Made by a program: the position numbers and the translations under genes
Part shown: positions 1-64,000 of the stretch, in pieces
Position numbering within the stretch: position 1 is the first letter of the stretch
Layout of the letters: the number at the start of each line of letters is the position of its first letter
Notes under the pieces: model-generated
The model's database searches: none
The model's input: the letters and a program-made list of their open reading frames with translations, nothing else
Told to the model about the DNA's origin: nothing
NCBI RefSeq assembly: GCF_034343125.1
Contig: NZ_CP139957.1
Location: 186,001 to 250,000 of the forward strand
DNA: 64,000 nt
Direction: 5' to 3'
Source: Caldicellulosiruptor danielii
GTDB taxonomy: Bacteria > Bacillota > Thermoanaerobacteria > Caldicellulosiruptorales > Caldicellulosiruptoraceae

Positions 1-2
1 CA

Positions 3-3000
3 TTAAATCCTTGGGTTATATTCAGAATTCAGCATATATTTCTTTTGAGCGGGTACAGTATATTTCCACTTATAATAAAAGAATTTTTGAGGTTGTTTGA
101 AATAAAGATTTTTAACTTTCAAAAGGATGTTGCAGAATATCAACAAAGAAGAAGAGTTCCGAGAGAGCTTGTTATTATAGATGAGAAAATAAATCTTAAG
201 GATTTCTTCAAAATAGTTTTGTACTCCATGATTGGTTCTGCAGCTATCCACTATTTTTTCTTTTATTTAATTTTTCTTTCTATACTATTTATAGGTATCA
301 TGCTAAGGATATGGAAATTGAATGAGTATTCTAAAGCTGTGCTTATGTTTTACCTGAGAAAATACTTTACAATGATTATTTTGATGGTAGTTGGAAATCT
401 TTACTGGTTTTTGACATATTCGATAGCGCTATTATTTGTCAACATTGAGCCTCAAAATGTGAATGTAGTTGATACACTTCAATTATTTTCACGAAATAGT
501 TCTGTGCAAAATGTCCTCTATTTAGTTTCCTACTGGCTTCCATTTTTTAACTTGGAAATGTTTTTAGACAAAATGTTTTGGTTTGCAGGAGGAGTTTTTC
601 TACTTATTATTGCATACATAATATTTTATCGCTTTGGATGGCACTTTTATGTAAGACTTTTCACTATAGTAACAAGTTTGGTAATCTTACTCTCCTTAGG
701 GACAAACGTTGACCCATTAGCTGATGTATATGTCAAGGTAGTAACAAACGTTCCAGTAATAGGTCATATCTTTAGAGACCCTAACAAAATTGTAGGTGTG
801 TTGGCTTGTTTTTTAGCTATAATCCTTGGTTTTGGAGTAGACAGAATAATATTTTTCCTGCTAAATGCAGGTTTTGGCAGAAAATTTGCAGTAGCTTTTG
901 TTTTAGTGTTGTTGCTTTGTTTCTATTTCTATCAACGACCAGTTAAAATTTTCTACATCGATAATTATTACAAGGGTGTACCAATTCCTAAAGAATACAA
1001 AGAAATAAGCAAATATTACACAAAGGACGGTAAGATATTATGGATACCTACTATGGACAATATGGTGCTTTCAAATGGCATTTCGGCTTATAGTTGGAAT
1101 GCAAACAAAGAAATGCCTAGTTCAATGAAAGCGGTTGGTGATTTTCATGTATATGCGTCTTCTAAAAATACAATATTTCAACATGAAAATAACGTAGGAA
1201 CAGTATCCTATTTTTATTCATATTTACAGAAACTATTGGATAAAGGCGGAACCGACAAAATAGGCAGATTATTAGAGCTTACGGGTTTTAATCAGGTGGC
1301 TTATCATAGAGATGTCCAAAATCAAGAAGAAAGGCAAAAATTTAATCTTTTTATTCTGGATAAGCAAAAAGAAGTTAAACTAAGAAAGAAATTGGGGTTT
1401 ATTTATCTTTACGATATAGAGAAGAATCCAAATAACACAAAATTAGACATTTATAATACTAAAGGATTAAACCATTTTGTTCAGCTCTTTGATTTTGAAA
1501 ATATATTAGGGACAAAAGGATATAATATGATCTGGTCTCAGGGTAAAAGAGAGGAGTTTGATCTTAGCAAGGTAAATTTAGTCGTAGGTGATAATAAGTT
1601 TGATATTTTTCAACAGGTTGTACCTGAAAAATATATAATTTCGCTGTTTGATAAGATAAACACAGGGAATCCATATGTAGGTTGGGCAAAGTCAATGTGC
1701 AAAGAGTCAGACTGGTTTTGGATTAACGAGGTAAACAATTTAAACCGTCTACCCTGGGATTATGATTATGGTAAAGGATTCATATTCACGTATACACCCT
1801 ATACAGTGAAACTTCCTCCATATAAGTTAAATAAAAATGTTGGGGAAGTTATACTTAACTCAAACGATATTGTAAAAACAGATTTTTTTGAAATTGACAA
1901 AGAGGAGACAAATTTTAAACTTGAGATTACAAAAGATGTAATGGGCAATAGTATCTTAGCAGCCAAAGTTGCTCCAAAAAAATTTATTGGTAATATTTTT
2001 TGGAAAATTGCAAGGTCAAAGCTTATGTCAATAAAACCTGGGTTTGTAAGTCTCAAAGCAGTGGTTTCAGGTGTAAATGCTGGAAAAGTTCATTTTAAGC
2101 TTAAATTTTTCAATGAGAACATGAATGAATTAGGTGTGGTTTATGGCAATGTTCCTGGAGAAGTAGCTGAGTTTAATAAAGCACTAATAACTGCTAATGC
2201 TGTTGTACCGCCTGAAACAAAATATATGAGAGTAGAACTTTGGCTACTTGAAGATAAAAAAACACCAGTATATTTTTGGATCCATAACTTTGAATTGAGA
2301 TATTTTTCAAGTATTTCATCTAATGAACTTAGAATTAAGGTTCCTTCATATATTAAAGGAGACTACCATCTTTACGTGAGAGCTCTGGTAAATGAGAATG
2401 GTGGAAAGGTCAAAATCAATGATGCCAAAATAAATTTAAAAGGTGATGAGAATCAGTTTAAATGGTTGTATGTTGGTAAATATACCGGAGATACAATTGT
2501 TATAAAACCAGAAGAAGGATTTGTATTATTGAACCTTCTTTGTGCTTTACCTGATCGGTTATATGAAAAAATTCAAAACATAGAATTGAAGAGTAAACAA
2601 GCAATAGTATTGTTTAGCAATGAATTTACATTGGAAGAAGGTTTTAGAGTTAAAAATTTAGAAGATTACTATATACATCCAAATTTTGTTGGTAGTCTGG
2701 TGGATGTAATAAGTAATGGGATTTATACTAAAAAAATAGATATATTAAGGAATGACCACTATAAACTGTATTTTATAGGAAACATTACAAGTAAAGTAGC
2801 AATAGCGTTGAAAGACAAGGATAACAAAGTTGTAAAATTTGGGTATTTGAAATTTTTTAAACCGATTAATAATAATTTTGATGGCATAAGATTTTGTGTT
2901 TCGAACAAACCTTTTTCATATTTTTTAAGTATTGAAAAAGAAAAAAATCCGAAATGGAGTTCACAATTATACTATATTGATCTTGGTTTTCTGGAAAAGG

Positions 3001-3785
3001 GGCAATATACTTTAGAGATAAAGCTTGAAAATGGAATAAAATCTCTAACAGAACCTGAGGATATCCATGTTTTACATCCGGAAGAGGTTAAGGTTAATTT
3101 AAAAGTGGATGACACTCTTTATATATTAATTTCAAACATTCTTCAAGAATCTGTGACCATTCAAAAGAAAGAAAATAAAATTTTTAACAGCAAATATTCA
3201 GACATATATTCTGATAAAGTAAAATACTGGCTGATCTATGGAACAAAACAGGTAGAGTCAAAAAAGAGTGAGTTATACTATGTAGACTTTGATATTGAAG
3301 CAAAAGGAATGGCAGAAGTTAGTGCCAAGATTTTATTTATGGATAAGAATAAAGTACTTTACGATAGCCAATATATTGAGGTAATTAACAATAAAGGACA
3401 AGGTATATTTTCACCCAAAAAAGATGGTTTTATCCAGATAGTATTTTTTGTACGTAGTAATGGTAAAGAAGATGGTATGTTTGAACTAAAACAAATTAGA
3501 TTGATAGAGATAAGCAAATTGAACAAATTCTCCTCAACAGTAATTTTACCAAGTAATACGCAAAAAGGTAGCAAATTGAACATATTAAATGAAACCTATA
3601 ATCCTCTATGGGAAAACAATGGAGAAAAACCCAAACAAGTAAACATTTTCTTAAACGGTTTTTACACTCGTAGCACTGAATATGCATTTGGTCCGAAAAT
3701 ACAAATAGCTTATATGTTCGGTTTATTAGCATCAATTACATATATCGCAATGAATTTGTGGGCACTACTAAAAAGGAAAGAATGA
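3..3785 (+). CDS. Large GT-C-like multi-pass membrane protein with huge extracytoplasmic region (5' end outside window)
   Basis: The frame is open to the left window edge, so this is the 3' part of a longer gene; the first internal start (TTG at 45) is not the real one. Counting from that TTG, about six hydrophobic segments lie in the first 310 residues, followed by about 900 residues of hydrophilic, beta-rich sequence and one C-terminal membrane segment with a basic tail (LLKRKE). The N-terminal part has a FRDPNK motif before a membrane helix, as in AftD/DUF3367-like polyprenyl-sugar-dependent GT-C glycosyltransferases. Known for that superfamily: lipid-linked sugar donors and transfer outside the membrane. 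Inferred: cell-surface glycan assembly. The C-terminal part looks like serial carbohydrate-binding or jelly-roll modules, but I cannot name them. Family assignment is moderate; membrane topology is well supported. Confidence 0.8.
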   Translation, partial: LNPWVIFRIQHIFLLSGYSIFPLIIKEFLRLFEIKIFNFQKDVAEYQQRRRVPRELVIIDEKINLKDFFKIVLYSMIGSAAIHYFFFYLIFLSILFIGIMLRIWKLNEYSKAVLMFYLRKYFTMIILMVVGNLYWFLTYSIALLFVNIEPQNVNVVDTLQLFSRNSSVQNVLYLVSYWLPFFNLEMFLDKMFWFAGGVFLLIIAYIIFYRFGWHFYVRLFTIVTSLVILLSLGTNVDPLADVYVKVVTNVPVIGHIFRDPNKIVGVLACFLAIILGFGVDRIIFFLLNAGFGRKFAVAFVLVLLLCFYFYQRPVKIFYIDNYYKGVPIPKEYKEISKYYTKDGKILWIPTMDNMVLSNGISAYSWNANKEMPSSMKAVGDFHVYASSKNTIFQHENNVGTVSYFYSYLQKLLDKGGTDKIGRLLELTGFNQVAYHRDVQNQEERQKFNLFILDKQKEVKLRKKLGFIYLYDIEKNPNNTKLDIYNTKGLNHFVQLFDFENILGTKGYNMIWSQGKREEFDLSKVNLVVGDNKFDIFQQVVPEKYIISLFDKINTGNPYVGWAKSMCKESDWFWINEVNNLNRLPWDYDYGKGFIFTYTPYTVKLPPYKLNKNVGEVILNSNDIVKTDFFEIDKEETNFKLEITKDVMGNSILAAKVAPKKFIGNIFWKIARSKLMSIKPGFVSLKAVVSGVNAGKVHFKLKFFNENMNELGVVYGNVPGEVAEFNKALITANAVVPPETKYMRVELWLLEDKKTPVYFWIHNFELRYFSSISSNELRIKVPSYIKGDYHLYVRALVNENGGKVKINDAKINLKGDENQFKWLYVGKYTGDTIVIKPEEGFVLLNLLCALPDRLYEKIQNIELKSKQAIVLFSNEFTLEEGFRVKNLEDYYIHPNFVGSLVDVISNGIYTKKIDILRNDHYKLYFIGNITSKVAIALKDKDNKVVKFGYLKFFKPINNNFDGIRFCVSNKPFSYFLSIEKEKNPKWSSQLYYIDLGFLEKGQYTLEIKLENGIKSLTEPEDIHVLHPEEVKVNLKVDDTLYILISNILQESVTIQKKENKIFNSKYSDIYSDKVKYWLIYGTKQVESKKSELYYVDFDIEAKGMAEVSAKILFMDKNKVLYDSQYIEVINNKGQGIFSPKKDGFIQIVFFVRSNGKEDGMFELKQIRLIEISKLNKFSSTVILPSNTQKGSKLNILNETYNPLWENNGEKPKQVNIFLNGFYTRSTEYAFGPKIQIAYMFGLLASITYIAMNLWALLKRKE

Positions 3786-4106
3786 ATACACTGTTAAGCT
3801 TAAATAAACCAAATTATTTACTGTCTAAATTTGCACTGCGAAGTCTTGGTACTTTTAAAGCAAAAGTCCTCACCTTTTTGTAGGTGTAATTTAAAAAGTA
3901 ATGAGAAATTTATTATATAGAGCCATTCCCTATCATTTGGTAGAAATTCTAATTTTATGAGTCTCCTTAATTTTTATTTTAACCAGAGGATGAGGGCTGA
4001 CTCAATCCATTTTTACACAATTATGTAGCCCCAGCTTGTTTTTAAAATTTGAAAATGTGGTATTTTTAAATATATAAATTATTCTCCAAAAAGGAGGAGT
4101 TTTGGA
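3786..4106. other. Gene-free stretch, weak hairpin only
   Basis: No credible coding frame. A small inverted repeat (CACCT at 3871-3875, AGGTG at 3882-3886) follows the membrane-protein gene but has no T-tract, so it is a poor terminator. A second weak pair (GGGCT/AGCCC) lies near 3988-4033. The strong ribosome site AAAAAGGAGGAG at about 4088-4099 serves the next gene. It may hold the promoter of the ABC-exporter operon, but I cannot define one. Confidence 0.4.
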
Positions 4107-5036
4107 GTGTTTAAAAATTTTTTACAGGATTCATTTTTCTATACCAAGAGATACTATGGCTACATATTTAGTCTTATTGTTATCTCAGCTCTTATTGCTC
4201 TTTTATCGATTGTCATTTTACTAATACTTGGCATTTTGCTTGCTATGTTGATGGGCGTGGATATTTCCACAGTATCGCTCTTGAATGATAAAGATATTTT
4301 TCCTTTTTTAAGTAGCAAATTTATTTTCTATATTATTTTAATGGTGCTTCTTTTGGTGATATGGTCATTTTTAGCAATAGCTTTTATTCAATACCCGCTT
4401 ATAAAGACCTGTATTGAAATCACAAGAGATAAGGAAATATCTAAAAGACCTTTTAGCATCTACTTTGAAAAGATGAAAGAAAAAAATATTTTGATGGCTT
4501 TAAAGATGGTTGGATTGGGATTGTTATTGATGTTAATAATAGCGCCAATATTTATTGTAGGGTGTATAGCTATAGCTGAGGCGACAAATATAACAAATGT
4601 TTTAGCACGGGCGGTTGTGCTTGTAATTGGGATTGCAGGTATTATATTGACAATTTATTTACTTTTAAGATTGATGTTTGCAAATTCAGCTCTGGTAGAT
4701 AAGGATTTAGGAGTTATTGAGAGCATGAGAGAGAGCTTAAAGCTTACCAAGGGAAAGATGGGCTTTGTGGCAGCAGCTTTTGTATATAGCATTATTGTGT
4801 CAATAATTTTCCAAATACCATCTTATATCGTGGATGTACTGAGCAAAACAGAGTCTTTCAAAGAAAGTTTTTTGTTTATTATTTTGGGTTTGGCAGCATT
4901 TGTTCTTTACCTAATAGCAGTGCCTTACTTTGTAGTTATACAGTATCTTCCGTACAATATTCTAAATAGTTACAATAAGGGTGAGAATAAGCAAGACAAA
5001 CAAATTGACCAGACTGATGATTATGTGATGGGTTAG
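4107..5036 (+). CDS. Six-helix integral membrane protein, function unknown
   Basis: The GTG start at 4107 is preceded by a strong AAGGAGGAG ribosome site. The 309-residue product is almost entirely hydrophobic: about six membrane helices, a short amphipathic charged loop in the middle (RDKEISKRPFSIYFEK) and a polar C-terminal tail rich in Lys, Gln and Asp. The segment DKDLGVIESMRESLKLTKG before the last helices is the repeat-like motif seen in DUF975/UPF0259-type and GlpF-membrane-domain-like proteins of unknown function. It precedes an ABC ATPase by about 30 bases and is probably cotranscribed with the exporter genes, so a role as an accessory membrane component is inferred. No catalytic motif is visible. 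Confidence 0.75.
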   Translation: MFKNFLQDSFFYTKRYYGYIFSLIVISALIALLSIVILLILGILLAMLMGVDISTVSLLNDKDIFPFLSSKFIFYIILMVLLLVIWSFLAIAFIQYPLIKTCIEITRDKEISKRPFSIYFEKMKEKNILMALKMVGLGLLLMLIIAPIFIVGCIAIAEATNITNVLARAVVLVIGIAGIILTIYLLLRLMFANSALVDKDLGVIESMRESLKLTKGKMGFVAAAFVYSIIVSIIFQIPSYIVDVLSKTESFKESFLFIILGLAAFVLYLIAVPYFVVIQYLPYNILNSYNKGENKQDKQIDQTDDYVMG

Positions 5037-5070
5037 TGTTGATAAATATAATAAGTTGAGGAGAATGACA

Positions 5071-5856
5071 ATGGCCAAGGTCATTTCAGTCAGTGATTTA
5101 TTTATGGACTATAGTCAGGGAAATGTGCTAAATGGAATCAGTTTCGAAGTTGAGGCTGGGCAAATTATAGGATACATTGGCCCAAATGGAGCAGGCAAAA
5201 GCACTACAATTAAAATCTTTTTGGGGATTATTACAAATTATAAAGGCAAGGTTGAGATTTTTGGTGAGGATATTAGAGGAAAATATCTTTATAAAAAAAG
5301 AATAGGGTATGTCCCTGAGGTCATTGAGCTTTATGAAAGTCTCACAGCGATGGAGTACTTAAATTTTGTTGGGCAGATTTATGGTCTTGACGAGAAGACG
5401 GTTGAAAAGAGAGCGATGGAGCTTATTGAAATTTTCGATTTGAAAGATGCTATAAATTCAAGGCTTTCTACATACTCAAAAGGTATGAAGCAAAAACTTG
5501 CAATTATTTCAAGTTTAATTCACAATCCTGACCTTTTATTCTTTGATGAATCCCTGACAGGGCTTGATGCAAACTCAGCAACAATTTTCAAAGAATTATT
5601 GAGGGAACTTAAAAGATAAGGCAAAACCATATTTTACTCTTCGCATATTATGGAAGTTGTTGAGAAGGTGAGCGACAGGATTATTCTCTTGAACAAAGGC
5701 ACAATTGTTGCAGACGGTCCTTTTGAGGAGCTTGCACATAAACTTAAACAAAGCAATTTAGAGCAGCTTTTCAATGAGCTGACAGGCTTTACTAATCATC
5801 AGAAAATTGCAAAAGAAGTTGTGAAGGTGATAAAGGGGGAAAAAGATGAGGGATAG
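5071..5856 (+). pseudogene. ABC transporter ATP-binding protein interrupted by one in-frame UAA stop
   Basis: Start chosen at ATG 5071, seven bases after GAGGAG. The frame reads Walker A (GPNGAGKST), Q-loop region, signature YSKGMKQKL and Walker B/D-loop (LLFFDESLTGLD), then meets TAA at 5617-5619. The same frame continues without shift through GKTIFYSSH, which holds the H-loop histidine, and the C-terminal segment to TAG at 5854-5856. One substitution (for example CAA or GAA to TAA) therefore splits an otherwise complete ATPase of about 260 residues, leaving a 182-residue N-terminal piece without the H-loop. It overlaps the permease start by 11 bases, so it was built as one operon with it. 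Alternatives are a base error in the sequence or stop-codon readthrough. The Walker B neighbour is DES where DEP is usual. Confidence 0.85.
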
Positions 5857-7534
5857 TATTGTAATAGGATTATTAGATTTATTTTCACCTTTGATAAAAA
5901 AAGCAGGTATTGATTATGCCACTTTAAAAGTTCTTTTGCGATACAAATTTTTAGTGGCAAAAAGGAGTTTGCCAACCCTACAGAAGTCTTCTGTTACAGA
6001 TAAATTGTCAAAGATTTTCTATATCATTGTTCAATTTTGTATAGGTTTTGTTCCTGCGGTGTTTCTTTTAATCAACAGTACAATGTTTGTGAGGATTTCA
6101 CTTAACTTAGTGATTTTGCTTTTTTTAGTTGTCTCAACTATAATATCAGACTTTTCGTGGTTTATATTAGACATTGCAGAGAAGAATATTATTTTAACAA
6201 AACCAGTTAATGATAAGACATATGCTTTTGCAAAAACGTATTTTATTGTTGTTATGCTTTTTTCACGTACATTTTTGGTATTCATAATTTCTCTAATAGT
6301 GAGTGCTATAAAATATGAATTGGCATTTTTCTTACTATTGTTGTTAATCTATTTGCTTGTTCTTTTGTTCTCTTATTGCTTATGTAACCTTTTATATGCA
6401 GGCATTTTAGTATATTTTGACGGGGAAAAACTAAGAGATGTCATAGTGGGTTTCCAGATTTCTTTGATGATTGTTTTTACAGTTTTTTATCAGCTATCAG
6501 GGCAAATATTTGAAGCAGTTGCAAAAGCCAATTTTACAAACGTACATTTTTGGTGGTTGTATATTTTGCCATCTTCATGGTTTGCAAGTTTGTTTGAGTA
6601 TTTATATGGAAACAATAGAAGTTTATTTAATCTATTCTTAGGAGTTATGGCAATAGTAATTACACTGGTTTTGGTATATCTTCATGTTTCTTATACAGGT
6701 AAGATTTTAGAAAAAAATCTTGTAAAACTAAACGCAGGTGAGATTGAAGTAAAACCCAAAGTCTACAAAGTTGGTATTATAACCAGTCTTTTGTTAAGAA
6801 ATGGAGTTCAAAGAGCTTCATATATATTTGCAAAAGCTCAGCTGAAAAGAGACAGGGGGTTAAAGAGCAGTATATATCCAAGTCTTGCTTCGTTTTTGGT
6901 AATTGCCATAGCACCGGTAATAAGAGAAGCTTTTCAGAAAAAATCGCCCCTTGAAGTGATTTCAAAAGAATTCTTCTTCTATTATGCAATGTATGTTTTT
7001 ATAACAGGAATGATTTCGACATTTCAAATGGTTCAGATAACAAGCAACAGAAACGCTGCATGGATATATCAAGTTTTGCCGATAGAAAAACCTTCTGACA
7101 TTAAAAAGGGTGCATATTTAGCTTTTGTGTTTACAATAGGATTAAGAGTATTTTTGATTCTTTCAATAATACTTTTTATTTTAGTTCAAAATTCACCAGT
7201 TGATTATTTAATCATGTTTTTTGTATTAATTTTCTTTTCTCTTTTGATATTTCCTCTTGCAACACAGCAAATGCCATTTTCAAGGGCAGTGCAAGAACCA
7301 CCACAGCAGAAGAAAGGGACAGGGATTTGGTTTTTGTTTTATATGGCTTTGGGTGCCGCTTTAGGTTTTGTCCACTATTTTTTGCTCAGAAGATATAAAC
7401 TTTATTTTTTAATAGGATTAATAATGATTGATGTTATTTTGTGGCTTGTTAGATTTGAAATAGCAGATGATTCTGAGAGGGAAGAGACTACAAAGAACAA
7501 TGAGAAAACCATTATTCCTTACAAAAGATGGTAG
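5846..7534 (+). CDS. ABC exporter permease (large hydrophobic subunit)
   Basis: ATG 5846 lies six bases after AAAGGGGGA and overlaps the end of the ATPase gene. The 562-residue protein has roughly a dozen hydrophobic helices in two blocks separated by a basic cytoplasmic segment (about residues 285-345), the layout of ABC-2-like 'putative ABC exporter' subunits. The charged C-terminus is cytoplasmic. Together with the preceding ATPase gene it would form a two-gene exporter; the substrate is unknown. If the ATPase is truly broken, this permease would need another ATPase or be inactive, though its own frame shows no decay. Confidence 0.82.
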   Translation: MRDSIVIGLLDLFSPLIKKAGIDYATLKVLLRYKFLVAKRSLPTLQKSSVTDKLSKIFYIIVQFCIGFVPAVFLLINSTMFVRISLNLVILLFLVVSTIISDFSWFILDIAEKNIILTKPVNDKTYAFAKTYFIVVMLFSRTFLVFIISLIVSAIKYELAFFLLLLLIYLLVLLFSYCLCNLLYAGILVYFDGEKLRDVIVGFQISLMIVFTVFYQLSGQIFEAVAKANFTNVHFWWLYILPSSWFASLFEYLYGNNRSLFNLFLGVMAIVITLVLVYLHVSYTGKILEKNLVKLNAGEIEVKPKVYKVGIITSLLLRNGVQRASYIFAKAQLKRDRGLKSSIYPSLASFLVIAIAPVIREAFQKKSPLEVISKEFFFYYAMYVFITGMISTFQMVQITSNRNAAWIYQVLPIEKPSDIKKGAYLAFVFTIGLRVFLILSIILFILVQNSPVDYLIMFFVLIFFSLLIFPLATQQMPFSRAVQEPPQQKKGTGIWFLFYMALGAALGFVHYFLLRRYKLYFLIGLIMIDVILWLVRFEIADDSEREETTKNNEKTIIPYKRW

Positions 7535-7600
7535 AAATATTTGAATTAATTTTTGTTATGCGATAGTTAAATCAATACTGTAGAAGGGAAGAGGCTGGGA

Positions 7601-8383
7601 ATGATTTTAAGTACGTTAAAGGAAGTGGTTAAATACATTGGATTGTTATTAATATGTGCTGTTGTAATGTCGATTATAGCTTTGATATTTAATATAGATA
7701 TATCCGAAAATGTCTTATATATTGGAACATTTGCGTTATTTTATATATTTGTAATAATTTATCTAAAAAGAAGAAAAGTAAATATTTTAGATTTATGTAA
7801 TTTCCGAAAAGTAACTATTAAAGATGCAGTTTTTGCAATAATGTTGGCAATAGTTTTTCAATTTATTGTTAGTGCTATTGGTGCTATTTTAGACTCAGTA
7901 GATAAAATAGCCCCTTATATAAAAGAATATGAAAATTCAATGCAAAACCTTATTGGTAGCGAAAAGATAGAGATAGTATTTTTTGCAATTGTGATAGCAG
8001 CACCGTTTTTTGAAGAGCTTATGTTCAGAGGCTTAATTTTTGGCACAATGCTTGTAAATCAGATGAATATATATTTAGCAGCAGTGCTTCAAGCACTACT
8101 TTTTGGATTGATTCACTTTGATTTATATCAGGGAGCAGTTACTTTTTTAATGGGAATATTTTCAGCATTTGTTTTGTATTGTACAAATTCGATATGGAAC
8201 TCCATTGTATTTCATGCTGTATTTAACTTTTTTGGGCTTAATGGTTTGATATATGAAATAAATAAAAGCACAGAAAGTGACCTGCCAATAATGGGTTATA
8301 TAATCATGTTAGTAATTGGAATTACCTTAATGTACATGCCAATGAGATATTTTTTAAAAAGAAAATTGGAAATAAAAAATTAA
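7601..8383 (+). CDS. CPBP-family intramembrane metalloprotease (Abi/Rce1-like)
   Basis: ATG start after a GAAGGGAAGAGG ribosome site. The 260-residue, multi-helix protein carries the three CPBP motifs: EELMFRG (EExxxR) in the middle, LIHFD in the next helix, and HAVFN near the end. In this family the Glu and His residues form the metal site of a membrane protease related to Rce1 and bacteriocin-immunity proteins. It is the last gene before a strong terminator and lies 66 bases after the exporter permease. A protease beside a peptide-type exporter suggests, but does not prove, a role in processing or immunity. Confidence 0.88.
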   Translation: MILSTLKEVVKYIGLLLICAVVMSIIALIFNIDISENVLYIGTFALFYIFVIIYLKRRKVNILDLCNFRKVTIKDAVFAIMLAIVFQFIVSAIGAILDSVDKIAPYIKEYENSMQNLIGSEKIEIVFFAIVIAAPFFEELMFRGLIFGTMLVNQMNIYLAAVLQALLFGLIHFDLYQGAVTFLMGIFSAFVLYCTNSIWNSIVFHAVFNFFGLNGLIYEINKSTESDLPIMGYIIMLVIGITLMYMPMRYFLKRKLEIKN

Positions 8384-8394
8384 GAAATAAAAAT

Positions 8395-8432
8395 AAAGAG
8401 GAGTTATCACATCCTTAGATAACTCCTCTTTT
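8395..8432. terminator. Bidirectional intrinsic terminator
   Basis: A near-perfect stem (AGAGGAGTTATC pairing with GATAACTCCTCT) around a short loop is flanked by A-rich and T-rich runs, so it can stop both the CPBP gene on + and the secreted-protein gene ending at 8455 on -. Confidence 0.85.
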
Positions 8433-8454
8433 AGTTTTAAATTCTTTAGAGATA

Positions 8455-9603
8455 TTATTTAGTAACAGAAATTCCTGCCTTTTTTAGTATATTTTCAACA
8501 TTTTTTGTCATTATCTCAATATCCTTATCCGAGAGTTTGTTCAAGTCAACGCCCTTTGATATGTCAATCTTTGTTATATTAACTGATTGATTTAGCGAAT
8601 TAATGACGCCATCTAAATTGAGCATGACTTTGAGATTGTTAGAATCTTTTAAGTAAAAATACAATCTCTCGCCTTTGAGATTGTTGTTGCTATCAATTCT
8701 CATTCTATACTGGAAAGTAAATGGTGGAATTTGAGGAGCTACACTATCAAGCTGGTAAACTGCTTCTTTTACCACTTGCGAATAACTTTCATCAGCTTGT
8801 TTGATAATCTGGTCGATGTCTAAGGAAGTACTTTTATCAAGCTGCTGAGCGTTCAAAATGGCTTGCGCATCTTCAAGAATCATCTTTGCAGCGTTAAGAA
8901 TAAATTCTTTTGTTGCCTTGTCATCTGCTGCTTTTGTCAAAATGGCTTTTAAAAGGTCAAGCGAAGAGTTTTTGTTAAATTCAAAAATAATCTCATCACA
9001 GACTTCTTTTTTGCCATTGCTAAATTTAAGCTCAACTTTTTGGCTAGATAGCTTTGCACAAGATGCAAGTTTTGGTAAAACAACGTCTGCATAGCTTGCA
9101 AGAAGAGCTTGAAGCTGAGGATTGTTTTGAATATCGAAAAGTTTTATATACTTGTTTACATCAATCTGTACAGGCATATTGGCATATGCGTCGCTTAGCT
9201 TCACATAAAGTGGCTTTGAATAAACTTGTGGAAAGTTGTATGCAACATATTCTTTGTTGACATACATTGAACCTTTTAAAAGCTCTTTATTGTTATAATA
9301 AATTGTAATTTGCATACTACTTTCGTATTTGGAGACATCTGAAAAAACCCTTCCTTTGATGTACATCTTTTTGAAAAACTCTTCTAACTTTTTGTCATCT
9401 TCTGTTGCACTTTTTCCTGCAGAAAATCTGAAGTCAATTCTGAACTCTTCATCAACCGTTTTGCTACTCTGAGCCTGAGCATAAGCCAAGCCCGCTTTTA
9501 AAAGAGGAGCAGAGAACGTTTGAGAATATGCGACAGAACTGAGAAGTAAACTCAAAAGCAAGACAAATACGATACTTACGTTTAATAAGGTTTTCCTTTT
9601 CAA
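8455..9603 (-). CDS. Secreted or membrane-anchored protein of unknown function
   Basis: The start is TTG at 9603, eight bases after GAGGGGG; the ATG five bases further upstream meets a stop at once, so TTG is the only reasonable choice. A classical signal peptide (KRK, then a long Leu/Val/Ser core, then VAYSQ) is followed by about 345 residues of mixed, Lys/Asp-rich sequence. It contains a middle stretch with repeated Ala/Asp helices (roughly residues 215-275) and a C-terminal beta-rich part. No enzyme motif or cysteine pair is visible and I do not recognise a family. It resembles surface proteins with lipoprotein-carrier-like sheets, but this is only an impression. It lies downstream of the GT39-type gene in the same direction with a gap of about 120 bases. 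Confidence 0.75.
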   Translation of the reverse strand: MKRKTLLNVSIVFVLLLSLLLSSVAYSQTFSAPLLKAGLAYAQAQSSKTVDEEFRIDFRFSAGKSATEDDKKLEEFFKKMYIKGRVFSDVSKYESSMQITIYYNNKELLKGSMYVNKEYVAYNFPQVYSKPLYVKLSDAYANMPVQIDVNKYIKLFDIQNNPQLQALLASYADVVLPKLASCAKLSSQKVELKFSNGKKEVCDEIIFEFNKNSSLDLLKAILTKAADDKATKEFILNAAKMILEDAQAILNAQQLDKSTSLDIDQIIKQADESYSQVVKEAVYQLDSVAPQIPPFTFQYRMRIDSNNNLKGERLYFYLKDSNNLKVMLNLDGVINSLNQSVNITKIDISKGVDLNKLSDKDIEIMTKNVENILKKAGISVTK

Positions 9604-9725
9604 AACATTTACCCCCTCGCAGATTTTGATTAAAAAATTGCGTATATGTCAAGTATATACAATAGAAGTTAAACTGTCAATAAATTTTTGAAATAACAAA
9701 TAAAACCGTAGAATACCTCTCTAAG

Positions 9726-11858
9726 TCACTTGATTTTGCTTTTGTCTACCATATATATGTTGTATGTGCTGTTTACAAGTTCTCCATTTTCTAAAATCCA
9801 TGAATATATATCATTAGAAGCCTCATTAAACCCGAGTCCACCTCTAAATCTACCAATTCCTCCAATTTGGAAAAACTTTACCTCACCATTTTTAATCATT
9901 TTCTTGAGCTTTTCAACTGTGAGAATTGGGTCATTGCCCGAAAATCCCCCCATTGCCATGACAGCTTTTCCTGTTTTGATTATTATCGGTGCTGCTTCTG
10001 TTGCTCTTATGACTGCCAAAATAAATTTCTCACCTGTATTGTTTTTAAGAAGATATTGTGTGAGCTCATCACTTGCAAGGCTTGACTCACCAAAACCCCT
10101 TGGTGAGAAGTTGTTAAGGTCTCTTCTTTGTTTATTGTTATAGGCAAAGCTATTAGAATCTGGTAGTACCGGCGGCTGCATGTCTGAGTTTGAGTTTGAT
10201 GGTGGATTAAATCCAAAGTCACGTGGCAAATAATTATTTCTCTGGTCAAAAGTTCTTTTATCAAAAGTACCAAAATTTTGTCTCAGTCCCGGTCCCATGA
10301 CAAATGCCGAGGTTCTGTTTATAGGATTCCCTGCAGAAGGGATTACTGCATTTCCTTGGAAGAGGCTGCATGTAAGTGACCAGTAAAAAGGCATTATGCT
10401 AAGCGAAATTGCCATAAGAGAAATAGCTATAAATTTTAAAACTTTGGGGTTTTTCAAAAATATCATTGCCAAAGCTATTAAAGCTGTTACGGCAAAACCA
10501 ATAGCAAACAAATACCAGTATTTGTTGGAATCTTGATATCTGTATACATTATAAACTTGATAAGCTGCAGTTAGGACAAAGGGAACTAAGGCTAAAAGTT
10601 TTATCCATGTTTTTGATTCATTTAGCTTGTCAAACAGAGCTCCAATTCCTACTCCGGCAAAAACTGATACAGAAGGTGCCATTGTTGCCAAGTAGTAGAT
10701 GTGAAACAATCCTCGTGAGAAGCTAAAGTATACAAAAAGTAGCAAAAACCATGTACCCCAAATTGTAGTAAATGTACCAAGCATTTTGCTTTTCTTTCTA
10801 ACAGCAAGGCTCATTATGATTAAAGCCAAAAAGGCTATTATTGCCAAGACAAGTACCCAAGAAACTTGACCAGCCATATTCTGATTAAAAAGCCTCAAAA
10901 TTCCTGGCTCTCCACCTTCTCTTGCACCCATTGGGTTTATGTTCTGTGCAAAGCTAAATCCTGGGCCAAAGGTAGATGGAAAGCCTGTTGATTGTGAAGA
11001 ATTTTTGCCAAAGATGGAGTTTATAATTGTAGAAAAACTTCCACCTGATGGCAAAAATCTTTGGATGCCATTGTATGAAAGAGCAAGCTCTAAAGCTGAG
11101 TTTGTTTGAGAACTTCCTATATAAGGTCTTTTTTCGGCAGGTGTCAGATCAACAACAATACACCACCAAAGAGAACTTACCAAAAATATTACACCTGCTA
11201 AAACAAGATGAGAAAACCTCTTTAAAAGCCTCTTGTCTGTAAACAAGAGATAAGCTAAGAATATCCCAGGTGCCACAATCCACGCCTGAAGCATTTTAAT
11301 ATTAAAACCTAAACCAATTATAAAGACACTTATTAAAAAGTGTTTGAAACTTGATTTTTCGATTGCTTTTAGAGCAAAATATATTGCTAAGATGCAAGAT
11401 AAAATCATTAGCATATCAATGGTGTTATTTCTTGCAATTGCAGTGTAAATTGGCGTTGTTGAAAGAAATAGTGAAGCGAAAAAAGCGCTCATTTTACCAA
11501 AATGGTTTTTTACAATTATGTAAACAAGCAAGATGCTGAGCACAGCTGCGATTATCTGAGGAAGTAAAAGGCTTATACCACTGTAACTAAATAAAAAGCA
11601 AGATAAAGTCTGAATCCAAAAGCCAAGTGGAGGTTTATCAACTGTTACAAATCCGCCCGGGTCAAACGAGGCAAAAAAGAAGTTTTTGAAATTTTGCATC
11701 ATGCTTTTTACAGCCGCAGCGTAGTATTCATTACCATATCCGACTTTTGCAATTAGAAAGGTATAAAGAAAAGTTCCAATTGTCATGGGTAGAAATACAA
11801 TGGAGTTTTCCTTACTCCAACTTACTATTTTAGATTTTAAGGCTAATATATTTTTCAT
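9726..11858 (-). CDS. ArnT/PMT-like glycosyltransferase (GT39/GT83 type), YkcB-like
   Basis: The 710-residue polytopic protein starts at ATG 11858. The first outside loop holds the family signature: an acidic-aromatic motif (NEYYAAAVKSMMQNF) and VDKPPLGFW, which bind the polyprenyl-phosphate sugar in ArnT/PMT enzymes. About twelve helices follow. A low-complexity Asn/Pro/Arg-rich linker (about residues 510-590) then leads to a small soluble C-terminal domain containing VMAMGGFSGNDP, as in Bacillus YkcB/YkcA-like mannosyltransferases. The known family role is transfer of a sugar from a lipid carrier to protein or lipid outside the membrane; acceptor and sugar are unknown here. A divergent SHOCT-protein promoter with putative regulator repeats lies in the 220 bases upstream. 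Confidence 0.88.
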   Translation of the reverse strand: MKNILALKSKIVSWSKENSIVFLPMTIGTFLYTFLIAKVGYGNEYYAAAVKSMMQNFKNFFFASFDPGGFVTVDKPPLGFWIQTLSCFLFSYSGISLLLPQIIAAVLSILLVYIIVKNHFGKMSAFFASLFLSTTPIYTAIARNNTIDMLMILSCILAIYFALKAIEKSSFKHFLISVFIIGLGFNIKMLQAWIVAPGIFLAYLLFTDKRLLKRFSHLVLAGVIFLVSSLWWCIVVDLTPAEKRPYIGSSQTNSALELALSYNGIQRFLPSGGSFSTIINSIFGKNSSQSTGFPSTFGPGFSFAQNINPMGAREGGEPGILRLFNQNMAGQVSWVLVLAIIAFLALIIMSLAVRKKSKMLGTFTTIWGTWFLLLFVYFSFSRGLFHIYYLATMAPSVSVFAGVGIGALFDKLNESKTWIKLLALVPFVLTAAYQVYNVYRYQDSNKYWYLFAIGFAVTALIALAMIFLKNPKVLKFIAISLMAISLSIMPFYWSLTCSLFQGNAVIPSAGNPINRTSAFVMGPGLRQNFGTFDKRTFDQRNNYLPRDFGFNPPSNSNSDMQPPVLPDSNSFAYNNKQRRDLNNFSPRGFGESSLASDELTQYLLKNNTGEKFILAVIRATEAAPIIIKTGKAVMAMGGFSGNDPILTVEKLKKMIKNGEVKFFQIGGIGRFRGGLGFNEASNDIYSWILENGELVNSTYNIYMVDKSKIK

Positions 11859-11979
11859 TTAAATAACTTACACCTCCAAAGTTGGTATTTATTATTTTTC
11901 CTTAAATGATAGCAAATAAAAATGAATAAAGAATAAATAAATCTTGAATAATTTGTTAATTTAAATTTCAAAAAATCTC

Positions 11980-12036
11980 TTTACACTTTCTTTACAATTT
12001 AATCATACTTTCTTCACATTAAAGGGGTATTATAAT
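11980..12036 (+). promoter_or_regulatory. Promoter with 11-bp-spaced TTTACA-like direct repeats
   Basis: TTTACA (11980-11985), TTTACA (11991-11996), a weak ATCATA (12002-12007) and TTCACA (12013-12018) are spaced exactly 11 bases apart on one face of the helix. They are followed by a TATAAT -10 box at 12031-12036 with no good -35. This is the layout of PhoP/PhoB-type response-regulator boxes that replace the -35 contact. The regulator is inferred, not shown. Confidence 0.55.
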
Positions 12037-12079
12037 ATTGAAATCAAAAAACTTAATTGTGAAAGGAGATGAAAATCAC

Positions 12080-12367
12080 ATGATGGGACATTTCTATAGA
12101 GATTTTGACGGCCTTTGGGGATTTCACATGATTGGAGGGTGGATAATGGGCATACTTTTTCTAATTGTCTTTGTTGCTTTGATTATTTATGTTGTAAATA
12201 AGTTGAGCCATATATATTTGCAGACTAAAAGAGATACTTTGTCAAAATCAGAGGCAGATGATGAAGCATTGCGAATTTTAAATATAAAATTCGCAAATGG
12301 CGAGATATCTGAAGAAGAGTATGAGAGAAAGAAAAAGCTGCTGTTAAATCATAGAGCAGAAAGATAA
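12080..12367 (+). CDS. Small membrane protein with C-terminal SHOCT domain
   Basis: Start set at ATG 12080, ten bases after AAAGGAGA; the open frame reaches back to 12038 but without a ribosome site. The 95-residue protein has a Met/Gly/His-rich N-terminus (MMGHFYRDFDGLWGFHM), one membrane helix (about residues 25-47), and a C-terminal SHOCT motif (ALRILNIKFANGEISEEEY). SHOCT domains are short helical oligomerisation segments often at the ends of small membrane proteins. The His/Met-rich N-terminus could bind metal, which is inference. It is monocistronic, between its own promoter and a terminator. Confidence 0.85.
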   Translation: MMGHFYRDFDGLWGFHMIGGWIMGILFLIVFVALIIYVVNKLSHIYLQTKRDTLSKSEADDEALRILNIKFANGEISEEEYERKKKLLLNHRAER

Positions 12368-12377
12368 AAGAAATAAA

Positions 12378-12419
12378 CAAGAGGCTGTTCACTCTTTTAG
12401 ACAGCCTCTTCAGTTTTTT
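12378..12419. terminator. Intrinsic terminator
   Basis: AAGAGGCTGT (12378-12387) pairs with ACAGCCTCTT (12400-12409), then a T-tract. It ends the SHOCT gene on + and can also serve the restriction-enzyme gene ending at 12418 on -. Confidence 0.85.
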
Positions 12420-13095
12420 ATGTTTGTTTTAATCTTTCTATTTCTTGCTTAATTTGCTCTATTATTTCATTTTCATTGTATATCTCCTTTTTGCCGTCTT
12501 CATTTGTGATAGAAAATATAACAAATACTTTTCCACCAAATTCTTCTGAAAACTTTTTGTGTGTTTGTGAAAGCCATTCTATCCAATTATGTATTTGAGG
12601 CATATGTTCATAAGTAATGGGTTTTATTTGTATTCCAATATACTTGTTGTTTATTTGAATATAAAAGTCTACATTATATAATCTATCCCATTCATCAGGA
12701 GCAGGGTGAATTTTTACGTTCAGCAATCTTTCTATTTTCCCGTAGATGGTTTCTTTTTCAGTGATATACCCTTGAAAAGTGCGATTTATTACTAATTGCT
12801 TTATATAATTTATACAGTCTTGTTCAGTGACATCGTCAATTTCAGCCTGAATAACTTCGGTTATTTTAATATACAGTTTTCTACCAAGCTCTTTAAGATA
12901 TTCTTCAGCATCAGAAAATTCTAAATTTTGGGGTTTTAATATGTTTTCTTCTACAAGCCTTAGATAAGCCTTTTCCCACTCTTCGAGATTTTTAGGCGCT
13001 GTTTCTCTAATCCATTTAGCAACAGGACCTACTTTATCTTTTTTGTTTAATCCCCATCTATTAGTTGCCATGTTTAAAATCCATTCTTTTGCCAT
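12418..13095 (-). CDS. MjaI-family type II restriction endonuclease
   Basis: The 225-residue protein begins AKEWILNMATNRWGLNKK and continues VGPVAKWIRE.AP, the N-terminal pattern of the RE_MjaI family (R.MjaI cuts CTAG). A PD-(D/E)xK-like core is visible near residues 145-165: VDFYIQI then IGIQIKP, where the Asp and the Gln-Ile-Lys supply the metal site. The start codon follows the methyltransferase stop by two bases, so the two genes are translationally coupled in one R-M operon. The CTAG specificity is inferred from the family. The frame is intact although the partner methyltransferase frame is broken, which would be hard to tolerate if the enzyme is active. Confidence 0.8.
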   Translation of the reverse strand: MAKEWILNMATNRWGLNKKDKVGPVAKWIRETAPKNLEEWEKAYLRLVEENILKPQNLEFSDAEEYLKELGRKLYIKITEVIQAEIDDVTEQDCINYIKQLVINRTFQGYITEKETIYGKIERLLNVKIHPAPDEWDRLYNVDFYIQINNKYIGIQIKPITYEHMPQIHNWIEWLSQTHKKFSEEFGGKVFVIFSITNEDGKKEIYNENEIIEQIKQEIERLKQT

Positions 13096-13097
13096 TG

Positions 13098-14337
13098 TTA
13101 ATCAATCCTCTCTAATTTTTCAAATTTATTTTTGTAAGTGTAGAAACTATCTTTATCGGCTAAAGCAAGTCCACTTTTTATTAAGTAAGCATTGATAAAG
13201 ATTTTGTTTTTAAGGTACAAATAAGCATTTACATTATTGTTTTTTACAGTAGAGTTGCTATCGTAGCGTAAAAAAACTTCTTTATTCAACACATAATTTT
13301 TTAAGTATTCTACAGCCTCCTTTTCCTTTTCTTTTTTTATTTTTACCCCTAATAATTTTACTTCTAAACCACTGTTAAGTTTAACTGTATCAGCAGAGAC
13401 TATTTCAGAAACTTTAAAATATTGATTTTTTTTAGGTTCAATTATCTTAGGATCGATTATGGGTGATGCATCTTTGATGCGTGGTTCATATTTCACAGCT
13501 TTTATCTCAGGAGTTTCGATTTCTTTTTTAATAGTCTCAATCTTATAAAGGAACGAGTTATTAATTGTATTTAACTTTTTATTTATTACCTCTAAAAAAT
13601 CTGGATTGATTTCATACCCTATTCCATTTCTTTCAAGTTCTAAGGCAACTTTCAAGGTTGTTCCGCTACCCAAGAATGGATCTAATATTGTGTCTCCAAC
13701 AAATGAAAACATTTTAATTAATCTATATGGAAGTTCATCAGGGAACATGGCTTCATGTTCAGTTTGTTTTTCACCTTTGAAATACCAGTGCCCGTTAAAG
13801 TATTCTTTCCACTCTTCCTTTGCCAAGATTGATTTTTCTTTGATTTCAGAAGACACCTTTAGAGATTTTCCAGGTTTTTTGAATATAAGTATAAATTCAT
13901 AATCAATTTCTATCATTCCATTTGGTGGATATGGGTAAGAACCCATAACATTTGCTCCACCACTTGTATTCATAGTGGTTTTTTTCTGCCAAATTATTGC
14001 TCCCATATAATCAAATCCTATATCTTCACACTGAGCAATTATCTCAGAGTGTAATGGGATTATTTTATATCTGCCATAGACTATAGAACGTGCGAATTGG
14101 TCACCAATATTAATACACAAACGGCGCCCCTTCTTTAAGTACTCTAAAACATTCTTGCCATACCCGATACAAATCTTTTAAGTACTCATGAAGTGTTTGA
14201 CCATATCCTATTTGGTTTTCTACACCATAATCTTTTAAATGCCAATAAGGCGGTGAAGTTATTATCAAATCGATTGTTTCATTATCTATTTCAGACATAT
14301 TTCTGCTATCTCCTATGATTATTTTTCCCCAATTCAT
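13098..14337 (-). pseudogene. Site-specific DNA methyltransferase (probable N4-cytosine, M.MjaI-like) with fused SNase-like domain; one frameshift
   Basis: ATG 14337 follows AAAGGAG, and a TATAAT box lies at 14389-14394 (complement). The first 66 residues carry GDSRNMSEI and the catalytic motif TSPPYW, then run out of frame. The second frame resumes as RLCINIGDQFARS and carries the SAM-binding motif DPFLGSGTT. The order IV then I marks a beta-class enzyme, and SPPYW is typical of N4-cytosine methylation. Removing one G from the run at 14127-14130 joins the frames as KEGRRLCINIGD, so this is a single +1 event. The last about 110 residues look like a staphylococcal-nuclease fold (VSADTVKL, VKLLGVKI, AYLYLKNKIFINAYLIKSGLA), but most nuclease catalytic positions (the two Arg and the Asp/Glu of VDTPE) are missing. 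It precedes the MjaI-like nuclease by two bases. Confidence 0.82.
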
Positions 14338-14432
14338 TCTCTGAGCTCCTTTCGTCTTTCAGCTTAGAAACATTCTTTTTCACAACCTATTATAACACTA
14401 AAATATTAATCATTTAAGTTGTTTTACTGCAA

Positions 14433-14477
14433 AAAATTAAGGCTGCCACACATTAAAAAGCAGTGGTAGCAGCCTTA
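14433..14477 (-). terminator. Terminator of the perR-rubrerythrin operon
   Basis: On the complement, AAGGCTGC...GTGGCAGCCTT forms a stem with a three-base bulge (plus-strand arms 14439-14449 and 14463-14476), followed by TTAATTTTTT. It lies just past the rubrerythrin stop. Confidence 0.75.
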
Positions 14478-14500
14478 TGTTTTTCCTTATAAATTTGAAA

Positions 14501-15037
14501 TTAATAATTCTCAGCTCTAATTTCAAAGAATGATTGTGGATGTTTGCAGGTTGGGCATACCTTTGGTGCTTCTTTGCCTACATGTACATAACCACAATTT
14601 CTGCACTTCCAAGCAACAACATCATCTTTTACAAATACCTTGCCGTTTTCAACATTTTCAAGAAGCTTTCTGTATCTTTCTTCATGTTTTTCCTCAACCT
14701 TTGCAACAAACTCAAAAGCAGTTGCAATCTCATCAAAACCTTCTTCTCTTGCAACTCTTGCAAATTCTTTGTACATCTCAGCCCATTCATAATGTTCGCC
14801 TTCTGCAGCAGCTTTGAGGTTTTCTGCTGTGTTACCAATTCCGTTTAAGAACTTGAAAAATAGCTTTGCGTGTTCTTTTTCATTCTCAGCTGTTTCTTCA
14901 AAGATTGCTGCAATCTGCTCGTACCCTTCTTTTCTTGCCTGGGATGCAAAGTAAGTGTACTTGTTTCTTGCCTGAGACTCACCAGCAAATGCCGCCCACA
15001 AGTTTTTTTCGGTCTGTGTTCCTTTCAAATCCTTCAT
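14501..15037 (-). CDS. rbr: Rubrerythrin
   Basis: Start placed at ATG 15037 ([11 protein letters not shown]), as in other rubrerythrins; a TTG twelve bases upstream touches the GGGAGG ribosome site and is too close. The 178-residue protein has the N-terminal four-helix di-iron domain with [15 protein letters not shown] and the ExxH motifs (EKEHAK, EEKHEER), and a C-terminal rubredoxin-like Fe(Cys)4 domain with CRNCGY and CPTCKHP. Its role is NADH-linked peroxide reduction through rubredoxin partners, protecting a strict anaerobe. It is the second gene of an operon, 24 bases after the Fur-family regulator. Confidence 0.96.
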
Positions 15038-15061
15038 CTCAAAACTCAACCTCCCTAAAAC

Positions 15062-15463
15062 TTAATTATTTTTATTTTTACAATAAGGGCAGGTGCCCTT
15101 ATAGTAGACGTAAATTTCCTCAACCTCAAAACTTTGGTCTAAAGAGGATTCAATTGAATCTTTTTCAACTAAAAAGTCATAGATCTTTCCGCATACCTTG
15201 CACTGAAAATGTCCGTGAACAGATAGATCAGCATCAAACCTTGCTATGTTCTCTTCAATTGTTATCATCTGTGCAAGCCCTTTTTCAACAAAAAGGCTTA
15301 AGGTGTTGTACACAGACGTTTTTGAAAGTGTAGGAATCTCAAGGACCAAGCTACTATAAATCTCATCTGCTGTTGGATGAGTTTTGTGGTTTACTAAGTA
15401 TTCGTAAATCTTGAGCCTTATAAATGATGGTTTTATCCCTTTTTGTTCTAACTGTTTTTTCAA
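15062..15463 (-). CDS. perR: Fur-family peroxide regulator (PerR-like)
   Basis: The start appears to be TTG 15463, because an in-frame stop lies just upstream and no better codon follows; the purine-rich GGGGGAAG is some 27 bases away, so initiation is odd. The 133-residue protein has the Fur winged-helix domain (PTADEIYSSL, LSKTSVYNTL) and the dimer/metal domain HGHFQCKVCGKIYDF with two CxxC pairs (CKVC, CPYC) for structural zinc. Cotranscription with rubrerythrin favours PerR over Fur or Zur: Fe-dependent histidine oxidation would release the operator under peroxide. A palindrome inside its own promoter suggests autoregulation. Confidence 0.88.
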   Translation of the reverse strand: MKKQLEQKGIKPSFIRLKIYEYLVNHKTHPTADEIYSSLVLEIPTLSKTSVYNTLSLFVEKGLAQMITIEENIARFDADLSVHGHFQCKVCGKIYDFLVEKDSIESSLDQSFEVEEIYVYYKGTCPYCKNKNN

Positions 15464-15531
15464 AAAGGCTAAATCAGAAATTTTTGCTTCCCCCTTAGAA
15501 CCAAATTTAAGATTGAACTAATTACAATTTT

Positions 15532-15560
15532 ATTATATTTTCAATATTGAAATTTGTCAA
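15532..15560 (-). promoter_or_regulatory. Consensus sigma-A promoter of perR-rbr with palindromic operator in the spacer
   Basis: On the complement, TTGACA (15555-15560) and TATAAT (15532-15537) are separated by exactly 17 bases. The spacer contains the perfect 14-base palindrome TTTCAATATTGAAA (15539-15552). A repressor bound there would block polymerase. That it is PerR is inferred from gene order; the palindrome differs from the B. subtilis Per box. Confidence 0.8.
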
Positions 15561-15581
15561 GAAAAATTTTTCATAAAAAGT

Positions 15582-15635
15582 AAAGAGGGCTGTTGATTAA
15601 GTATTGTTTTGATTTTTTAAGACAGCCCTCTTTTT
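15582..15635 (-). terminator. Intrinsic terminator upstream of the perR promoter
   Basis: AAAGAGGGCTGT (15582-15593) and ACAGCCCTCTTT (15622-15633) pair perfectly with T- and A-runs outside. No intact gene now ends here; it fits as the old terminator of the minus-strand alpha-glucosidase gene that the TnpB element now separates from it. Confidence 0.7.
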
Positions 15636-15746
15636 AAGTTGCTCTCTTATATTTTATCATAAATCAAGCAAGAAGACTCCAATCTTCTATAAGAGAAAGA
15701 TGAATTGCTGGAAAAAATGTGATATGATATTTTCAGGTGATGATAG

Positions 15747-16964
15747 ATGTATAAAACACAGAAAAATCATTTAAGATGTAACAAACAAACTTATAAACTG
15801 TTAAGAATTTTGTGTCATACTTCAAAAAATCTCTACAACTATGCTTTGTATCATGTCAGGCAACACTTTTTTAAAACTCAAAAGCATCTAAAGTATGAAA
15901 GTGTATACCACATTGTAAAAGAAAATGACAACTATAAGCTTTTGCCATCACAGGTTGCACAGCAAACACTTATCTCTGTTGATGAGACTTTTAAATCTTT
16001 TTTAAGTCTTTTGAAAGCTAAAAAAGAGGGAAAGATAGACAAAAAAGTTTCAATACCCAAATACTTACCGAAGGATGGGATGTTTCAGATTGTATTTTCA
16101 AAAGACCAATTTAAGATAGAAGGAGAAAAGGTACGTTTAAGTCTTGGCAGGGGTTTTGCAAAAGAGTTTGGAGAAAAGTTTATGTATTTTGATATGCCCA
16201 AAAACATCATAGGCAAAAAGATTAAGGAAGTGAGGATAATACCAAGGTATCATGGCAGATGGTTTGAGGTTGAGTATGTGTATGGAGAGGAAGAAAGGTT
16301 TTGCAGTCTTGATAAGAGCAGATACTTATCAATAGACTTAGGTTTAGATAATTTTGCGGCTGCAGTTGATACCATTGGGACTGCCTTTTTGATAGAAGGC
16401 AGGTTTATAAAATCAGTCAACCGATGGTACAACAAAGAGAGGGCAAGACTACAATCAATTTACAGCAAGCAGGGGATAAAATCTGGGAAAAAGCTTGCAA
16501 AGATTTCCTTTAAGAGGCAGTATATAATTGACAACTTTTTGAATCAAGCTATTAACACAATAGTTAAGCATTGTTTAAAAAATCAAATAGGTAATGTAGT
16601 GATAGGTAAGATGGAAGGGATAAAACAAGAGATAAATCTTGGCAGGGTGAACAATCAGAATTTTGTAGCAATACCCTATGAGAAGTTTAAAAGGAAGCTC
16701 AAACTTAAGTGTAAAGAGTATGGGATAGAATACATTGAGGTAGATGAAAGTTATACATCAAAGAAGTGTAGCAGATGTGGGATAGTAGATAAGAGCAATA
16801 GGAAACACAGGGGATTGTATGTATGCAGAAGATGTGGGAAAGTAGTAAATGCAGATATAAACGGAGCAATAAACATACTTGCAAAAGTAGCTGGTGAGTC
16901 TGCTGCATGGCAGATAACCAGTAGTGGGTGTGTGAACCACCCTGTGAGAATAAGGGTAGCATAA
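15747..16964 (+). CDS. tnpB: TnpB RNA-guided nuclease (IS605 OrfB family)
   Basis: The 405-residue protein is full length for TnpB. The RuvC-like residues are all present: D197 in LSIDLGLDN, E290 in IGKMEGIK and D370 in NADINGAIN. The zinc ribbon CSRCG...CRRCG sits between the last two. ATG 15747 follows an AGGTG site. TnpB proteins cut DNA guided by an omegaRNA copied from the 3' end of their own element, which helps retain the transposon. Here the 3' end of tnpB plus the following hairpin is the expected omegaRNA source. Without tnpA, the element must be mobilised in trans or is immobile. Confidence 0.95.
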   Translation: MYKTQKNHLRCNKQTYKLLRILCHTSKNLYNYALYHVRQHFFKTQKHLKYESVYHIVKENDNYKLLPSQVAQQTLISVDETFKSFLSLLKAKKEGKIDKKVSIPKYLPKDGMFQIVFSKDQFKIEGEKVRLSLGRGFAKEFGEKFMYFDMPKNIIGKKIKEVRIIPRYHGRWFEVEYVYGEEERFCSLDKSRYLSIDLGLDNFAAAVDTIGTAFLIEGRFIKSVNRWYNKERARLQSIYSKQGIKSGKKLAKISFKRQYIIDNFLNQAINTIVKHCLKNQIGNVVIGKMEGIKQEINLGRVNNQNFVAIPYEKFKRKLKLKCKEYGIEYIEVDESYTSKKCSRCGIVDKSNRKHRGLYVCRRCGKVVNADINGAINILAKVAGESAAWQITSSGCVNHPVRIRVA

Positions 16965-17324
<360 letters not shown>

Positions 17325-17434
17325 CTACTTTTAAATTATATCTTATTATTCACAAAAGCAGAAGTGGTTGTTTAGAATATAAAACATTTTCAAAGGTAAA
17401 GTTACTAAATGTTGAACAATTGGCTATTAATAGT

Positions 17435-18067
17435 TTATTTCTTCAATTCATGCTCTTTGTTTGTAATAGCAGAGTAGAATGTTGAGAGCTTTTCTTTATT
17501 CTTATAGACCATAACAAGCAAATTTAAAAACCAAAGTGTCAAAAGGTATGCAGAAAAATCAAGAAGATAAAGGTAAGCACCTACAATCAAGAATCCTAAC
17601 ACAACCATGAAAGCATCTTCTTCGGTTGTGGTAGAGCCGCCATGCTTTAGTTTTTTTGCAATTAAAAAAAGCAGCGCTAAAACAATTGCATAGAAAAAAG
17701 ATACCCTAAACTTAGTTGTTGCACTCCAGACTCCAAATGTAGTTGCGATGGATTTTCCTCCTTTAAATCTCAAAAAAGGTGAAAAAGCATGTCCCAAGAT
17801 TGGTGCAATCGCAGCAGGGATAATATATGACTTTGGAAGATATCCTTTTTCAACAAAATACACAAGAGGAAAATAACCTTTTGCAAAGTCCAAAAATACT
17901 CCCAAAAGCCCAATTTTGACTCCAGCTGCCTGAATTAGGTTAAATGCCCCTGGATTTCCATCACCTACTAGGGTTATATCTTTTTTGACGAGCTTTCCAA
18001 GCCAGTAAGAGAACATCAGCGACCCACAGAAAAATTCCAAAAGAGTAATTGTAGCAAGCATTTTCAT
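17435..18067 (-). CDS. PlsY-family glycerol-3-phosphate acyltransferase (paralogue)
   Basis: A 210-residue membrane protein with PlsY motifs: an N-terminal small-residue helix, GDGNPGAFN (usual form GSGNxGxTN), a Gly-rich helix with DFAKGY, and GHAFSPFLRFKGGKSIATTFG. PlsY acylates glycerol-3-phosphate with acyl-phosphate. The motif variants and the partner gene suggest a paralogue acting on a different acceptor. ATG 18067 overlaps the stop of the GT2 gene (ATGA), so the two are tightly coupled. No terminator is obvious after it. Confidence 0.85.
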   Translation of the reverse strand: MKMLATITLLEFFCGSLMFSYWLGKLVKKDITLVGDGNPGAFNLIQAAGVKIGLLGVFLDFAKGYFPLVYFVEKGYLPKSYIIPAAIAPILGHAFSPFLRFKGGKSIATTFGVWSATTKFRVSFFYAIVLALLFLIAKKLKHGGSTTTEEDAFMVVLGFLIVGAYLYLLDFSAYLLTLWFLNLLVMVYKNKEKLSTFYSAITNKEHELKK

Positions 18068-19161
18068 TTACCCCCTACTTTAATTTGTCTACCTTTCCAG
18101 TAAACACTTCCAATGAATTTTACTTGATAGAGTGAATATAAAAGCATAAGTAAAAAATATGCGGTAGGAATAAAGTAAAGTATAGGAAACAGAATGCCAA
18201 AATTGCCTATGTACGATTGAAGGTATAATATTTGAATAACATAAAGAATATAGCCTATTAAAAACTGTGTTGCTAAAGGATGGTGTATATACAGCAAAAT
18301 GGGTGTTAGAAACCCTGTTAAGACAAGCCCTGCAACCCATAGGGCAATTAAAATGACTGTTTTTGTATTTAAAAGCTGCATGCTTAAAGCTGCACTTTTT
18401 GCAATTCCTTCAAGCTGGCTTTTCATTCCATTTGGATACATTCTAAATGCTACAGCATCGTACCCTAAAAAATTTTCAACTCTTATACCATTTTCGCAAA
18501 AAAGCTTACCAAGGCTCAGATCGTCTGTTACTCTATCGCATATACGTTTGTGCCCGCCAACCTTTTCGTAATCTTTTCTAAAAACCGCTATGCATGAACC
18601 ATACATTCCTTTGCTGCTGCTCTTTCTTTCATATGGTGACATAAACGCAAATACACCAAGGATATTGACAATTAAACATAATTTTTCATAAAGCTGCTGT
18701 GTTGTATGATATGGTATAACTGAAATTGCACCATTTGTTGAAAAAAGCGTTTTTACAATTCTATCTATGCCATCCTTAGATAATCTCACATCAGCATCTA
18801 AGAATATCAGTATATCTCCTGTTGAGTTTAAATACCCATTCCAAAGAGCCCAATTTTTACCTGTCCAGCCTGAGGGCAGAGGTGGGTTTTTGATAAGCCT
18901 TGCACCAAAGTCCTTGGCAATTTGGCTGGTTTTGTCCTCAGAAAAATCGTCTACAACTATTATCTCATCTGGGATTATTGTTTGATTTAGAAGGCTTTTA
19001 AGAAGATAAGGCAAGTTTTTTTCTTCATTTCGAGCAGGGATTATTACAGAGATTTTTTGATTTAATTCACAAAAGTTGCCCTGAGTGCTTGTAAGAAAGA
19101 TTTTTGAGAAAAGGAGAAATCCTGAAACTATACCCAAAATGAAGATGGTAAAAAGTATCAT
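18064..19161 (-). CDS. Membrane-associated family 2 glycosyltransferase
   Basis: ATG 19161 follows AAGGAGCTG. The 365-residue protein has an N-terminal helix, a GT2 domain (VIIPARNEEKNLPYLLKSL, the DxD motif FLDADV, and the acceptor-side CDRVTDDLSLGK), and three or four C-terminal helices. The layout matches the CruC/CrtQ-like group that glycosylates lipids such as carotenoids. Coupled to the PlsY paralogue, it suggests a two-step lipid modification: a sugar added, then an acyl group or the reverse. Pathway and substrate are inference. Confidence 0.88.
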   Translation of the reverse strand: MILFTIFILGIVSGFLLFSKIFLTSTQGNFCELNQKISVIIPARNEEKNLPYLLKSLLNQTIIPDEIIVVDDFSEDKTSQIAKDFGARLIKNPPLPSGWTGKNWALWNGYLNSTGDILIFLDADVRLSKDGIDRIVKTLFSTNGAISVIPYHTTQQLYEKLCLIVNILGVFAFMSPYERKSSSKGMYGSCIAVFRKDYEKVGGHKRICDRVTDDLSLGKLFCENGIRVENFLGYDAVAFRMYPNGMKSQLEGIAKSAALSMQLLNTKTVILIALWVAGLVLTGFLTPILLYIHHPLATQFLIGYILYVIQILYLQSYIGNFGILFPILYFIPTAYFLLMLLYSLYQVKFIGSVYWKGRQIKVGGK

Positions 19162-19335
19162 AAAAAAATCAGCTCCTTTTTAAAAAGGCAGAATGTTTGC
19201 TAATCATATTTATTATATTATATATCATTTGTGTTATTGTTTAAATAAAATATATCGCAGGCGTTCTTTCTAACATTCTGAGTTCACAAAAAAGAAAAAA
19301 TTCTAAATAGTCGACTTCTAATATTTCAAAAAGTA

Positions 19336-19491
19336 TGTTATAATATTAACAAACAAAATATTTGATCCTGACTTAGAGGGCAAAATGGCCTGATAAGGAG
19401 GGGATGTAAAGATGAAGAAGAAGATATCCACCTCTTTTGGCTAAGGATGATGCTTTGGATACGTAAAAGGTCAGGAGAGGTGGATTTTTTA
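19336..19491 (+). promoter_or_regulatory. Transcription attenuator leader of the TM1266-hydG operon
   Basis: An extended -10 promoter (TGTTATAAT, 19336-19344) precedes a structured leader. A closing helix can form between TCCTGAC (19366-19372) and GTCAGGA (19470-19476). ATCCACCTCT (19426-19435) has two partners. Upstream, AAGGAGGGGAT (19395-19405) gives an antiterminator of 11 pairs with one bulge. Downstream, AGAGGTGGAT (19476-19485) gives a perfect 10-bp terminator followed by T6 and more Ts. The two are mutually exclusive. I do not recognise a known riboswitch class. The antiterminator also covers a ribosome site and small open frame. Confidence 0.75.
19412..19444 (+). CDS. Possible 10-residue leader peptide inside the attenuator
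   Basis: ATG 19412 sits eight bases after AAGGAGGGG and encodes MKKKISTSFG then TAA. Its codons 5-8 are the shared strand of the terminator and antiterminator, so a ribosome on this frame would directly decide which forms. This could be chance, since the purine-rich strand must exist for the antiterminator anyway; spacing and start codon are nevertheless ideal. Confidence 0.4.
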   Translation: MKKKISTSFG

Positions 19492-19520
19492 TTTTTACAT
19501 TAAAAGGGAATGATGCTTTT

Positions 19521-19766
19521 ATGGAAAGGAGAATTGGTGTTATTGGAATTGTTGTTGAAAACAGAAAAGAGGTGGCGGATAAGCTCAACAAAATTCTAAG
19601 CGAATATGGTGATATCATTGTTGGAAGAATGGGTATACCATATAAAGAAAGAGGGCTTTGTGTAATCTCACTCATAGTTGATGGGACAACTGATGAGATT
19701 GGTGCGCTGACAGGGAAGCTTGGTAGCTTGCCAGGTGTGAAGGTAAAGAGTGCTCTTACAAAATAA
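19521..19766 (+). CDS. TM1266-family iron-only hydrogenase system putative regulator
   Basis: The 81-residue protein starts at ATG 19521 (weak AAGGGA site about 13 bases away). It has the ferredoxin-like/ACT-like fold pattern of the TM1266 family: RRIGVIGIVVENR, then GRMGIPY, CVISLIVDG, and GALTGKLGSLPGVKVK. The family is encoded beside hydG in Thermotoga and clostridia and is presumed to sense a ligand or regulate; it lacks a helix-turn-helix. It lies 21 bases before the hydG start and downstream of the attenuator, so it may act on its own leader RNA (speculation). Confidence 0.9.
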   Translation: MERRIGVIGIVVENRKEVADKLNKILSEYGDIIVGRMGIPYKERGLCVISLIVDGTTDEIGALTGKLGSLPGVKVKSALTK

Positions 19767-19787
19767 AGATTGGAGTGTGATTTTGAG

Positions 19788-21221
19788 ATGTTTAGAAAAG
19801 ATGAGTGGGAAAGAGCTGAGTTTATAAATGATGAGATGGTATTTGAGATACTTGAAAAAGGGAAGCAAAACCAAGATAGAGCAGAAGATATAATTCAAAA
19901 AGCATTGAATCTAAACGGGCTTGAACCTGAGGAGGTTGCAACACTTCTTTATATAGATGATAAAGACCTTTTGGGAAAACTGTTCAAAGCTGCAAAGCAG
20001 GTAAAAGAGAGAATCTATGGCAAGAGAATTGTCCTTTTTGCCCCACTTTACATCAGCAACTTTTGCGTCAACAACTGCCGATACTGTGGCTATCACAGGT
20101 CAAACACTAAGATGAAAAGAAGAAAACTTACAATGGATGAGATACGAAAAGAAGTTGAGATAATAGAGTCTCTTGGGCACAAAAGAATTGCTCTTGAGCT
20201 TGGCGAAGACCCCAAAGAAGCTCCAATTGAATATGTTATAGATGCCATAAACACCATATATTCTGTCTACAAGGAAAAAGGCAATATAAGAAGAGTGAAT
20301 GTCAACATCGCTGCAACCACAATTGAAGAATATAGAATGCTAAAAGAAGCAAAAATTGGCACATATGTGCTTTTCCAAGAGACATATCATCGCCCAACCT
20401 ATGAATACATGCACCCCGAAGGTCCAAAATCAGATTACGACTGGCATACGATGGCAATGGACAGAGCAATGCAGGCAGGGATTGACGATGTTGGTTTAGG
20501 GGTTTTGTTTGGGCTTTATGACTACAAGTTTGAGGTAGTAGGATTGATTTTGCATGCGAAGCATTTAGAAGAGAGGTTTGGTGTGGGTCCGCATACAATC
20601 TCTGTTCCACGAATTCGTCCTGCAGAGGGTGTTGAGGTTACAAAAGAAAAATATCCTTATTTGGTATCTGATGACGAGTTTAAAAAGATTGTTGCTATAA
20701 TCCGCCTTGCAGTGCCCTATACTGGCATGATTTTATCAACAAGAGAAAGACCGGGTTTTAGAGAAGAAGTAATTGACCTTGGTATATCCCAGATTAGCGC
20801 CGGGTCTTGCACAGGTGTTGGTGGATATACACTTGAATATGAAGGAAAATCAACTGGAGACTTGGACGAAGACCTTGCACAGTTTGAGGTTGAGGACAAA
20901 AGAAGTCCTGATGAGGTCATAAGAACTCTTTGCGAGGCTGGTTATATCCCGAGCTATTGCACAGCTTGCTACAGAAGAGGAAGGACAGGGGATTTGTTTA
21001 TGCAATATGCAAAGACAGGCGATATTCAAGACTTTTGCACACCAAATGCACTTTTGACCTTTATGGAATACTTAGAAGACTACGGGTCCGAGAAAACTAA
21101 GGAAATTGGGAGAAAATTGATATATGAGAGTTTGAATCAAATAAAAGATGAAAAGATGAGAAAAGAAACAGAAAAAAGGCTTGAGATGATACGACAAGGT
21201 GACAGGGATTTGTATTTTTGA
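19788..21221 (+). CDS. hydG: [FeFe]-hydrogenase H-cluster radical SAM maturase HydG
   Basis: Start chosen at ATG 19788 (MFRKDEWERAEFI), twelve bases after GGAG. The 477-residue protein has the radical-SAM motif CVNNCRYC (CX3CX2C), the TIM-barrel core, and the HydG-specific C-terminal cluster site CTAC...C in SYCTACYRRGRTGD followed by FCTPNALLTF. HydG cleaves tyrosine to p-cresol plus CO and cyanide, and delivers an Fe(CO)2CN synthon to the hydrogenase H-cluster together with HydE and HydF, which are not in this window. It shows that the organism makes [FeFe] hydrogenase. Confidence 0.97.
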   Translation: MFRKDEWERAEFINDEMVFEILEKGKQNQDRAEDIIQKALNLNGLEPEEVATLLYIDDKDLLGKLFKAAKQVKERIYGKRIVLFAPLYISNFCVNNCRYCGYHRSNTKMKRRKLTMDEIRKEVEIIESLGHKRIALELGEDPKEAPIEYVIDAINTIYSVYKEKGNIRRVNVNIAATTIEEYRMLKEAKIGTYVLFQETYHRPTYEYMHPEGPKSDYDWHTMAMDRAMQAGIDDVGLGVLFGLYDYKFEVVGLILHAKHLEERFGVGPHTISVPRIRPAEGVEVTKEKYPYLVSDDEFKKIVAIIRLAVPYTGMILSTRERPGFREEVIDLGISQISAGSCTGVGGYTLEYEGKSTGDLDEDLAQFEVEDKRSPDEVIRTLCEAGYIPSYCTACYRRGRTGDLFMQYAKTGDIQDFCTPNALLTFMEYLEDYGSEKTKEIGRKLIYESLNQIKDEKMRKETEKRLEMIRQGDRDLYF

Positions 21222-21258
21222 GCATTATCAAAAACGAAAGACCAGTAAAAACGATAAT

Positions 21259-21289
21259 GGGGCTATTTTATCTTATAGCCCCGTTTTTG
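21259..21289 (+). terminator. hydG terminator that also encodes the end of the convergent CheY-like gene
   Basis: GGGGCTAT (21259-21266) and ATAGCCCC (21275-21282) form the stem, followed by GTTTTTGC. The convergent reading frame stops at 21268, so its last codons (GAIR) are read from the terminator stem. Confidence 0.85.
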
Positions 21290-21654
21290 CTATTTTGTTC
21301 ATCTTCAATTTGTTTTATTATATGCTCAATTGCAAGTTTTGAAAATGGCTTTCGTACAAACTCATATGCTCCACATTTCTTGGCTTCTTTTTCAATATCT
21401 GGTTGAGAAATTGCAGAGATTATAATAACTTTCACATCAGGGATAATGTTTTTTAGGATGCGAGTTGCAGTAAGACCATCCATATCAGGCATTGTGATAT
21501 CAAGTGTGACAATATCAGGTTTTAGGTCCTCAACATTTTCGATGAGCTGTGAAGCTGATGAAAATTCTGCAATAACCTGATGCCCCAGTGATGTGAATAT
21601 GTCTTTTAGAATTTGCCTTATAAATTGGGCATCATCTACAATACAAATCTTCAT
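21268..21654 (-). CDS. Single-domain response regulator (CheY-like)
   Basis: The 128-residue protein is one receiver domain with no output domain: acidic pair DD (residues 7-8), phospho-acceptor D52 in TLDITMPDMDG, Thr/Ser switch in IIISAI, and Lys in VRKPFS. The sequence resembles the CheY of Firmicutes and Thermotogae, which binds the flagellar motor or acts as a phosphate shuttle. It is monocistronic and not beside che genes, so the partner kinase is unknown. The start ATG follows AGGAG on the complement. Confidence 0.92.
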   Translation of the reverse strand: MKICIVDDAQFIRQILKDIFTSLGHQVIAEFSSASQLIENVEDLKPDIVTLDITMPDMDGLTATRILKNIIPDVKVIIISAISQPDIEKEAKKCGAYEFVRKPFSKLAIEHIIKQIEDEQNSKNGAIR

Positions 21655-21809
21655 AACAAATTCTCCTCTTTGACATTGTCAAATATTTTCAAGGACACTA
21701 TAATATATTATAATGCTTTTGCAGAAAAAAACAACACTGTTCATATAAAATTTTAGAGAAAAAATCAAGACAGTAAGTTAAAGAAATTTTAAAGCAAAGA
21801 GGTAGGACT

Positions 21810-22523
21810 ATGCTTAGAAAGGAAAATCTAAAGATAGGCAACTTTTCAATATATCAAGATACAGATTTTTTCCTATATGGAACTGATGCGGTGGTACTAA
21901 GTGATTTTATTGAAGTAAAGAAAAATGACATTGTGGTTGAGTTTGGGACAGGTAACTTGATAATTCCTATTCTACTTTGGGCAAAGAACAAAAAGTTCAA
22001 AAAGCTATATGCTTTAGAGATTCAAAAAGAGGTGTGTGAGCTTGCAGTTCTCAACAGGAACATCAACAACCTTCAGGACAAAATTGAGGTGATAAATGCG
22101 GATTTAAAGGATGCGCTAAAAATCTTTGGTTCAGAATTTGCAAATGTTGTGTTTACAAATCCTCCTTATAGAAAAGTGAACAGCGGTACAATCAATCCAA
22201 ATATCAAAAAAGCCATAGCTCGCCATGAGATTATGTGTACAATTGAAGATGTTGTAAAAAGTGCTATGCAGATTTTGAAATTTGGTGGAAGGTTTTATAT
22301 GGTCTACAGAAGTGACAGGCTCACTGATGCTCTTTACTATTTGAGACTTTACAAGTTAGAACCAAGCCTTATAAGATTTGTGCATCAAAATAAGGATAAA
22401 GAGTCTTCGCTTGTTTTGATTGAGGCAAAAAAGGGTAAACAGTGCACACTTAAAGTAGACAAACCGCTTTTTGTGGATGAGATGGAGTATTATGGTGAAC
22501 TTCAAAAAGAAGATGCGGAGTGA
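21810..22523 (+). CDS. TrmN6-like class I SAM-dependent methyltransferase
   Basis: The 237-residue protein begins with the N-terminal motif of the TrmN6/YfiC-YabB group (GNFSIYQDTDFFLYGTDAVVLSDF). It carries motif I (VVEFGTGNLIIPI) and the N6-adenine catalytic tetrad in FTNPPYRK. The E. coli enzyme methylates A37 of tRNA-Val; the Firmicute YabB function is less clear. It is followed after 6 bases by rsmI, as in many Firmicutes where yabB, yazA and rsmI (yraL) cluster. The RBS is AGAGGTAGG. Confidence 0.9.
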   Translation: MLRKENLKIGNFSIYQDTDFFLYGTDAVVLSDFIEVKKNDIVVEFGTGNLIIPILLWAKNKKFKKLYALEIQKEVCELAVLNRNINNLQDKIEVINADLKDALKIFGSEFANVVFTNPPYRKVNSGTINPNIKKAIARHEIMCTIEDVVKSAMQILKFGGRFYMVYRSDRLTDALYYLRLYKLEPSLIRFVHQNKDKESSLVLIEAKKGKQCTLKVDKPLFVDEMEYYGELQKEDAE

Positions 22524-22529
22524 ACAGTA

Positions 22530-23390
22530 GTGAGTGGAAAGCTTTTTATAGTGGGAACACCAATTGGGAACCTTGATGATATATCAAAAAGAGCATTAGA
22601 TACTCTAAATATGGTAGACTTTATAGCTTGCGAGGATACAAGAGTTACGATAAAGCTTTTGAACCACTTTGGAATTAAAAAAAGGCTTGTTTCTTATCAT
22701 GAGTTTAGTCCAAAAGAGAAAGAAGATAAAATAGTAGAAGAACTTAAAAACGGCAAAAAAATTGCCTTGGTTTCAGATGCGGGAATGCCACTTATATCAG
22801 ACCCTGGCTATGAACTTGTAAGAAGGTGTATAAAAGAAGGAATTGAAGTAACAGTAATTCCCGGGCCTTGTGCTTTTGTATGTGCTTTGGTAATATCGGG
22901 CCAGAATACTCAAAATTTTGTGTTTGAAGGTTTTTTACCAAAAAATAAGCGATCCAAAAAGGAAAAACTTGAAAGTCTTAAATTTGAAAAGAGGACAATG
23001 ATATTTTACGAGGCACCTCACAAGCTTTTGGATACACTTTCACAGATGGCAGCTGTTTTTGGTGAAGACAGAGAGATCAGCATAGTAAAAGAGATTACAA
23101 AAGTGCATGAAAGTGTGATGATCACGACCTTACGTGAGGCTATAGATTTTTTTGAAAAGACTTCCCCCAAAGGTGAATATGTCCTTGTTGTAAGGGGATT
23201 TGAAGAAAAGGCAAAAGAAAAGGATGAAAACTTTGACGTTGAATCTATTAAAAAGCGTTTAAAAGAAAAGATAGCTCAAGGATTTACTAAAAAAGAAGCT
23301 GTTAAAACTGTAGCTGAGGAGTTGAAGGTTGCCAAAAACATGATTTACAAAATTGCACTTGAAATTGAAGATTTTAGTAAAAAAGAATAA
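22530..23390 (+). CDS. rsmI: 16S rRNA (cytidine-1402-2'-O)-methyltransferase RsmI
   Basis: GTG 22530. The 286-residue protein is full length for the tetrapyrrole-methylase-fold enzyme: LFIVGTPIGNLDDIS at the start, ACEDTRVT, LVSDAGMPLISDPGYELV and VIPGPCAF, then a charged C-terminal extension. It methylates the ribose of C1402 in the 16S rRNA decoding site. Coupled to the preceding methyltransferase gene and followed by a strong terminator. Confidence 0.96.
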   Translation: MSGKLFIVGTPIGNLDDISKRALDTLNMVDFIACEDTRVTIKLLNHFGIKKRLVSYHEFSPKEKEDKIVEELKNGKKIALVSDAGMPLISDPGYELVRRCIKEGIEVTVIPGPCAFVCALVISGQNTQNFVFEGFLPKNKRSKKEKLESLKFEKRTMIFYEAPHKLLDTLSQMAAVFGEDREISIVKEITKVHESVMITTLREAIDFFEKTSPKGEYVLVVRGFEEKAKEKDENFDVESIKKRLKEKIAQGFTKKEAVKTVAEELKVAKNMIYKIALEIEDFSKKE

Positions 23391-23426
23391 AGGGTAGGGC
23401 TCTTTTTTAAAGAGCCCTACCCTTTC
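23391..23426. terminator. Strong intrinsic terminator
   Basis: AGGGTAGGGCTCTT and AAGAGCCCTACCCT form a 14-bp perfect stem right after the rsmI stop. The loop-side T-run and flanking TTTC make it usable for rsmI, and possibly for the convergent abrB gene. Confidence 0.85.
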
Positions 23427-23453
23427 ACTTAAAAATATTTTCCCGCTGTCAGA

Positions 23454-23696
23454 TTAGCTCTTTTTGAGTTCTTCCATGCAGTCTTTGCAGATGTTTTTGC
23501 CCTTGTAGTAGATGACATCCTTTGCATTTCCACAGAAGATGCAAGCTGGTTCATACTTTCTGAGAATTATCTTGTCGCCATCAACAAAGATTTCAAGAGC
23601 ATCCTTTTCAGCGATGTCAAGAGTTCTTCTGAGCTCGATAGGAAGAACTATTCTGCCAAGCTCGTCAACCTTTCTTACAACACCTGTTGATTTCAT
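23454..23696 (-). CDS. abrB: AbrB/SpoVT-family transcriptional regulator with zinc-finger-like tail
   Basis: ATG 23696 follows AAAGGAGG by about ten bases; the longer frame to a TTG is not needed. The N-terminal 45 residues are a canonical AbrB swapped-hairpin DNA-binding domain (GVVRKVDELGRIVLPIELRRTL). The C-terminus has two CxxC pairs (CIFCG, CKDC), a putative zinc ribbon. AbrB proteins are abundant transition-state regulators binding AT-rich DNA. Its promoter region shares a 15-base repeat with the DNA upstream of the mannan locus. Confidence 0.93.
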   Translation of the reverse strand: MKSTGVVRKVDELGRIVLPIELRRTLDIAEKDALEIFVDGDKIILRKYEPACIFCGNAKDVIYYKGKNICKDCMEELKKS

Positions 23697-23720
23697 TTCA
23701 AATCTTCCTCCTTTCAACAA

Positions 23721-23735
23721 ATTTCGACATTTTTC
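23721..23735. repeat. 15-base repeat copy 1 in the abrB leader
   Basis: ATTTCGACATTTTTC is identical to 23978-23992. It lies between the abrB promoter and its ribosome site, a typical autoregulatory position. Confidence 0.6.
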
Positions 23736-23745
23736 TTACACTGCT

Positions 23746-23774
23746 ATTATACCATCGTTGCAATTTTATGTCAA
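23746..23774 (-). promoter_or_regulatory. Consensus sigma-A promoter of abrB
   Basis: On the complement, TTGACA (23769-23774), a 17-base spacer and TATAAT (23746-23751), about 50 bases before the abrB start. Confidence 0.85.
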
Positions 23775-23977
23775 GAATTTTTTAAGACTTTTTACAATAT
23801 ATTGTGAACTATCAAACTATAACTTATACAGGTTTTATGTGTGGATATCAAGATTAGTCCTAAGTTTTCGCGTATTTAGAATTTTAAAAAGTGTATCTAT
23901 CTAATTAGTAGAATAAAATAATTGTAACAAAAAGAAAGAAAAAACTGTAAATATAGAATGGTAATCTTATTTCTTTT

Positions 23978-23992
23978 ATTTCGACATTTTTC
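23978..23992. repeat. 15-base repeat copy 2
   Basis: Exact copy of 23721-23735, immediately continued by a second TCGACA, so CGACA occurs twice at an 11-base interval here. Possible regulator site, perhaps AbrB. Confidence 0.55.
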
Positions 23993-24083
23993 GACAACTA
24001 TTGGCATATTGTATTTCAATCACACAGAGACTTGCCTATTATCTAAAAGCTCACAACTTTAAAGGTAAGATATTTATCAAAAT

Positions 24084-24102
24084 TTGCACAATAAATGTGC
24101 AA
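24084..24102. promoter_or_regulatory. Candidate operator: inverted repeat TTGCACA-N5-TGTGCAA
   Basis: Perfect 7-base arms (24084-24090 and 24096-24102). TGTGCAA recurs at 24130-24136 and TGTGCA at 24275-24280, all within 330 bases upstream of lacI. The binder is unknown. Confidence 0.45.
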
Positions 24103-24320
24103 GTAAAGTGACATAACATATTACAAAAATGTGCAATTTTTTATGATTGTATCTTTTCTAATTAGGGTATTTATTTTCTGCTATTAATAGTCTTGAAAGA
24201 TAGTACTTATAAGCCTCAAAAAGATTTAAATAGAGATAGTAATTCAAAAGATGTTTATATAGAACTTTAAAAAGATGTGCATATATCGACAACAAATTAA
24301 TTAAAATAATGCAAAAAATA

Positions 24321-24349
24321 TTGACAAATTGTATTTGCTATTATAAAAT
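24321..24349 (+). promoter_or_regulatory. Probable promoter of lacI and the mannan operon
   Basis: TTGACA (24321-24326), 17 bases, then TAAAAT (24344-24349); an overlapping TATAAA at 24342 gives a 15-base alternative. The same TTGACA-17-TAAAAT form recurs at 41402 and 43206. Confidence 0.7.
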
Positions 24350-24403
24350 TTAAATAAGCGAGTTGGCAAAAGATAATGAATTTTAACAGTAGGGGAAATA
24401 GGA

Positions 24404-25423
24404 ATGAAAAGAGTAACAATTAGCGATATTGCAAGAAGTCTCAACCTTTCAAGAAACACTGTATCCAAGGTCCTGAACAATAGCGCTACTGTTGCTGAAG
24501 AGACAGCCATAAAAGTTATAAAAAAAGCTATTGAATTAGGATATCCCAAACTCAAGCCAGAGCTAATTGAAAAGGTCAGATCTTCAAGGGAAAATAAAAA
24601 AGTTGCAATTTTAGTAAAAGCTGCTCTTTCTGAGTTTTGGATTGATATCATCAATGGTATCTCCAATGAGCTTGGAAAGTATGGATATAGTCTATTTTAC
24701 AATTACATAAGTGATGAAGATGAAAAAAATTTAATAGTTCCACTTAACATAACAAATCATGAGGTTGATGGTTTGATTGTATTGAGTGTTTTTGAAAAAG
24801 AGTATATGGAAAAGATAAAAGAGTATAAACTTCCAACTGTCTATTATGATGCACCACTTTATGCTGATTTGGAAGAGTTGCAAGGAGATGTTATTTTTAC
24901 TGAATGTGAAGACGGTGTCTACAAGCTTACAAAACTTTTGATTGAAAAAGGCTACAGCCCAATAGGTTTTATTGGTGATATAACTTATTGTAAATCAATA
25001 TACGAAAGATGGCTTGGGTTTGAAAAGGCTTTGAAAGAAAGTGGTTTGGATGTACAAAAGGAATATTGTATAACAGAACATGTGCCTTTCAGGTACTACG
25101 TTCAGGAAGAGGTTGATATGGGCTTGAAGAAAATGAAAAGACTCCCCCGTGCCTTTGTATGTGCGAATGATGACATTGCCATTTTTGCTATGAGATACTT
25201 AAAAGAAAAGGGGTACAAAATACCCCAAGATATAGCTATTGTAGGTTTTGATAATTTAAAAAGGTCAGTCCTTGTTGACCCGCCACTTACAACTGTCAAT
25301 ATAGATAAAGAAATTCTTGGAAGAAGGCTTGCGCAAGCCATTGTAAGAAGGATTGAGAACAATATTCCCATTTTCGAAACAGTAAGGTTATCAACACAAA
25401 TTATAATAAGAAGCTCATGCTAA
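24404..25423 (+). CDS. LacI-family transcriptional regulator of the mannan locus
   Basis: ATG 24404. The 339-residue protein has a LacI helix-turn-helix (VTISDIARSLNLSRNTVSKVLN) and a periplasmic-binding-protein-like effector domain ending with VGFDNLKRSVLVDPPLTTVNID. The hinge region is AT-typical, but the usual YxPN motif reads YPKLKP. It heads a run of same-strand genes for carbohydrate uptake and mannan cleavage, 48 bases before the first binding-protein gene, so it is likely the local regulator sensing an imported oligosaccharide. I found no perfect LacI palindrome next to it. Confidence 0.92.
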   Translation: MKRVTISDIARSLNLSRNTVSKVLNNSATVAEETAIKVIKKAIELGYPKLKPELIEKVRSSRENKKVAILVKAALSEFWIDIINGISNELGKYGYSLFYNYISDEDEKNLIVPLNITNHEVDGLIVLSVFEKEYMEKIKEYKLPTVYYDAPLYADLEELQGDVIFTECEDGVYKLTKLLIEKGYSPIGFIGDITYCKSIYERWLGFEKALKESGLDVQKEYCITEHVPFRYYVQEEVDMGLKKMKRLPRAFVCANDDIAIFAMRYLKEKGYKIPQDIAIVGFDNLKRSVLVDPPLTTVNIDKEILGRRLAQAIVRRIENNIPIFETVRLSTQIIIRSSC

Positions 25424-25471
25424 GATCAACGTCAATAATGACCAAAACAGAAGTAGAAAGAGGTGTGAAAA

Positions 25472-28343
25472 TTGCGTTTAATGGGCAAGAGATTTTTAAT
25501 AAAACTTAGTAAGTTATCTTTGCTGATTGTTATAAGTATCATCCAAGTTATACTTTTGTCTTGTGTTGTATATGCACAGCAAGGCTCTAAGCCGTTGTCA
25601 ATCCAGCAGTATATCACAAAGTACAAAAACTATCCGCAGCCAAAGCATACAATTATAGTAAATGCTATTGACTATGTAAACTTTGGGCGGCACTACCTTG
25701 AAAAAGCTTGACAATTTAGCTGGACAGAAGGATGTTTTAGCATGGGAAAAAGAAGGCGGTTTTGTTGAGTGGAAAGTAAACATACCTGAAAGTGGTCTTT
25801 ATAACATGGCAATGCTTTACTATCAGCTTCCTGGTAAAGGACTTGGTATTGAGCTTTCGGTCTTGATTGATGGCAAACTTCCTTTCAATGAAGCTCAGAA
25901 GATTACATTTCCACGAATTTGGAAGGATGTAACAGGAATTAGAAAAGACAAAAGGGATAATGACCTTCGTCCAAAAACTCAAGAGTATCCAATGTGGCAA
26001 GAAGCTGATTTTATTGACACAGAAGGGTTTTATAACAAACCATTTTCTTTCTACTTTGAAAAAGGTGAACATATAATCAGGTTTGTGAGTATTCGTGAAC
26101 CATTTGCAATAAAGTATATAAAGATATATAACAAAGAAGAAATTCCAACATATGCTGAGGTCTCAAAGAACTATACAAATCTTCCTGCTACTAAAAACGT
26201 CTTGATAAAGTTTCAGGCAGAAAGGCCATATCTTAAATCTGATCCAATTTTGTATCCAATGTATGACAGGACTGACCCTGCAACAGAACCATATCATGTT
26301 TCTAAAATAAGACTTAACACTATAGGACAGTGGAACTGGAAGTACCCTGGTATGTGGGTGAGCTGGAAGTTTGAAGTGCCAGAAGATGGGCTTTATAAAA
26401 TTGTGATAAAAAGCAGACAAAACTTCCAAAGGGGAATGTCAACACACAGGAAGCTTTACATAGATGGGAAGGTACCGTTTAAAGAAGCAGAGGATATAGA
26501 GTTTCCGTACAGTATAAGATGGTATATGAAGACAGTAGGTAATAAAGATAAACCTTATCTTGTATATCTTACAAAAGGTGAGCATGAATTAAAGCTTGAA
26601 GCAACACTTGGTGAACTTTCGCCAATTTTGACTGAAGTTGAGGAGATAACTGTTCAGTTAAACAACCTTTTTAGAAAGATAATCATGATAACAGGCAGAG
26701 ACCCTGACCTGTATAGAGACTATAACTTGGATGAGCAGATTCCAGATTTGACTGATACATTGAATAATCTTAGCAAAGCGCTTTTAAAACAGGCTCAGGA
26801 CTTTGAAAGGTACACTGGTCAAAAAGGTGGCGAGGCTGAACTTTTGAAAAGAGTTGCAGAACAGCTAAGAAGTATGGCAAGGGAGCCAGATACAATCCCG
26901 GCACGAATTAACAATTTAAGAGATAGCTTGAGTGGGCTTTCATCATGGCTTGTGTACAGAAAAGAACAACCTTTGGAGATTGATTACATTTTAATAGCAT
27001 CACCTGATAGCAAAATTCCATCACCTACAGCAAGTCTTGGAACAAAGATTGTAAATTCAATAAAAGCTTTTCTCTACTCATTTGTGGAAGACTATACAAA
27101 CGTAGGTGAAGTATATCAAGGACAAAGGGTTATAAAAGTGTGGGTAAGCGGCGGTCGTGACCAAGCACAAATAATCCGTGATATGATAAACGACTCATTT
27201 ACACCAAGCACAAATATAAAAGTGAATGTGAGCTTGGTTCAAGCTGGTTTAATTGAAGCAATTTTAGCGGGTAAAGGACCAGATGTTGTTTTGGCAGTAT
27301 CGCGCGGGCAACCTGTGAACTTGGCAGCACGTGGCGCGCTTGTTGATTTGAGTAAGTTCAAAGATTTCAATGAGGTCAAAAAAAGGTTTAACCCTACGGC
27401 ATTAGTACCTTATACGTATAATGGTGGTGTTTACGCACTTCCTGTTACACAGGATTTTTACATGATGTTCTACAGAAAAGATATATTTGAAGAGCTTAAC
27501 ATAAAACCACCACAAACGTGGGATGAGATGTACGCAGTGATTGCAAAGCTTCAGAGATATAACTTAGAAGTAGGACTTCCATATCAGAGGATTGACGCAC
27601 TTGAGGCGATTGATGCTGGTTTGGGTGCAAGGAATCTATTTCCGACACTTTTGCTCCAACACGGTGGAAGTTTTTACAACAAGGACAAAACCCGTTCGCT
27701 TCTTGACTCACCGCAAGCAGTTGCCGCTTTTAAGCAATGGACTGATTTTTATACAAAGTATGGTTTAGATTTGATTTATGACTTTTACAACAGGTTCAGA
27801 ACAGGTGAGATGCCACTTGGTATAGCGCCATATACAACATACAATCTTCTTGCCACTGCAGCACCTGAAATAAGAAACCAGTGGGCAATGGTGCCAATTC
27901 CAGGTGTCATAAAACCAAACGGTGAGTTGGACCGCTCAACAGGTGCATCTGGTACAGGATGTATAATACTTAAGAAGGCAAAGAACAAGGAGGCGTGTTG
28001 GGAGTTTTTGAAGTGGTGGACATCTGATGAGGTTCAAACTCAATTTGGTAAAGAACTTGAAATGCTAATGGGTACTGCTGCAAGGTATAACACTGCAAAT
28101 GTAAATGCATTCCAAAGACTTCCTTGGAATAAAGAAGAGATGAAAAATCTCATGGAACAGTGGAAGTATGTCAAGGAGATTGAGGAGATTCCTGGAAGCT
28201 ATTATGTCACAAGAAGCATAGACAGTGCGTTTTCAGCAGTTATATATGACGGAATGAATCCGAGAGAGAGCTTGTGGAGATATACAAAAGATATCAATGA
28301 CGAGCTTGAGAGAAAGAGGAAAGAACTCAGCGTATACAAATAA
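25472..28343 (+). pseudogene. Extracellular sugar-binding protein with N-terminal CBM-like modules; one frameshift near residue 72
   Basis: TTG 25472 follows AAGAGGTG. The first frame encodes a signal peptide (LLIVISIIQVILLSC, a possible lipobox) and the start of the mature chain to about NAIDYVNFG, then ends at 25711. The second frame, overlapping from 25683, continues GGTTLKKLDNLAGQ to 28343. Deleting one G at 25685-25687 restores a continuous protein of about 957 residues. It contains two jelly-roll carbohydrate-binding-like modules (about residues 60-215 and 230-385, each with WKVNIPESGLYN-type strands), a helical spacer, then a family-1 solute-binding domain (about 510-930; AGKGPDVVLAVSRGQ, WDEMYAVIAKL). 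Such size is unusual for a binding protein. Two permease genes follow. Sequencing error is possible. Confidence 0.85.
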
Positions 28344-28380
28344 ACTTTTAAAGGTGTTTTTAGGAAGTGAGGTACAAAAA

Positions 28381-29274
28381 ATGGGCATTATAGAAGATTT
28401 TAAAAGAAACAAAGCAAGTTATCTTATGATAGCACCGTATATGCTGCTATTTACAATCTTTACGCTCATTCCTGTTGTAGCATCAATATTCTTAAGTTTT
28501 ACCAACTATAACATGCTCCAGCCACCAAAATGGGTTGGATGGACAAATTACGTAAGGCTCTTTTTAGCTGACAAAATATTTCTAAAAGTTCTAAGAAATA
28601 CCTTCATATTTGCATTCATAACAGGACCGATAAGCTATCTTATGTCGTTCATACTTGCGTGGTTTATAAGCGAATTTAATCCAAAAGTACGAGCAATCTT
28701 GACACTGATATTTTACTCACCCTCATTAGCAGGCAACGTGTTTTTCATTTGGGCTTTTATATTCAGCGGTGATACGTATGGTCTAATTAATGGATGGCTT
28801 ATGCGCTGGGGAATATTAAAAGAACCTATAAACTGGCTTCAGGACCCAAATTATGTGCTTTGGGTGATAATAGTTGTTCAGCTGTGGCTAAGCCTTGGTG
28901 CAGGGTTTTTGGCTTTTGTTGCCGGTTTTCAAAACCTTGATAGAGAGCTTTTTGAAGCAGGAGCCATTGATGGTATTAAAAATAGATTCCAAGAGCTTTG
29001 GTATATAACAATTCCGCAAATGGCACCACAGCTTATGTTTGGTGCAGTTATGCAAATAGGAGCGTCATTTGGTGTGAGCACAGTAGTGATGGCGCTCGGT
29101 GGTCTCCCAACTCGCCAGTACAGTGCTGACACTGTGGTGACTTATTTAATTGACTATGGAACAGTCAGATTTGAGATGGGATATGCGTCGGCAATAGCTG
29201 TTGTACTTTTCATTGCAATGCTTCTGACAAACAAGGCAATTGCTGCTATATTGAGAAGATACTCAACTGACTAA
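28381..29274 (+). CDS. Sugar ABC transporter permease (MalF/UgpA type), first pair
   Basis: Start taken at ATG 28381 after GTGAGGT; an in-frame start 84 bases upstream lies inside the previous gene. The 297-residue protein has six helices and the EAA loop EAGAIDGIKNRFQELWYIT near residue 195, which contacts the ATPase. The N-terminus FKRNKASYLMIAPYMLLF is typical of CUT1 permeases. It pairs with the next gene and the upstream binding protein. No ATPase gene is in the locus, as usual for Firmicute systems sharing an MsmK-type ATPase. Confidence 0.94.
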   Translation: MGIIEDFKRNKASYLMIAPYMLLFTIFTLIPVVASIFLSFTNYNMLQPPKWVGWTNYVRLFLADKIFLKVLRNTFIFAFITGPISYLMSFILAWFISEFNPKVRAILTLIFYSPSLAGNVFFIWAFIFSGDTYGLINGWLMRWGILKEPINWLQDPNYVLWVIIVVQLWLSLGAGFLAFVAGFQNLDRELFEAGAIDGIKNRFQELWYITIPQMAPQLMFGAVMQIGASFGVSTVVMALGGLPTRQYSADTVVTYLIDYGTVRFEMGYASAIAVVLFIAMLLTNKAIAAILRRYSTD

Positions 29275-29325
29275 GCTGTCTGTTTTCAAATTTTATTGAT
29301 AGAAAGTGCAGGTGAAAGATATAAA

Positions 29326-30189
29326 ATGGCAAAGGGGTTTTCATATTCTTATAAAAAGGTTAACAGAAGTGTCTATGGCAACATAGTGATTTTCATAATT
29401 CTTTTTATAGTAGGAATATTTATGGCACTACCGCTTTTATACACAGTAGTTTCGGCATTTAAACCACTTGATGAGATATTTATATTTCCGCCGAGGCTCT
29501 ATGTAAGGCGTCCCACACTTGATAACTTTGTTTTGATGTTTCAGCTTGCGACAAACATGTGGGTGCCATTTTCAAGGTACCTGTTCAATAGCCTGTTTAT
29601 ATGTGTGGTTGGAACTATTGGACACATTCTGATTGCGTCGTTGGCAGCATATCCATTAGCTAAACACCAGTTTGCTGCTAAAAAAGTGATAAATGAAATA
29701 ATAGTGCTTGCGCTTTTGTTCACACCACAGGTTACCTATATTCCACTGTACATTGTAATGTCAAGACTACACCTTATTGATACTTACTGGGCACTGATAC
29801 TTCCCTCCTGGCAGATGACATTAGGCCTTTATCTTATGAAGCAGTTTATGACACAGATTCCTGACTCTCTTTTAGAGGCGGGCAAGATTGATGGTGCAAA
29901 CGAACTTAAAATCTGGTGGAGAATTGTCATGCCAAATGTAAAACCCGCATGGTTAACGCTTACAATATTCTCATTTCAATATCTCTGGAACCAAACAGGC
30001 GGATCTTTTATATTCAGTGAAAATCTAAAAGTATTGCCAACGCTTCTGTCGCAGATTGCAGCCGGTGGAATTGCGCGTGCTGGGGTTGGGGCTGCTGTGG
30101 CACTGTTTTTAATGATTCCACCAATAATCCTATTTGTTATATCTCAAAGCAGTGTTATGGAAACAATGGTTACATCTGGCATTAAGTAA
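29326..30189 (+). CDS. Sugar ABC transporter permease (MalG/UgpE type), first pair
   Basis: Start at ATG 29326 following AGGTGAAAG. The 287-residue, six-helix CUT1 permease has the EAA loop EAGKIDGANELKIWWRI and the MalG-like ending. It forms a heterodimer with the preceding permease; the substrate is predicted as a mannan-derived or other hemicellulose oligosaccharide from the neighbours. Confidence 0.94.
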   Translation: MAKGFSYSYKKVNRSVYGNIVIFIILFIVGIFMALPLLYTVVSAFKPLDEIFIFPPRLYVRRPTLDNFVLMFQLATNMWVPFSRYLFNSLFICVVGTIGHILIASLAAYPLAKHQFAAKKVINEIIVLALLFTPQVTYIPLYIVMSRLHLIDTYWALILPSWQMTLGLYLMKQFMTQIPDSLLEAGKIDGANELKIWWRIVMPNVKPAWLTLTIFSFQYLWNQTGGSFIFSENLKVLPTLLSQIAAGGIARAGVGAAVALFLMIPPIILFVISQSSVMETMVTSGIK

Positions 30190-30244
30190 TCACAAGAGGT
30201 CTTAGAAGGAATATTTAAAACTTTGAAAGTAAAGGTGGTAGTAA

Positions 30245-32353
30245 GTGAATATAAGGATGACAAGAAAAAGAGTAGTTGTGTTAGTGACTACATTACTGTT
30301 GATTTTAAACGCACCACTGTTTGGTTTTGCAAATATGATTGAGGTTCCTTATTACCAATACAACTATGATATATACAACTGGGATATACCGAGTGCAGCA
30401 GGTTATTATCCGGCAGAGGTTTTAAGTGGCAAAGATTTAGGTGTAGGAAATTTTTCATCTCCACGAGATATGTTTGTGGATGACAACAATAACATATACA
30501 TATTGGATGCTGGAAATGACAGAATTGTGGTATTTGATAAAGATTTCAACTTCAAAAAGCAGATAGACAAGTTTACCCAAAATGGGCAAAAGGTCAAAAT
30601 GGTTGACCCGAGCGGCATTAGTATTGATAAAAATGGTTTAATTTATGTGGCCGATAAGGGTGCTAAATGTGTATTTGTCGTAAACCAAGATGGTCAAATT
30701 ATTAGCAAGATAACAAAACCAAAATCTGATTTGGTTGCAGCGAACAAAGACTTTGTACCGATTAAAGTTGCTGTTGACAATGCAGGTGTTGTGTATGTAC
30801 TATCGCTTGGCAGCTATGAAGGTGCACTTATGTTTGATAGCAAGAACAACTTTCTTGGATTTTTTGGAAGCAATAAAGTTGTTGTAACCTTGCAACTGCT
30901 TATTGATAGAATCTGGAAGAAGATATTGTCAAAAGAGCAGAGTTCTTCGATGGTGAGATATCTGCCAACAGAATTAGCAAGCATAGACATTGGTGATGAT
31001 GGATTTATCTATACATGTTCTAATTATGCGTCTGTTAGTGTAGGGGAACTTAAGAAACTCAATTTTTTAGGCAAGAACATTTTGTGGTACAAGAAAAAAG
31101 ACCAGACACGGGACTTTGGTGATTTACCAAAATATTATGGCAAAAGGCTTGAAGACTCGTATTTTGTCGATATAAATGTCACAAAAGATGGATTTATTAA
31201 CGCTCTTGACTATGAAAGAGGACGTGTTTTCCAGTATGACCAAAACGCAAATCTGCTCTTTATAATGGGCGGGAAAGCAGACCAGATGGGAACATTTAGA
31301 GACCCTGTTGCAGTCGAAAGTATTGGTAATACAATACTTGTTTTAGACCAACAAAAAGCAACAATTACAGTTTTCAAAGAGACAAAGTTTGGTGAACTTG
31401 TCCATAAGGCAACAGTACTATATAATGACGGAAAATATGATGAAGCAAAGCAACTCTGGGAACAGGTCAACAAGATGGATTGTAACTATGCACTTGCACA
31501 CGTTGGTCTTGGCAAGGCACTTTTGAGAATGAACAGGTATAGTGACGCTTTGAAGCATTTCAGACTTGCAAATGACAAAGAGGGGTTCTCTGAGGCAAAA
31601 GAACAGTTGAGAAACGACTTTTTAAAGAGGAACTTTGGAATTATTGCAACAGGTCTGATTGCTTTGATTATATTGATTGTGGTTTTAAGAAGAAGGTTTA
31701 AAAAGCAGAAAAGCGTTGATGAAGAGTATACGCGAAAGGTCAGCAAAGAGAAATTTCCAATTTACACAATGTTTCATCCCTTTAAAGGTTTTGAGGAGCT
31801 AAAAGATGAGAAAAAAGGCTCTGTGTTGATTGCCACGATAATTGTTCTTTTATACTTTATTGTTGCTATAATTCACAGACAATACACAGGCTTTATATTC
31901 AATCCATACAGACAAGATAGGATAAACGTAATCTCCATCTTCTCAAGTACAGTTGTAATGTTTTTCTTCTGGGTTTTGTCAAACTGGTCAGTTTCGACCT
32001 TAACAGAAGGCGAAGGGACATTCCAAGAGATTTGGATTTTCTCAGCTTATGCCCTGCTTCCATATATAATTTGCAATTTGATTTATGTAATTCTCAGTAA
32101 CATCTTTATTATGGAAGAAGGGATGTTCTTAACATTTATAAACATAATAGGGATGTCATGGCTTATAATCTGTATGTTAAATGCAATTAAGGCAGTGCAT
32201 CAGTTCAGTTTTGGGAAGACGGTTGCAACAGTTGTTGCAAGTTTGATAGGTATTGCAGTTATCATATTCATAATGATTTTGGTATTCACCCTTTTTGCAC
32301 AGCTGTTTGGATTTATCCAGAGCATTTACAATGAGCTAATACTCAGGATGTAG
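30245..32353 (+). CDS. NHL beta-propeller / TPR / Yip1-like membrane protein
   Basis: GTG 30245 follows AAGGTGG. The N-terminus (RKRVVVLVTTLLLILNAPLFGFA) is a signal peptide or anchor. Residues about 65-385 hold NHL repeats (NFSSPRDMFVDDNNNIYILD, DPSGISIDKNGLIYVADKG, FRDPVAVESIGNTILVLD) that build a beta-propeller outside the cell. Residues about 385-450 contain a TPR pair (YNDGKYDEAKQLWEQV, ALLRMNRYSDALKHF). After a helix and basic stretch at about 458-500 come five or six helices of Yip1 type to the end. No enzymatic motif is seen. It sits between two permease pairs. The domain chain suggests a surface scaffold that could organise transporter parts; function unknown. Confidence 0.88.
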   Translation: MNIRMTRKRVVVLVTTLLLILNAPLFGFANMIEVPYYQYNYDIYNWDIPSAAGYYPAEVLSGKDLGVGNFSSPRDMFVDDNNNIYILDAGNDRIVVFDKDFNFKKQIDKFTQNGQKVKMVDPSGISIDKNGLIYVADKGAKCVFVVNQDGQIISKITKPKSDLVAANKDFVPIKVAVDNAGVVYVLSLGSYEGALMFDSKNNFLGFFGSNKVVVTLQLLIDRIWKKILSKEQSSSMVRYLPTELASIDIGDDGFIYTCSNYASVSVGELKKLNFLGKNILWYKKKDQTRDFGDLPKYYGKRLEDSYFVDINVTKDGFINALDYERGRVFQYDQNANLLFIMGGKADQMGTFRDPVAVESIGNTILVLDQQKATITVFKETKFGELVHKATVLYNDGKYDEAKQLWEQVNKMDCNYALAHVGLGKALLRMNRYSDALKHFRLANDKEGFSEAKEQLRNDFLKRNFGIIATGLIALIILIVVLRRRFKKQKSVDEEYTRKVSKEKFPIYTMFHPFKGFEELKDEKKGSVLIATIIVLLYFIVAIIHRQYTGFIFNPYRQDRINVISIFSSTVVMFFFWVLSNWSVSTLTEGEGTFQEIWIFSAYALLPYIICNLIYVILSNIFIMEEGMFLTFINIIGMSWLIICMLNAIKAVHQFSFGKTVATVVASLIGIAVIIFIMILVFTLFAQLFGFIQSIYNELILRM

Positions 32354-32391
32354 AGCTTTTAAAAGGCTTTTTTAAGGGGGCTAATATATTG

Positions 32392-34602
32392 ATGTTAAAA
32401 AGGTATCTGTTCAAAAAAATAGTCAGTATTGTGGTTTCAGTGGCAATTGTAATGTCTATTATTGCAGCAAATGTTCAGTACTCTTTTGCAGATACAAATT
32501 CATATCAGCTTGTTGCTAAAAATGGGGTGCTTGAACTTTATGTCAATCAAAAATATGGGTATTTCAAGATTGCTGATAAACGTTCAAATACGGTTTGGTA
32601 TAGCAATCCAGAAAATTGGAGACAAGATTCTATTGCGGCTGGAAGTACACGTATGCAGATGGCGTCACAGCTCACTGTAAAGTTTACAGACGTCACTTCA
32701 ACAATTCAGACAGCAAATAGCTATGTAAATTCAGTTTTGAAAAAAGGTCTTAAGATACAAAAGATTCCAAATGGTTTTTTGGCAACATATACTTTCAAAA
32801 AAGAAGGGTTTGTAATCCCAGTTGCATATACAATTAAGGATGATTATTTAAACGTTGATATATTGGTAAAACAAATTAAAGAACTTAAAAGGGAAAAATA
32901 CAGGCTTGTGTCTGTCATGCTTCTTTCTTTCTTTGGTGCAGGAAGCATGAAAGATAATGGGTACATAGTTGTACCAGATGGATGTGGAGCGATTATAAAC
33001 TTTAATAACAACAAAGGGCAAGAAACCTATTCACAGCGGGTATATGGAAACGATTATGGAATTGTTCCAGACTTTCAAGGGTATGTCACACAGTCAGCAA
33101 GGCTTCCTATCTTTGGGATGAAGAAGAACAATAGCGCCTTTTTAGCAGTAATTACAAAAGGCGATGGAAAGGCAGTTTTGAATGCTAATACAAGTGGGGC
33201 AAAGAGCAGTTATAACAACGTCTTTGCAGAGTTTATCATGCGCGAATACGACATGGTGACACTTAAAGAAAAACAGTGGGATGAAAGGACTTTTAACATC
33301 TTCGAAGAAAACCTTCCAGATAGCGATAAGTTTTCTATCAGGTACTATTTTTTGGAGCCCAATAATTCAAGCTATGTTGCAATGGCAAAGAAGTACAGGG
33401 AGTATTTAATAAAGGAAAAGGGATTTAGAAAAACAGATGACTTTCATTCCACCCCAGTCTATATAGAGTTTTATGGCAGCATGAAAAAGCCCAAGTATAT
33501 CATGGGGCTTCCTGTAAATTCTACAGTTCCGCTTACAACATTTGAGGATGCACAAGCTATTGTAAAAGAAGTGAAAAAGCTTGGGATAAGCAGTGTTGTT
33601 GTCAAGTTCACAGGCTGGATGCAAAATGGTGTGTATTATAACCTTCCGCTTGCGGCAAAACCAGAAAGAGTTTTGGGGGGCTTGCGAGGACTTAAAAATA
33701 TGCTTGAGTATTTTAACCAAGCAGGAGTAAAGACATACCTTGATGTTGATTTTGTAACGTTTAGAAAAGGTACGCTTTTGTATCTTAGAAACAAAGTTGC
33801 AACAAAGTCAATGAAAAAGGTGCCTGCAGAGCTGTGGCGTTACTCACCGCCCATATTTTACAAGGACGATTCATATCCCGTACTTTACTTGATTTCTCCA
33901 AGGTACACCAACGAGATTGTTAATAAATTCTTGAGAAACAGCAATCTAAAATATTTCAAAAATATATCTGTATCAAGCCTTAGCACAATGCTATATTCAG
34001 ACTTTGGTACAAGACCTGTAAACAGATATCAAACCGAACAGATATTTTTGAATGCTTTGGAAAAATTGAAAAAAAGGTTTTCAAATATATTGTTGACAAA
34101 TCCAAACGCGTACCTTCTGCCCAAAGCATCTGAAATAGTTGATTTGCCAATTTATTCGAGCAAGTTTTTAATAGAAGATGCTGAAATTCCTTTTTACCAG
34201 CTTGTTATAAGAGGCTATGTTCCATATTCAATGCCTGCTGTGAACTTTTATACAAATGAGTGGATGTGGAAGCTAAAAGCGTTAGAAACGGGTTCATACC
34301 TCAAATTTACATGGACAGCAAGAAATGAGGATGAGCTGAAAGAGACGCTTTTGGAGAATTTATACTCTTCAAATTATAAAATGTGGCTAAACGACCTAAA
34401 GAATGACTACAAACAGCTTTATCCTGTATTGGATTTGATAAAAGGCAAGGAGATTGTTGATCATCAGATAGTAAAAAAAGGTGTAGTAAAGGTTGTATAT
34501 GAAGGTGGGATTGGGATTTTACTCAATTATACATCAAAACCTCAAAAGGTAGATGGTATTCAGGTTCCTGCTCAGTCTTATAAAGTTATTGCCAAGAGGT
34601 GA
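32392..34602 (+). CDS. Secreted DUF5696-type protein, possible glycoside-hydrolase-like fold
   Basis: ATG 32392 or the adjacent TTG 32389 follows AAGGGGG; I list the ATG. A signal peptide (IVSIVVSVAIVMSIIAANV, cleavage near SFAD) precedes about 700 residues. The first part (about 30-310) is a beta-sandwich with mutarotase-like strands (KYGYFKIADKRSNTVWYSNP, GYIVVPDGCGAIINFNN). The second (about 320-640) has alternating strands and helices like a TIM barrel (FEDAQAIVKEVKKLGISSVV, MLEYFNQAGVKTYLDVDF, LYSDFGTRPVNRY), then a small sheet domain. This order recalls GH31/GH97/GH101-like enzymes, but no catalytic pair can be proven. It lies between the NHL protein and the second permease pair. Confidence 0.8.
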   Translation: MLKRYLFKKIVSIVVSVAIVMSIIAANVQYSFADTNSYQLVAKNGVLELYVNQKYGYFKIADKRSNTVWYSNPENWRQDSIAAGSTRMQMASQLTVKFTDVTSTIQTANSYVNSVLKKGLKIQKIPNGFLATYTFKKEGFVIPVAYTIKDDYLNVDILVKQIKELKREKYRLVSVMLLSFFGAGSMKDNGYIVVPDGCGAIINFNNNKGQETYSQRVYGNDYGIVPDFQGYVTQSARLPIFGMKKNNSAFLAVITKGDGKAVLNANTSGAKSSYNNVFAEFIMREYDMVTLKEKQWDERTFNIFEENLPDSDKFSIRYYFLEPNNSSYVAMAKKYREYLIKEKGFRKTDDFHSTPVYIEFYGSMKKPKYIMGLPVNSTVPLTTFEDAQAIVKEVKKLGISSVVVKFTGWMQNGVYYNLPLAAKPERVLGGLRGLKNMLEYFNQAGVKTYLDVDFVTFRKGTLLYLRNKVATKSMKKVPAELWRYSPPIFYKDDSYPVLYLISPRYTNEIVNKFLRNSNLKYFKNISVSSLSTMLYSDFGTRPVNRYQTEQIFLNALEKLKKRFSNILLTNPNAYLLPKASEIVDLPIYSSKFLIEDAEIPFYQLVIRGYVPYSMPAVNFYTNEWMWKLKALETGSYLKFTWTARNEDELKETLLENLYSSNYKMWLNDLKNDYKQLYPVLDLIKGKEIVDHQIVKKGVVKVVYEGGIGILLNYTSKPQKVDGIQVPAQSYKVIAKR

Positions 34603-34609
34603 AAGAATT

Positions 34610-35530
34610 ATGAATGTTTCACAAACCCTAAAAAAGTTTTTACCAAAGCGTAAAATGACACTCAGACAAAAAGAAGCTATGTATGGAAGGCTCTTTATAT
34701 TGCCGTGGTTAATCGGTCTTATATACTTTTTCATAATTCCATTTATCAATGCTATTTACTACACACTGACAAAAATAAAGCTTGGCGACAATGGTTTAGA
34801 GTTTACATTTGTTGGATTTGAAAACTATTTGTACGCATTTACAAAAGACCCAAACTATATAAGGACTTTGACATCTTCAATTGTAAATATGCTATATCAG
34901 GTGCCGGTTGTAGTGTTTTTCAGCATGTTTGTTGCGTATGTTTTAAGAGATGGATTCAAGGGTAGGACGTTTGCAAGAACAGTATTTTTCTTCCCTGTTA
35001 TCATTGCATCAGGTGTTGTAATAACAATTCTAAAAGAGAATGTTATGGGTGATGTGAACACTGCAGCTTCAGGTTCTACTACACTTTTTAGAGTAGAAAA
35101 CTTGAGAGCAATTTTGGTAAATTCAGGTGTTCCAATATGGCTTGGCCAGTTTATTGTAAACACTATAAGCCAGCTTTTTGACCTGACATGGCGGTCTGGT
35201 GTTCAAATTCTACTTTTAATGGCAGCTTTGCACAATATTCCAAAGAGTTTTTATGAAGCTGCTGTGATTGAAGGTGCAACTGAGTGGGAAAAGTTTTGGA
35301 AGATTACATTTCCAATGATATCACCAACACTTTTGGTTGCTGTCATATACTCGATAATTGACTATTTTACAGACTATGGAAACTATGTCATGAGAATGGT
35401 TGTAACACAGCTAAACAACGGACGGTTTGAGTACAGTACAACAATTGCGATAGTCTACTTTGGAATAATAATGATAATTATTCTGATTGTTAACAAGGTG
35501 ATTGGAAGAAGAGTTGTATACTTAACATAA
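34610..35530 (+). CDS. Sugar ABC transporter permease (MalF type), second pair
   Basis: ATG 34610; the ribosome site AAGAGGTGA is the end of the previous gene, whose stop lies 7 bases upstream. The 306-residue, six-helix protein has the EAA loop EAAVIEGATEWEKFWKI. It differs from the first-pair permease in the N-terminal basic segment (KRKMTLRQKEAMYGR) and has a longer third periplasmic loop (about residues 140-175), so it is not a recent duplicate. Confidence 0.94.
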   Translation: MNVSQTLKKFLPKRKMTLRQKEAMYGRLFILPWLIGLIYFFIIPFINAIYYTLTKIKLGDNGLEFTFVGFENYLYAFTKDPNYIRTLTSSIVNMLYQVPVVVFFSMFVAYVLRDGFKGRTFARTVFFFPVIIASGVVITILKENVMGDVNTAASGSTTLFRVENLRAILVNSGVPIWLGQFIVNTISQLFDLTWRSGVQILLLMAALHNIPKSFYEAAVIEGATEWEKFWKITFPMISPTLLVAVIYSIIDYFTDYGNYVMRMVVTQLNNGRFEYSTTIAIVYFGIIMIIILIVNKVIGRRVVYLT

Positions 35531-35594
35531 AAAAGAAAAAAGCTATTGGGCAAATTAAATTTGAAAATATTTTCTGAAAGAGGGTAAGTCAAAG

Positions 35595-36608
35595 ATGGAG
35601 GCAAGAGTAAGGGCCTTAAAATATAAAGCTTCTGAGAAACGGCAGACTTCTACTTTTACCAAAGCAATTATTAAAAAGAAAATATTTAACCTACTAAAAA
35701 ACTTGTTTAGATATCTCTTCATTATTGGCATGAGTTATGTGCTTTTGTATCCAATTCTCTTTCTTATTAGCAATGCCTTTAGAGACAAGGTGGATTTGCT
35801 TGATCCAAGCGTTGTATGGATACCAAAACACTTTTCAATTGAAAGTTTTAAGCTTGCAAATGAAATCTTAGGGTATGCAAACTCCATGAAAAACACTCTT
35901 GTGATTTTGATACCTTCTGTTATCATTCAGACGTTTGTGTGCATGATGGTAGGCTATGGTTTTGCAAGATTTAGGTTCAAAGAAAGAGAAATTCTATTTG
36001 GCATACTTCTTTTTACAATCATTGTTCCAATGCAAACAATAATTGTTCCTTTATATGTTAAGTTCAGACACTTTGACTTTTTCTATATCGGAAGACTAAT
36101 TGGCATTTTTACAGGAAAGCCACTGACAATTAATCTTCTTGACACCCCTTGGACATTTTACATCTTAAACGCATTTGGTATGGGAATAAGGTCAAGCCTG
36201 TATATATTCATCTTTAGACAGTTTTTCAGAAATATGCCGGTTGAGCTTGAAGAAGCAGCAAAGATTGACGGATGTGGACCATTCGCTACCTTCTTGAGAG
36301 TAATGGTACCAAATGCAACAGGTGCAATAATAACAGTTATGCTGTTTACAATCGTCTGGCACTGGAATGACTATTATCTATCTGCAATGTTCTTCACAGA
36401 CAATCTTCCACTTTCTGTAATGCTTACAATATTGAACGAAAGAATGAATCTTTTGAACAACTTGGTCAACGCGAATGACATATACCTTCTCCGTTCTTCA
36501 GTTTTAGAGGCAGGTTGTTTAATGGTTATATTACCCTTGATTGTAATTTACATTATAGGGCAAAGATATTTCACTGAAAGTATAGAGCGTACAGGTATTG
36601 TTGGATAA
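35595..36608 (+). CDS. Sugar ABC transporter permease (MalG type), second pair
   Basis: ATG 35595 after AAAGAGGG. The 337-residue CUT1 permease has a longer N-terminal cytoplasmic tail (about 35 residues) and a long loop around residues 155-180. EAA loop: EEAAKIDGCGPFATFLRV. It partners with the preceding permease and the binding protein encoded after the next hairpin. Confidence 0.94.
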   Translation: MEARVRALKYKASEKRQTSTFTKAIIKKKIFNLLKNLFRYLFIIGMSYVLLYPILFLISNAFRDKVDLLDPSVVWIPKHFSIESFKLANEILGYANSMKNTLVILIPSVIIQTFVCMMVGYGFARFRFKEREILFGILLFTIIVPMQTIIVPLYVKFRHFDFFYIGRLIGIFTGKPLTINLLDTPWTFYILNAFGMGIRSSLYIFIFRQFFRNMPVELEEAAKIDGCGPFATFLRVMVPNATGAIITVMLFTIVWHWNDYYLSAMFFTDNLPLSVMLTILNERMNLLNNLVNANDIYLLRSSVLEAGCLMVILPLIVIYIIGQRYFTESIERTGIVG

Positions 36609-36622
36609 AAGCTTTTATTCAG

Positions 36623-36655
36623 GCAAAAGCCCCTGCCATTTTAAAGGGGTTTTGC
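36623..36655 (+). other. Intercistronic hairpin between permease and binding-protein genes
   Basis: GCAAAAGCCCC (36623-36633) pairs with GGGGTTTTGC (36646-36655) with one bulged G. No T-tract follows, so it looks like an mRNA-stabilising or partial attenuating element that raises the level of the downstream binding-protein message. Confidence 0.55.
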
Positions 36656-36691
36656 ATAAAAATTATTTCAAAGAGAGGAGGAGGTTTTGTG

Positions 36692-38494
36692 ATGCGTTCA
36701 AAGGTTTTTAGAAAGGCTTTAGTGTTCATTGTTTCAATTGCTATGGTTTTGAGCTTTTTCGTGGTGGTTAAAAAGGCACCTGACTCTGCAGAAGCTGCAA
36801 CCAAATTGGGTGATATTTCATTTTTCAGACCGGGTCTTACACAGGATAGTTTCAAAAACACAAATGACCTGTTTGCACAGGCAGTGAAAAAAGCAATTGA
36901 TACCTATCAAAAGAATTATGGTGGTAAGGTAAAACTCATCTACAGCGACTGGAACAATTGGGATACAAAGATTATCACAAGAATGGCGGCAGGAGACCCA
37001 ATTGATGTTGTTTTTGGCGGCTCTGGTAACTTTCCAAGGTTTTTCACAAAAGGGTATTTGCAACCAATTAACAATTATGTAGACTTAAAAGCACCATATT
37101 TGAACCTCAGAGCTATGGACCAGATTTTCAAGTACAACGGCAAGTATTATTTGGCAAGCCAATATGGCTCTAACCACTTCTGGGTAGTTCTGTATAACAA
37201 AGACTTGATGCTTGAAGAGGGTATTGACGAGAGCGAGATGCCGCTTGCACTTTACAAGAAAGGTAAATGGAATTGGGACACATTTGTAGCCTTGGCAAAG
37301 AAACTGACAGCTGATACAAACGGTGATGGTAAAGTAGATAGATACGGTGTTGGATGCTGGTATCCACAGATATTTGTATATTCAAATGGTGTGACATATG
37401 TAAATGTTGACAAGAATGGTAATGCAAAGCTCAATTTTGATGACCCAAGGGTTCAAAAAGGGCTCAATCTTGCGCAAAAAGGAATCAAAGAAGGCTGGAT
37501 GATTACAGACTGGAATACAGCAAGCACAGGTTTGGCACAAAGAAAGATAGCTATGTACATTGAAAGATGGTATAACTACGACGACCAGAAGTTCAACCAG
37601 AAGGTTGAAGATGAAATAGAGGTTGCTCCAATTCCACTTGGTCCGGATAACAAAAGCAAACTCTATCCGTTTGAATGCGATGGTTATGGCATTTCAAAAG
37701 GTGCACGCAATCCAAAGGGTGCTGGAAAGTTTATAAACATTGTATTGGAAAGCATTCAAAAATACTGTGATGACCCTGGGATCAAGAGAAGACCGAAATA
37801 TCTCCAAGATTTCCACAAACAGCTTGCAAAGTATTCATTCTATCCGGGTTCACCTGACTCTGTTTTAGGCAACTTGGTATGGGATATAAATGGTGCACTT
37901 TTCAACGCAGCATCTGTATCCTCAGCATTGGCTGGTTTAAAACCACAAGCAGAGCAGGCAGTAAGAGAAGCTAATGCTCGACCAGAAAAACCAGTATTCA
38001 GACCGTTTAAACCATTTACAATAAATTTTGATAATGGCAAAATGGATATGTTTACAATACTTGACAAAACAAAGAAGACCGTAAAACTTTCTATTGTTTC
38101 TGGTAAAGAGGCTATTAAAGGAAAGTCTTTGAAGGTTGCATGTGACTCAAAGAAAGACGGTGAGTGGATTGACGCGCTTTACACACTTCCAAGCAAGGTA
38201 AAGATTTATGGTTGGCATGATTATAAGATAAGCTTTGACGTAAAACTTTTAAAAGCTCCTCCAAAACCAGGTGACACATACATCTATGCACAGATTATAA
38301 ATAGTAACAAGCCTGGTTATAAATCATATGGCTGGATAACATTCAAGCTTGATAAGGCAAACACAGTATACCATGTAGAAGGTACAATTGCTGGTATTCC
38401 AGACAACTCAACAACAATGGGTTTGAAGATTGGTATTCACTGGGGTACTGATTTTGTAATTGACAACATCAAGGTTGAAGAGATAACTCAATAA
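36692..38494 (+). CDS. Extracellular sugar-binding protein with C-terminal CBM-like module
   Basis: ATG 36692, seven bases after GAGGAGGAGG (GTG 36689 is also possible). The signal peptide (VFIVSIAMVLSFFVVV, cleavage near SAEAA) has no lipobox cysteine, so anchoring is unclear. Residues about 35-440 form a family-1 binding domain (IYSDWNNWDTKIITRMAAGD, DVVFGGSGNFPRFFTKGYL, ADTNGDGKVDRYGVG), which contains an EF-hand-like DTNGDGKVDR loop. Residues about 450-600 form a jelly-roll (INFDNGKMDMFTIL ... FVIDNIKVEEI) of CBM4/9/27 type. Fusing a CBM to a binding protein is unusual and appears at the opposite end from the first binding protein. Confidence 0.9.
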   Translation: MRSKVFRKALVFIVSIAMVLSFFVVVKKAPDSAEAATKLGDISFFRPGLTQDSFKNTNDLFAQAVKKAIDTYQKNYGGKVKLIYSDWNNWDTKIITRMAAGDPIDVVFGGSGNFPRFFTKGYLQPINNYVDLKAPYLNLRAMDQIFKYNGKYYLASQYGSNHFWVVLYNKDLMLEEGIDESEMPLALYKKGKWNWDTFVALAKKLTADTNGDGKVDRYGVGCWYPQIFVYSNGVTYVNVDKNGNAKLNFDDPRVQKGLNLAQKGIKEGWMITDWNTASTGLAQRKIAMYIERWYNYDDQKFNQKVEDEIEVAPIPLGPDNKSKLYPFECDGYGISKGARNPKGAGKFINIVLESIQKYCDDPGIKRRPKYLQDFHKQLAKYSFYPGSPDSVLGNLVWDINGALFNAASVSSALAGLKPQAEQAVREANARPEKPVFRPFKPFTINFDNGKMDMFTILDKTKKTVKLSIVSGKEAIKGKSLKVACDSKKDGEWIDALYTLPSKVKIYGWHDYKISFDVKLLKAPPKPGDTYIYAQIINSNKPGYKSYGWITFKLDKANTVYHVEGTIAGIPDNSTTMGLKIGIHWGTDFVIDNIKVEEITQ

Positions 38495-38505
38495 AAGAGA
38501 CTTTT

Positions 38506-38570
38506 ACTGGTGAGTACACCGCTAAATGGAAAAGTAAAGTTTATTTGAAAAAAGCGGTGTGCTCACCAGT
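38506..38570 (+). other. Long intercistronic hairpin before the mannanase gene
   Basis: Arms 38506-38523 and 38553-38570 pair over 18 bases with one mismatch (ACTGGTGAG...CTCACCAGT at the outside). It is followed by TTTAAAAAATG, not a T-run, so it is at most a weak terminator; it probably protects the 3' end of the binding-protein message or lowers mannanase expression. Confidence 0.7.
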
Positions 38571-38604
38571 TTAAAAAATGAAAAAGGGGAGAGTGATAGG
38601 GATT

Positions 38605-41316
38605 ATGAAAAAGGGTTTAAGAGTTATGTCATTAATAGTAGCCTTTGTATTTTTATTTGGACTTTTGCCGGCAGAAATTTTTGGTGCTGTTGAGACATCA
38701 GTGCAGAGTGTTGTTTTAGATTTTGAAGATGGAACTGTTATGAACTTTGGAGAGGCTTGGGGAGACTCTTTGAAATGTATCAAAAAGGTGTCTGTTTCAA
38801 CCGACCTTCAAAGACCTGGCAACAAATATGCGTTAAGGCTTGATGTTGAGTTCAACCCTAACAATGGTTGGGACCAGGGCGACCTTGGAACATGGATTGG
38901 CGGTGTTCCAGAGGGCCAGTTTGATTTTACAAACTACAAATCAGTTGAATTTGAAATGTTCATTCCATACGATGAATTTAGTAAATCGCAAGGCGGTTTT
39001 GCTTACAAGGTTGTTTTGAATGATGGCTGGAAAGAACTTGGAAGTGAATTTAATATTACAGCAAATGCAGGCAAAAAGGTAAAAATAAACGGTAAAGACT
39101 ATACAGTCATCCACAAAGCATTTGCAATTCCTGATGATTTTAGAACCAAAAAGCGTGCACAGCTTGTATTCCAGTTTGCAGGTCAAAACTCAAACTACAA
39201 AGGACCTATCTATCTTGACAATATAAGAGTAAGACCAGAAGATGCGTCAAACCTCTCAAAAGAAGACTATGGAAGTAGCGAAGAAGAAGAGATTATGGAG
39301 GACTTTTTTACAGGGGTCACTCTTGTGTACCCACAGGAAGGCAAAAACTTTGTATACAACTTTGAAAAGGACACAATGGGATTTTATAAATACTCGGGAG
39401 ATGGATTTGCAAAGAAAACAAAGTCAATGGAATTTTCGCAGGACCTAAAGACATCAACAAACGCAGGCAGTCTCAAGCTCAATGCTAATTTCCAGGGCAC
39501 TGCATTTGAAGAAATGAACATTGCTGTAAAGCTCACAGACAAAGACGAAAAACTTTTTGACCTTGACAAATATTCCACACTTGAATACACAATCTATATT
39601 CCCAATCCAGACAAAGTTGCTGGTAAAATTATGTCGGCAAGTGCTGTGGACAGTCCATGGAAGATAATCAAAGACTTTACAGCTCTCAACTATAAAGATA
39701 AAACAACATGGAAAGAGATAAACGGAAAAACTTATGCGGTCATAAAGTGCAAGGATAATCTTTACAATGTAAAAGAAAAAGCAGGTGTATTAGTTTTAAG
39801 AATTGCGGGGTCTTATGTAAAGTATACAGGACCAATCTATATTGACAATGTAGCATTAATTGCTGGAAAGAAGGTTGCACCAAAGGTGGAGAGAATATCA
39901 CTTCCAAATCCAAAGACATATTATAAGGTTAAGATTGAGGCTGAGAATGCAAGTGATGGCTGGGCGTACAGCATTGAGAAGGAAAATGCAAAATTTTCTG
40001 GAAAAGGCTATGTACTTTTGTTTGGGAACAACATGGGTAATACCCTTTATAACATCAAGGTTCCAAAGACAGGACATTACATCTTTACTCTTGCAATCTC
40101 AACTCTTGGGTTTGTAAGAGATGGTAGTATTGATATCTGGATAGATGGTGATTTGAAAGGCGGCGTGAAAGTTCCAAACTTAAAGGGCAAATTCCAAGAA
40201 GTGGTTATAAGAAAGAAGATTTATTTAGCAGCTGGAGATCACACAATATCAATGCAAAAATCTGGTGGATACACAGTTGCGGTTGACTACTTTGTGATAG
40301 AAGAGCTTGTTGCGGCAAATAAATCAAAGCTTTCAGTTTCATCAAAGTTGGTAACGCCTAATCCACATCCCAATGCACAGAGACTTATGAATTATCTGGC
40401 GAGCATTTACGGTGAAAAGATTTTATCCGGTCAGCAGAGCAGTGGTGAGGGCAAAGAAGTTCAGATGATCTTTAATGTCACAAAAAGATACCCAGCTGTC
40501 AGAAGCTTTGATTTCATGGACTACTCACCAAGTAGGGTAGAACATGGTGCAAAAGGCACTGATGTCGATGAAGCTATAAAGTGGTGGAAGAGTGGCGGAA
40601 TAGTTGCATTTTGCTGGCACTGGAACGCACCAACAGGTCTTATTGATAAGCCCGGCAAAGAATGGTGGAGAGGCTTTTACACAGAGGCTACAACATTTGA
40701 TATAAAGAAAGCTATGGACAATCCTAATTCAACTGAGTACAAACTGATTTTAAGGGATATAGATGCAATTGCTGAACAGCTCAAGAAACTTCAAAAAGAA
40801 GGAGTACCGGTTCTCTTCAGACCACTACACGAAGCGTCTGGCGGTTGGTTCTGGTGGGGAGCTAAAGGACCAGAACCTTATATAAAGCTTTGGAAGCTTA
40901 TGTTTAACAGGCTTGTAAACTATCACAAACTTAACAATCTTATATGGGTATGGAACGGTCAGGATGCAGCTTGGTATCCGGGAGATCAGTATGTTGATAT
41001 AATTGCAGAAGATATATATGAGGAAAAAGCTCAGTACTCACCATATACAGAGAGGTTTGTGAAAACTCTCAAGTATACGAATGCAAACAAGATGATAGCA
41101 CTTTCTGAGTGTGGAACCATTCCTGACCCGGCTGTGCTAAAACAAGAGGGTGTTTCGTGGCTATTGTTTTCTGTATGGGCAGGAAGCTATGTTATGACAG
41201 GCAGCAAGTACAATGATGAGTGGAACGACAATCATATGCTTCGAAAGATTTACAACAGTGACTATGTAATAACAAAAGATGAGCTTCCTGATATAACAAA
41301 AATTCCTTTAAAATAA
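38605..41316 (+). CDS. Secreted beta-1,4-mannanase: two CBM27-like modules, CBM35-like module, GH26 catalytic domain
   Basis: Start set at ATG 38605 behind GGGGAGAG and AGGG; an earlier in-frame ATG at 38578 lacks a ribosome site. A signal peptide (SLIVAFVFLFGLLPAEIFGA) leads to two related mannan-binding modules (about 30-215 and 240-430; both end GPIYLDNI or GPIYIDNV), a CBM35-like module (about 445-575; KIEAENASDGW), and a GH26 domain (about 590-890). Acid/base Glu743 is in LHEASGGWFWWG, nucleophile Glu835 in ALSECGT. The order matches Caldicellulosiruptor ManA enzymes with tandem CBM27 domains, plus a CBM35. It cleaves mannan or glucomannan backbones outside the cell and supplies the upstream transporters. 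Confidence 0.94.
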   Translation: MKKGLRVMSLIVAFVFLFGLLPAEIFGAVETSVQSVVLDFEDGTVMNFGEAWGDSLKCIKKVSVSTDLQRPGNKYALRLDVEFNPNNGWDQGDLGTWIGGVPEGQFDFTNYKSVEFEMFIPYDEFSKSQGGFAYKVVLNDGWKELGSEFNITANAGKKVKINGKDYTVIHKAFAIPDDFRTKKRAQLVFQFAGQNSNYKGPIYLDNIRVRPEDASNLSKEDYGSSEEEEIMEDFFTGVTLVYPQEGKNFVYNFEKDTMGFYKYSGDGFAKKTKSMEFSQDLKTSTNAGSLKLNANFQGTAFEEMNIAVKLTDKDEKLFDLDKYSTLEYTIYIPNPDKVAGKIMSASAVDSPWKIIKDFTALNYKDKTTWKEINGKTYAVIKCKDNLYNVKEKAGVLVLRIAGSYVKYTGPIYIDNVALIAGKKVAPKVERISLPNPKTYYKVKIEAENASDGWAYSIEKENAKFSGKGYVLLFGNNMGNTLYNIKVPKTGHYIFTLAISTLGFVRDGSIDIWIDGDLKGGVKVPNLKGKFQEVVIRKKIYLAAGDHTISMQKSGGYTVAVDYFVIEELVAANKSKLSVSSKLVTPNPHPNAQRLMNYLASIYGEKILSGQQSSGEGKEVQMIFNVTKRYPAVRSFDFMDYSPSRVEHGAKGTDVDEAIKWWKSGGIVAFCWHWNAPTGLIDKPGKEWWRGFYTEATTFDIKKAMDNPNSTEYKLILRDIDAIAEQLKKLQKEGVPVLFRPLHEASGGWFWWGAKGPEPYIKLWKLMFNRLVNYHKLNNLIWVWNGQDAAWYPGDQYVDIIAEDIYEEKAQYSPYTERFVKTLKYTNANKMIALSECGTIPDPAVLKQEGVSWLLFSVWAGSYVMTGSKYNDEWNDNHMLRKIYNSDYVITKDELPDITKIPLK

Positions 41317-41340
41317 GGTAGAAAGTATATTTTTTACGGA

Positions 41341-41364
41341 AAGAGGGGGTATCCCCTCTTTTTT
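41341..41364 (+). terminator. Terminator of the mannan operon
   Basis: AAGAGGGG/CCCCTCTT stem with a GTAT loop and a run of six or more Ts, 25 bases after the GH26 stop. Confidence 0.9.
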
Positions 41365-41401
41365 CTTTGTAAGACCTGTAAAAATTCAACAATATTTGCT
41401 T

Positions 41402-41430
41402 TTGACATATCAGCCAATGTAAATTAAAAT
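41402..41430 (+). promoter_or_regulatory. Promoter upstream of the GH10 remnant and GH39 gene
   Basis: TTGACA (41402-41407), 17 bases, TAAAAT (41425-41430). The surrounding about 70 bases resemble those around the promoter at 43206. Confidence 0.75.
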
Positions 41431-41497
41431 CAAAGTATATTGTTTTGTCAACTCAACATATTATGAAAAAGTACTTTCAGTTTTTTAGAAATATTAA

Positions 41498-41629
41498 GAC
41501 GTAGTAACATCTGTTACATTATGGGGTATTAATGACATACACACATGGGAAGACAATTTTCCTGTACAGGGTCGACAAGATCGGTCGCTCTCATTTGATG
41601 TAAATGGGAAGCCCAAAAAAGCGTTGTAA
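41498..41629 (+). pseudogene. C-terminal remnant of a GH10 endo-xylanase gene
   Basis: One frame reads VVTSVTLWGINDIHTWE then DNFPVQGRQDRSLSFD and NGKPKKAL followed by TAA at 41627-41629. This is the conserved end of GH10 xylanases (VTFWGxxDxxTW, FPxxGRxDRPLLFD, GxPKPAY). About 43 codons remain; a stop at 41495 closes it upstream and there is no start. The rest of the gene, some 300 codons of the family domain, is gone. It lies between a promoter and the GH39 gene; xylanase and GH39 genes are neighbours in other Caldicellulosiruptor xylan clusters (established for that genus). Confidence 0.85.
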
Positions 41630-41703
41630 AGAATTTTTAGATTGGAAAGCATCTTTATTAGGCAAATAAGACCAGATAACACTTAATGGAGGGGAGAAAA
41701 ATA

Positions 41704-43152
41704 ATGAAAATAACTATTAATTGTGGAAAGAAACTTAGCAAAATAAATAAATTTTGGACAAAATGTGTTGGGAGCTGTCATGCTACAACTGCATTAAGGG
41801 AAGATTGGCGCAAGCAGTTGAGAAAATGTCGCGAGGAACTTGGTTTTGAGTATGTTCGATTTCATGGTTGGTTGAATGATGATATGAGTGTTTGTTTTAG
41901 AAATGATGATGGGCTACTTTCATTTTCATTCTTCAATATAGATTCTATAATTGATTTTCTTTTGGAGATAGGTATGAAACCATTTATTGAACTAAGTTTT
42001 ATGCCAGAAGCGTTAGCATCAGGTACAAAGACAGTTTTCCACTACAAAGGTAATATAACGCCACCGAAATCTTACGAAGAATGGGGTCAGCTGGTTGAGG
42101 AGTTGGCAAGGCATCTTATTAACAGATATGGGAAAAATGAAGTAAGAGAATGGTTTTTTGAGGTTTGGAATGAACCAAATCTAAAAGATTTCTTTTGGGC
42201 AGGAACAATGGAAGAATATTTTAAACTTTACAAATATGCTGCTTTTGCAATAAAGAAAGTGGATTCTGAACTAAAAGTTGGTGGACCAGCTACTGCAATA
42301 GATGCTTGGATACCTGAACTGAAAGATTTTTGTACAAAAAATGGTGTTCCAATAGATTTTATTTCAACACATCAATATCCAACAGATTTAGCATTTAGTA
42401 CAAGTTCAAATATGGAAGAGGCTATGGCAAAAGCAAAACGAGGCGAATTAGCAGATAGAGTAAAAAAGGCTTTAGAGGAAGCATATCCATTGCCTGTTTA
42501 CTACACTGAATGGAATAACTCGCCAAGTCCTCGAGACCCATATCATGACATACCTTACGATGCTGCTTTTATTGTAAAAACAATAATTGATATAATAGAT
42601 TTACCTCTTGGGTGTTATTCTTATTGGACATTTACAGATATTTTTGAAGAATGCGGACAAAGCTCTTTACCTTTTCATGGTGGATTTGGACTTCTAAATA
42701 TTCATGGTATACCAAAACCATCCTATAGAGCATTTCAAATTTTAGATAAACTAAGCGGGGAGAGGATTGAGATAGAGTTTGAAGATAAAAGTCCAACCAT
42801 TGATTGCATAGCTGTCCAGAATGATAGAGAGATAATACTTGTTATCTCAAACCATAACGTTCCGTTATCTCCTATTAATACCGAAAATATAAAAGTTGTT
42901 TTAAAAGGTATTGAGAATTGCAGAGAAGTTTTTGTGGAGAGAATAGATGAGTACAATGCCAATCCAAAAAGAGTATGGCTTGAAATGGGCTGCCCTGCGT
43001 ATCTTGATAGAGAACAGATTGAGGAATTGATAAAAGCATCAGAACTAAAGAAAGAGAAAGTTTCATGGGGGATTATGAATGATAATGAAGTTACATTTGA
43101 TTTGAGCATTTTACCTCACTCAGTTGTGGCTGTTACAATTAAGAATGGTTAG
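41704..43152 (+). CDS. GH39 family glycosidase, probable beta-xylosidase
   Basis: ATG 41704 follows GGAGGGGAG. The 482-residue protein has no signal peptide and so acts in the cytoplasm. It matches GH39 xylosidases in length and motifs: YVRFHGWLNDDM near the start, acid/base Glu157 in FFEVWNEPN, and nucleophile Glu269 in YYTEWNNSPSP, with a C-terminal beta-sandwich from about residue 340. The expected reaction is removal of xylose from the non-reducing end of imported xylo-oligosaccharides. Separated from the mannan operon by a terminator and its own promoter, so it may be a leftover of a xylan cassette. Confidence 0.93.
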   Translation: MKITINCGKKLSKINKFWTKCVGSCHATTALREDWRKQLRKCREELGFEYVRFHGWLNDDMSVCFRNDDGLLSFSFFNIDSIIDFLLEIGMKPFIELSFMPEALASGTKTVFHYKGNITPPKSYEEWGQLVEELARHLINRYGKNEVREWFFEVWNEPNLKDFFWAGTMEEYFKLYKYAAFAIKKVDSELKVGGPATAIDAWIPELKDFCTKNGVPIDFISTHQYPTDLAFSTSSNMEEAMAKAKRGELADRVKKALEEAYPLPVYYTEWNNSPSPRDPYHDIPYDAAFIVKTIIDIIDLPLGCYSYWTFTDIFEECGQSSLPFHGGFGLLNIHGIPKPSYRAFQILDKLSGERIEIEFEDKSPTIDCIAVQNDREIILVISNHNVPLSPINTENIKVVLKGIENCREVFVERIDEYNANPKRVWLEMGCPAYLDREQIEELIKASELKKEKVSWGIMNDNEVTFDLSILPHSVVAVTIKNG

Positions 43153-43205
43153 CAAAACTGTCAGTCGAGTAAAACAATTTTGAATGTTTCTTTCAATTTT
43201 TGGTT

Positions 43206-43234
43206 TTGACATCTCAAACAATATTGATTAAAAT
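43206..43234 (+). promoter_or_regulatory. Promoter of the M23 peptidase gene
   Basis: TTGACA (43206-43211), 17 bases, TAAAAT (43229-43234), about 90 bases before the GTG start. Confidence 0.75.
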
Positions 43235-43326
43235 TAAAGTGTAGAATTTTGCATATTCAACATAGTATAAATTATATATAGAGGGTAATTTAAATACCCT
43301 TTATTTTTTGTATTGGAGGTGTTCTT

Positions 43327-45012
43327 GTGGCAAAGAACCATACAAAATCTAAGACATCTGCCACAGCCACCGTTTTGGACCAAAAGAAGGCAAGATTTGT
43401 TTCAAAAGATATAAAGGATAATGAACTCAAACAGAATTTAAAAGAGCCGTTGATGAAACCTAAAAAACCTCTTGTGCTGGCAGATGCAAAAAAAGAAAAG
43501 AGAAGTAAGAGGGAGAATAAGAGTTATTTATATAGATTTTTTGAATCCATATCTTCCAAGCTAAAGCCAGTAATAATTAAGAAAACCCATTTTAGAAAAA
43601 ATCCTCTAAAAAGTATATTAGAGGAGATATTAAGAATAGTTATTGGGCTGAGGTTCATTGGCAATATAAGAAATTCAAAGGAAGGTATGTTAAAGCTAAA
43701 GATATCTGCAACCTTAGCATTTATGATTTTTATGATTTTTGCCATACATAGAATTCCAATTACATACCAGAAAGCTTATGCAGTTTTACTCAATGGAAGC
43801 GTTGTAGGATATGTAAAGGACAAAACAGAGGCTCAAAAACTTTTCAGTAATTTGAAAGAAGAAATTTCAAACAAGCACAGAACAGATGAATTTATTTTTC
43901 AAAACAAGCCTCAGCTAAAGGAAATTCCGCCCGGCCAGTACAAAAGTACAAGTTTAGATAGTCTCAAAAACACCATAATAGAAAAAGGTGTTGTTCTTGT
44001 AAAAAGGTATGCACTTTTTGTGAACTCAAAAGCTTACATGGTATTTGAAAATCCTCAGATACCACAAAAAGTCTTGCTTAAACTAAAAAGCGTTTATTAC
44101 AAAAATGAGGCTCAATCTGCAAGATTTTTAGAAAAAGTTGAGATAAAGCCTGTATATGTAAGGCCAAGCGCCTCTGTTGTAACTGAGGACCAGGCTCTGA
44201 CTAAAATAATGTTTGGAAAAGATGAGGTAATAGAGTATACTATCAAAGAAGGAGATACGCTGTGGGAGTTAGCCAGAAAATACGATATCTCTGTGGATGA
44301 TATATTTGCATCAAACCCGGGCCTTACTGAAAAGATAATGCCAGGGCAGAAGATAAAACTTTCTAAGATGACACCGCTTATCAACGTTGTGCTTGAAAAA
44401 GAAGTGGAGTTTGAGGATATTCTGCCCAAGCAAGTAAAAGTTGTTAAATCTGAAAACTATTATACAACACAGACCATAGTAAAACAGGAAGGAAAAGATG
44501 GAAGGGCAAAGATAAAAGCTAAGATTGTGTACATGAACGGTCTCGAGTATGACAGAAAGATACTTTCACAGCAGATTTTGCAAAGACCAGTTGACAGGAT
44601 TGTAGTTGTTGGGATAAAGAAACCCCCAAGATATTTTGCAACGGGAAGATTTTCGTATCCTGTATGGGGCATGCTTACATCACGGTTTGGCTACAGAGGA
44701 AGAGAATTTCATGAAGGGATAGACCTTGCTGTTCCGTGGGGTTCAAACGTGTATGCAGCAGACGGTGGTGTTGTAGAATTTGCCGGGTGGTCAGGCGGTT
44801 ATGGCAAGCTCATTATTATAAATCACCAGAACGGCTACAAAACTTACTATGGTCATCTTAGCAAATTTTTGGTAAGCCCTGGCCAGAAGGTTGCAAAGGG
44901 ACAACTCATTGCCAAAAGCGGGTCAACTGGCAGAAGTACAGGTCCTCATCTTCATTTTGAGGTGAGGAAAAACAGCGTGCCACAAAATCCGCTTGTGTAT
45001 CTGCGGCAATAA
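43327..45012 (+). CDS. LysM-G5-M23 murein endopeptidase, membrane anchored
   Basis: GTG 43327 behind TGGAGGTG. The 561-residue protein starts with a basic cytoplasmic tail of about 115 residues and one membrane helix (about 122-142). Outside come a LysM domain (about 304-348; YTIKEGDTLWELARKY ... PGQKIKLS), a G5 domain (about 350-425; EVEFEDILPKQV), and a C-terminal M23 domain (about 440-555) with zinc ligands in HEGIDLAV and HLHFEV. M23 enzymes cut peptidoglycan cross-links. The anchored, long-tailed design resembles cell-division or sporulation-type endopeptidases. The Lys-rich tail is unusual. Confidence 0.93.
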   Translation: MAKNHTKSKTSATATVLDQKKARFVSKDIKDNELKQNLKEPLMKPKKPLVLADAKKEKRSKRENKSYLYRFFESISSKLKPVIIKKTHFRKNPLKSILEEILRIVIGLRFIGNIRNSKEGMLKLKISATLAFMIFMIFAIHRIPITYQKAYAVLLNGSVVGYVKDKTEAQKLFSNLKEEISNKHRTDEFIFQNKPQLKEIPPGQYKSTSLDSLKNTIIEKGVVLVKRYALFVNSKAYMVFENPQIPQKVLLKLKSVYYKNEAQSARFLEKVEIKPVYVRPSASVVTEDQALTKIMFGKDEVIEYTIKEGDTLWELARKYDISVDDIFASNPGLTEKIMPGQKIKLSKMTPLINVVLEKEVEFEDILPKQVKVVKSENYYTTQTIVKQEGKDGRAKIKAKIVYMNGLEYDRKILSQQILQRPVDRIVVVGIKKPPRYFATGRFSYPVWGMLTSRFGYRGREFHEGIDLAVPWGSNVYAADGGVVEFAGWSGGYGKLIIINHQNGYKTYYGHLSKFLVSPGQKVAKGQLIAKSGSTGRSTGPHLHFEVRKNSVPQNPLVYLRQ

Positions 45013-45027
45013 AGTATTGCAAGTTTA

Positions 45028-45067
45028 AAGGCTGGTTGGTACTTCAAAAAAGTAGACAACCAGCCTT
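45028..45067. terminator. Bidirectional terminator between M23 peptidase and queC
   Basis: AAGGCTGGTTG (45028-45038) pairs with CAACCAGCCTT (45057-45067); convergent genes end on both sides. Confidence 0.85.
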
Positions 45068-45075
45068 CTAATTTT

Positions 45076-45741
45076 TTACCAATCAATTTCGATTTCATAT
45101 TCAATTGGGTCTTTCACGCCCACTTTTTTGAAAGCTTCAATTCGCTCTGTGCATGTTCCGCACCTGCCACAGGCTTTTTGACCACCCTTGTAACATGACC
45201 ATGTCAGGCTAAAGTCTACTCCAAGTTCAAGTCCTCTTCTGAGTATGTCTTCTTTTTTCATATCAACATAAGGTGCTTCAAGCTCAAGACCTGTATAGTC
45301 AGCAAGATACAGTGCATTTTTCATTGCCTCAACAAACTCTTTGCGACAGTCAGGGTATATTGGATGGTCACCTGCGTGCGCGCCGTAAAACAGCTTTTTT
45401 GCGCCGAGCGATATAGCATATGCTGCAGAAATAGCAAGTAAAACCATGTTCCTGTTTGGCACAACCGTCTGTTTCATGGTGCTATCAGTATAATATCCTT
45501 CTGGTACATCCCAAGTCTTAGTTGTGAGTGCAGAGGTAGCCAGTTCTGCAAAAAATGAGATATTCACAATTTTGTGAGGAACGGATAAAAGACTGCATGT
45601 CTTTTTTGCAAACTCGAGCTCTTTTGAGTGTTTTTGTCCGTACAAAAAACTTATCGCATATACTTCATAGCCTTGACTTTTGACGTCATAAAGAAGTGTT
45701 GTTGAGTCCATACCGCCAGACAAAACTACAACTGCTCTCAT
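45076..45741 (-). CDS. queC: 7-cyano-7-deazaguanine synthase QueC
   Basis: The 221-residue PP-loop ATPase has the ATP motif VVLSGGMDSTT at its N-terminus and the C-terminal zinc-binding cysteines in SCYKGGQKACGRCGTC. It converts 7-carboxy-7-deazaguanine to preQ0, a queuosine precursor. It is the last gene of a three-gene minus-strand operon (zinc-ribbon protein, RidA, queC; gaps of 13-28 bases). QueE of the same pathway is 2.5 kb away. Confidence 0.96.
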   Translation of the reverse strand: MRAVVVLSGGMDSTTLLYDVKSQGYEVYAISFLYGQKHSKELEFAKKTCSLLSVPHKIVNISFFAELATSALTTKTWDVPEGYYTDSTMKQTVVPNRNMVLLAISAAYAISLGAKKLFYGAHAGDHPIYPDCRKEFVEAMKNALYLADYTGLELEAPYVDMKKEDILRRGLELGVDFSLTWSCYKGGQKACGRCGTCTERIEAFKKVGVKDPIEYEIEIDW

Positions 45742-45754
45742 TTTTTAAAGCTTT

Positions 45755-46132
45755 TCACTCCTTTGCTGCTATAACGTCAACTTCTAAAAGAGCACCTGGC
45801 AGAAGTTTTGCCTCAACCGTGGTTCTTGCAGGAAAGTTTTTGGTGAAAATTGTAGAGTATACCTCATTGAACTTTGCAAAGTCTTCAAGCGATGTTAAAT
45901 AAACGTTTACCTTGACAACATCTTCAAACGAAAATCCGGCTTCTTTTAAGATAGCTTCGATGTTCTTAAAAACAAGCTGTGTTTGAGCTTTTATGTCATC
46001 TCCTTCTATTTTGCCAGATACAGGGTTGATTGGAAGCTGACCAGACACAAAAAGTATATTTCCAAATAGCACTGCGTGGGAGTACGGGCCTACTGGCTTT
46101 GGCGCATCGTTTGAGACAATAAATCTTTTCAT
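45755..46132 (-). CDS. ridA: RidA-family enamine/imine deaminase
   Basis: The 125-residue protein (ATG 46132; GTG 46144 and TTG 46138 are alternatives nearer the GGGAGAG site) has the RidA signature: PVGPYSHAV, ILFVSGQLPINP, and the C-terminal ARTTVEAKLLPGALLEVDVIAAKE with the catalytic Arg. It hydrolyses reactive enamines from pyridoxal enzymes. Complete and ordinary. Confidence 0.93.
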   Translation of the reverse strand: MKRFIVSNDAPKPVGPYSHAVLFGNILFVSGQLPINPVSGKIEGDDIKAQTQLVFKNIEAILKEAGFSFEDVVKVNVYLTSLEDFAKFNEVYSTIFTKNFPARTTVEAKLLPGALLEVDVIAAKE

Positions 46133-46159
46133 TTTCAATATCACTCTCCCTTTTTTAAA

Positions 46160-46561
46160 TCATTCCAGTTTACTGCCGCAGTACGGACAGTACAAAAAGG
46201 TTTTAGAAACTCTTTTCTGACAGTTCGGGCAAAAATCTGACCGACCATCTTCATATCCAAAGTCCTGATCAAATCTCCTGAAAAGCTCAACATCGGCCAG
46301 AGTTATCGGTACATCCTCTCCTTTTTCTAAATCGCGTGCAAGCTGGGCATTTGTTATAAGATAAACTCGATTGCAACAGCTTGTTTGCAAAAAGTATCGC
46401 ACATTCCATCTGAAAATTGGTATAAAAAAGAAATGAAAGTAGCTGTACACTTTAAACAGCGTATGTGTACCTCTTTTAGCGCAAAAAGGGCATATGCTGA
46501 CTTCTATTTGCCGTATAGCCTTTGCATTTTCTTCAACCCCAAATATTCCTATGAAAAACAT
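46160..46561 (-). CDS. Zinc-ribbon protein of unknown function
   Basis: Start set at ATG 46561 (FFIGIFGVEE), with TGGAGC about 13 bases upstream; the longer frame to 46660 has no ribosome site and crosses the divergent promoter region. The 133-residue protein has an N-terminal CPFC pair, a hydrophobic middle (YSYFHFFFIPIFRWNVRYF) with a CC pair, and a C-terminal zinc ribbon CPNC...CPYCG. It resembles small zinc-ribbon proteins often with a membrane-apposed hydrophobic patch. Function unknown. First gene of the ridA-queC operon. Confidence 0.8.
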   Translation of the reverse strand: MFFIGIFGVEENAKAIRQIEVSICPFCAKRGTHTLFKVYSYFHFFFIPIFRWNVRYFLQTSCCNRVYLITNAQLARDLEKGEDVPITLADVELFRRFDQDFGYEDGRSDFCPNCQKRVSKTFLYCPYCGSKLE

Positions 46562-46700
46562 TTTAAAGATTTCAGCTCCATCAAAAAGAGTCTCATTATA
46601 TTTTATCATTTCAGATTTTATTTTTGAATATTTGTGATATAATTGTGTTTGCAAAGTCAAAAAAGGTTTTAGAATCTTTGAAAGGAGGCAGAACTATCAA

Positions 46701-46895
46701 GTGAAGGTAATATTTGCAGGCAAAAACAAAGAAATTGAAGTCAAAGGACCGAAGAGTGCGCAAAGTCTTGCAAAAGATCTTGGGATAAGCTTAGAGGCAA
46801 ATGTTTTTATTAAAAATGGAGAGATAGTTGCACCAGACGATGTTTTAAACGATGATGATGTAGTTGAGGTAATTTCAGCTGTCTCAGGCGGTTAA
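46701..46895 (+). CDS. ttuB: Ubiquitin-like sulfur carrier protein (TtuB/MoaD/ThiS type)
   Basis: GTG 46701 after AAAGGAGG. The 64-residue beta-grasp protein ends in the required Gly-Gly (AVSGG) used for thiocarboxylation. It is followed after 26 bases by a TtuA-like thiolase gene, so the TtuB role (sulfur donor for 2-thioribothymidine 54 of tRNA, known in Thermus) is much more likely than molybdopterin or thiamine synthesis. The E1-like activating enzyme is not in the window. Confidence 0.88.
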   Translation: MKVIFAGKNKEIEVKGPKSAQSLAKDLGISLEANVFIKNGEIVAPDDVLNDDDVVEVISAVSGG

Positions 46896-46921
46896 GAGTT
46901 TGAAAGGAGCTGAAAAGAAAG

Positions 46922-47833
46922 TTGAAGTGTGTAAGATGCAAGAAAAAAGGTGTGATTTACCTCAAAAGACACAACGCAGCTTTTTGCCAGGAATGTTTCT
47001 TGTATTACTACAAAAATCAGGTTAAGAAAAACATAAAAAGGCACAGAATGTTTGACAAAAAGGACAAGGTTTTGGTAGTAATCTCCGGCGGGAAAGACAG
47101 TATGGCGCTGTGGCACATACTGGCAAGCGAAGGGTACAACGTCACAGGGATGTATATAAACCTCGGAATTGGTCAGTATTCTGACAAATCACAGCAGGTT
47201 GTGGAAAGTTTTGCGCAAAAAAACGGTCTTGAGCTTATTGTAAAGGATATTAAAAAAGAGTATGGGCTTGACATATACAGACTTTCAAAGCTTTTAAAAA
47301 GAAGCACATGTTCTGTTTGCGGGTCTATAAAAAGATATCTATTTAACAAGGTGGCATATGACTGTTGGTTTTCTGTGGTTGCAACTGGTCACAACTTGGA
47401 CGATGAGGCAGCAACCCTTCTTGGCAACGTTCTTTCATGGGAAGAAGGGTATCTTGCAAGACAGTCACCTGTGCTTGATTCTACCCATCCAAAACTTGTA
47501 AAAAAGGTAAAGCCGCTTTATACTTTGACTGAAAGAGAAAACTTGTATTATGTTTTGATAAACAAGATTGAATTTTTACACGACGAATGTCCTCATGCTG
47601 TAGGTGCAAGGTCGATACTTTATAAAGAGGTTTTAAACAAGCTTGAAGAGGAAAGTCCTGGAACCAAGCAAAGGTTTATTACAAGTTTCCTTGAAAAAGG
47701 AAGAAGGCATTTTCAGGATGTATACGCAAATGTTGACTTAAGAGAGTGTAAACTTTGTGGGCAAGTTACGACAACAGAGGTTTGTTCTTTTTGCAGGTTT
47801 ATTTCAATTTCGAACAGCCAGTCAAAAAGTTAA
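46922..47833 (+). CDS. ttuA: tRNA 2-thiolation enzyme TtuA-like (TtcA/TIGR00269 family)
   Basis: TTG 46922 after AAAGGAG. The 303-residue protein has two terminal zinc fingers (CVRCKKKG ... CQEC and CKLCGQ ... CSFC), the PP-loop VVISGGKDSMA, and the Fe-S cysteines (STCSVCGSIKR, and the downstream DECPHA). TtuA makes s2T54 in thermophile tRNAs using a [4Fe-4S] cluster and TtuB-thiocarboxylate. The modification stabilises tRNA at high temperature, which matches a thermophilic host. Confidence 0.93.
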   Translation: MKCVRCKKKGVIYLKRHNAAFCQECFLYYYKNQVKKNIKRHRMFDKKDKVLVVISGGKDSMALWHILASEGYNVTGMYINLGIGQYSDKSQQVVESFAQKNGLELIVKDIKKEYGLDIYRLSKLLKRSTCSVCGSIKRYLFNKVAYDCWFSVVATGHNLDDEAATLLGNVLSWEEGYLARQSPVLDSTHPKLVKKVKPLYTLTERENLYYVLINKIEFLHDECPHAVGARSILYKEVLNKLEEESPGTKQRFITSFLEKGRRHFQDVYANVDLRECKLCGQVTTTEVCSFCRFISISNSQSKS

Positions 47834-47878
47834 GGGGGTTGTCTCTCATTGGTATTTTAAAAAGGAATAACCCCCTTA
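47831..47878 (+). terminator. Terminator of the ttuB-ttuA operon
   Basis: TAAGGGGGTT (47831-47840) pairs perfectly with AACCCCCTTA (47869-47878) and TATTTTCC follows. The ttuA stop codon is the first three bases of the stem. Confidence 0.8.
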
Positions 47879-48209
47879 TATTTTCCTTTCTCAAGTATAG
47901 ATAAAAATTTATCAATATCTTGTCTTTTGTTCTTCATTTAATATAGGTCTTATTGTTTTACTTGCCCATTCTAAAAATCTTCTTACGTTTTTCACTATGT
48001 TTTCTATATTTTTTCTCTAAATTCAAGTAATCTTTGGACCAGTTCATTTCTATCTTCTCTTACTTGCTCAAGATAGAATATTATCGACAGTAGAATACCT
48101 TCTTTTTGATCAAAATAAATTTTTCTATCTAACCCTCATATGTTTATTACCTTAAGATTGGTAGAAACATTCCATCTTTGACTTATGCCATTGTATACAA
48201 CTAAGGAAT
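47879..48209 (-). pseudogene. Degraded protein-coding sequence, parent gene not recognised
   Basis: The complement contains consecutive protein-like pieces in shifted frames: ending at 48004 a piece LDRKIYFDQKEG, then ILLSIIFYLEQVREDRN and ELVQRLLEFREKI; from 47995 to 47912 a piece KNVRRFLEWASKTIRP; and after another shift DIDKFLSILEKGKYKG. They have helical, charged character and little bias toward non-coding DNA, but stops separate them and none has a proper start. I read it as a gene decayed by at least two frameshifts. No family recognised. Confidence 0.5.
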
Positions 48210-48881
48210 TTATACACCTCTTTGATGATCTGGCCAGATAATTTTGTGAAGCTGCAGCTGAATCCTTGCATCAAAAAGCTTATTGTCAAGCATAAATTTT
48301 ACAATCTCTCTTGGCTGGATTTTACCAAAAACAGGACTGAAAAAGACATTGCATTTTGGATTAAATACTTGTAGAAGTCTTTTTGCTGTTTCTAAATCTT
48401 CATAAGTTCCCACAACAAATTTTAAAACGTCTCTTGGGCCAAGGAATTTGATATTATCAAGAATCATTTTATTTTCCATCCCGCTTGATGGGCATTTGTA
48501 GTCCATAGTAATTATCACATCTCTTGGAATATGTTCAATTGGTATTGAACCGTTTGTCTCTATATTAACCTCAAAGCCGCTCAAGAGCAGCTTTTCAATC
48601 AAAACATAGATATATGGCTGAATGAGAGGTTCTCCACCAGTTAAGGTGACTCTTTTAATTTGAGTTGAAGAAATAAACTCTAAAAGCCTATCAAGCTCAA
48701 TTTTTTCATATTCAGGGTTTTCGTTTGCATATCTTGTATCGCAAAAACTACAGTTGAGATTGCATCCAGCAAATCTTATAAATACTGCCGGATACCCGCT
48801 TCTTATTCCTTCTCCTTCAATACTTATAAATTTTTCTACCACATTAAATTCTATATTCTTGGCTTTGTGCAAAATAAACAT
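48210..48881 (-). CDS. queE: 7-carboxy-7-deazaguanine synthase QueE
   Basis: ATG 48881 after GGGAGAG. The 223-residue radical-SAM protein has the motif CNLNCSFC (CX3CX2C), IEGEG upstream of it, TGGEPL, IETNGS, and a C-terminal QLHKIIWPD typical of QueE. It rearranges 6-carboxytetrahydropterin to CDG in preQ0/queuosine synthesis, feeding QueC. It has its own promoter. The pathway genes queD and queF are not in the window. Confidence 0.95.
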   Translation of the reverse strand: MFILHKAKNIEFNVVEKFISIEGEGIRSGYPAVFIRFAGCNLNCSFCDTRYANENPEYEKIELDRLLEFISSTQIKRVTLTGGEPLIQPYIYVLIEKLLLSGFEVNIETNGSIPIEHIPRDVIITMDYKCPSSGMENKMILDNIKFLGPRDVLKFVVGTYEDLETAKRLLQVFNPKCNVFFSPVFGKIQPREIVKFMLDNKLFDARIQLQLHKIIWPDHQRGV

Positions 48882-48910
48882 CTCTCCCTTTTAATTTAAC
48901 TTTGAAATAG

Positions 48911-48940
48911 ATTATAACTTACTTTACTCAAAAACTTCAA
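48911..48940 (-). promoter_or_regulatory. Promoter of queE
   Basis: On the complement, TTGAAG (48935-48940), 18 bases, TATAAT (48911-48916), about 30 bases from the start codon. I saw no preQ1 riboswitch in the short leader. Confidence 0.7.
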
Positions 48941-49110
48941 TTATTTTTCTTGACAGATAAAAAATCTGGAACTAAAATATATTTCGCACTCGGAATATTC
49001 GAAACAGAAATATTCAAGTAAAAATTATTAGCTATATGGTAGTGGAAATAGAAATAAAAGACAAAAAGATAAAAATACTCAAGCTGCTCAGTTAAATAGT
49101 AATAAGAATG

Positions 49111-49422
49111 AAAAAGTTAACAATTACAAGAGCAGTTCTCAAAAAAAAACCAAAGGTTTTGATCTTTGACAAGGCGACAAACTCTGTTGACACTTTAACA
49201 GAGATCCAGATACAAAGAGTAATGGACAATCTTATGAAAGGTAGGACATCATTTATAATAGCGAACAGACTTTCGACAATAAGAAACACAGGCCTCATCT
49301 TGGTCAAGGACCATGGCGACATTGTTGAGCAGGGCACACACAAAGAGCTTTTACAAAAAGGTGGCTCTTATGCTCAACTTTACTTTAGCCAGTTTGAAAA
49401 GGAAAAGGAGCTTGCAGGATGA
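49111..49422 (+). pseudogene. C-terminal fragment of an ABC multidrug-exporter ATPase
   Basis: The reading frame matches only the last about 100 residues of an MsbA/LmrA-type exporter, starting inside the signature helix (KLTITRAVL where RLAIARAVL is expected). Two catalytic residues are changed: Walker B reads LIFDKATNSVDT (Glu to Lys) and the H-loop reads IIANRLST (His to Asn). The rest (ILVKDHGDIVEQGTHKELL) is normal. The permease domain and Walker A are absent, and the preceding 200 bases hold nothing related. A truncated, catalytically dead remnant. Confidence 0.88.
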
Positions 49423-49448
49423 AAACCAATTCTTTTCAAAATTGAAGT

Positions 49449-49480
49449 GCCCCGGAGTAAAAATTTCCGGGGCCTTTTTT
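49449..49480 (+). terminator. Intrinsic terminator after the ABC remnant
   Basis: GCCCCGGA (49449-49456) pairs with TCCGGGGC (49466-49473), followed by CTTTTTT. Good on the + strand; it overlaps the end of the convergent chemoreceptor gene. Confidence 0.85.
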
Positions 49481-50756
49481 ATCTTATCTTATACTTTTTG
49501 AGTTTCTTTTCAAGCTCGTCAACAAGCTTTTGAAGTGATTGTGCAGAATATTTCATTTCGTTTATTGAGTTTAACTGATTTTCAACAGTTGCTGCAACCT
49601 CTTGTGATGCCGCAGCCGTCTCTTCAGATACAGAAGATATGTTCTCTATTGCCCGAATAACTGCATTTCTTGCCTCTTCCATTCTGCTGAGTGCTTCTTT
49701 TACCACATATGTCTTTTCTACAATTGCATTTATCTCATCCGATATTTTTGCAAATGACTGCTGGGACTGAACAACTGCATCTTTCTGACCGAGCGCTGCT
49801 TCTTTTATTTCGTCGATAATCTTTATTGTGTTTTCTGTCTCACTCAAAATTATATCAACTATAGAATTTATCTCATCAGCTGCTTTTTTGCTCTGATCGG
49901 CAAGTTTTCTAACCTCGTCTGCAACAACTGCAAATCCTCTTCCTGCCTCACCTGCCCTTGCTGCCTCTATTGCAGCATTGAGTGCCAAAAGGTTTGTCTG
50001 CTCTGCGATGGTGTTTATCACTTCAACAAAGTTTGAGATGTTCTTAATTCTGTCAATAAAAGTCATGATAGTGTCGATCACCTTTTCAGCTGTTGACACT
50101 GCAATTTCACTCTTTTCTCTGAGCATGCTCATCTTTTCGATACCGTCTTTGTTTAGAACATCAATCTTATTTGCCTCTTCAATCACGCCGTTGTAACTTT
50201 CTGACACAGCGTTTATCTGTTCAGAGAGGTTATTAACAAGCAGAACACCGTGCTGTGCCTCTTCAGCCTGCTGAGATGCACCTTTTGCAATCTCCTCAAC
50301 AGTCTTTGCAATCTCTTCAATTGCAGCGGCTGCTTCTTCAGATGTTTTTGTGACCTTTTTGGACGCACCAACAATTGCGTTTGACAGGTCAAAAAAGCTT
50401 TCAATCAACGTCTTAATATCCGAAAGAACAATGTTTACGCTTGATGCTACTCTCTGGATGTTGCCGAACTCTTTTGACGAAATTAGCTTGCTGTAATCAC
50501 CATTTTTTATCTTTTCAAGAATACCTTCAAGTTTTGCAATCATTTTGTTCATCTCATACCGAATCATAAAAGCTGTGATAGCTAAGGTGAGGATAAATGT
50601 GATTGTCGCAACCGCAATAGCATTGAGCTTTGAGCTTGTGTTTGGCATTATTATGCCAAGTACGATGTCGAGGACGATTATAAATAGGATGGCAACGTAT
50701 GTAAGACTTATAACTCCTTTTTTGACAGCACCGTTTTGCTCATTTTTTGGAGGCAT
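49479..50756 (-). CDS. Methyl-accepting chemotaxis protein without an extracellular domain
   Basis: ATG 50756 after GAAGGAGTG. The 425-residue protein has two N-terminal helices separated by only a few residues (about 15-65), a HAMP-like segment, then the long coiled-coil signalling domain with the conserved hairpin tip [19 protein letters not shown]. No periplasmic sensor is present, so it senses internal or membrane signals. Ends in a short Lys-rich tail without a CheR tether. Confidence 0.94.
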
Positions 50757-50941
50757 CAATTTCACTCCTTCTACCCAAAAATTTCTTTTGTTACTTCTAT
50801 TATAATACAAGATGTGACCTTTTTGCTAACATTTCTTTTCAAAAATAATATCAAAAATAATATAAAAGTTTTTGTCTAAAGGTATGAAAAGATTTCAATA
50901 CTACTATAATAAAACAAAACTTTAAAGTAGGGGAAAAACAA

Positions 50942-52186
50942 ATGTCAAAATTTGTAATAGAAGGTGCAAGCAGGATTTCAGGTACAGTAAAAGTTCACAG
51001 CTCGAAAAATGCGATATTACCACTTTTGGCAGCATCCTTGCTGGCAGACGATAAAATAGAAATTCTGGATGTGCCTTTGCTGGAAGACATCAAAGTGCTT
51101 TTTCAACTTCTTTCACACTGTGGGTGCGACGTAAAGATTGAAGATGGCAATCTGCAAATTTTTCCTGATATCAAAAACGGTGATATAAACGTAGATGGGG
51201 TAAGCAGGCTCAGAGCCTCAATTCTTCTTTTAGGAAGCCTTCTTGCACGTGGGAAAAAGGTTGTAATTGGAATGCCAGGTGGATGCAACATTGGCACACG
51301 ACCAATTGACCTTCATATAAAAGGGCTTTCTCAGCTTGGTGCAGAGATTAAACTCAATCAAGGGTACATTGAAGCAAAGGTAAAAAAGTTAAAAGGTGCT
51401 AAGGTATATTTAGACTTTCCGTCTGTTGGAGCAACAGAGAATATAATGATAGCAGCCGTTTTAGCAGAGGGGGAGACCATAATAGAAAACGCTGCGACCG
51501 AACCTGAGGTTGTGTGTCTTGCGAACTTTTTGAATTCATTGGGCGCAAAAGTGATGGGTGCTGGCACTGATACAATCAGGATTTTGGGTGTGAAAAAACT
51601 TATTGGCTGCTCATTTGCTCCAATTCCAGATAGGATTGAGGCAGGAACGTACATGGCAATGGCTGCAATGTGTGGTGGCGTGCTTGAGCTTACAAATGTG
51701 ATTTGTGAGCATATAAGACCTATTATTGCCAAGTTCAAAGAGAGTGGTGTTAAGGTCTATGAAGGCGAAAATTTTGTAGCCGTTGAAGCACCAGACAGGA
51801 TTTTGGCAACAGACATAAAAACCCTGCCTTACCCTGGTTTTCCCACAGATATGCAAGCCCCCATGATGAGCATGCTAAGTATAGCAAAAGGTACAAGCGT
51901 TGTCATTGAGACAATATTTGAAAACAGATTCTTGCACGTTGGAGAGCTTGTCAAGATGGGCGCGAATATAAAAGTGGAAGGAAGAGTTGCTGTGGTGGAA
52001 GGGGTGAAAAAGCTCAAAGGCGCAAAGGTTGAAGCAAAAGACTTGCGCGGTGGTGCAGCACTTGTTTTGGCTGCTTTGACGGCAGAGGGTGTGAGTGAGA
52101 TTGAAGGTGCTTTTCATATTGACAGGGGATATTTTGAATTTGACAAAAATATAGCAAGTCTTGGTGGAAAAATGAAGAGAGTATAA
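50942..52186 (+). CDS. murA: UDP-N-acetylglucosamine 1-carboxyvinyltransferase MurA
   Basis: ATG 50942 after GTAGGGG; a TATAAT box lies near 50906. The 414-residue EPSP-synthase-fold protein is full length. The active-site loop PGGCNIGTRPID puts the catalytic cysteine at residue 115. N-terminal KVHSSKNAILPLLAASLL binds UDP-GlcNAc. First committed step of peptidoglycan synthesis, cytoplasmic. Only one copy seen in this window. Confidence 0.97.
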   Translation: MSKFVIEGASRISGTVKVHSSKNAILPLLAASLLADDKIEILDVPLLEDIKVLFQLLSHCGCDVKIEDGNLQIFPDIKNGDINVDGVSRLRASILLLGSLLARGKKVVIGMPGGCNIGTRPIDLHIKGLSQLGAEIKLNQGYIEAKVKKLKGAKVYLDFPSVGATENIMIAAVLAEGETIIENAATEPEVVCLANFLNSLGAKVMGAGTDTIRILGVKKLIGCSFAPIPDRIEAGTYMAMAAMCGGVLELTNVICEHIRPIIAKFKESGVKVYEGENFVAVEAPDRILATDIKTLPYPGFPTDMQAPMMSMLSIAKGTSVVIETIFENRFLHVGELVKMGANIKVEGRVAVVEGVKKLKGAKVEAKDLRGGAALVLAALTAEGVSEIEGAFHIDRGYFEFDKNIASLGGKMKRV

Positions 52187-52255
52187 AGGATTTTGTCTTC
52201 CCTGCAGAAAAATTGTGGTATAATTAAGTTAAAAAGCTTGTTTTACTGAAAGAAA

Positions 52256-52684
52256 ATGAGCAGGATAAAAGTGCCAATTATACTCAGGGCACATCATCTT
52301 TTGTGTTTTCTGGGCTTTAGAGGATCAGGGTACAGCAAGGAGTTTGTTGAAAATTTTGAAAGGGTTTATAAAAGCGTTTATCTTGAAAATTTACCTGTAA
52401 AGATTGTATCTTTTCCTGACGAGATTTGCAAGTGCTGCCCAAATTTAGCTGGTGCAGAGTGCAGGTTTGAACAGAAGGTCAAAAAATATGATGAAAGAGT
52501 AATTGAGCTTTTAAAGTTCTATGGGCTTTCTGATTTAGAAGATGTACTGCCATCTGAAGCGTACAGCGCTTTGAAACAAGCTTTGCCACAACAGCTCGAA
52601 AGTATCTGCCAAACATGTGAATGGTTTGTCCTTGGTTTTTGCAGAGAAAGCTTTCATAGAAAGGACTTGTGGAAAAATGGATGA
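52256..52684 (+). CDS. DUF1284-family cysteine-rich protein
   Basis: ATG 52256. The 142-residue protein begins RAHHLLCFLGFRGSGYS and has cysteine clusters CKCCPNLAGAEC and CQTCEWFVLGFC, the DUF1284 pattern thought to bind iron or another metal. No known function. Its last codons overlap the birA start (8 bases shared), so translation is coupled. Confidence 0.88.
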   Translation: MSRIKVPIILRAHHLLCFLGFRGSGYSKEFVENFERVYKSVYLENLPVKIVSFPDEICKCCPNLAGAECRFEQKVKKYDERVIELLKFYGLSDLEDVLPSEAYSALKQALPQQLESICQTCEWFVLGFCRESFHRKDLWKNG

Positions 52685-53621
52685 AAAAGACATCTTCATA
52701 TTAAGAAAGCTTTATGAAAATGAGTATATCTCAGGTGAAGAACTTGCCTCTTTGCTAAATATCAGCAGGATGGCAATAAATAAGAGAATAAAGTCGCTTA
52801 AAGCTTTGGGCTACAAGATTGAGTCTTTAAAGAAAAAGGGCTATGAGCTTTCTGACAAAGATATAATAAGAGTGTGGGAAATAAAAGACTGCATCCAATC
52901 TTCAAACCTTTTCAAAGAGTTTATATATCTTGATGAGGTTGACTCAACAAATACATATGTAAAACAGAACCAGCAGCATCTTCCAAACGCTACACTTGTG
53001 TATGCTGAGAGGCAAGCCCAGGGAAGAGGCAGACTTTCACGCAGGTGGGTGGACCTTGAAAAAGGTATAAAAATGTCCATATTATTAAAAATCCTTTTGC
53101 TGGATTTAGAAAAAATAGTGCCACTTACACTTTTCACAGGACTTGTAATAAACAGGGTTTTGAGAGAATATGGAGTTAACTCTTTTATAAAATGGTCAAA
53201 TGACATATACTTAAACGGTAAAAAGATTTGTGGTATTCTGTCAGAGCTGTCAGGTGAAGTCGAAGGGTTTGGCAGTATTATAATTGGTGTTGGTATCAAC
53301 GTAAATGCAGAAAATATACCAAATGAAATAAAAGACATTGCAACAAGTTTGAAAGCAGAAACATCACAAAATTTTGACAGAACCAGATTAATCATTGACA
53401 TTTTGAAAGAATTTGAAAAAGAATTTCCCAGCTTTGAAAAATATGGATTTTCACATTTCAGGGATGAATATAAAAGTTTTTGCATGAATCTTGGAAAAGA
53501 GATTTTGGTAAACGGTGAGAGGATGGTTTGCAGGGACATTGGTCAAAAGGGAGAGCTTGTGTGTGAGAAGGAAGGACAAATAATAGAGATTTCAAGTGGA
53601 GAGGTTACAATAAGGTTTTAA
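52677..53621 (+). CDS. birA: Bifunctional biotin-[acetyl-CoA-carboxylase] ligase / biotin repressor
   Basis: ATG 52677, inside the end of the DUF1284 gene. The 314-residue protein has an N-terminal winged helix (ISGEELASLLNISRMAINKRI), the ligase core with GRGRLSRRW (biotinyl-AMP loop) and KWSNDIYLNGKKICGIL (ATP/biotin binding), and a C-terminal SH3-like domain. It attaches biotin to carboxylase subunits and represses biotin genes. Confidence 0.95.
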   Translation: MDEKDIFILRKLYENEYISGEELASLLNISRMAINKRIKSLKALGYKIESLKKKGYELSDKDIIRVWEIKDCIQSSNLFKEFIYLDEVDSTNTYVKQNQQHLPNATLVYAERQAQGRGRLSRRWVDLEKGIKMSILLKILLLDLEKIVPLTLFTGLVINRVLREYGVNSFIKWSNDIYLNGKKICGILSELSGEVEGFGSIIIGVGINVNAENIPNEIKDIATSLKAETSQNFDRTRLIIDILKEFEKEFPSFEKYGFSHFRDEYKSFCMNLGKEILVNGERMVCRDIGQKGELVCEKEGQIIEISSGEVTIRF

Positions 53622-53637
53622 GAGGGAGTGGTAAAAC

Positions 53638-54768
53638 TTGAGGCTGATATCAAAAGATGCGAATATAAAAAGGATTTTGTATCAAAAAGGTTTTGATGAG
53701 AAAGACATTTTGGAGTTTGAAAAAAAAGCAAACTCGATAATCTTGAGATTTGATAACATAAAAAATCCTTCAGATTTTGTCCAGCTTCTTTCAAACCTTG
53801 GTTATTTTACAATCTCAAACGGCAATATGTGCTTTGCAACAACTTCGCTTCTCAACTTTGAAAAGACAAGATGCATCCTGGCAGAGGAAGGGATAGAGTG
53901 TAGTTTTGATACAGATTTTACCATTTCACAGAGGTACTTGCTGGCAAAAGATAAAAATTTAAGCCTTTTGAAGACTAATGTGATGGGGATTATAAACGTT
54001 ACACCAGACTCGTTTTATGAAGGTTCAAGAACCCAACATGATGAAGTGACCCAAAGAGCACTCCAGATGATTCAAGATGGTGCAGATGTTCTGGATATTG
54101 GTGGTGAGTCTACAAGACCTTTTTCAGAACCAGTTTCAGAAGATGAGGAGCTAAAAAGAGTAATTCCTGCAATTGAAGCGATAAGAGAAGTGGATAAGAA
54201 TATTGCGATTTCGATTGATACATACAAGAGCAGGGTAGCCCAGAAAGCAATAGAAGCTGGTGCTGACATTATAAATGATATCAGCGGCGGGACGTTTGAC
54301 AAAGACATGTTTCATGTTGCCGCATATTTTGACGTTCCCATCATAATCATGCACATCAAAGGTACCCCAAAGGATATGCAGAAAAACCCTTACTATGAAG
54401 ATGTCATAGAAGAGATTTTGCAGTTTTTTGAAGAAAGAATTGAACAGGCACTAAAAGCTGGTGTGAAGCTCGAAAACATAATTTTGGACCCTGGAATTGG
54501 TTTTGGGAAAAGACCTGAAGACAACTTGGAGATACTGCGTAGGTGTGAAGAGTTTAAGGTCTTAGGAAGGCCCATTTTGATTGGGGCATCAAGAAAATCA
54601 GTAATTGGTCATGTGCTCGGGAAACTTGGCCCTGAGGAAAGGCTTGAAGGTACTTTGGCAATCTCTGTGATATGTGCTCAAAAAAAGATTGAATTTGTAA
54701 GGGTGCATGATGTGAAAGAAAACAAAAAAGCCATCTTGATGACACAGGCAATCTTTGAAGGAGTTTAA
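53638..54768 (+). CDS. folP: Dihydropteroate synthase with an N-terminal extension
   Basis: TTG 53638 after AGAGGGAG. The C-terminal about 265 residues form the DHPS barrel: NVMGIINVTPDSFYEG, DVLDIGGESTRP, IINDISGG, IIMHIKGTP, and RKSVIGHVLG. The first about 110 residues are an extra domain known in DHPS proteins of some thermophilic Firmicutes. It joins p-aminobenzoate to 6-hydroxymethyl-dihydropterin. Downstream DUF3006 and folK complete a small folate cluster; folB is absent here. Confidence 0.94.
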   Translation: MRLISKDANIKRILYQKGFDEKDILEFEKKANSIILRFDNIKNPSDFVQLLSNLGYFTISNGNMCFATTSLLNFEKTRCILAEEGIECSFDTDFTISQRYLLAKDKNLSLLKTNVMGIINVTPDSFYEGSRTQHDEVTQRALQMIQDGADVLDIGGESTRPFSEPVSEDEELKRVIPAIEAIREVDKNIAISIDTYKSRVAQKAIEAGADIINDISGGTFDKDMFHVAAYFDVPIIIMHIKGTPKDMQKNPYYEDVIEEILQFFEERIEQALKAGVKLENIILDPGIGFGKRPEDNLEILRRCEEFKVLGRPILIGASRKSVIGHVLGKLGPEERLEGTLAISVICAQKKIEFVRVHDVKENKKAILMTQAIFEGV

Positions 54769-54794
54769 ACTTTTAAAAAAGAGGTGTACACTTT

Positions 54795-55010
54795 ATGATA
54801 AAAAAAGTAGTCATCGACAGGTTTGAAGGTAACTTTGCCATACTTGAGCTTGAGGGGAGGAAAATGGTAGCAGTTCCCATAGAAATTGTGCCAGATAGCG
54901 CAAAAGAAGGAGATGTTCTTGTAATTTCTATTGATGAACAGGAAACACAAAAGAGAAAAGAAAGAATAAAAGACCTTTTTGAGAGTTTAAAGGAAGAAGG
55001 CGAAGAGTAA
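54795..55010 (+). CDS. DUF3006 family small protein
   Basis: ATG 54795 after AAGAGGTG. The 71-residue protein has the DUF3006 start (VVIDRFEGNFAILELEG) and a charged helical C-terminus (KRKERIKDLFESLKEEGEE). Function unknown. Lies between folP and folK with gaps of 26 and 3 bases, hence in the operon. Confidence 0.9.
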   Translation: MIKKVVIDRFEGNFAILELEGRKMVAVPIEIVPDSAKEGDVLVISIDEQETQKRKERIKDLFESLKEEGEE

Positions 55011-55013
55011 TAG

Positions 55014-55487
55014 ATGGTTGAAAAAGTTATATTTTTAGGGCTTGGAAGTAATCTTGGGGATAGAAATGAGAATATACAAAAAGCGATTGAGCATCTGAAA
55101 GATAAAATAAGAATTGCAAAGGTATCAAATATAATTGAGACAGAGCCTTACGGATTTGTGGAACAGCCAAAGTTTTTAAACTGTGTTTTGAAAGGCACAA
55201 CATTACTTTCGCCATTTGAGCTTCTTGAGTTTGTGCTTGAGATAGAAAATAAAATGGGGAGAAAAAGGCTTTTTAAATGGGGACCGAGAAACATCGATAT
55301 TGACATTCTTTTTTATGATGACTGTGTCATAGACACAGAGAAGCTCAAAATCCCCCATCCAGAACTTCACAAAAGACTATTTGTACTTGAGCCTCTTTGC
55401 GAAATTGAAAAAGATTTTGTCCATCCTGTGCTGAAAAAAAGCGTGTATGAACTTTACATTGAGCTTATCTCTTCAAGAAAGGAATGA
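55014..55487 (+). CDS. folK: 2-amino-4-hydroxy-6-hydroxymethyldihydropteridine pyrophosphokinase
   Basis: ATG 55014, 3 bases after the previous stop. 157 residues, full-length HPPK: FLGLGSNLGDRNENI at the N-terminus, RKRLFKWGPRNIDIDIL with the two catalytic aspartates, and IPHPELHKRLFVLEPL. It makes the pyrophosphate substrate of DHPS. Confidence 0.96.
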   Translation: MVEKVIFLGLGSNLGDRNENIQKAIEHLKDKIRIAKVSNIIETEPYGFVEQPKFLNCVLKGTTLLSPFELLEFVLEIENKMGRKRLFKWGPRNIDIDILFYDDCVIDTEKLKIPHPELHKRLFVLEPLCEIEKDFVHPVLKKSVYELYIELISSRKE

Positions 55488-55493
55488 TAGAAA

Positions 55494-56288
55494 GTGTTAA
55501 ATTCACCTTTTATTTTAATGCCCGAGTTTGAAGGCAAAAAAGTGGTCATAACAGGTGCTGCCCAGGGAATTGGACTTGTCACAGCACTTTCTTTTTTAGG
55601 AAATGGTGCGAAAGTGTTTGCCATTGACAATGACAGAGAAGCAATTGAAGATGCTTTGCAGGACTTTTTTGATAAGTTCAAAGACAGTATAACCTTTTTT
55701 GAGTGTGACTTAGCAAACGCAAAAGAGATTGAGCTTGTCTGCCAGAAGATTGGTAGCAGCGCAGGAAAGATAGATGTTCTTGTCAACAATGCAGCTATAT
55801 CCTCAACAAAGTGGATTGAAGAAAGAACCGTTGATGAGTGGGACCAAGTGCTAAATGTTAACTTGAGAGCACCATACTTAATGGTAAAATTCTTACTGCC
55901 GTACTTGAAAGAAGGTGCTTCTATTGTGAACATAGCATCAACAAGAGCTTTGATGTCCGAGCCAAACACAGAGCCGTATTCAGCATCAAAAGGCGGTATA
56001 CTTGCACTTACACACTCTTTAGCTCTGTCGCTATCTTCAAGAAAAATCAGGGTAAATGCCATAAGTCCGGGGTGGATAGAAACATCAAGGTACAAGAAAA
56101 GAAAAAACCGCCGAGAACCAGAGCTAAGGATAGTTGACCATCTTCAGCATCCGGCAGGAAGGGTGGGTATTCCCGAAGACATTGCAAACGCTATTTTGTT
56201 TTTGTCATCTGAGAAAAGCTCGTTTATCACAGGCACAAATCTCATTGTTGACGGCGGTATGACAGTTAAGATGATTTATGAGGAGTAA
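55494..56288 (+). CDS. Short-chain dehydrogenase/reductase
   Basis: GTG 55494 after AAAGGAATG (ATG 55518 is an alternative). The 264-residue protein has the Rossmann motif VVITGAAQGIG, NNAA, catalytic Ser in IASTRA and YSASKGG, and the C-terminal FITGTNLIVDGGM. NAD(P)(H)-dependent oxidoreductase of unknown substrate. In a run of same-strand genes after folK; no folate role is implied. Confidence 0.93.
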   Translation: MLNSPFILMPEFEGKKVVITGAAQGIGLVTALSFLGNGAKVFAIDNDREAIEDALQDFFDKFKDSITFFECDLANAKEIELVCQKIGSSAGKIDVLVNNAAISSTKWIEERTVDEWDQVLNVNLRAPYLMVKFLLPYLKEGASIVNIASTRALMSEPNTEPYSASKGGILALTHSLALSLSSRKIRVNAISPGWIETSRYKKRKNRREPELRIVDHLQHPAGRVGIPEDIANAILFLSSEKSSFITGTNLIVDGGMTVKMIYEE

Positions 56289-56316
56289 AAAATATCAAAA
56301 AGGTAGGTAAACAGTG

Positions 56317-56871
56317 ATGATTCCTGAAAAGAAAAAAGCAACATATGAGGAGTTTTTAAAAATTTCGCAGGAAAAAAGAGCAGAGTTTATAGAGGGAAGT
56401 ATCTATCTTTTAGCGTCGCCTTCGTTTGAGCACCAGATGACAATATCGAAGCTGAACCTTGAGTTTATGAGATATTTTGAAGGGAAAGAGTGCATCCCTG
56501 TAATCTCTCCGTTTGATGTGATTTTTGAAGATGAAAAGACAGGAGACATTCACGTTGTACAGCCGGACATTGTGGTAATATGCAACAAGAAATTCATCAC
56601 AGAAAAGGGATACAAGGGTGTGCCAAAACTGATTGTTGAGGTGCTCTCACCCTCAAGTGCTTCTGTTGACTATATAAAAAAGATGCAGCTTTACAGCTAC
56701 TTTGGTGTTTGTGAGTACTGGATTGTAAATCCGCGTAACAAATCTGTCCAGGTTTTCGTTTTAGATAATGGAGTATATATAGAATATGCTGCCCTGTCTC
56801 AAAAAGGGATTGTAAAGTCAGCTATATTTGAGAACTTAGAATTTGACATAGAGAATGTGTTCAATTTCTAA
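56317..56871 (+). CDS. Uma2-family PD-(D/E)xK nuclease-like protein
   Basis: ATG 56317 (preceding GTG also possible) after AGGTAGG. The 184-residue DUF820/Uma2 protein has the core PDIVVIC, LIVEVLSPSS and the Lys in YIKKMQLYSYFGVCEYW, giving the D-ExK metal site. These proteins are abundant in cyanobacteria and some Firmicutes; function unproven. Ordinary length. Confidence 0.9.
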   Translation: MIPEKKKATYEEFLKISQEKRAEFIEGSIYLLASPSFEHQMTISKLNLEFMRYFEGKECIPVISPFDVIFEDEKTGDIHVVQPDIVVICNKKFITEKGYKGVPKLIVEVLSPSSASVDYIKKMQLYSYFGVCEYWIVNPRNKSVQVFVLDNGVYIEYAALSQKGIVKSAIFENLEFDIENVFNF

Positions 56872-56898
56872 AAAATAAAAAAAGAGAGGCTTTAAAAT

Positions 56899-58233
56899 AT
56901 GTGGGGTGGGTTATACAAAGTTCAAATAGACTTTTCAAAATTGTTGTGGTCGCAAGCTTTGTTTTTTTTGCTCGGACTTTTATTTATAATTACTGTGATT
57001 GTGGCAGTTGCTATCATCAAGAGAAAAAAAGCTGAAAAAATAAGAAGGCTTAAAAACTTGCAAATGGTGGAAGAGTATTTTGAAGCAATTTCAAACAGGC
57101 TATTGAACTTAGAGGACAAGGAAAAGTTTTTTAAATTACTTGATGATAGCCAGAAACTTGAGAACAAGTTTGAAGAGGTTACTATAAATTTCAAAAACCT
57201 GAAGGAGTACTATGAAGGAATAAAAAAGAGCTATTCAGACAGTGAATTTAAAACCTTTTTGACAATCTACAACATACTCAAGAATGATTTGGACTACTTA
57301 GAAAAAGTTTTGAAAGATTCTGAAAAGGCAGTACAAGAGCAGATAGAATATATTAAAAAGGTAGAAATAGCTGTAGATGGAGTTAAAAATAAGGAGGTTT
57401 TAAAGCAAAAGATAAATGAATTGATTACCAACAAACTTTCTGATGATGATTTGAAAAAGACGGTTGAGGGTATAAAAAGAATTGATGAGAAAATAGAATA
57501 TTTCAAAAGTCTTGATAACGAAAAGAAAAGTAGCTATATAAATACACTAATACAGCTTTTGACAAAGAGGTTTGAAGAAAAGTACCCTCTTTTACTGTCA
57601 AAATCGCCTGATAAGGCTTTGGAGCTTCAAAAGAAGTTTGACCATTTACTTTTAAAACTTCAGGTGTCAAGTGATTTTGAAAAGATTGTTCTGGTAGAAG
57701 ACTTTTTGGAAGAACTTATGCAGGTTGAAAATGAATTAGCACAGGGTTTTCAGAAAAAGATGAGATCTCAAAAAGATCTTATCGACAAGTTTGAAAAAAT
57801 TGTGTCAGTTTATGACAAGGTTGGGTTTAAATTTTATAAAGTAGACCTTGAGATTGAACGAGTGAAAAACTTGCTTGAAAGTTGTGCCGATAATGAAGAG
57901 TTAGAAAGAGAGATATCAAAGCTTGAAAACACCATTTTTACCTTTTCACGAGAGTTTTCAGAGTGCAGAAGACTTCTTGAAAATTTCGAGAGATTTTTGA
58001 AAGAGGCAAAAAATAGGCTAAAGATTAGCCTATCGTCTAATCTTTTTGATTCTTATTATAAAAACTTGAAAGAACTTTTATATGAATGTAACTTTGAGGA
58101 GTTCAAAAAACGCTATATAGAATACCAGAACGCTATCTCAGATGCACTTTTAAAGTCATCTTCATTTTCAATTGGTTCAAGCGATACAATTAAAAAGGTC
58201 ATAAAAGACCTTTTTGATGAATTTTTTGGATAA
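56899..58233 (+). CDS. Membrane-anchored coiled-coil protein, unknown
   Basis: ATG 56899 after AGAGGC. One membrane helix (about residues 15-38; LFFLLGLLFIITVIVAVAII), followed by a basic stop-transfer stretch, then about 400 residues of almost pure Lys/Glu/Leu-rich coiled coil with short hinges. No known catalytic motif. It precedes a PspA-like protein gene by 36 bases. The layout recalls TPM- or EzrA-like cytoplasmic coiled coils tied to the membrane. A role in membrane stress with PspA is inferred from position only. Confidence 0.82.
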   Translation: MWGGLYKVQIDFSKLLWSQALFFLLGLLFIITVIVAVAIIKRKKAEKIRRLKNLQMVEEYFEAISNRLLNLEDKEKFFKLLDDSQKLENKFEEVTINFKNLKEYYEGIKKSYSDSEFKTFLTIYNILKNDLDYLEKVLKDSEKAVQEQIEYIKKVEIAVDGVKNKEVLKQKINELITNKLSDDDLKKTVEGIKRIDEKIEYFKSLDNEKKSSYINTLIQLLTKRFEEKYPLLLSKSPDKALELQKKFDHLLLKLQVSSDFEKIVLVEDFLEELMQVENELAQGFQKKMRSQKDLIDKFEKIVSVYDKVGFKFYKVDLEIERVKNLLESCADNEELEREISKLENTIFTFSREFSECRRLLENFERFLKEAKNRLKISLSSNLFDSYYKNLKELLYECNFEEFKKRYIEYQNAISDALLKSSSFSIGSSDTIKKVIKDLFDEFFG

Positions 58234-58269
58234 AAATAAAATATTACATTTTCGGGAGGTTTTATTGCT

Positions 58270-58938
58270 ATGGGGGTATTTCAAAAGATTGCCCAGCTTC
58301 TTAAAGCAAACATAAATGATCTTATTGAAAAAGCAGCCGACCCTGAAAAGATGCTCAATCAGCTGATTGAAGACATGGAAGACCAGTTGCAAAAAGCAAG
58401 GGCTGAGGTTGCAAACGCTCTTGCAGATGAAAAGATTTTACAAAAGAAGGTTGAAGAAAACAAAAAGGCTGCTGAAGAGTGGCAGAAAAAGGCTGAGCTT
58501 GCAGTTTCAAAAGGCGAGGATGAGCTTGCAGTAGAGGCGCTTAAAAGAAAAAGAGAGTTCGAAAGACTTGCTAATGAGTATCAGAAACAGTATGAGGCGC
58601 AGCACGAGGCTGTGGAAAAATTAAAGAGCGGGCTTAAGATGCTGGAAGACAAGATTGAAGAGGCAAAACGAAGAAGGGATTTGCTCATTGCAAAGTCAAA
58701 AAGGGCTGACGCTCAGGTTACAATCACACAGACCATGAGCAAACTTACAGACACCTCTGCGTTTGAGTCGTTTGAAAAGTACGCGCAGAAGATTGAACAG
58801 AAAGAAGCAAGGGCACAGGCACATGAAGAGCTTTTAAATGCATCAAAAACACTTGAAGACAGATTTAAAGAACTTGAAAATAGTGATGAAGACATTTTGG
58901 ATGAGCTTCAAAAACTGAAAGAGAAAATGGGCAAGTAA
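58270..58938 (+). CDS. pspA: PspA/IM30 (ESCRT-III-like) family protein
   Basis: ATG 58270 after GGGAGG. The 222-residue protein begins GVFQKIAQLLKANINDLIEKAADPEKML, a canonical amphipathic helix a0 and helix a1 of PspA/Vipp1, followed by the long hairpin coiled coil. It binds stressed membranes and polymerises. Likely cotranscribed with the preceding coiled-coil gene and followed by a terminator. Confidence 0.95.
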   Translation: MGVFQKIAQLLKANINDLIEKAADPEKMLNQLIEDMEDQLQKARAEVANALADEKILQKKVEENKKAAEEWQKKAELAVSKGEDELAVEALKRKREFERLANEYQKQYEAQHEAVEKLKSGLKMLEDKIEEAKRRRDLLIAKSKRADAQVTITQTMSKLTDTSAFESFEKYAQKIEQKEARAQAHEELLNASKTLEDRFKELENSDEDILDELQKLKEKMGK

Positions 58939-58976
58939 GGAAGAAAATTTGTAAAATAAAGCAGGATTTTTATATT

Positions 58977-59014
58977 GGGGTGTAAAAGGTTAAAAGACCT
59001 TTGCACCCTTTTTT
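58977..59014 (+). terminator. Terminator of the pspA operon
   Basis: GGGTGTAAAAGGT and ACCTTTGCACCC pair (about 11 pairs with a small internal mismatch), followed by TTTTTTATTTTTTG. Confidence 0.85.
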
Positions 59015-59151
59015 ATTTTTTGTCGTAAAAATTTTTTAGCTGTCTTACTATTTACAACAAAAAATACAGATGAGATCAAATAAAATAAACTGTACAGGCA
59101 AATAGCATTACTTAAGATTTTGGGATTTTATACAAAAGGAGATGATATATC

Positions 59152-61446
59152 TTGGAAAAACTTGAGGTTTTGCAGTTTAAAAGACAACAAGCAAAAAGTT
59201 CAAAGGATACTATTTCAAACCGGTTTTTGGTGTTTAGTAGAAAGGAGTTTTTAATTCTGATTTTAGCCTTTTTACTTGGAAGATGTAGCTTGTTTTCAAG
59301 AAGCTTGTTTTCGTGTGCATACGTTGCAAGTTTTAAAAAAAAGGATTACGTGTATTATTTAGCTTCCCTTTTTTCCATCTTCGGGATAATTTCATGCTCA
59401 GATAAAAATTCAGTATTAAAATATGTGCTTCCCATTCTTTTGATAACTACAATAAACCATTTTTTTGACCTGAACCTTTATTCAAAGGCACTGCTTTGCG
59501 CTTTGAGCGTGGGGACAAGTGGCGGCATTTCTATTTTTCTGTTTTCAAAACCACCAGTAGAGTTTTTGTATCTTGTACTTGAGATGATTGCCTGTTTTTG
59601 GGCAGTAATAATGTTTGAGAGGTTTTTCGACGCAGTTTATTCCCAAAAAACATACGCAGCTGAACAAACAGTGATTGTAGTAATAGTTCTGACTTTAAGC
59701 TTTTTGGGGCTTTCAAATAGTTTTGATTCGGTGCTTGCTTTAAGATACGTGCTGTTTTTTATTCTGATTTTTACAGTATCGCTTTTTCATGGGATGACAG
59801 TAGCAACTGCAATGGGGTTTGTTGTTGGGATTTTAGAGAGCGTAAAAGAAGGTTCAAATTTAGAGATTTCGTGTATATTTGCATTCTCAAGCCTTGTTGC
59901 AGGGCTTTTCAAAGGGTTTGGCAAGCTTGGAGTTGCTATTGGAGGATTTTGCGGGTATGTCATATCCATGTTTTACATATCGTCAAACCCAACGATAAGA
60001 ATCCGCGAGATTTTGGTGGCATGTGCCCTTTTTTGCCTGTTTCCGTTGGAGGAAATTATAAAATTACGAAATACTGATGAAAGGGTGGTGCAGAGGATGA
60101 TAAAAGAAAAAATTTTTGGGGTTGCATCTGTACTTGAGAATATACAACAGAATGCTTGCAGCAGACCAGCAGTCTTAATTTGCAAGGAAGAAGCAAAAAA
60201 TATAGTTCAAAGCGCATGTCAAAAACTTTGTTTAGATTGCAGCAATTCAAATGTATGCTGGAACATAGATTATCAAAGGACAAATCATAGTTTGAACGAG
60301 ATAAAAAATATAATATTGAAGAAAGGAAAGTTGTCTGAAGAGGATTTAAAAGAATTTAGATTTTTGTGTGAAAAATCCAAAGAATTTGTAATGGTTATAA
60401 ATGGTTTGTTAGAATCTTTGAAATATTCAAAGCTTGTCCAAGAAGCATCAAGTCCAAAAGAAAATGTGTTCAAGACGCACATAGAAATTTTAAAGGATAT
60501 TATAATTGATGCTGCAAGGATAGCTGAAAATGAAGCAAAAAAAGACACAGGGGCATCAAGAGAAATTGAACTTGAACTTGCGCGGTTCGGATATGAGGTT
60601 GAAAAGGTTGAGTTTGTTGTATATGATAACTATTTTCAGATAGATATAGACCTCAGAGATGGATTTAAAGCACCAAAGAAAATGGAGATAGAAGAGATTG
60701 TAAAAGGAGTTGTAGGCTGCAGTGTAGAAATTATATCAGAAGTACCAAAAATCTCGGGTGGATATATAGTTTCCATTATCAAGAAGCCAGATGTGCAAAT
60801 AGATTATTCTGTATTTTCAAAGAGTAAAGAAAACATAAACGGTGATAGAGTGTGTTTTTTACAGCTCAAAAACGGAAAATTTTTGGCTTGTATCTCAGAC
60901 GGTATGGGCACGGGTAAAACTGCTTCTGAAAGCAGCTTTATTGTTATAGATGCCCTCAAAAAATTTTCATCGCTTGGGTTTGACAGAAAAGATGCGATAA
61001 AGTTTATAAACTCTCTTCTTTCAATTAAAAACGCTGAAGAATTTGCTTCTGTTGACATTGTATGCATAGATAGATTTACACTTTTGTGCGAATTTTTAAA
61101 AGCTGGGGCAATGCCAACCTTCATAAAAAGAGGAAATGATGTTTTGACAGTAGAGTCAAACTCTCTTCCGGTTGGAATAGAAGCCGAGAGTCAGTTTGAC
61201 TTTTTAACCTGCAAACTTCAAAAGGGTGACATGATATTTATGTTCTCTGACGGGCTTTTTGAACTCTTGGGCGAGGATGGTGACAGGATTTTGAAAGAGT
61301 TTATTGCCAAAAACCAGTTTGTCTCAACCCAGAGCAGTGCCAAACAGATTTTTGAATGGGCAATTTCTAATTCGTTTTTGGTAAAAGATGATGTGACTAT
61401 AATTGTTTTGAAAGTTGGAGGTGGACTTGAAAAGAGAGGTGAGTAA
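59152..61446 (+). CDS. spoIIE: Stage II sporulation protein E, PP2C phosphatase
   Basis: TTG 59152, nine bases after AAAAGGAGA. The 764-residue protein has about ten helices in the first 310 residues, a linker containing four-cysteine clusters (CQKLCLDCSNSNVC), and a C-terminal PP2C-type domain with ACISDGMGTGKTASE, NSLLSIKN and FMFSDGLFELLG. SpoIIE dephosphorylates SpoIIAA to activate sigma-F in the forespore and marks polar septa. The gene is full length, although the genus is described as non-sporulating. The spoIID gene follows with overlap. Confidence 0.95.
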   Translation: MEKLEVLQFKRQQAKSSKDTISNRFLVFSRKEFLILILAFLLGRCSLFSRSLFSCAYVASFKKKDYVYYLASLFSIFGIISCSDKNSVLKYVLPILLITTINHFFDLNLYSKALLCALSVGTSGGISIFLFSKPPVEFLYLVLEMIACFWAVIMFERFFDAVYSQKTYAAEQTVIVVIVLTLSFLGLSNSFDSVLALRYVLFFILIFTVSLFHGMTVATAMGFVVGILESVKEGSNLEISCIFAFSSLVAGLFKGFGKLGVAIGGFCGYVISMFYISSNPTIRIREILVACALFCLFPLEEIIKLRNTDERVVQRMIKEKIFGVASVLENIQQNACSRPAVLICKEEAKNIVQSACQKLCLDCSNSNVCWNIDYQRTNHSLNEIKNIILKKGKLSEEDLKEFRFLCEKSKEFVMVINGLLESLKYSKLVQEASSPKENVFKTHIEILKDIIIDAARIAENEAKKDTGASREIELELARFGYEVEKVEFVVYDNYFQIDIDLRDGFKAPKKMEIEEIVKGVVGCSVEIISEVPKISGGYIVSIIKKPDVQIDYSVFSKSKENINGDRVCFLQLKNGKFLACISDGMGTGKTASESSFIVIDALKKFSSLGFDRKDAIKFINSLLSIKNAEEFASVDIVCIDRFTLLCEFLKAGAMPTFIKRGNDVLTVESNSLPVGIEAESQFDFLTCKLQKGDMIFMFSDGLFELLGEDGDRILKEFIAKNQFVSTQSSAKQIFEWAISNSFLVKDDVTIIVLKVGGGLEKRGE

Positions 61447-62503
61447 AAGAAGGCATAATTTCTTTGGGCTTGACATAATTTTTATGATGGTTGCACTTGT
61501 CATACTTCTGATTGCAAATATTGTTGCAAAACCAGCACAAAATAATCCCAAAAACATGCAGAAAGAAAAAGACAATGTTGTACAGGAAAACAAAATTCGA
61601 GCTACATCAACTGCGCTTCAAAGCAAAAACCAAAAAAATGATATTTTTATAAATCTTCTCAGAAAAAATAAAAACAGGATTGAAAAAATTTTACTTGAAG
61701 AATATGTCATAGGTGTTGTAGCAGCAGAGATGCCTGCCGAGTTTAACTTGGAGGCTTTAAAAGCCCAGGCAGTTGCGTCAAGGACATACGCTGCACGAAA
61801 GATTGTAGGTAAAGCTTTGCACAATGGATATGAAGAAAAAAAGGTTTATCTTTGTGATGATTTTTCCCACTGCCAGGCGTATATTGACGTAAGCGAGATG
61901 AAACAAAAGTGGGGCAAAGACTTTGAAAAGTACTATAGCAAAATACGCAAGGCTGTGGATCAAACAAAAGGACAAGTGCTTGTATATAAAGGTAGAATTA
62001 TAGATAGCCTATATCATGCTGCATCTGGAGGAAAAACTGAGGATGCAAAAGAAGTGTTTGGAAGGAATATTCCATACTTGAAAAGTGTTGTAAGCCGCGG
62101 TGAGGAGGCGTGTCCAAAATTTTCAGGTGAATTTTATTATACCTATGATGAGTTTATAGAAAGATTAAAATCCTATTTTCCCGGACTGAGAATAGATAGC
62201 TCTAACATATCTTCCCAGATTAAAGTAGTTGAAAGAACCTCCACTGGACGGGTGAAAACTGTAAAAGTAGGAAATACAATTTTGAACGGAAATCAATTTA
62301 GAAACGTCTTTGGACTTTATTCAACAGAGTTTTGGATTTACCCTGACAAGAGGGGACTTAGGATACATACAAGAGGGTATGGTCATGGGCTTGGGATGAG
62401 CCAGTGGGGTGCAAACAATCTTGCACGCCAGGGAAAAAATTATAAACAGATTCTTCTTTATTACTATCAAAATGTCAAGATTTGTAGGTTAAAATATAGG
62501 TAG
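61427..62503 (+). CDS. spoIID: SpoIID-family peptidoglycan lytic/hydrolase protein
   Basis: Start placed at TTG 61427, just after GGAGGTGG within the end of spoIIE (GTG 61439 or TTG 61415 are alternatives). The 358-residue protein has a membrane anchor (about residues 15-35) and a SpoIID domain: EEYVIGVVAAEMPAEFNLEAL, QAVASRTYAA, the catalytic-site neighbourhood HAASGGKTEDA, and RGYGHGLGMSQWGANNLA. In sporulating bacteria SpoIID degrades denuded septal peptidoglycan during engulfment. Adjacent to spoIIE, overlapping by 20 bases. Confidence 0.93.
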   Translation: MKREVSKRRHNFFGLDIIFMMVALVILLIANIVAKPAQNNPKNMQKEKDNVVQENKIRATSTALQSKNQKNDIFINLLRKNKNRIEKILLEEYVIGVVAAEMPAEFNLEALKAQAVASRTYAARKIVGKALHNGYEEKKVYLCDDFSHCQAYIDVSEMKQKWGKDFEKYYSKIRKAVDQTKGQVLVYKGRIIDSLYHAASGGKTEDAKEVFGRNIPYLKSVVSRGEEACPKFSGEFYYTYDEFIERLKSYFPGLRIDSSNISSQIKVVERTSTGRVKTVKVGNTILNGNQFRNVFGLYSTEFWIYPDKRGLRIHTRGYGHGLGMSQWGANNLARQGKNYKQILLYYYQNVKICRLKYR

Positions 62504-62544
62504 GAGAAAATTTAATATGGTCTTAAGAAAGGAGAAATTTAAAA

Positions 62545-62946
62545 TTGAACTGTTATTTGGTGGAAAATGATATTGAAAAACTAAAGAAATATATTGAAAA
62601 AGTGGGGCCTGACAAGTACGCAAAGGAGTATCTTCTCAGAAAAATGGTGTATCTTCACATATATATAGAAGACCTGACACCCACACAGGCAAATATAGTA
62701 AAACAGACAATGCTTTCCATTGGCTCAGACGCTGTTGTGAACAGAGGCTCAATAGACCACTCAGTCCAGAAAAGTGACTGTTTGGTATTTGGAAATGTCC
62801 TTCAGCTTAAAATACTGTGTGAAAAACTAAAAAAGCAGCCTTATAAACTGAAAGAACTTGCAGAGAAAATACAAAAGATTGTGGAGGGGTTTGAACGTGA
62901 TTATCTATGTTCCGGTAGACCCGAACAAAAAAAAGATGATACTTGA
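62545..62946 (+). CDS. Standalone protein resembling the N-terminal domain of DHPS
   Basis: TTG 62545 after AAAGGAG. The 133-residue protein shows the pattern KMVYLHIYIEDLTPTQANIVKQTMLSIG, DAVVNRG, DCLVFGNVLQLKILCEKLKKQPYKL, which I recognise from N-terminal extensions in front of the DHPS barrel in some thermophile FolP proteins. Here it is free and not joined to a barrel. Binding or regulatory role unknown. It overlaps the next gene by 50 bases. Homology is a moderate-strength judgement by eye. Confidence 0.65.
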   Translation: MNCYLVENDIEKLKKYIEKVGPDKYAKEYLLRKMVYLHIYIEDLTPTQANIVKQTMLSIGSDAVVNRGSIDHSVQKSDCLVFGNVLQLKILCEKLKKQPYKLKELAEKIQKIVEGFERDYLCSGRPEQKKDDT

Positions 62947-63496
62947 AAATGGGATGAATATAGAAAAAGACTATAACAAAAAAATCGGGCTTTGGGGCGT
63001 GTATGTCAAGTGCATATCAGGGTTTTTGACAACTGAAAATATAGACTCAGACTGGATTGCAGTAAATGTGGATATACAAAAAACATACATTGCAAACCAT
63101 GACCTTTGGCTTGCTTACAAGCTTTCTAAAAATGAAGTCTTCAATAAAATGTACATTGCATCTATTGTGAATATAAAAAAATACAGATTTGGAGACTACA
63201 GAATACCAGAAGTTTTGATTGTATCTTCTATCAAGAAAGAGGATATAGTGGATGCAAAAGAGATAACAAGCCTTTGCGATAGAATGCTTTATCAAAATGA
63301 CCAGATATATATAGACTGCCTTGTAGAAAAAATTTCTCAAAACATAAATGTAGCAAAACACCTAATTGTAGACTATTTTACCAAACTCAGCTTTCAAAAT
63401 AACGATATTACTACACAAGTTTTGGAAAAAGAAGACAGCAAACTTTATGTGTTTATCAACAGAAAAGATGAATATGTGTGGACTGTTGAGATTTGA
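62897..63496 (+). CDS. Protein of unknown function
   Basis: Start set at GTG 62897, six bases after GGAGGGG (the frame opens earlier, inside the previous gene). The 199-residue mixed alpha/beta product has no signal peptide, cysteine cluster or recognisable motif; the N-terminus reads VIIYVPVDPNKKKMILENG. Overlaps the preceding gene by 50 bases, so translational coupling is likely. I cannot assign a family. Confidence 0.75.
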   Translation: MIIYVPVDPNKKKMILENGMNIEKDYNKKIGLWGVYVKCISGFLTTENIDSDWIAVNVDIQKTYIANHDLWLAYKLSKNEVFNKMYIASIVNIKKYRFGDYRIPEVLIVSSIKKEDIVDAKEITSLCDRMLYQNDQIYIDCLVEKISQNINVAKHLIVDYFTKLSFQNNDITTQVLEKEDSKLYVFINRKDEYVWTVEI

Positions 63497-63639
63497 CAAT
63501 AGTACCCCTTGAGATTTTAATCAAACTATACAAAGTTGACTTTTGGGGAGTATACAAAAATGAACATTTATTATACAATTTCTATATAAGAATTGTTTTG
63601 AGTTCTTTTCTTTCTTTTGAAAACTCAAGGGGGATTTTT

Positions 63640-64000
63640 ATGAAGTTCAAGCTTGTGGTGGTTTTACTGGCAATTCTTTTTATTCTTGCTGCTTGTACAC
63701 CTCAAAAAGCAAAGACAAAAGAGTATTCACAGGAAGGAAGGTGGAGTGTTTTAGGTTGTAAAGGAAAGGCTTTTGTCATTGACTGTGACAGCTCTTCTAT
63801 TATCATCAGGGGGAAAGTCACGTCTGATATTACTGTTAGGTACATTAAAAAAGTAATATGGACATATAATGAGAAAAATACTGCTGTGCAGCCTGATGAG
63901 AAGGAAGCCCAAAAGATTTTTGATGACATGGATGCCAGTATAGAAAATGAGGTTGACAGGGTCTATATAAAAGCAAGAGCATACGGCAGTGCTGAGGCAG
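63640..64000 (+). CDS. Lipoprotein, 3' end outside window
   Basis: ATG 63640, six bases after AAGGGGGA. The first residues KFKLVVVLLAILFILAAC form a lipoprotein signal with lipobox LAAC, then TPQKAKTKEYSQEG. The frame is open to the window edge (120 codons), so the gene continues beyond 64000. Mature part is charged, with CKGKAFVIDCDSSS and a Glu/Asp-rich helix. Family unknown. Preceded by a TTGACT...TATACA-like promoter region (63535-63590). Confidence 0.75.
   Translation, partial: MKFKLVVVLLAILFILAACTPQKAKTKEYSQEGRWSVLGCKGKAFVIDCDSSSIIIRGKVTSDITVRYIKKVIWTYNEKNTAVQPDEKEAQKIFDDMDASIENEVDRVYIKARAYGSAEA

Follow-up and report, generated by a model that had tools for sequence, protein, structure and literature searches.

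The window analysed here is a 64-kb stretch (64,000 nucleotides) of the Caldicellulosiruptor danielii genome, in which a TM1266 family gene and hydG are separated from their promoter by a leader (19336-19520). Much of the hydrogen made by living organisms is produced at the [FeFe]-hydrogenase active site; to our knowledge, TM1266 has so far been only a "putative regulator" with no known target. The features of the region are:

19335..19352, + strand: Rex-operator-like palindrome ATGTTATAATATTAACAA over the -10 box TATAAT (19339-19344), seen in the sequence of nearly all leaders of the genus
19366-19372, + strand: 5′ strand of helix P1, TCCTGAC (UCCUGAC), overlapping the CUGA of the core, complementary to 19470-19476 and paired in the minimum free energy (MFE) folds of partial transcripts ending at 19475-19480
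19368..19401, + strand: core RNA hairpin (CUGA 19368-19371, CUUA 19372-19375, GAGG 19376-19379, CUGA 19390-19393, UAAG 19394-19397, GAGG 19398-19401), present in 12 of 12 genus genomes, with symmetric base counts (105 distinct sequences) and stem covariation
19395-19405, + strand: 5′ strand of the antiterminator, AAGGAGGGGAT, from sequence
19395..19405, + strand: purine tail AAGGAGGGGAU, from sequence, partial-transcript folding and ORF spacing
19412..19444, + strand: leader ORF MKKKISTSFG*, whose last codons form the terminator 5′ arm
19426-19435, + strand: strand shared by the two hairpins, ATCCACCTCT, from sequence
19426..19491, + strand: predicted intrinsic terminator, stem about 19426-19442 with about 19469-19485, then a T-run (-26.7 kcal/mol)
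19470-19476, + strand: 3′ strand of P1, GTCAGGA (GUCAGGA), common to the terminator 3′ arm, from constrained folding
19476-19485, + strand: 3′ strand of the terminator, AGAGGTGGAT, followed by the T-run, from sequence
19521..19766, + strand: TM1266 family protein gene (TIGR03959, 122 bits)
19788..21221, + strand: hydG (TIGR03955, 658.6 bits)

Architecture of the TM1266-hydG leader

A first-pass annotation, made from the sequence alone, had described mutually exclusive hairpins in this leader, and every strand and pairing that it named was found at the position it had given. The MFE of the 185-nt leader is -60.7 kcal/mol, against -32.8 ± 3.5 kcal/mol for 200 dinucleotide shuffles (z -8.0). Sought in close relatives, as had been suggested, the leader was found with TM1266 in all twelve genomes of the genus examined, its strands unchanged or nearly so and an intrinsic terminator predicted in each; TCCTGACTTAGAGGG, GCCTGATARGGAGGGG, TCCACCTCTTTTG and GTCAGGAGAGGTGG are invariant or nearly so. 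The apex of the antiterminator varies in length and sequence between species, yet folding predicts the hairpin in every one of them. Within the genus, P1, P3 and the terminator arms hardly vary, and the telling covariation is that of the core stem described below.

Judged by its sequence and predicted folding, the leader is a transcription attenuator, a 5′ leader with mutually exclusive terminator and antiterminator, as the first-pass annotation held. The purine tail overlaps the outer strand of the core and is at once the Shine-Dalgarno sequence of the leader ORF and the 5′ strand of the antiterminator helix P3. In predicted folds of partial transcripts, the full core motif forms in transcripts up to 19425, the motif stem with P3 at 19436, and P1, P2 and P3 together at 19475-19480, and the terminator is favoured once its 3′ arm is complete. 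In this leader the terminator is predicted to be stabler than the antiterminator (-44.0 versus -35.4 kcal/mol), so that any antitermination must be kinetic or ribosome-driven.

The reading frame that had been noted within the leader is in frame in 12 of 12 genus leaders: an ATG or TTG placed 6-9 nt past GGAGGGG begins 10-14 codons that read through TCC ACC TCT TTT NNN to a stop codon. The chance of such a frame is about 0.22 per leader; the twelve genomes are related, so these chances cannot simply be multiplied. The frame, the spacing of the start and the stop nevertheless persist through several length changes. Inspection of the twelve translated ORFs revealed no obvious regulatory codon run: Lys and Arg codons are few and variable in number and place, and the common STSF stems from the terminator arm. 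Outside the genus, a candidate ORF of any kind accompanies 22 of the 66 terminator-bearing copies of the motif, and many of these are probably spurious. Conservation of the ORF is shown only in this genus, and elsewhere the RNA core occurs without it.

The Rex-like palindrome lies at the promoter. For the orthologous C. bescii operon, Athe_0168-hydG, a Rex site is listed 181 bp upstream and EMSA is reported to show that Rex binds there; in a rex deletion mutant the operon changed by a log2 of about -0.2, with no derepression (PMC6391272). The lack of derepression leaves room for a second layer of control but is not specific evidence for one, because several other Rex targets also fell in the mutant (PMC6391272). 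Rex acts on initiation at a promoter that its putative operator overlaps, and the RNA element would be a separate layer. Hydrogenase maturation promoters of the Thermoanaerobacter(ium) type upstream of hydG (L004-L019) carry a similar TTGTTGAA...TTAACAA just 5′ of their own copy of the motif.

A dyad-symmetric RNA hairpin

Within the leader lies a conserved, widely recurring core (19368-19401) that the first-pass annotation had not set apart. It is a 34-nt hairpin in which both strands read CURA-N4-RARG, so that the 4-bp stem, which covaries, is flanked by two identical purine-rich internal loops, each the two-fold symmetry mate of the other. The regions upstream of hydG in other families contain a common hairpin of the form CURA-N4-RARG-loop-CUGA-N4′-RARG, from which a covariance model was built with 35 copies and then enlarged to 111. 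The model matches the C. danielii leader with E 1.7e-7, this sequence being itself part of the model. All E-values rest on a shortened calibration, alignments A5 and A6 tend towards the model structure, and the genomes are related. RNAalifold recovered the same structure unaided from the 35-copy alignment.

Among 105 distinct copies, both sides of each of the four stem pairs have changed in 42-63 sequences, and the stem covariation score is 0.736; shuffles score 0.206, and a shift by 1-3 columns leaves no more than 0.176. Since some copies had been picked by a pattern that contains pairing, the stem test was redone without any pairing requirement. In loci picked by HydG or TM1266 protein alone (1.07 Mb), the unpaired signature occurs 42 times in sense and never in antisense orientation, and at least three of the four stem pairs are present in 37 of 40 distinct copies, where 9.6 are expected and 18 was the maximum in 2000 shuffles.

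The symmetry extends to the base counts of mate columns (C105/C104, U105/U102, A100/A103, A103/A93, G104/G102), and the mixed columns match too (column 15, A54 G50, with column 43, A60 G41; column 17, G82 A22, with column 45, G81 A21); the one exception is column 9 (G70 A33), whose mate is G101. The geometry reads C-G, U-R, tandem R.A/A.R, four Watson-Crick pairs, tandem R.A/A.G, R-U and G-C, where the non-canonical pairs of the loops are deduced from the sequence. Dyad symmetry of this kind would be needed by a binder that acts as a homodimer, or by a pair of symmetric ligand sites. Each internal loop is a symmetric 2x2 loop and lacks the 3-nt bulge next to tandem G.A that defines a kink-turn. 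A structured core with covariation is what one expects of an aptamer, and equally of a protein site.

No family of Rfam 15 (4227 families) reached its gathering threshold anywhere in the window, the best sub-threshold matches on the leader have E above 1 and are attributable to chance, and no relevant match was found at the motif in 12 related loci. Known riboswitches are ruled out by the gathering and E-value thresholds of Rfam, which bears out the earlier impression that the leader resembles none of them. A literature search, conducted largely outside the subscription journals, found no description of the element or of a riboswitch for hydG, TM1266 or hydrogenase. The core hairpin appears to be a widespread regulatory RNA, not described before, that serves to control how the [FeFe]-hydrogenase active site is assembled.

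Distribution and expression platforms

Model matches at E ≤ 0.05 occur in 110 of the 398 genomes of the phylum, the weakest of them including chance matches. The gene directly 3′ of the motif in the fetched loci is hydG, hydE, hydF, TM1266 or a gene for a membrane protein of 165-187 residues; four such membrane proteins were scanned, of which three reach the cut-off of PF12822 (ECF transporter S component) or come near it and the fourth does not match this family. Genes of this S-component-like type lie directly behind the motif, with no hyd gene in the fetched stretch, at eight loci (L170, L178, L179, L184, L185, L186, L190 and L191). They apparently represent an uptake system tied to H-cluster metabolism, which might be a clue to a missing precursor or effector that is taken up from outside. 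At another locus (L180:196-2885), an ABC transporter of the Ssu/NMT1 type (permease, ATPase and binding protein) follows a motif copy, and several loci have two copies of the motif in tandem. A protein of about 100 residues encoded between hydG and hydE (L182:2245-2544) matched nothing in Pfam or NCBIfam; L181, L183, L187, L298 and L299 hold its likely counterparts.

In 80 TM1266 loci from named genomes, gathered by protein, 43 of 44 matches to model R1 at E ≤ 1 and 49 of 50 to model R2 are in the sense orientation, mostly just 5′ of TM1266 or the next gene. Outside the phylum, TM1266 loci with the motif come from records named Smithella, Syntrophus, another Deltaproteobacterium and Riflebacteria, and weakly KSB1; two Thermotogota TM1266 loci had no motif match. 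The core hairpin is kept, then, from thermophilic Clostridia to several other phyla. Some matches were set aside: second model matches in the genus of the window (E 0.004-0.02) lie in coding regions and are due to chance, the single matches in three genomes without TM1266 (G252, G155 and G042) likewise lie in coding regions, and about 15 dispersed R1 matches in one genome (G086, family f8; E about 0.01; e.g. L295 and L296) are probably an unrelated repeat, because the better model R2 does not find them.

An intrinsic terminator is predicted within 220 nt after the motif in 74 of 104 copies, compared with 24/176 for same-locus, 16/104 for antisense and 14/104 for shuffled controls (13-15%). In 21 of the 74, the complementarity of the tail to the 5′ arm or loop of the terminator reaches p < 0.05, against 3.7 expected from shuffled arms (binomial 5e-11). 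Copies with no terminator mostly stand at the start of a gene, where the purine tail serves as the Shine-Dalgarno sequence. With either layout, the tail becomes unavailable once the outer half of the motif closes, and binding should therefore turn the gene off.

TM1266 as candidate binder and the alternatives

Among genomes with hydG, the motif (E ≤ 1e-3) was found in 79 of 181 that have TM1266 and in 1 of 30 that do not (p 7e-6, a co-occurrence that is phylogenetically confounded), and the lone match among the 30 lies in a coding frame. A second model revealed nothing convincing in these 30 genomes, and it located further copies beside TM1266 in genomes missed by the first. Four families (f7, f43, f70 and f84) each hold members with both TM1266 and the motif and members with neither. 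Many genomes with hydG and TM1266 have no recognisable motif, and one genome (G294) has the motif with no detected TM1266; its assembly is in 130 contigs, and relatives of the same genus have TM1266. The motif lies 5′ of TM1266 in many loci, which together with the co-occurrence is the arrangement of an autogenous leader. The AlphaFold2 model of TM1266 (pLDDT 96) has a beta-alpha-beta-beta-alpha-beta fold that Foldseek matches to 2NZC and to the C-terminal domain of NikR, with no ribbon-helix-helix or other DNA-binding part. An ACT-like sensor that lacks a DNA-binding domain, is encoded in the operon and tracks the RNA is the best candidate binder, and TM1266 has about an even prospect of being the protein that binds the core hairpin.

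Accordingly, the leader may be read, with confidence evenly balanced, as an OFF-type transcription attenuator ruled by a new symmetric RNA element whose most likely binder is TM1266. To what the computation shows (the element with its covariation and symmetry, the regulon, the terminators and the complementarity of the tail) this reading adds a proposed polarity, binder and effector. When the element is bound, the outer CURA/RARG loop would close and hide the purine tail AAGGAGGGG. The hidden tail could not pair with the terminator 5′ arm to form the antiterminator (P3, with P1) and, in this genus, could not start the leader ORF, so no ribosome would cover that arm; the terminator would then form and TM1266-hydG would be off. 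A free element would let the polymerase pass, by antitermination or by translation of the leader. In species with no terminator, the tail provides the Shine-Dalgarno sequence for whichever gene comes first (hydG, hydF or the transporter), and it is translation that binding would block. Most likely TM1266 itself would be the binder, acting autogenously with an H-cluster-related effector.

The first-pass annotation had offered a ligand-binding RNA, a ribosome-mediated attenuator and a site for TM1266 without ranking them. The strongest competitor to the TM1266 reading, clearly less probable but a serious one, is a metabolite riboswitch in which the hairpin itself would be the receptor for a small molecule of H-cluster metabolism, perhaps with a symmetric pair of binding sites; the OFF logic would be unchanged and TM1266 would be just a co-regulated gene. 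Compact conserved purine internal loops, a compensatory stem, terminator and Shine-Dalgarno platforms, tandem copies, and a mix of ECF S components and one Ssu/NMT1-type transporter typical of riboswitch regulons all suit it, and the TPP, FMN and Moco/Wco riboswitches likewise place OFF platforms over cofactor biosynthesis and transporters. Unlike those, the element has no Rfam relative and consists of a single symmetric 34-nt hairpin (seven Watson-Crick or wobble pairs, two outer pairs and two tandem purine loops) with no recognisable pocket or pseudoknot. Against a riboswitch also counts that the 30 genomes with hydG but not TM1266 gave no convincing copy. Dyad symmetry, and the close association of the motif with genomes that have TM1266, tip the balance towards a TM1266 site over a ligand-binding RNA.

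Selection of the hairpin by leader-peptide translation alone is improbable. The ORF of this genus overlaps the terminator arm as in trp- or his-type attenuation, has a Shine-Dalgarno sequence at good spacing and ends at a stop codon inside the terminator 5′ arm, but it looks lineage-specific and lacks a codon run for a sensed amino acid, and the symmetric core, found elsewhere without an ORF, would be left unexplained; purely ribosome-mediated attenuation is therefore unlikely in general. Still less credence is due to another RNA-binding protein, such as one resembling CsrA or L7Ae: the conserved purine tail contains GG and the size is typical of a protein site, but the GG of the core is base-paired and not in a loop, the kink-turn bulge is missing and the distribution follows TM1266.

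The TM1266 reading has precedents in PyrR (the pyr leader) and ribosomal-protein leaders, which are likewise autogenous, choose between terminator and antiterminator and sometimes sequester a Shine-Dalgarno sequence; here, by contrast, the hairpin is two-fold symmetric, the putative regulator is NikR-C/ACT-like, the pathway is another one and the binding is putative. In its widest form, held with confidence a shade under even, the proposal is that TM1266 may be an RNA-binding metabolite or metal sensor of NikR-C/ACT-like fold whose oligomer binds a two-fold symmetric double-stranded RNA operator and controls H-cluster biosynthesis and ECF uptake in many anaerobes. It would give the orphan TM1266 family a target and allow a direct test of whether a metabolite-sensor fold can act on RNA; the regulon itself links an ECF transporter S component, so far uncharacterised, to the biosynthesis of the H-cluster.

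Elsewhere in the window, a DNA methyltransferase-like gene (13098-14337) is apparently split into two overlapping frames, and 15747-16964 encodes a TnpB-like transposon-encoded protein in which a C-terminal CxxC zinc motif was recognised by eye.
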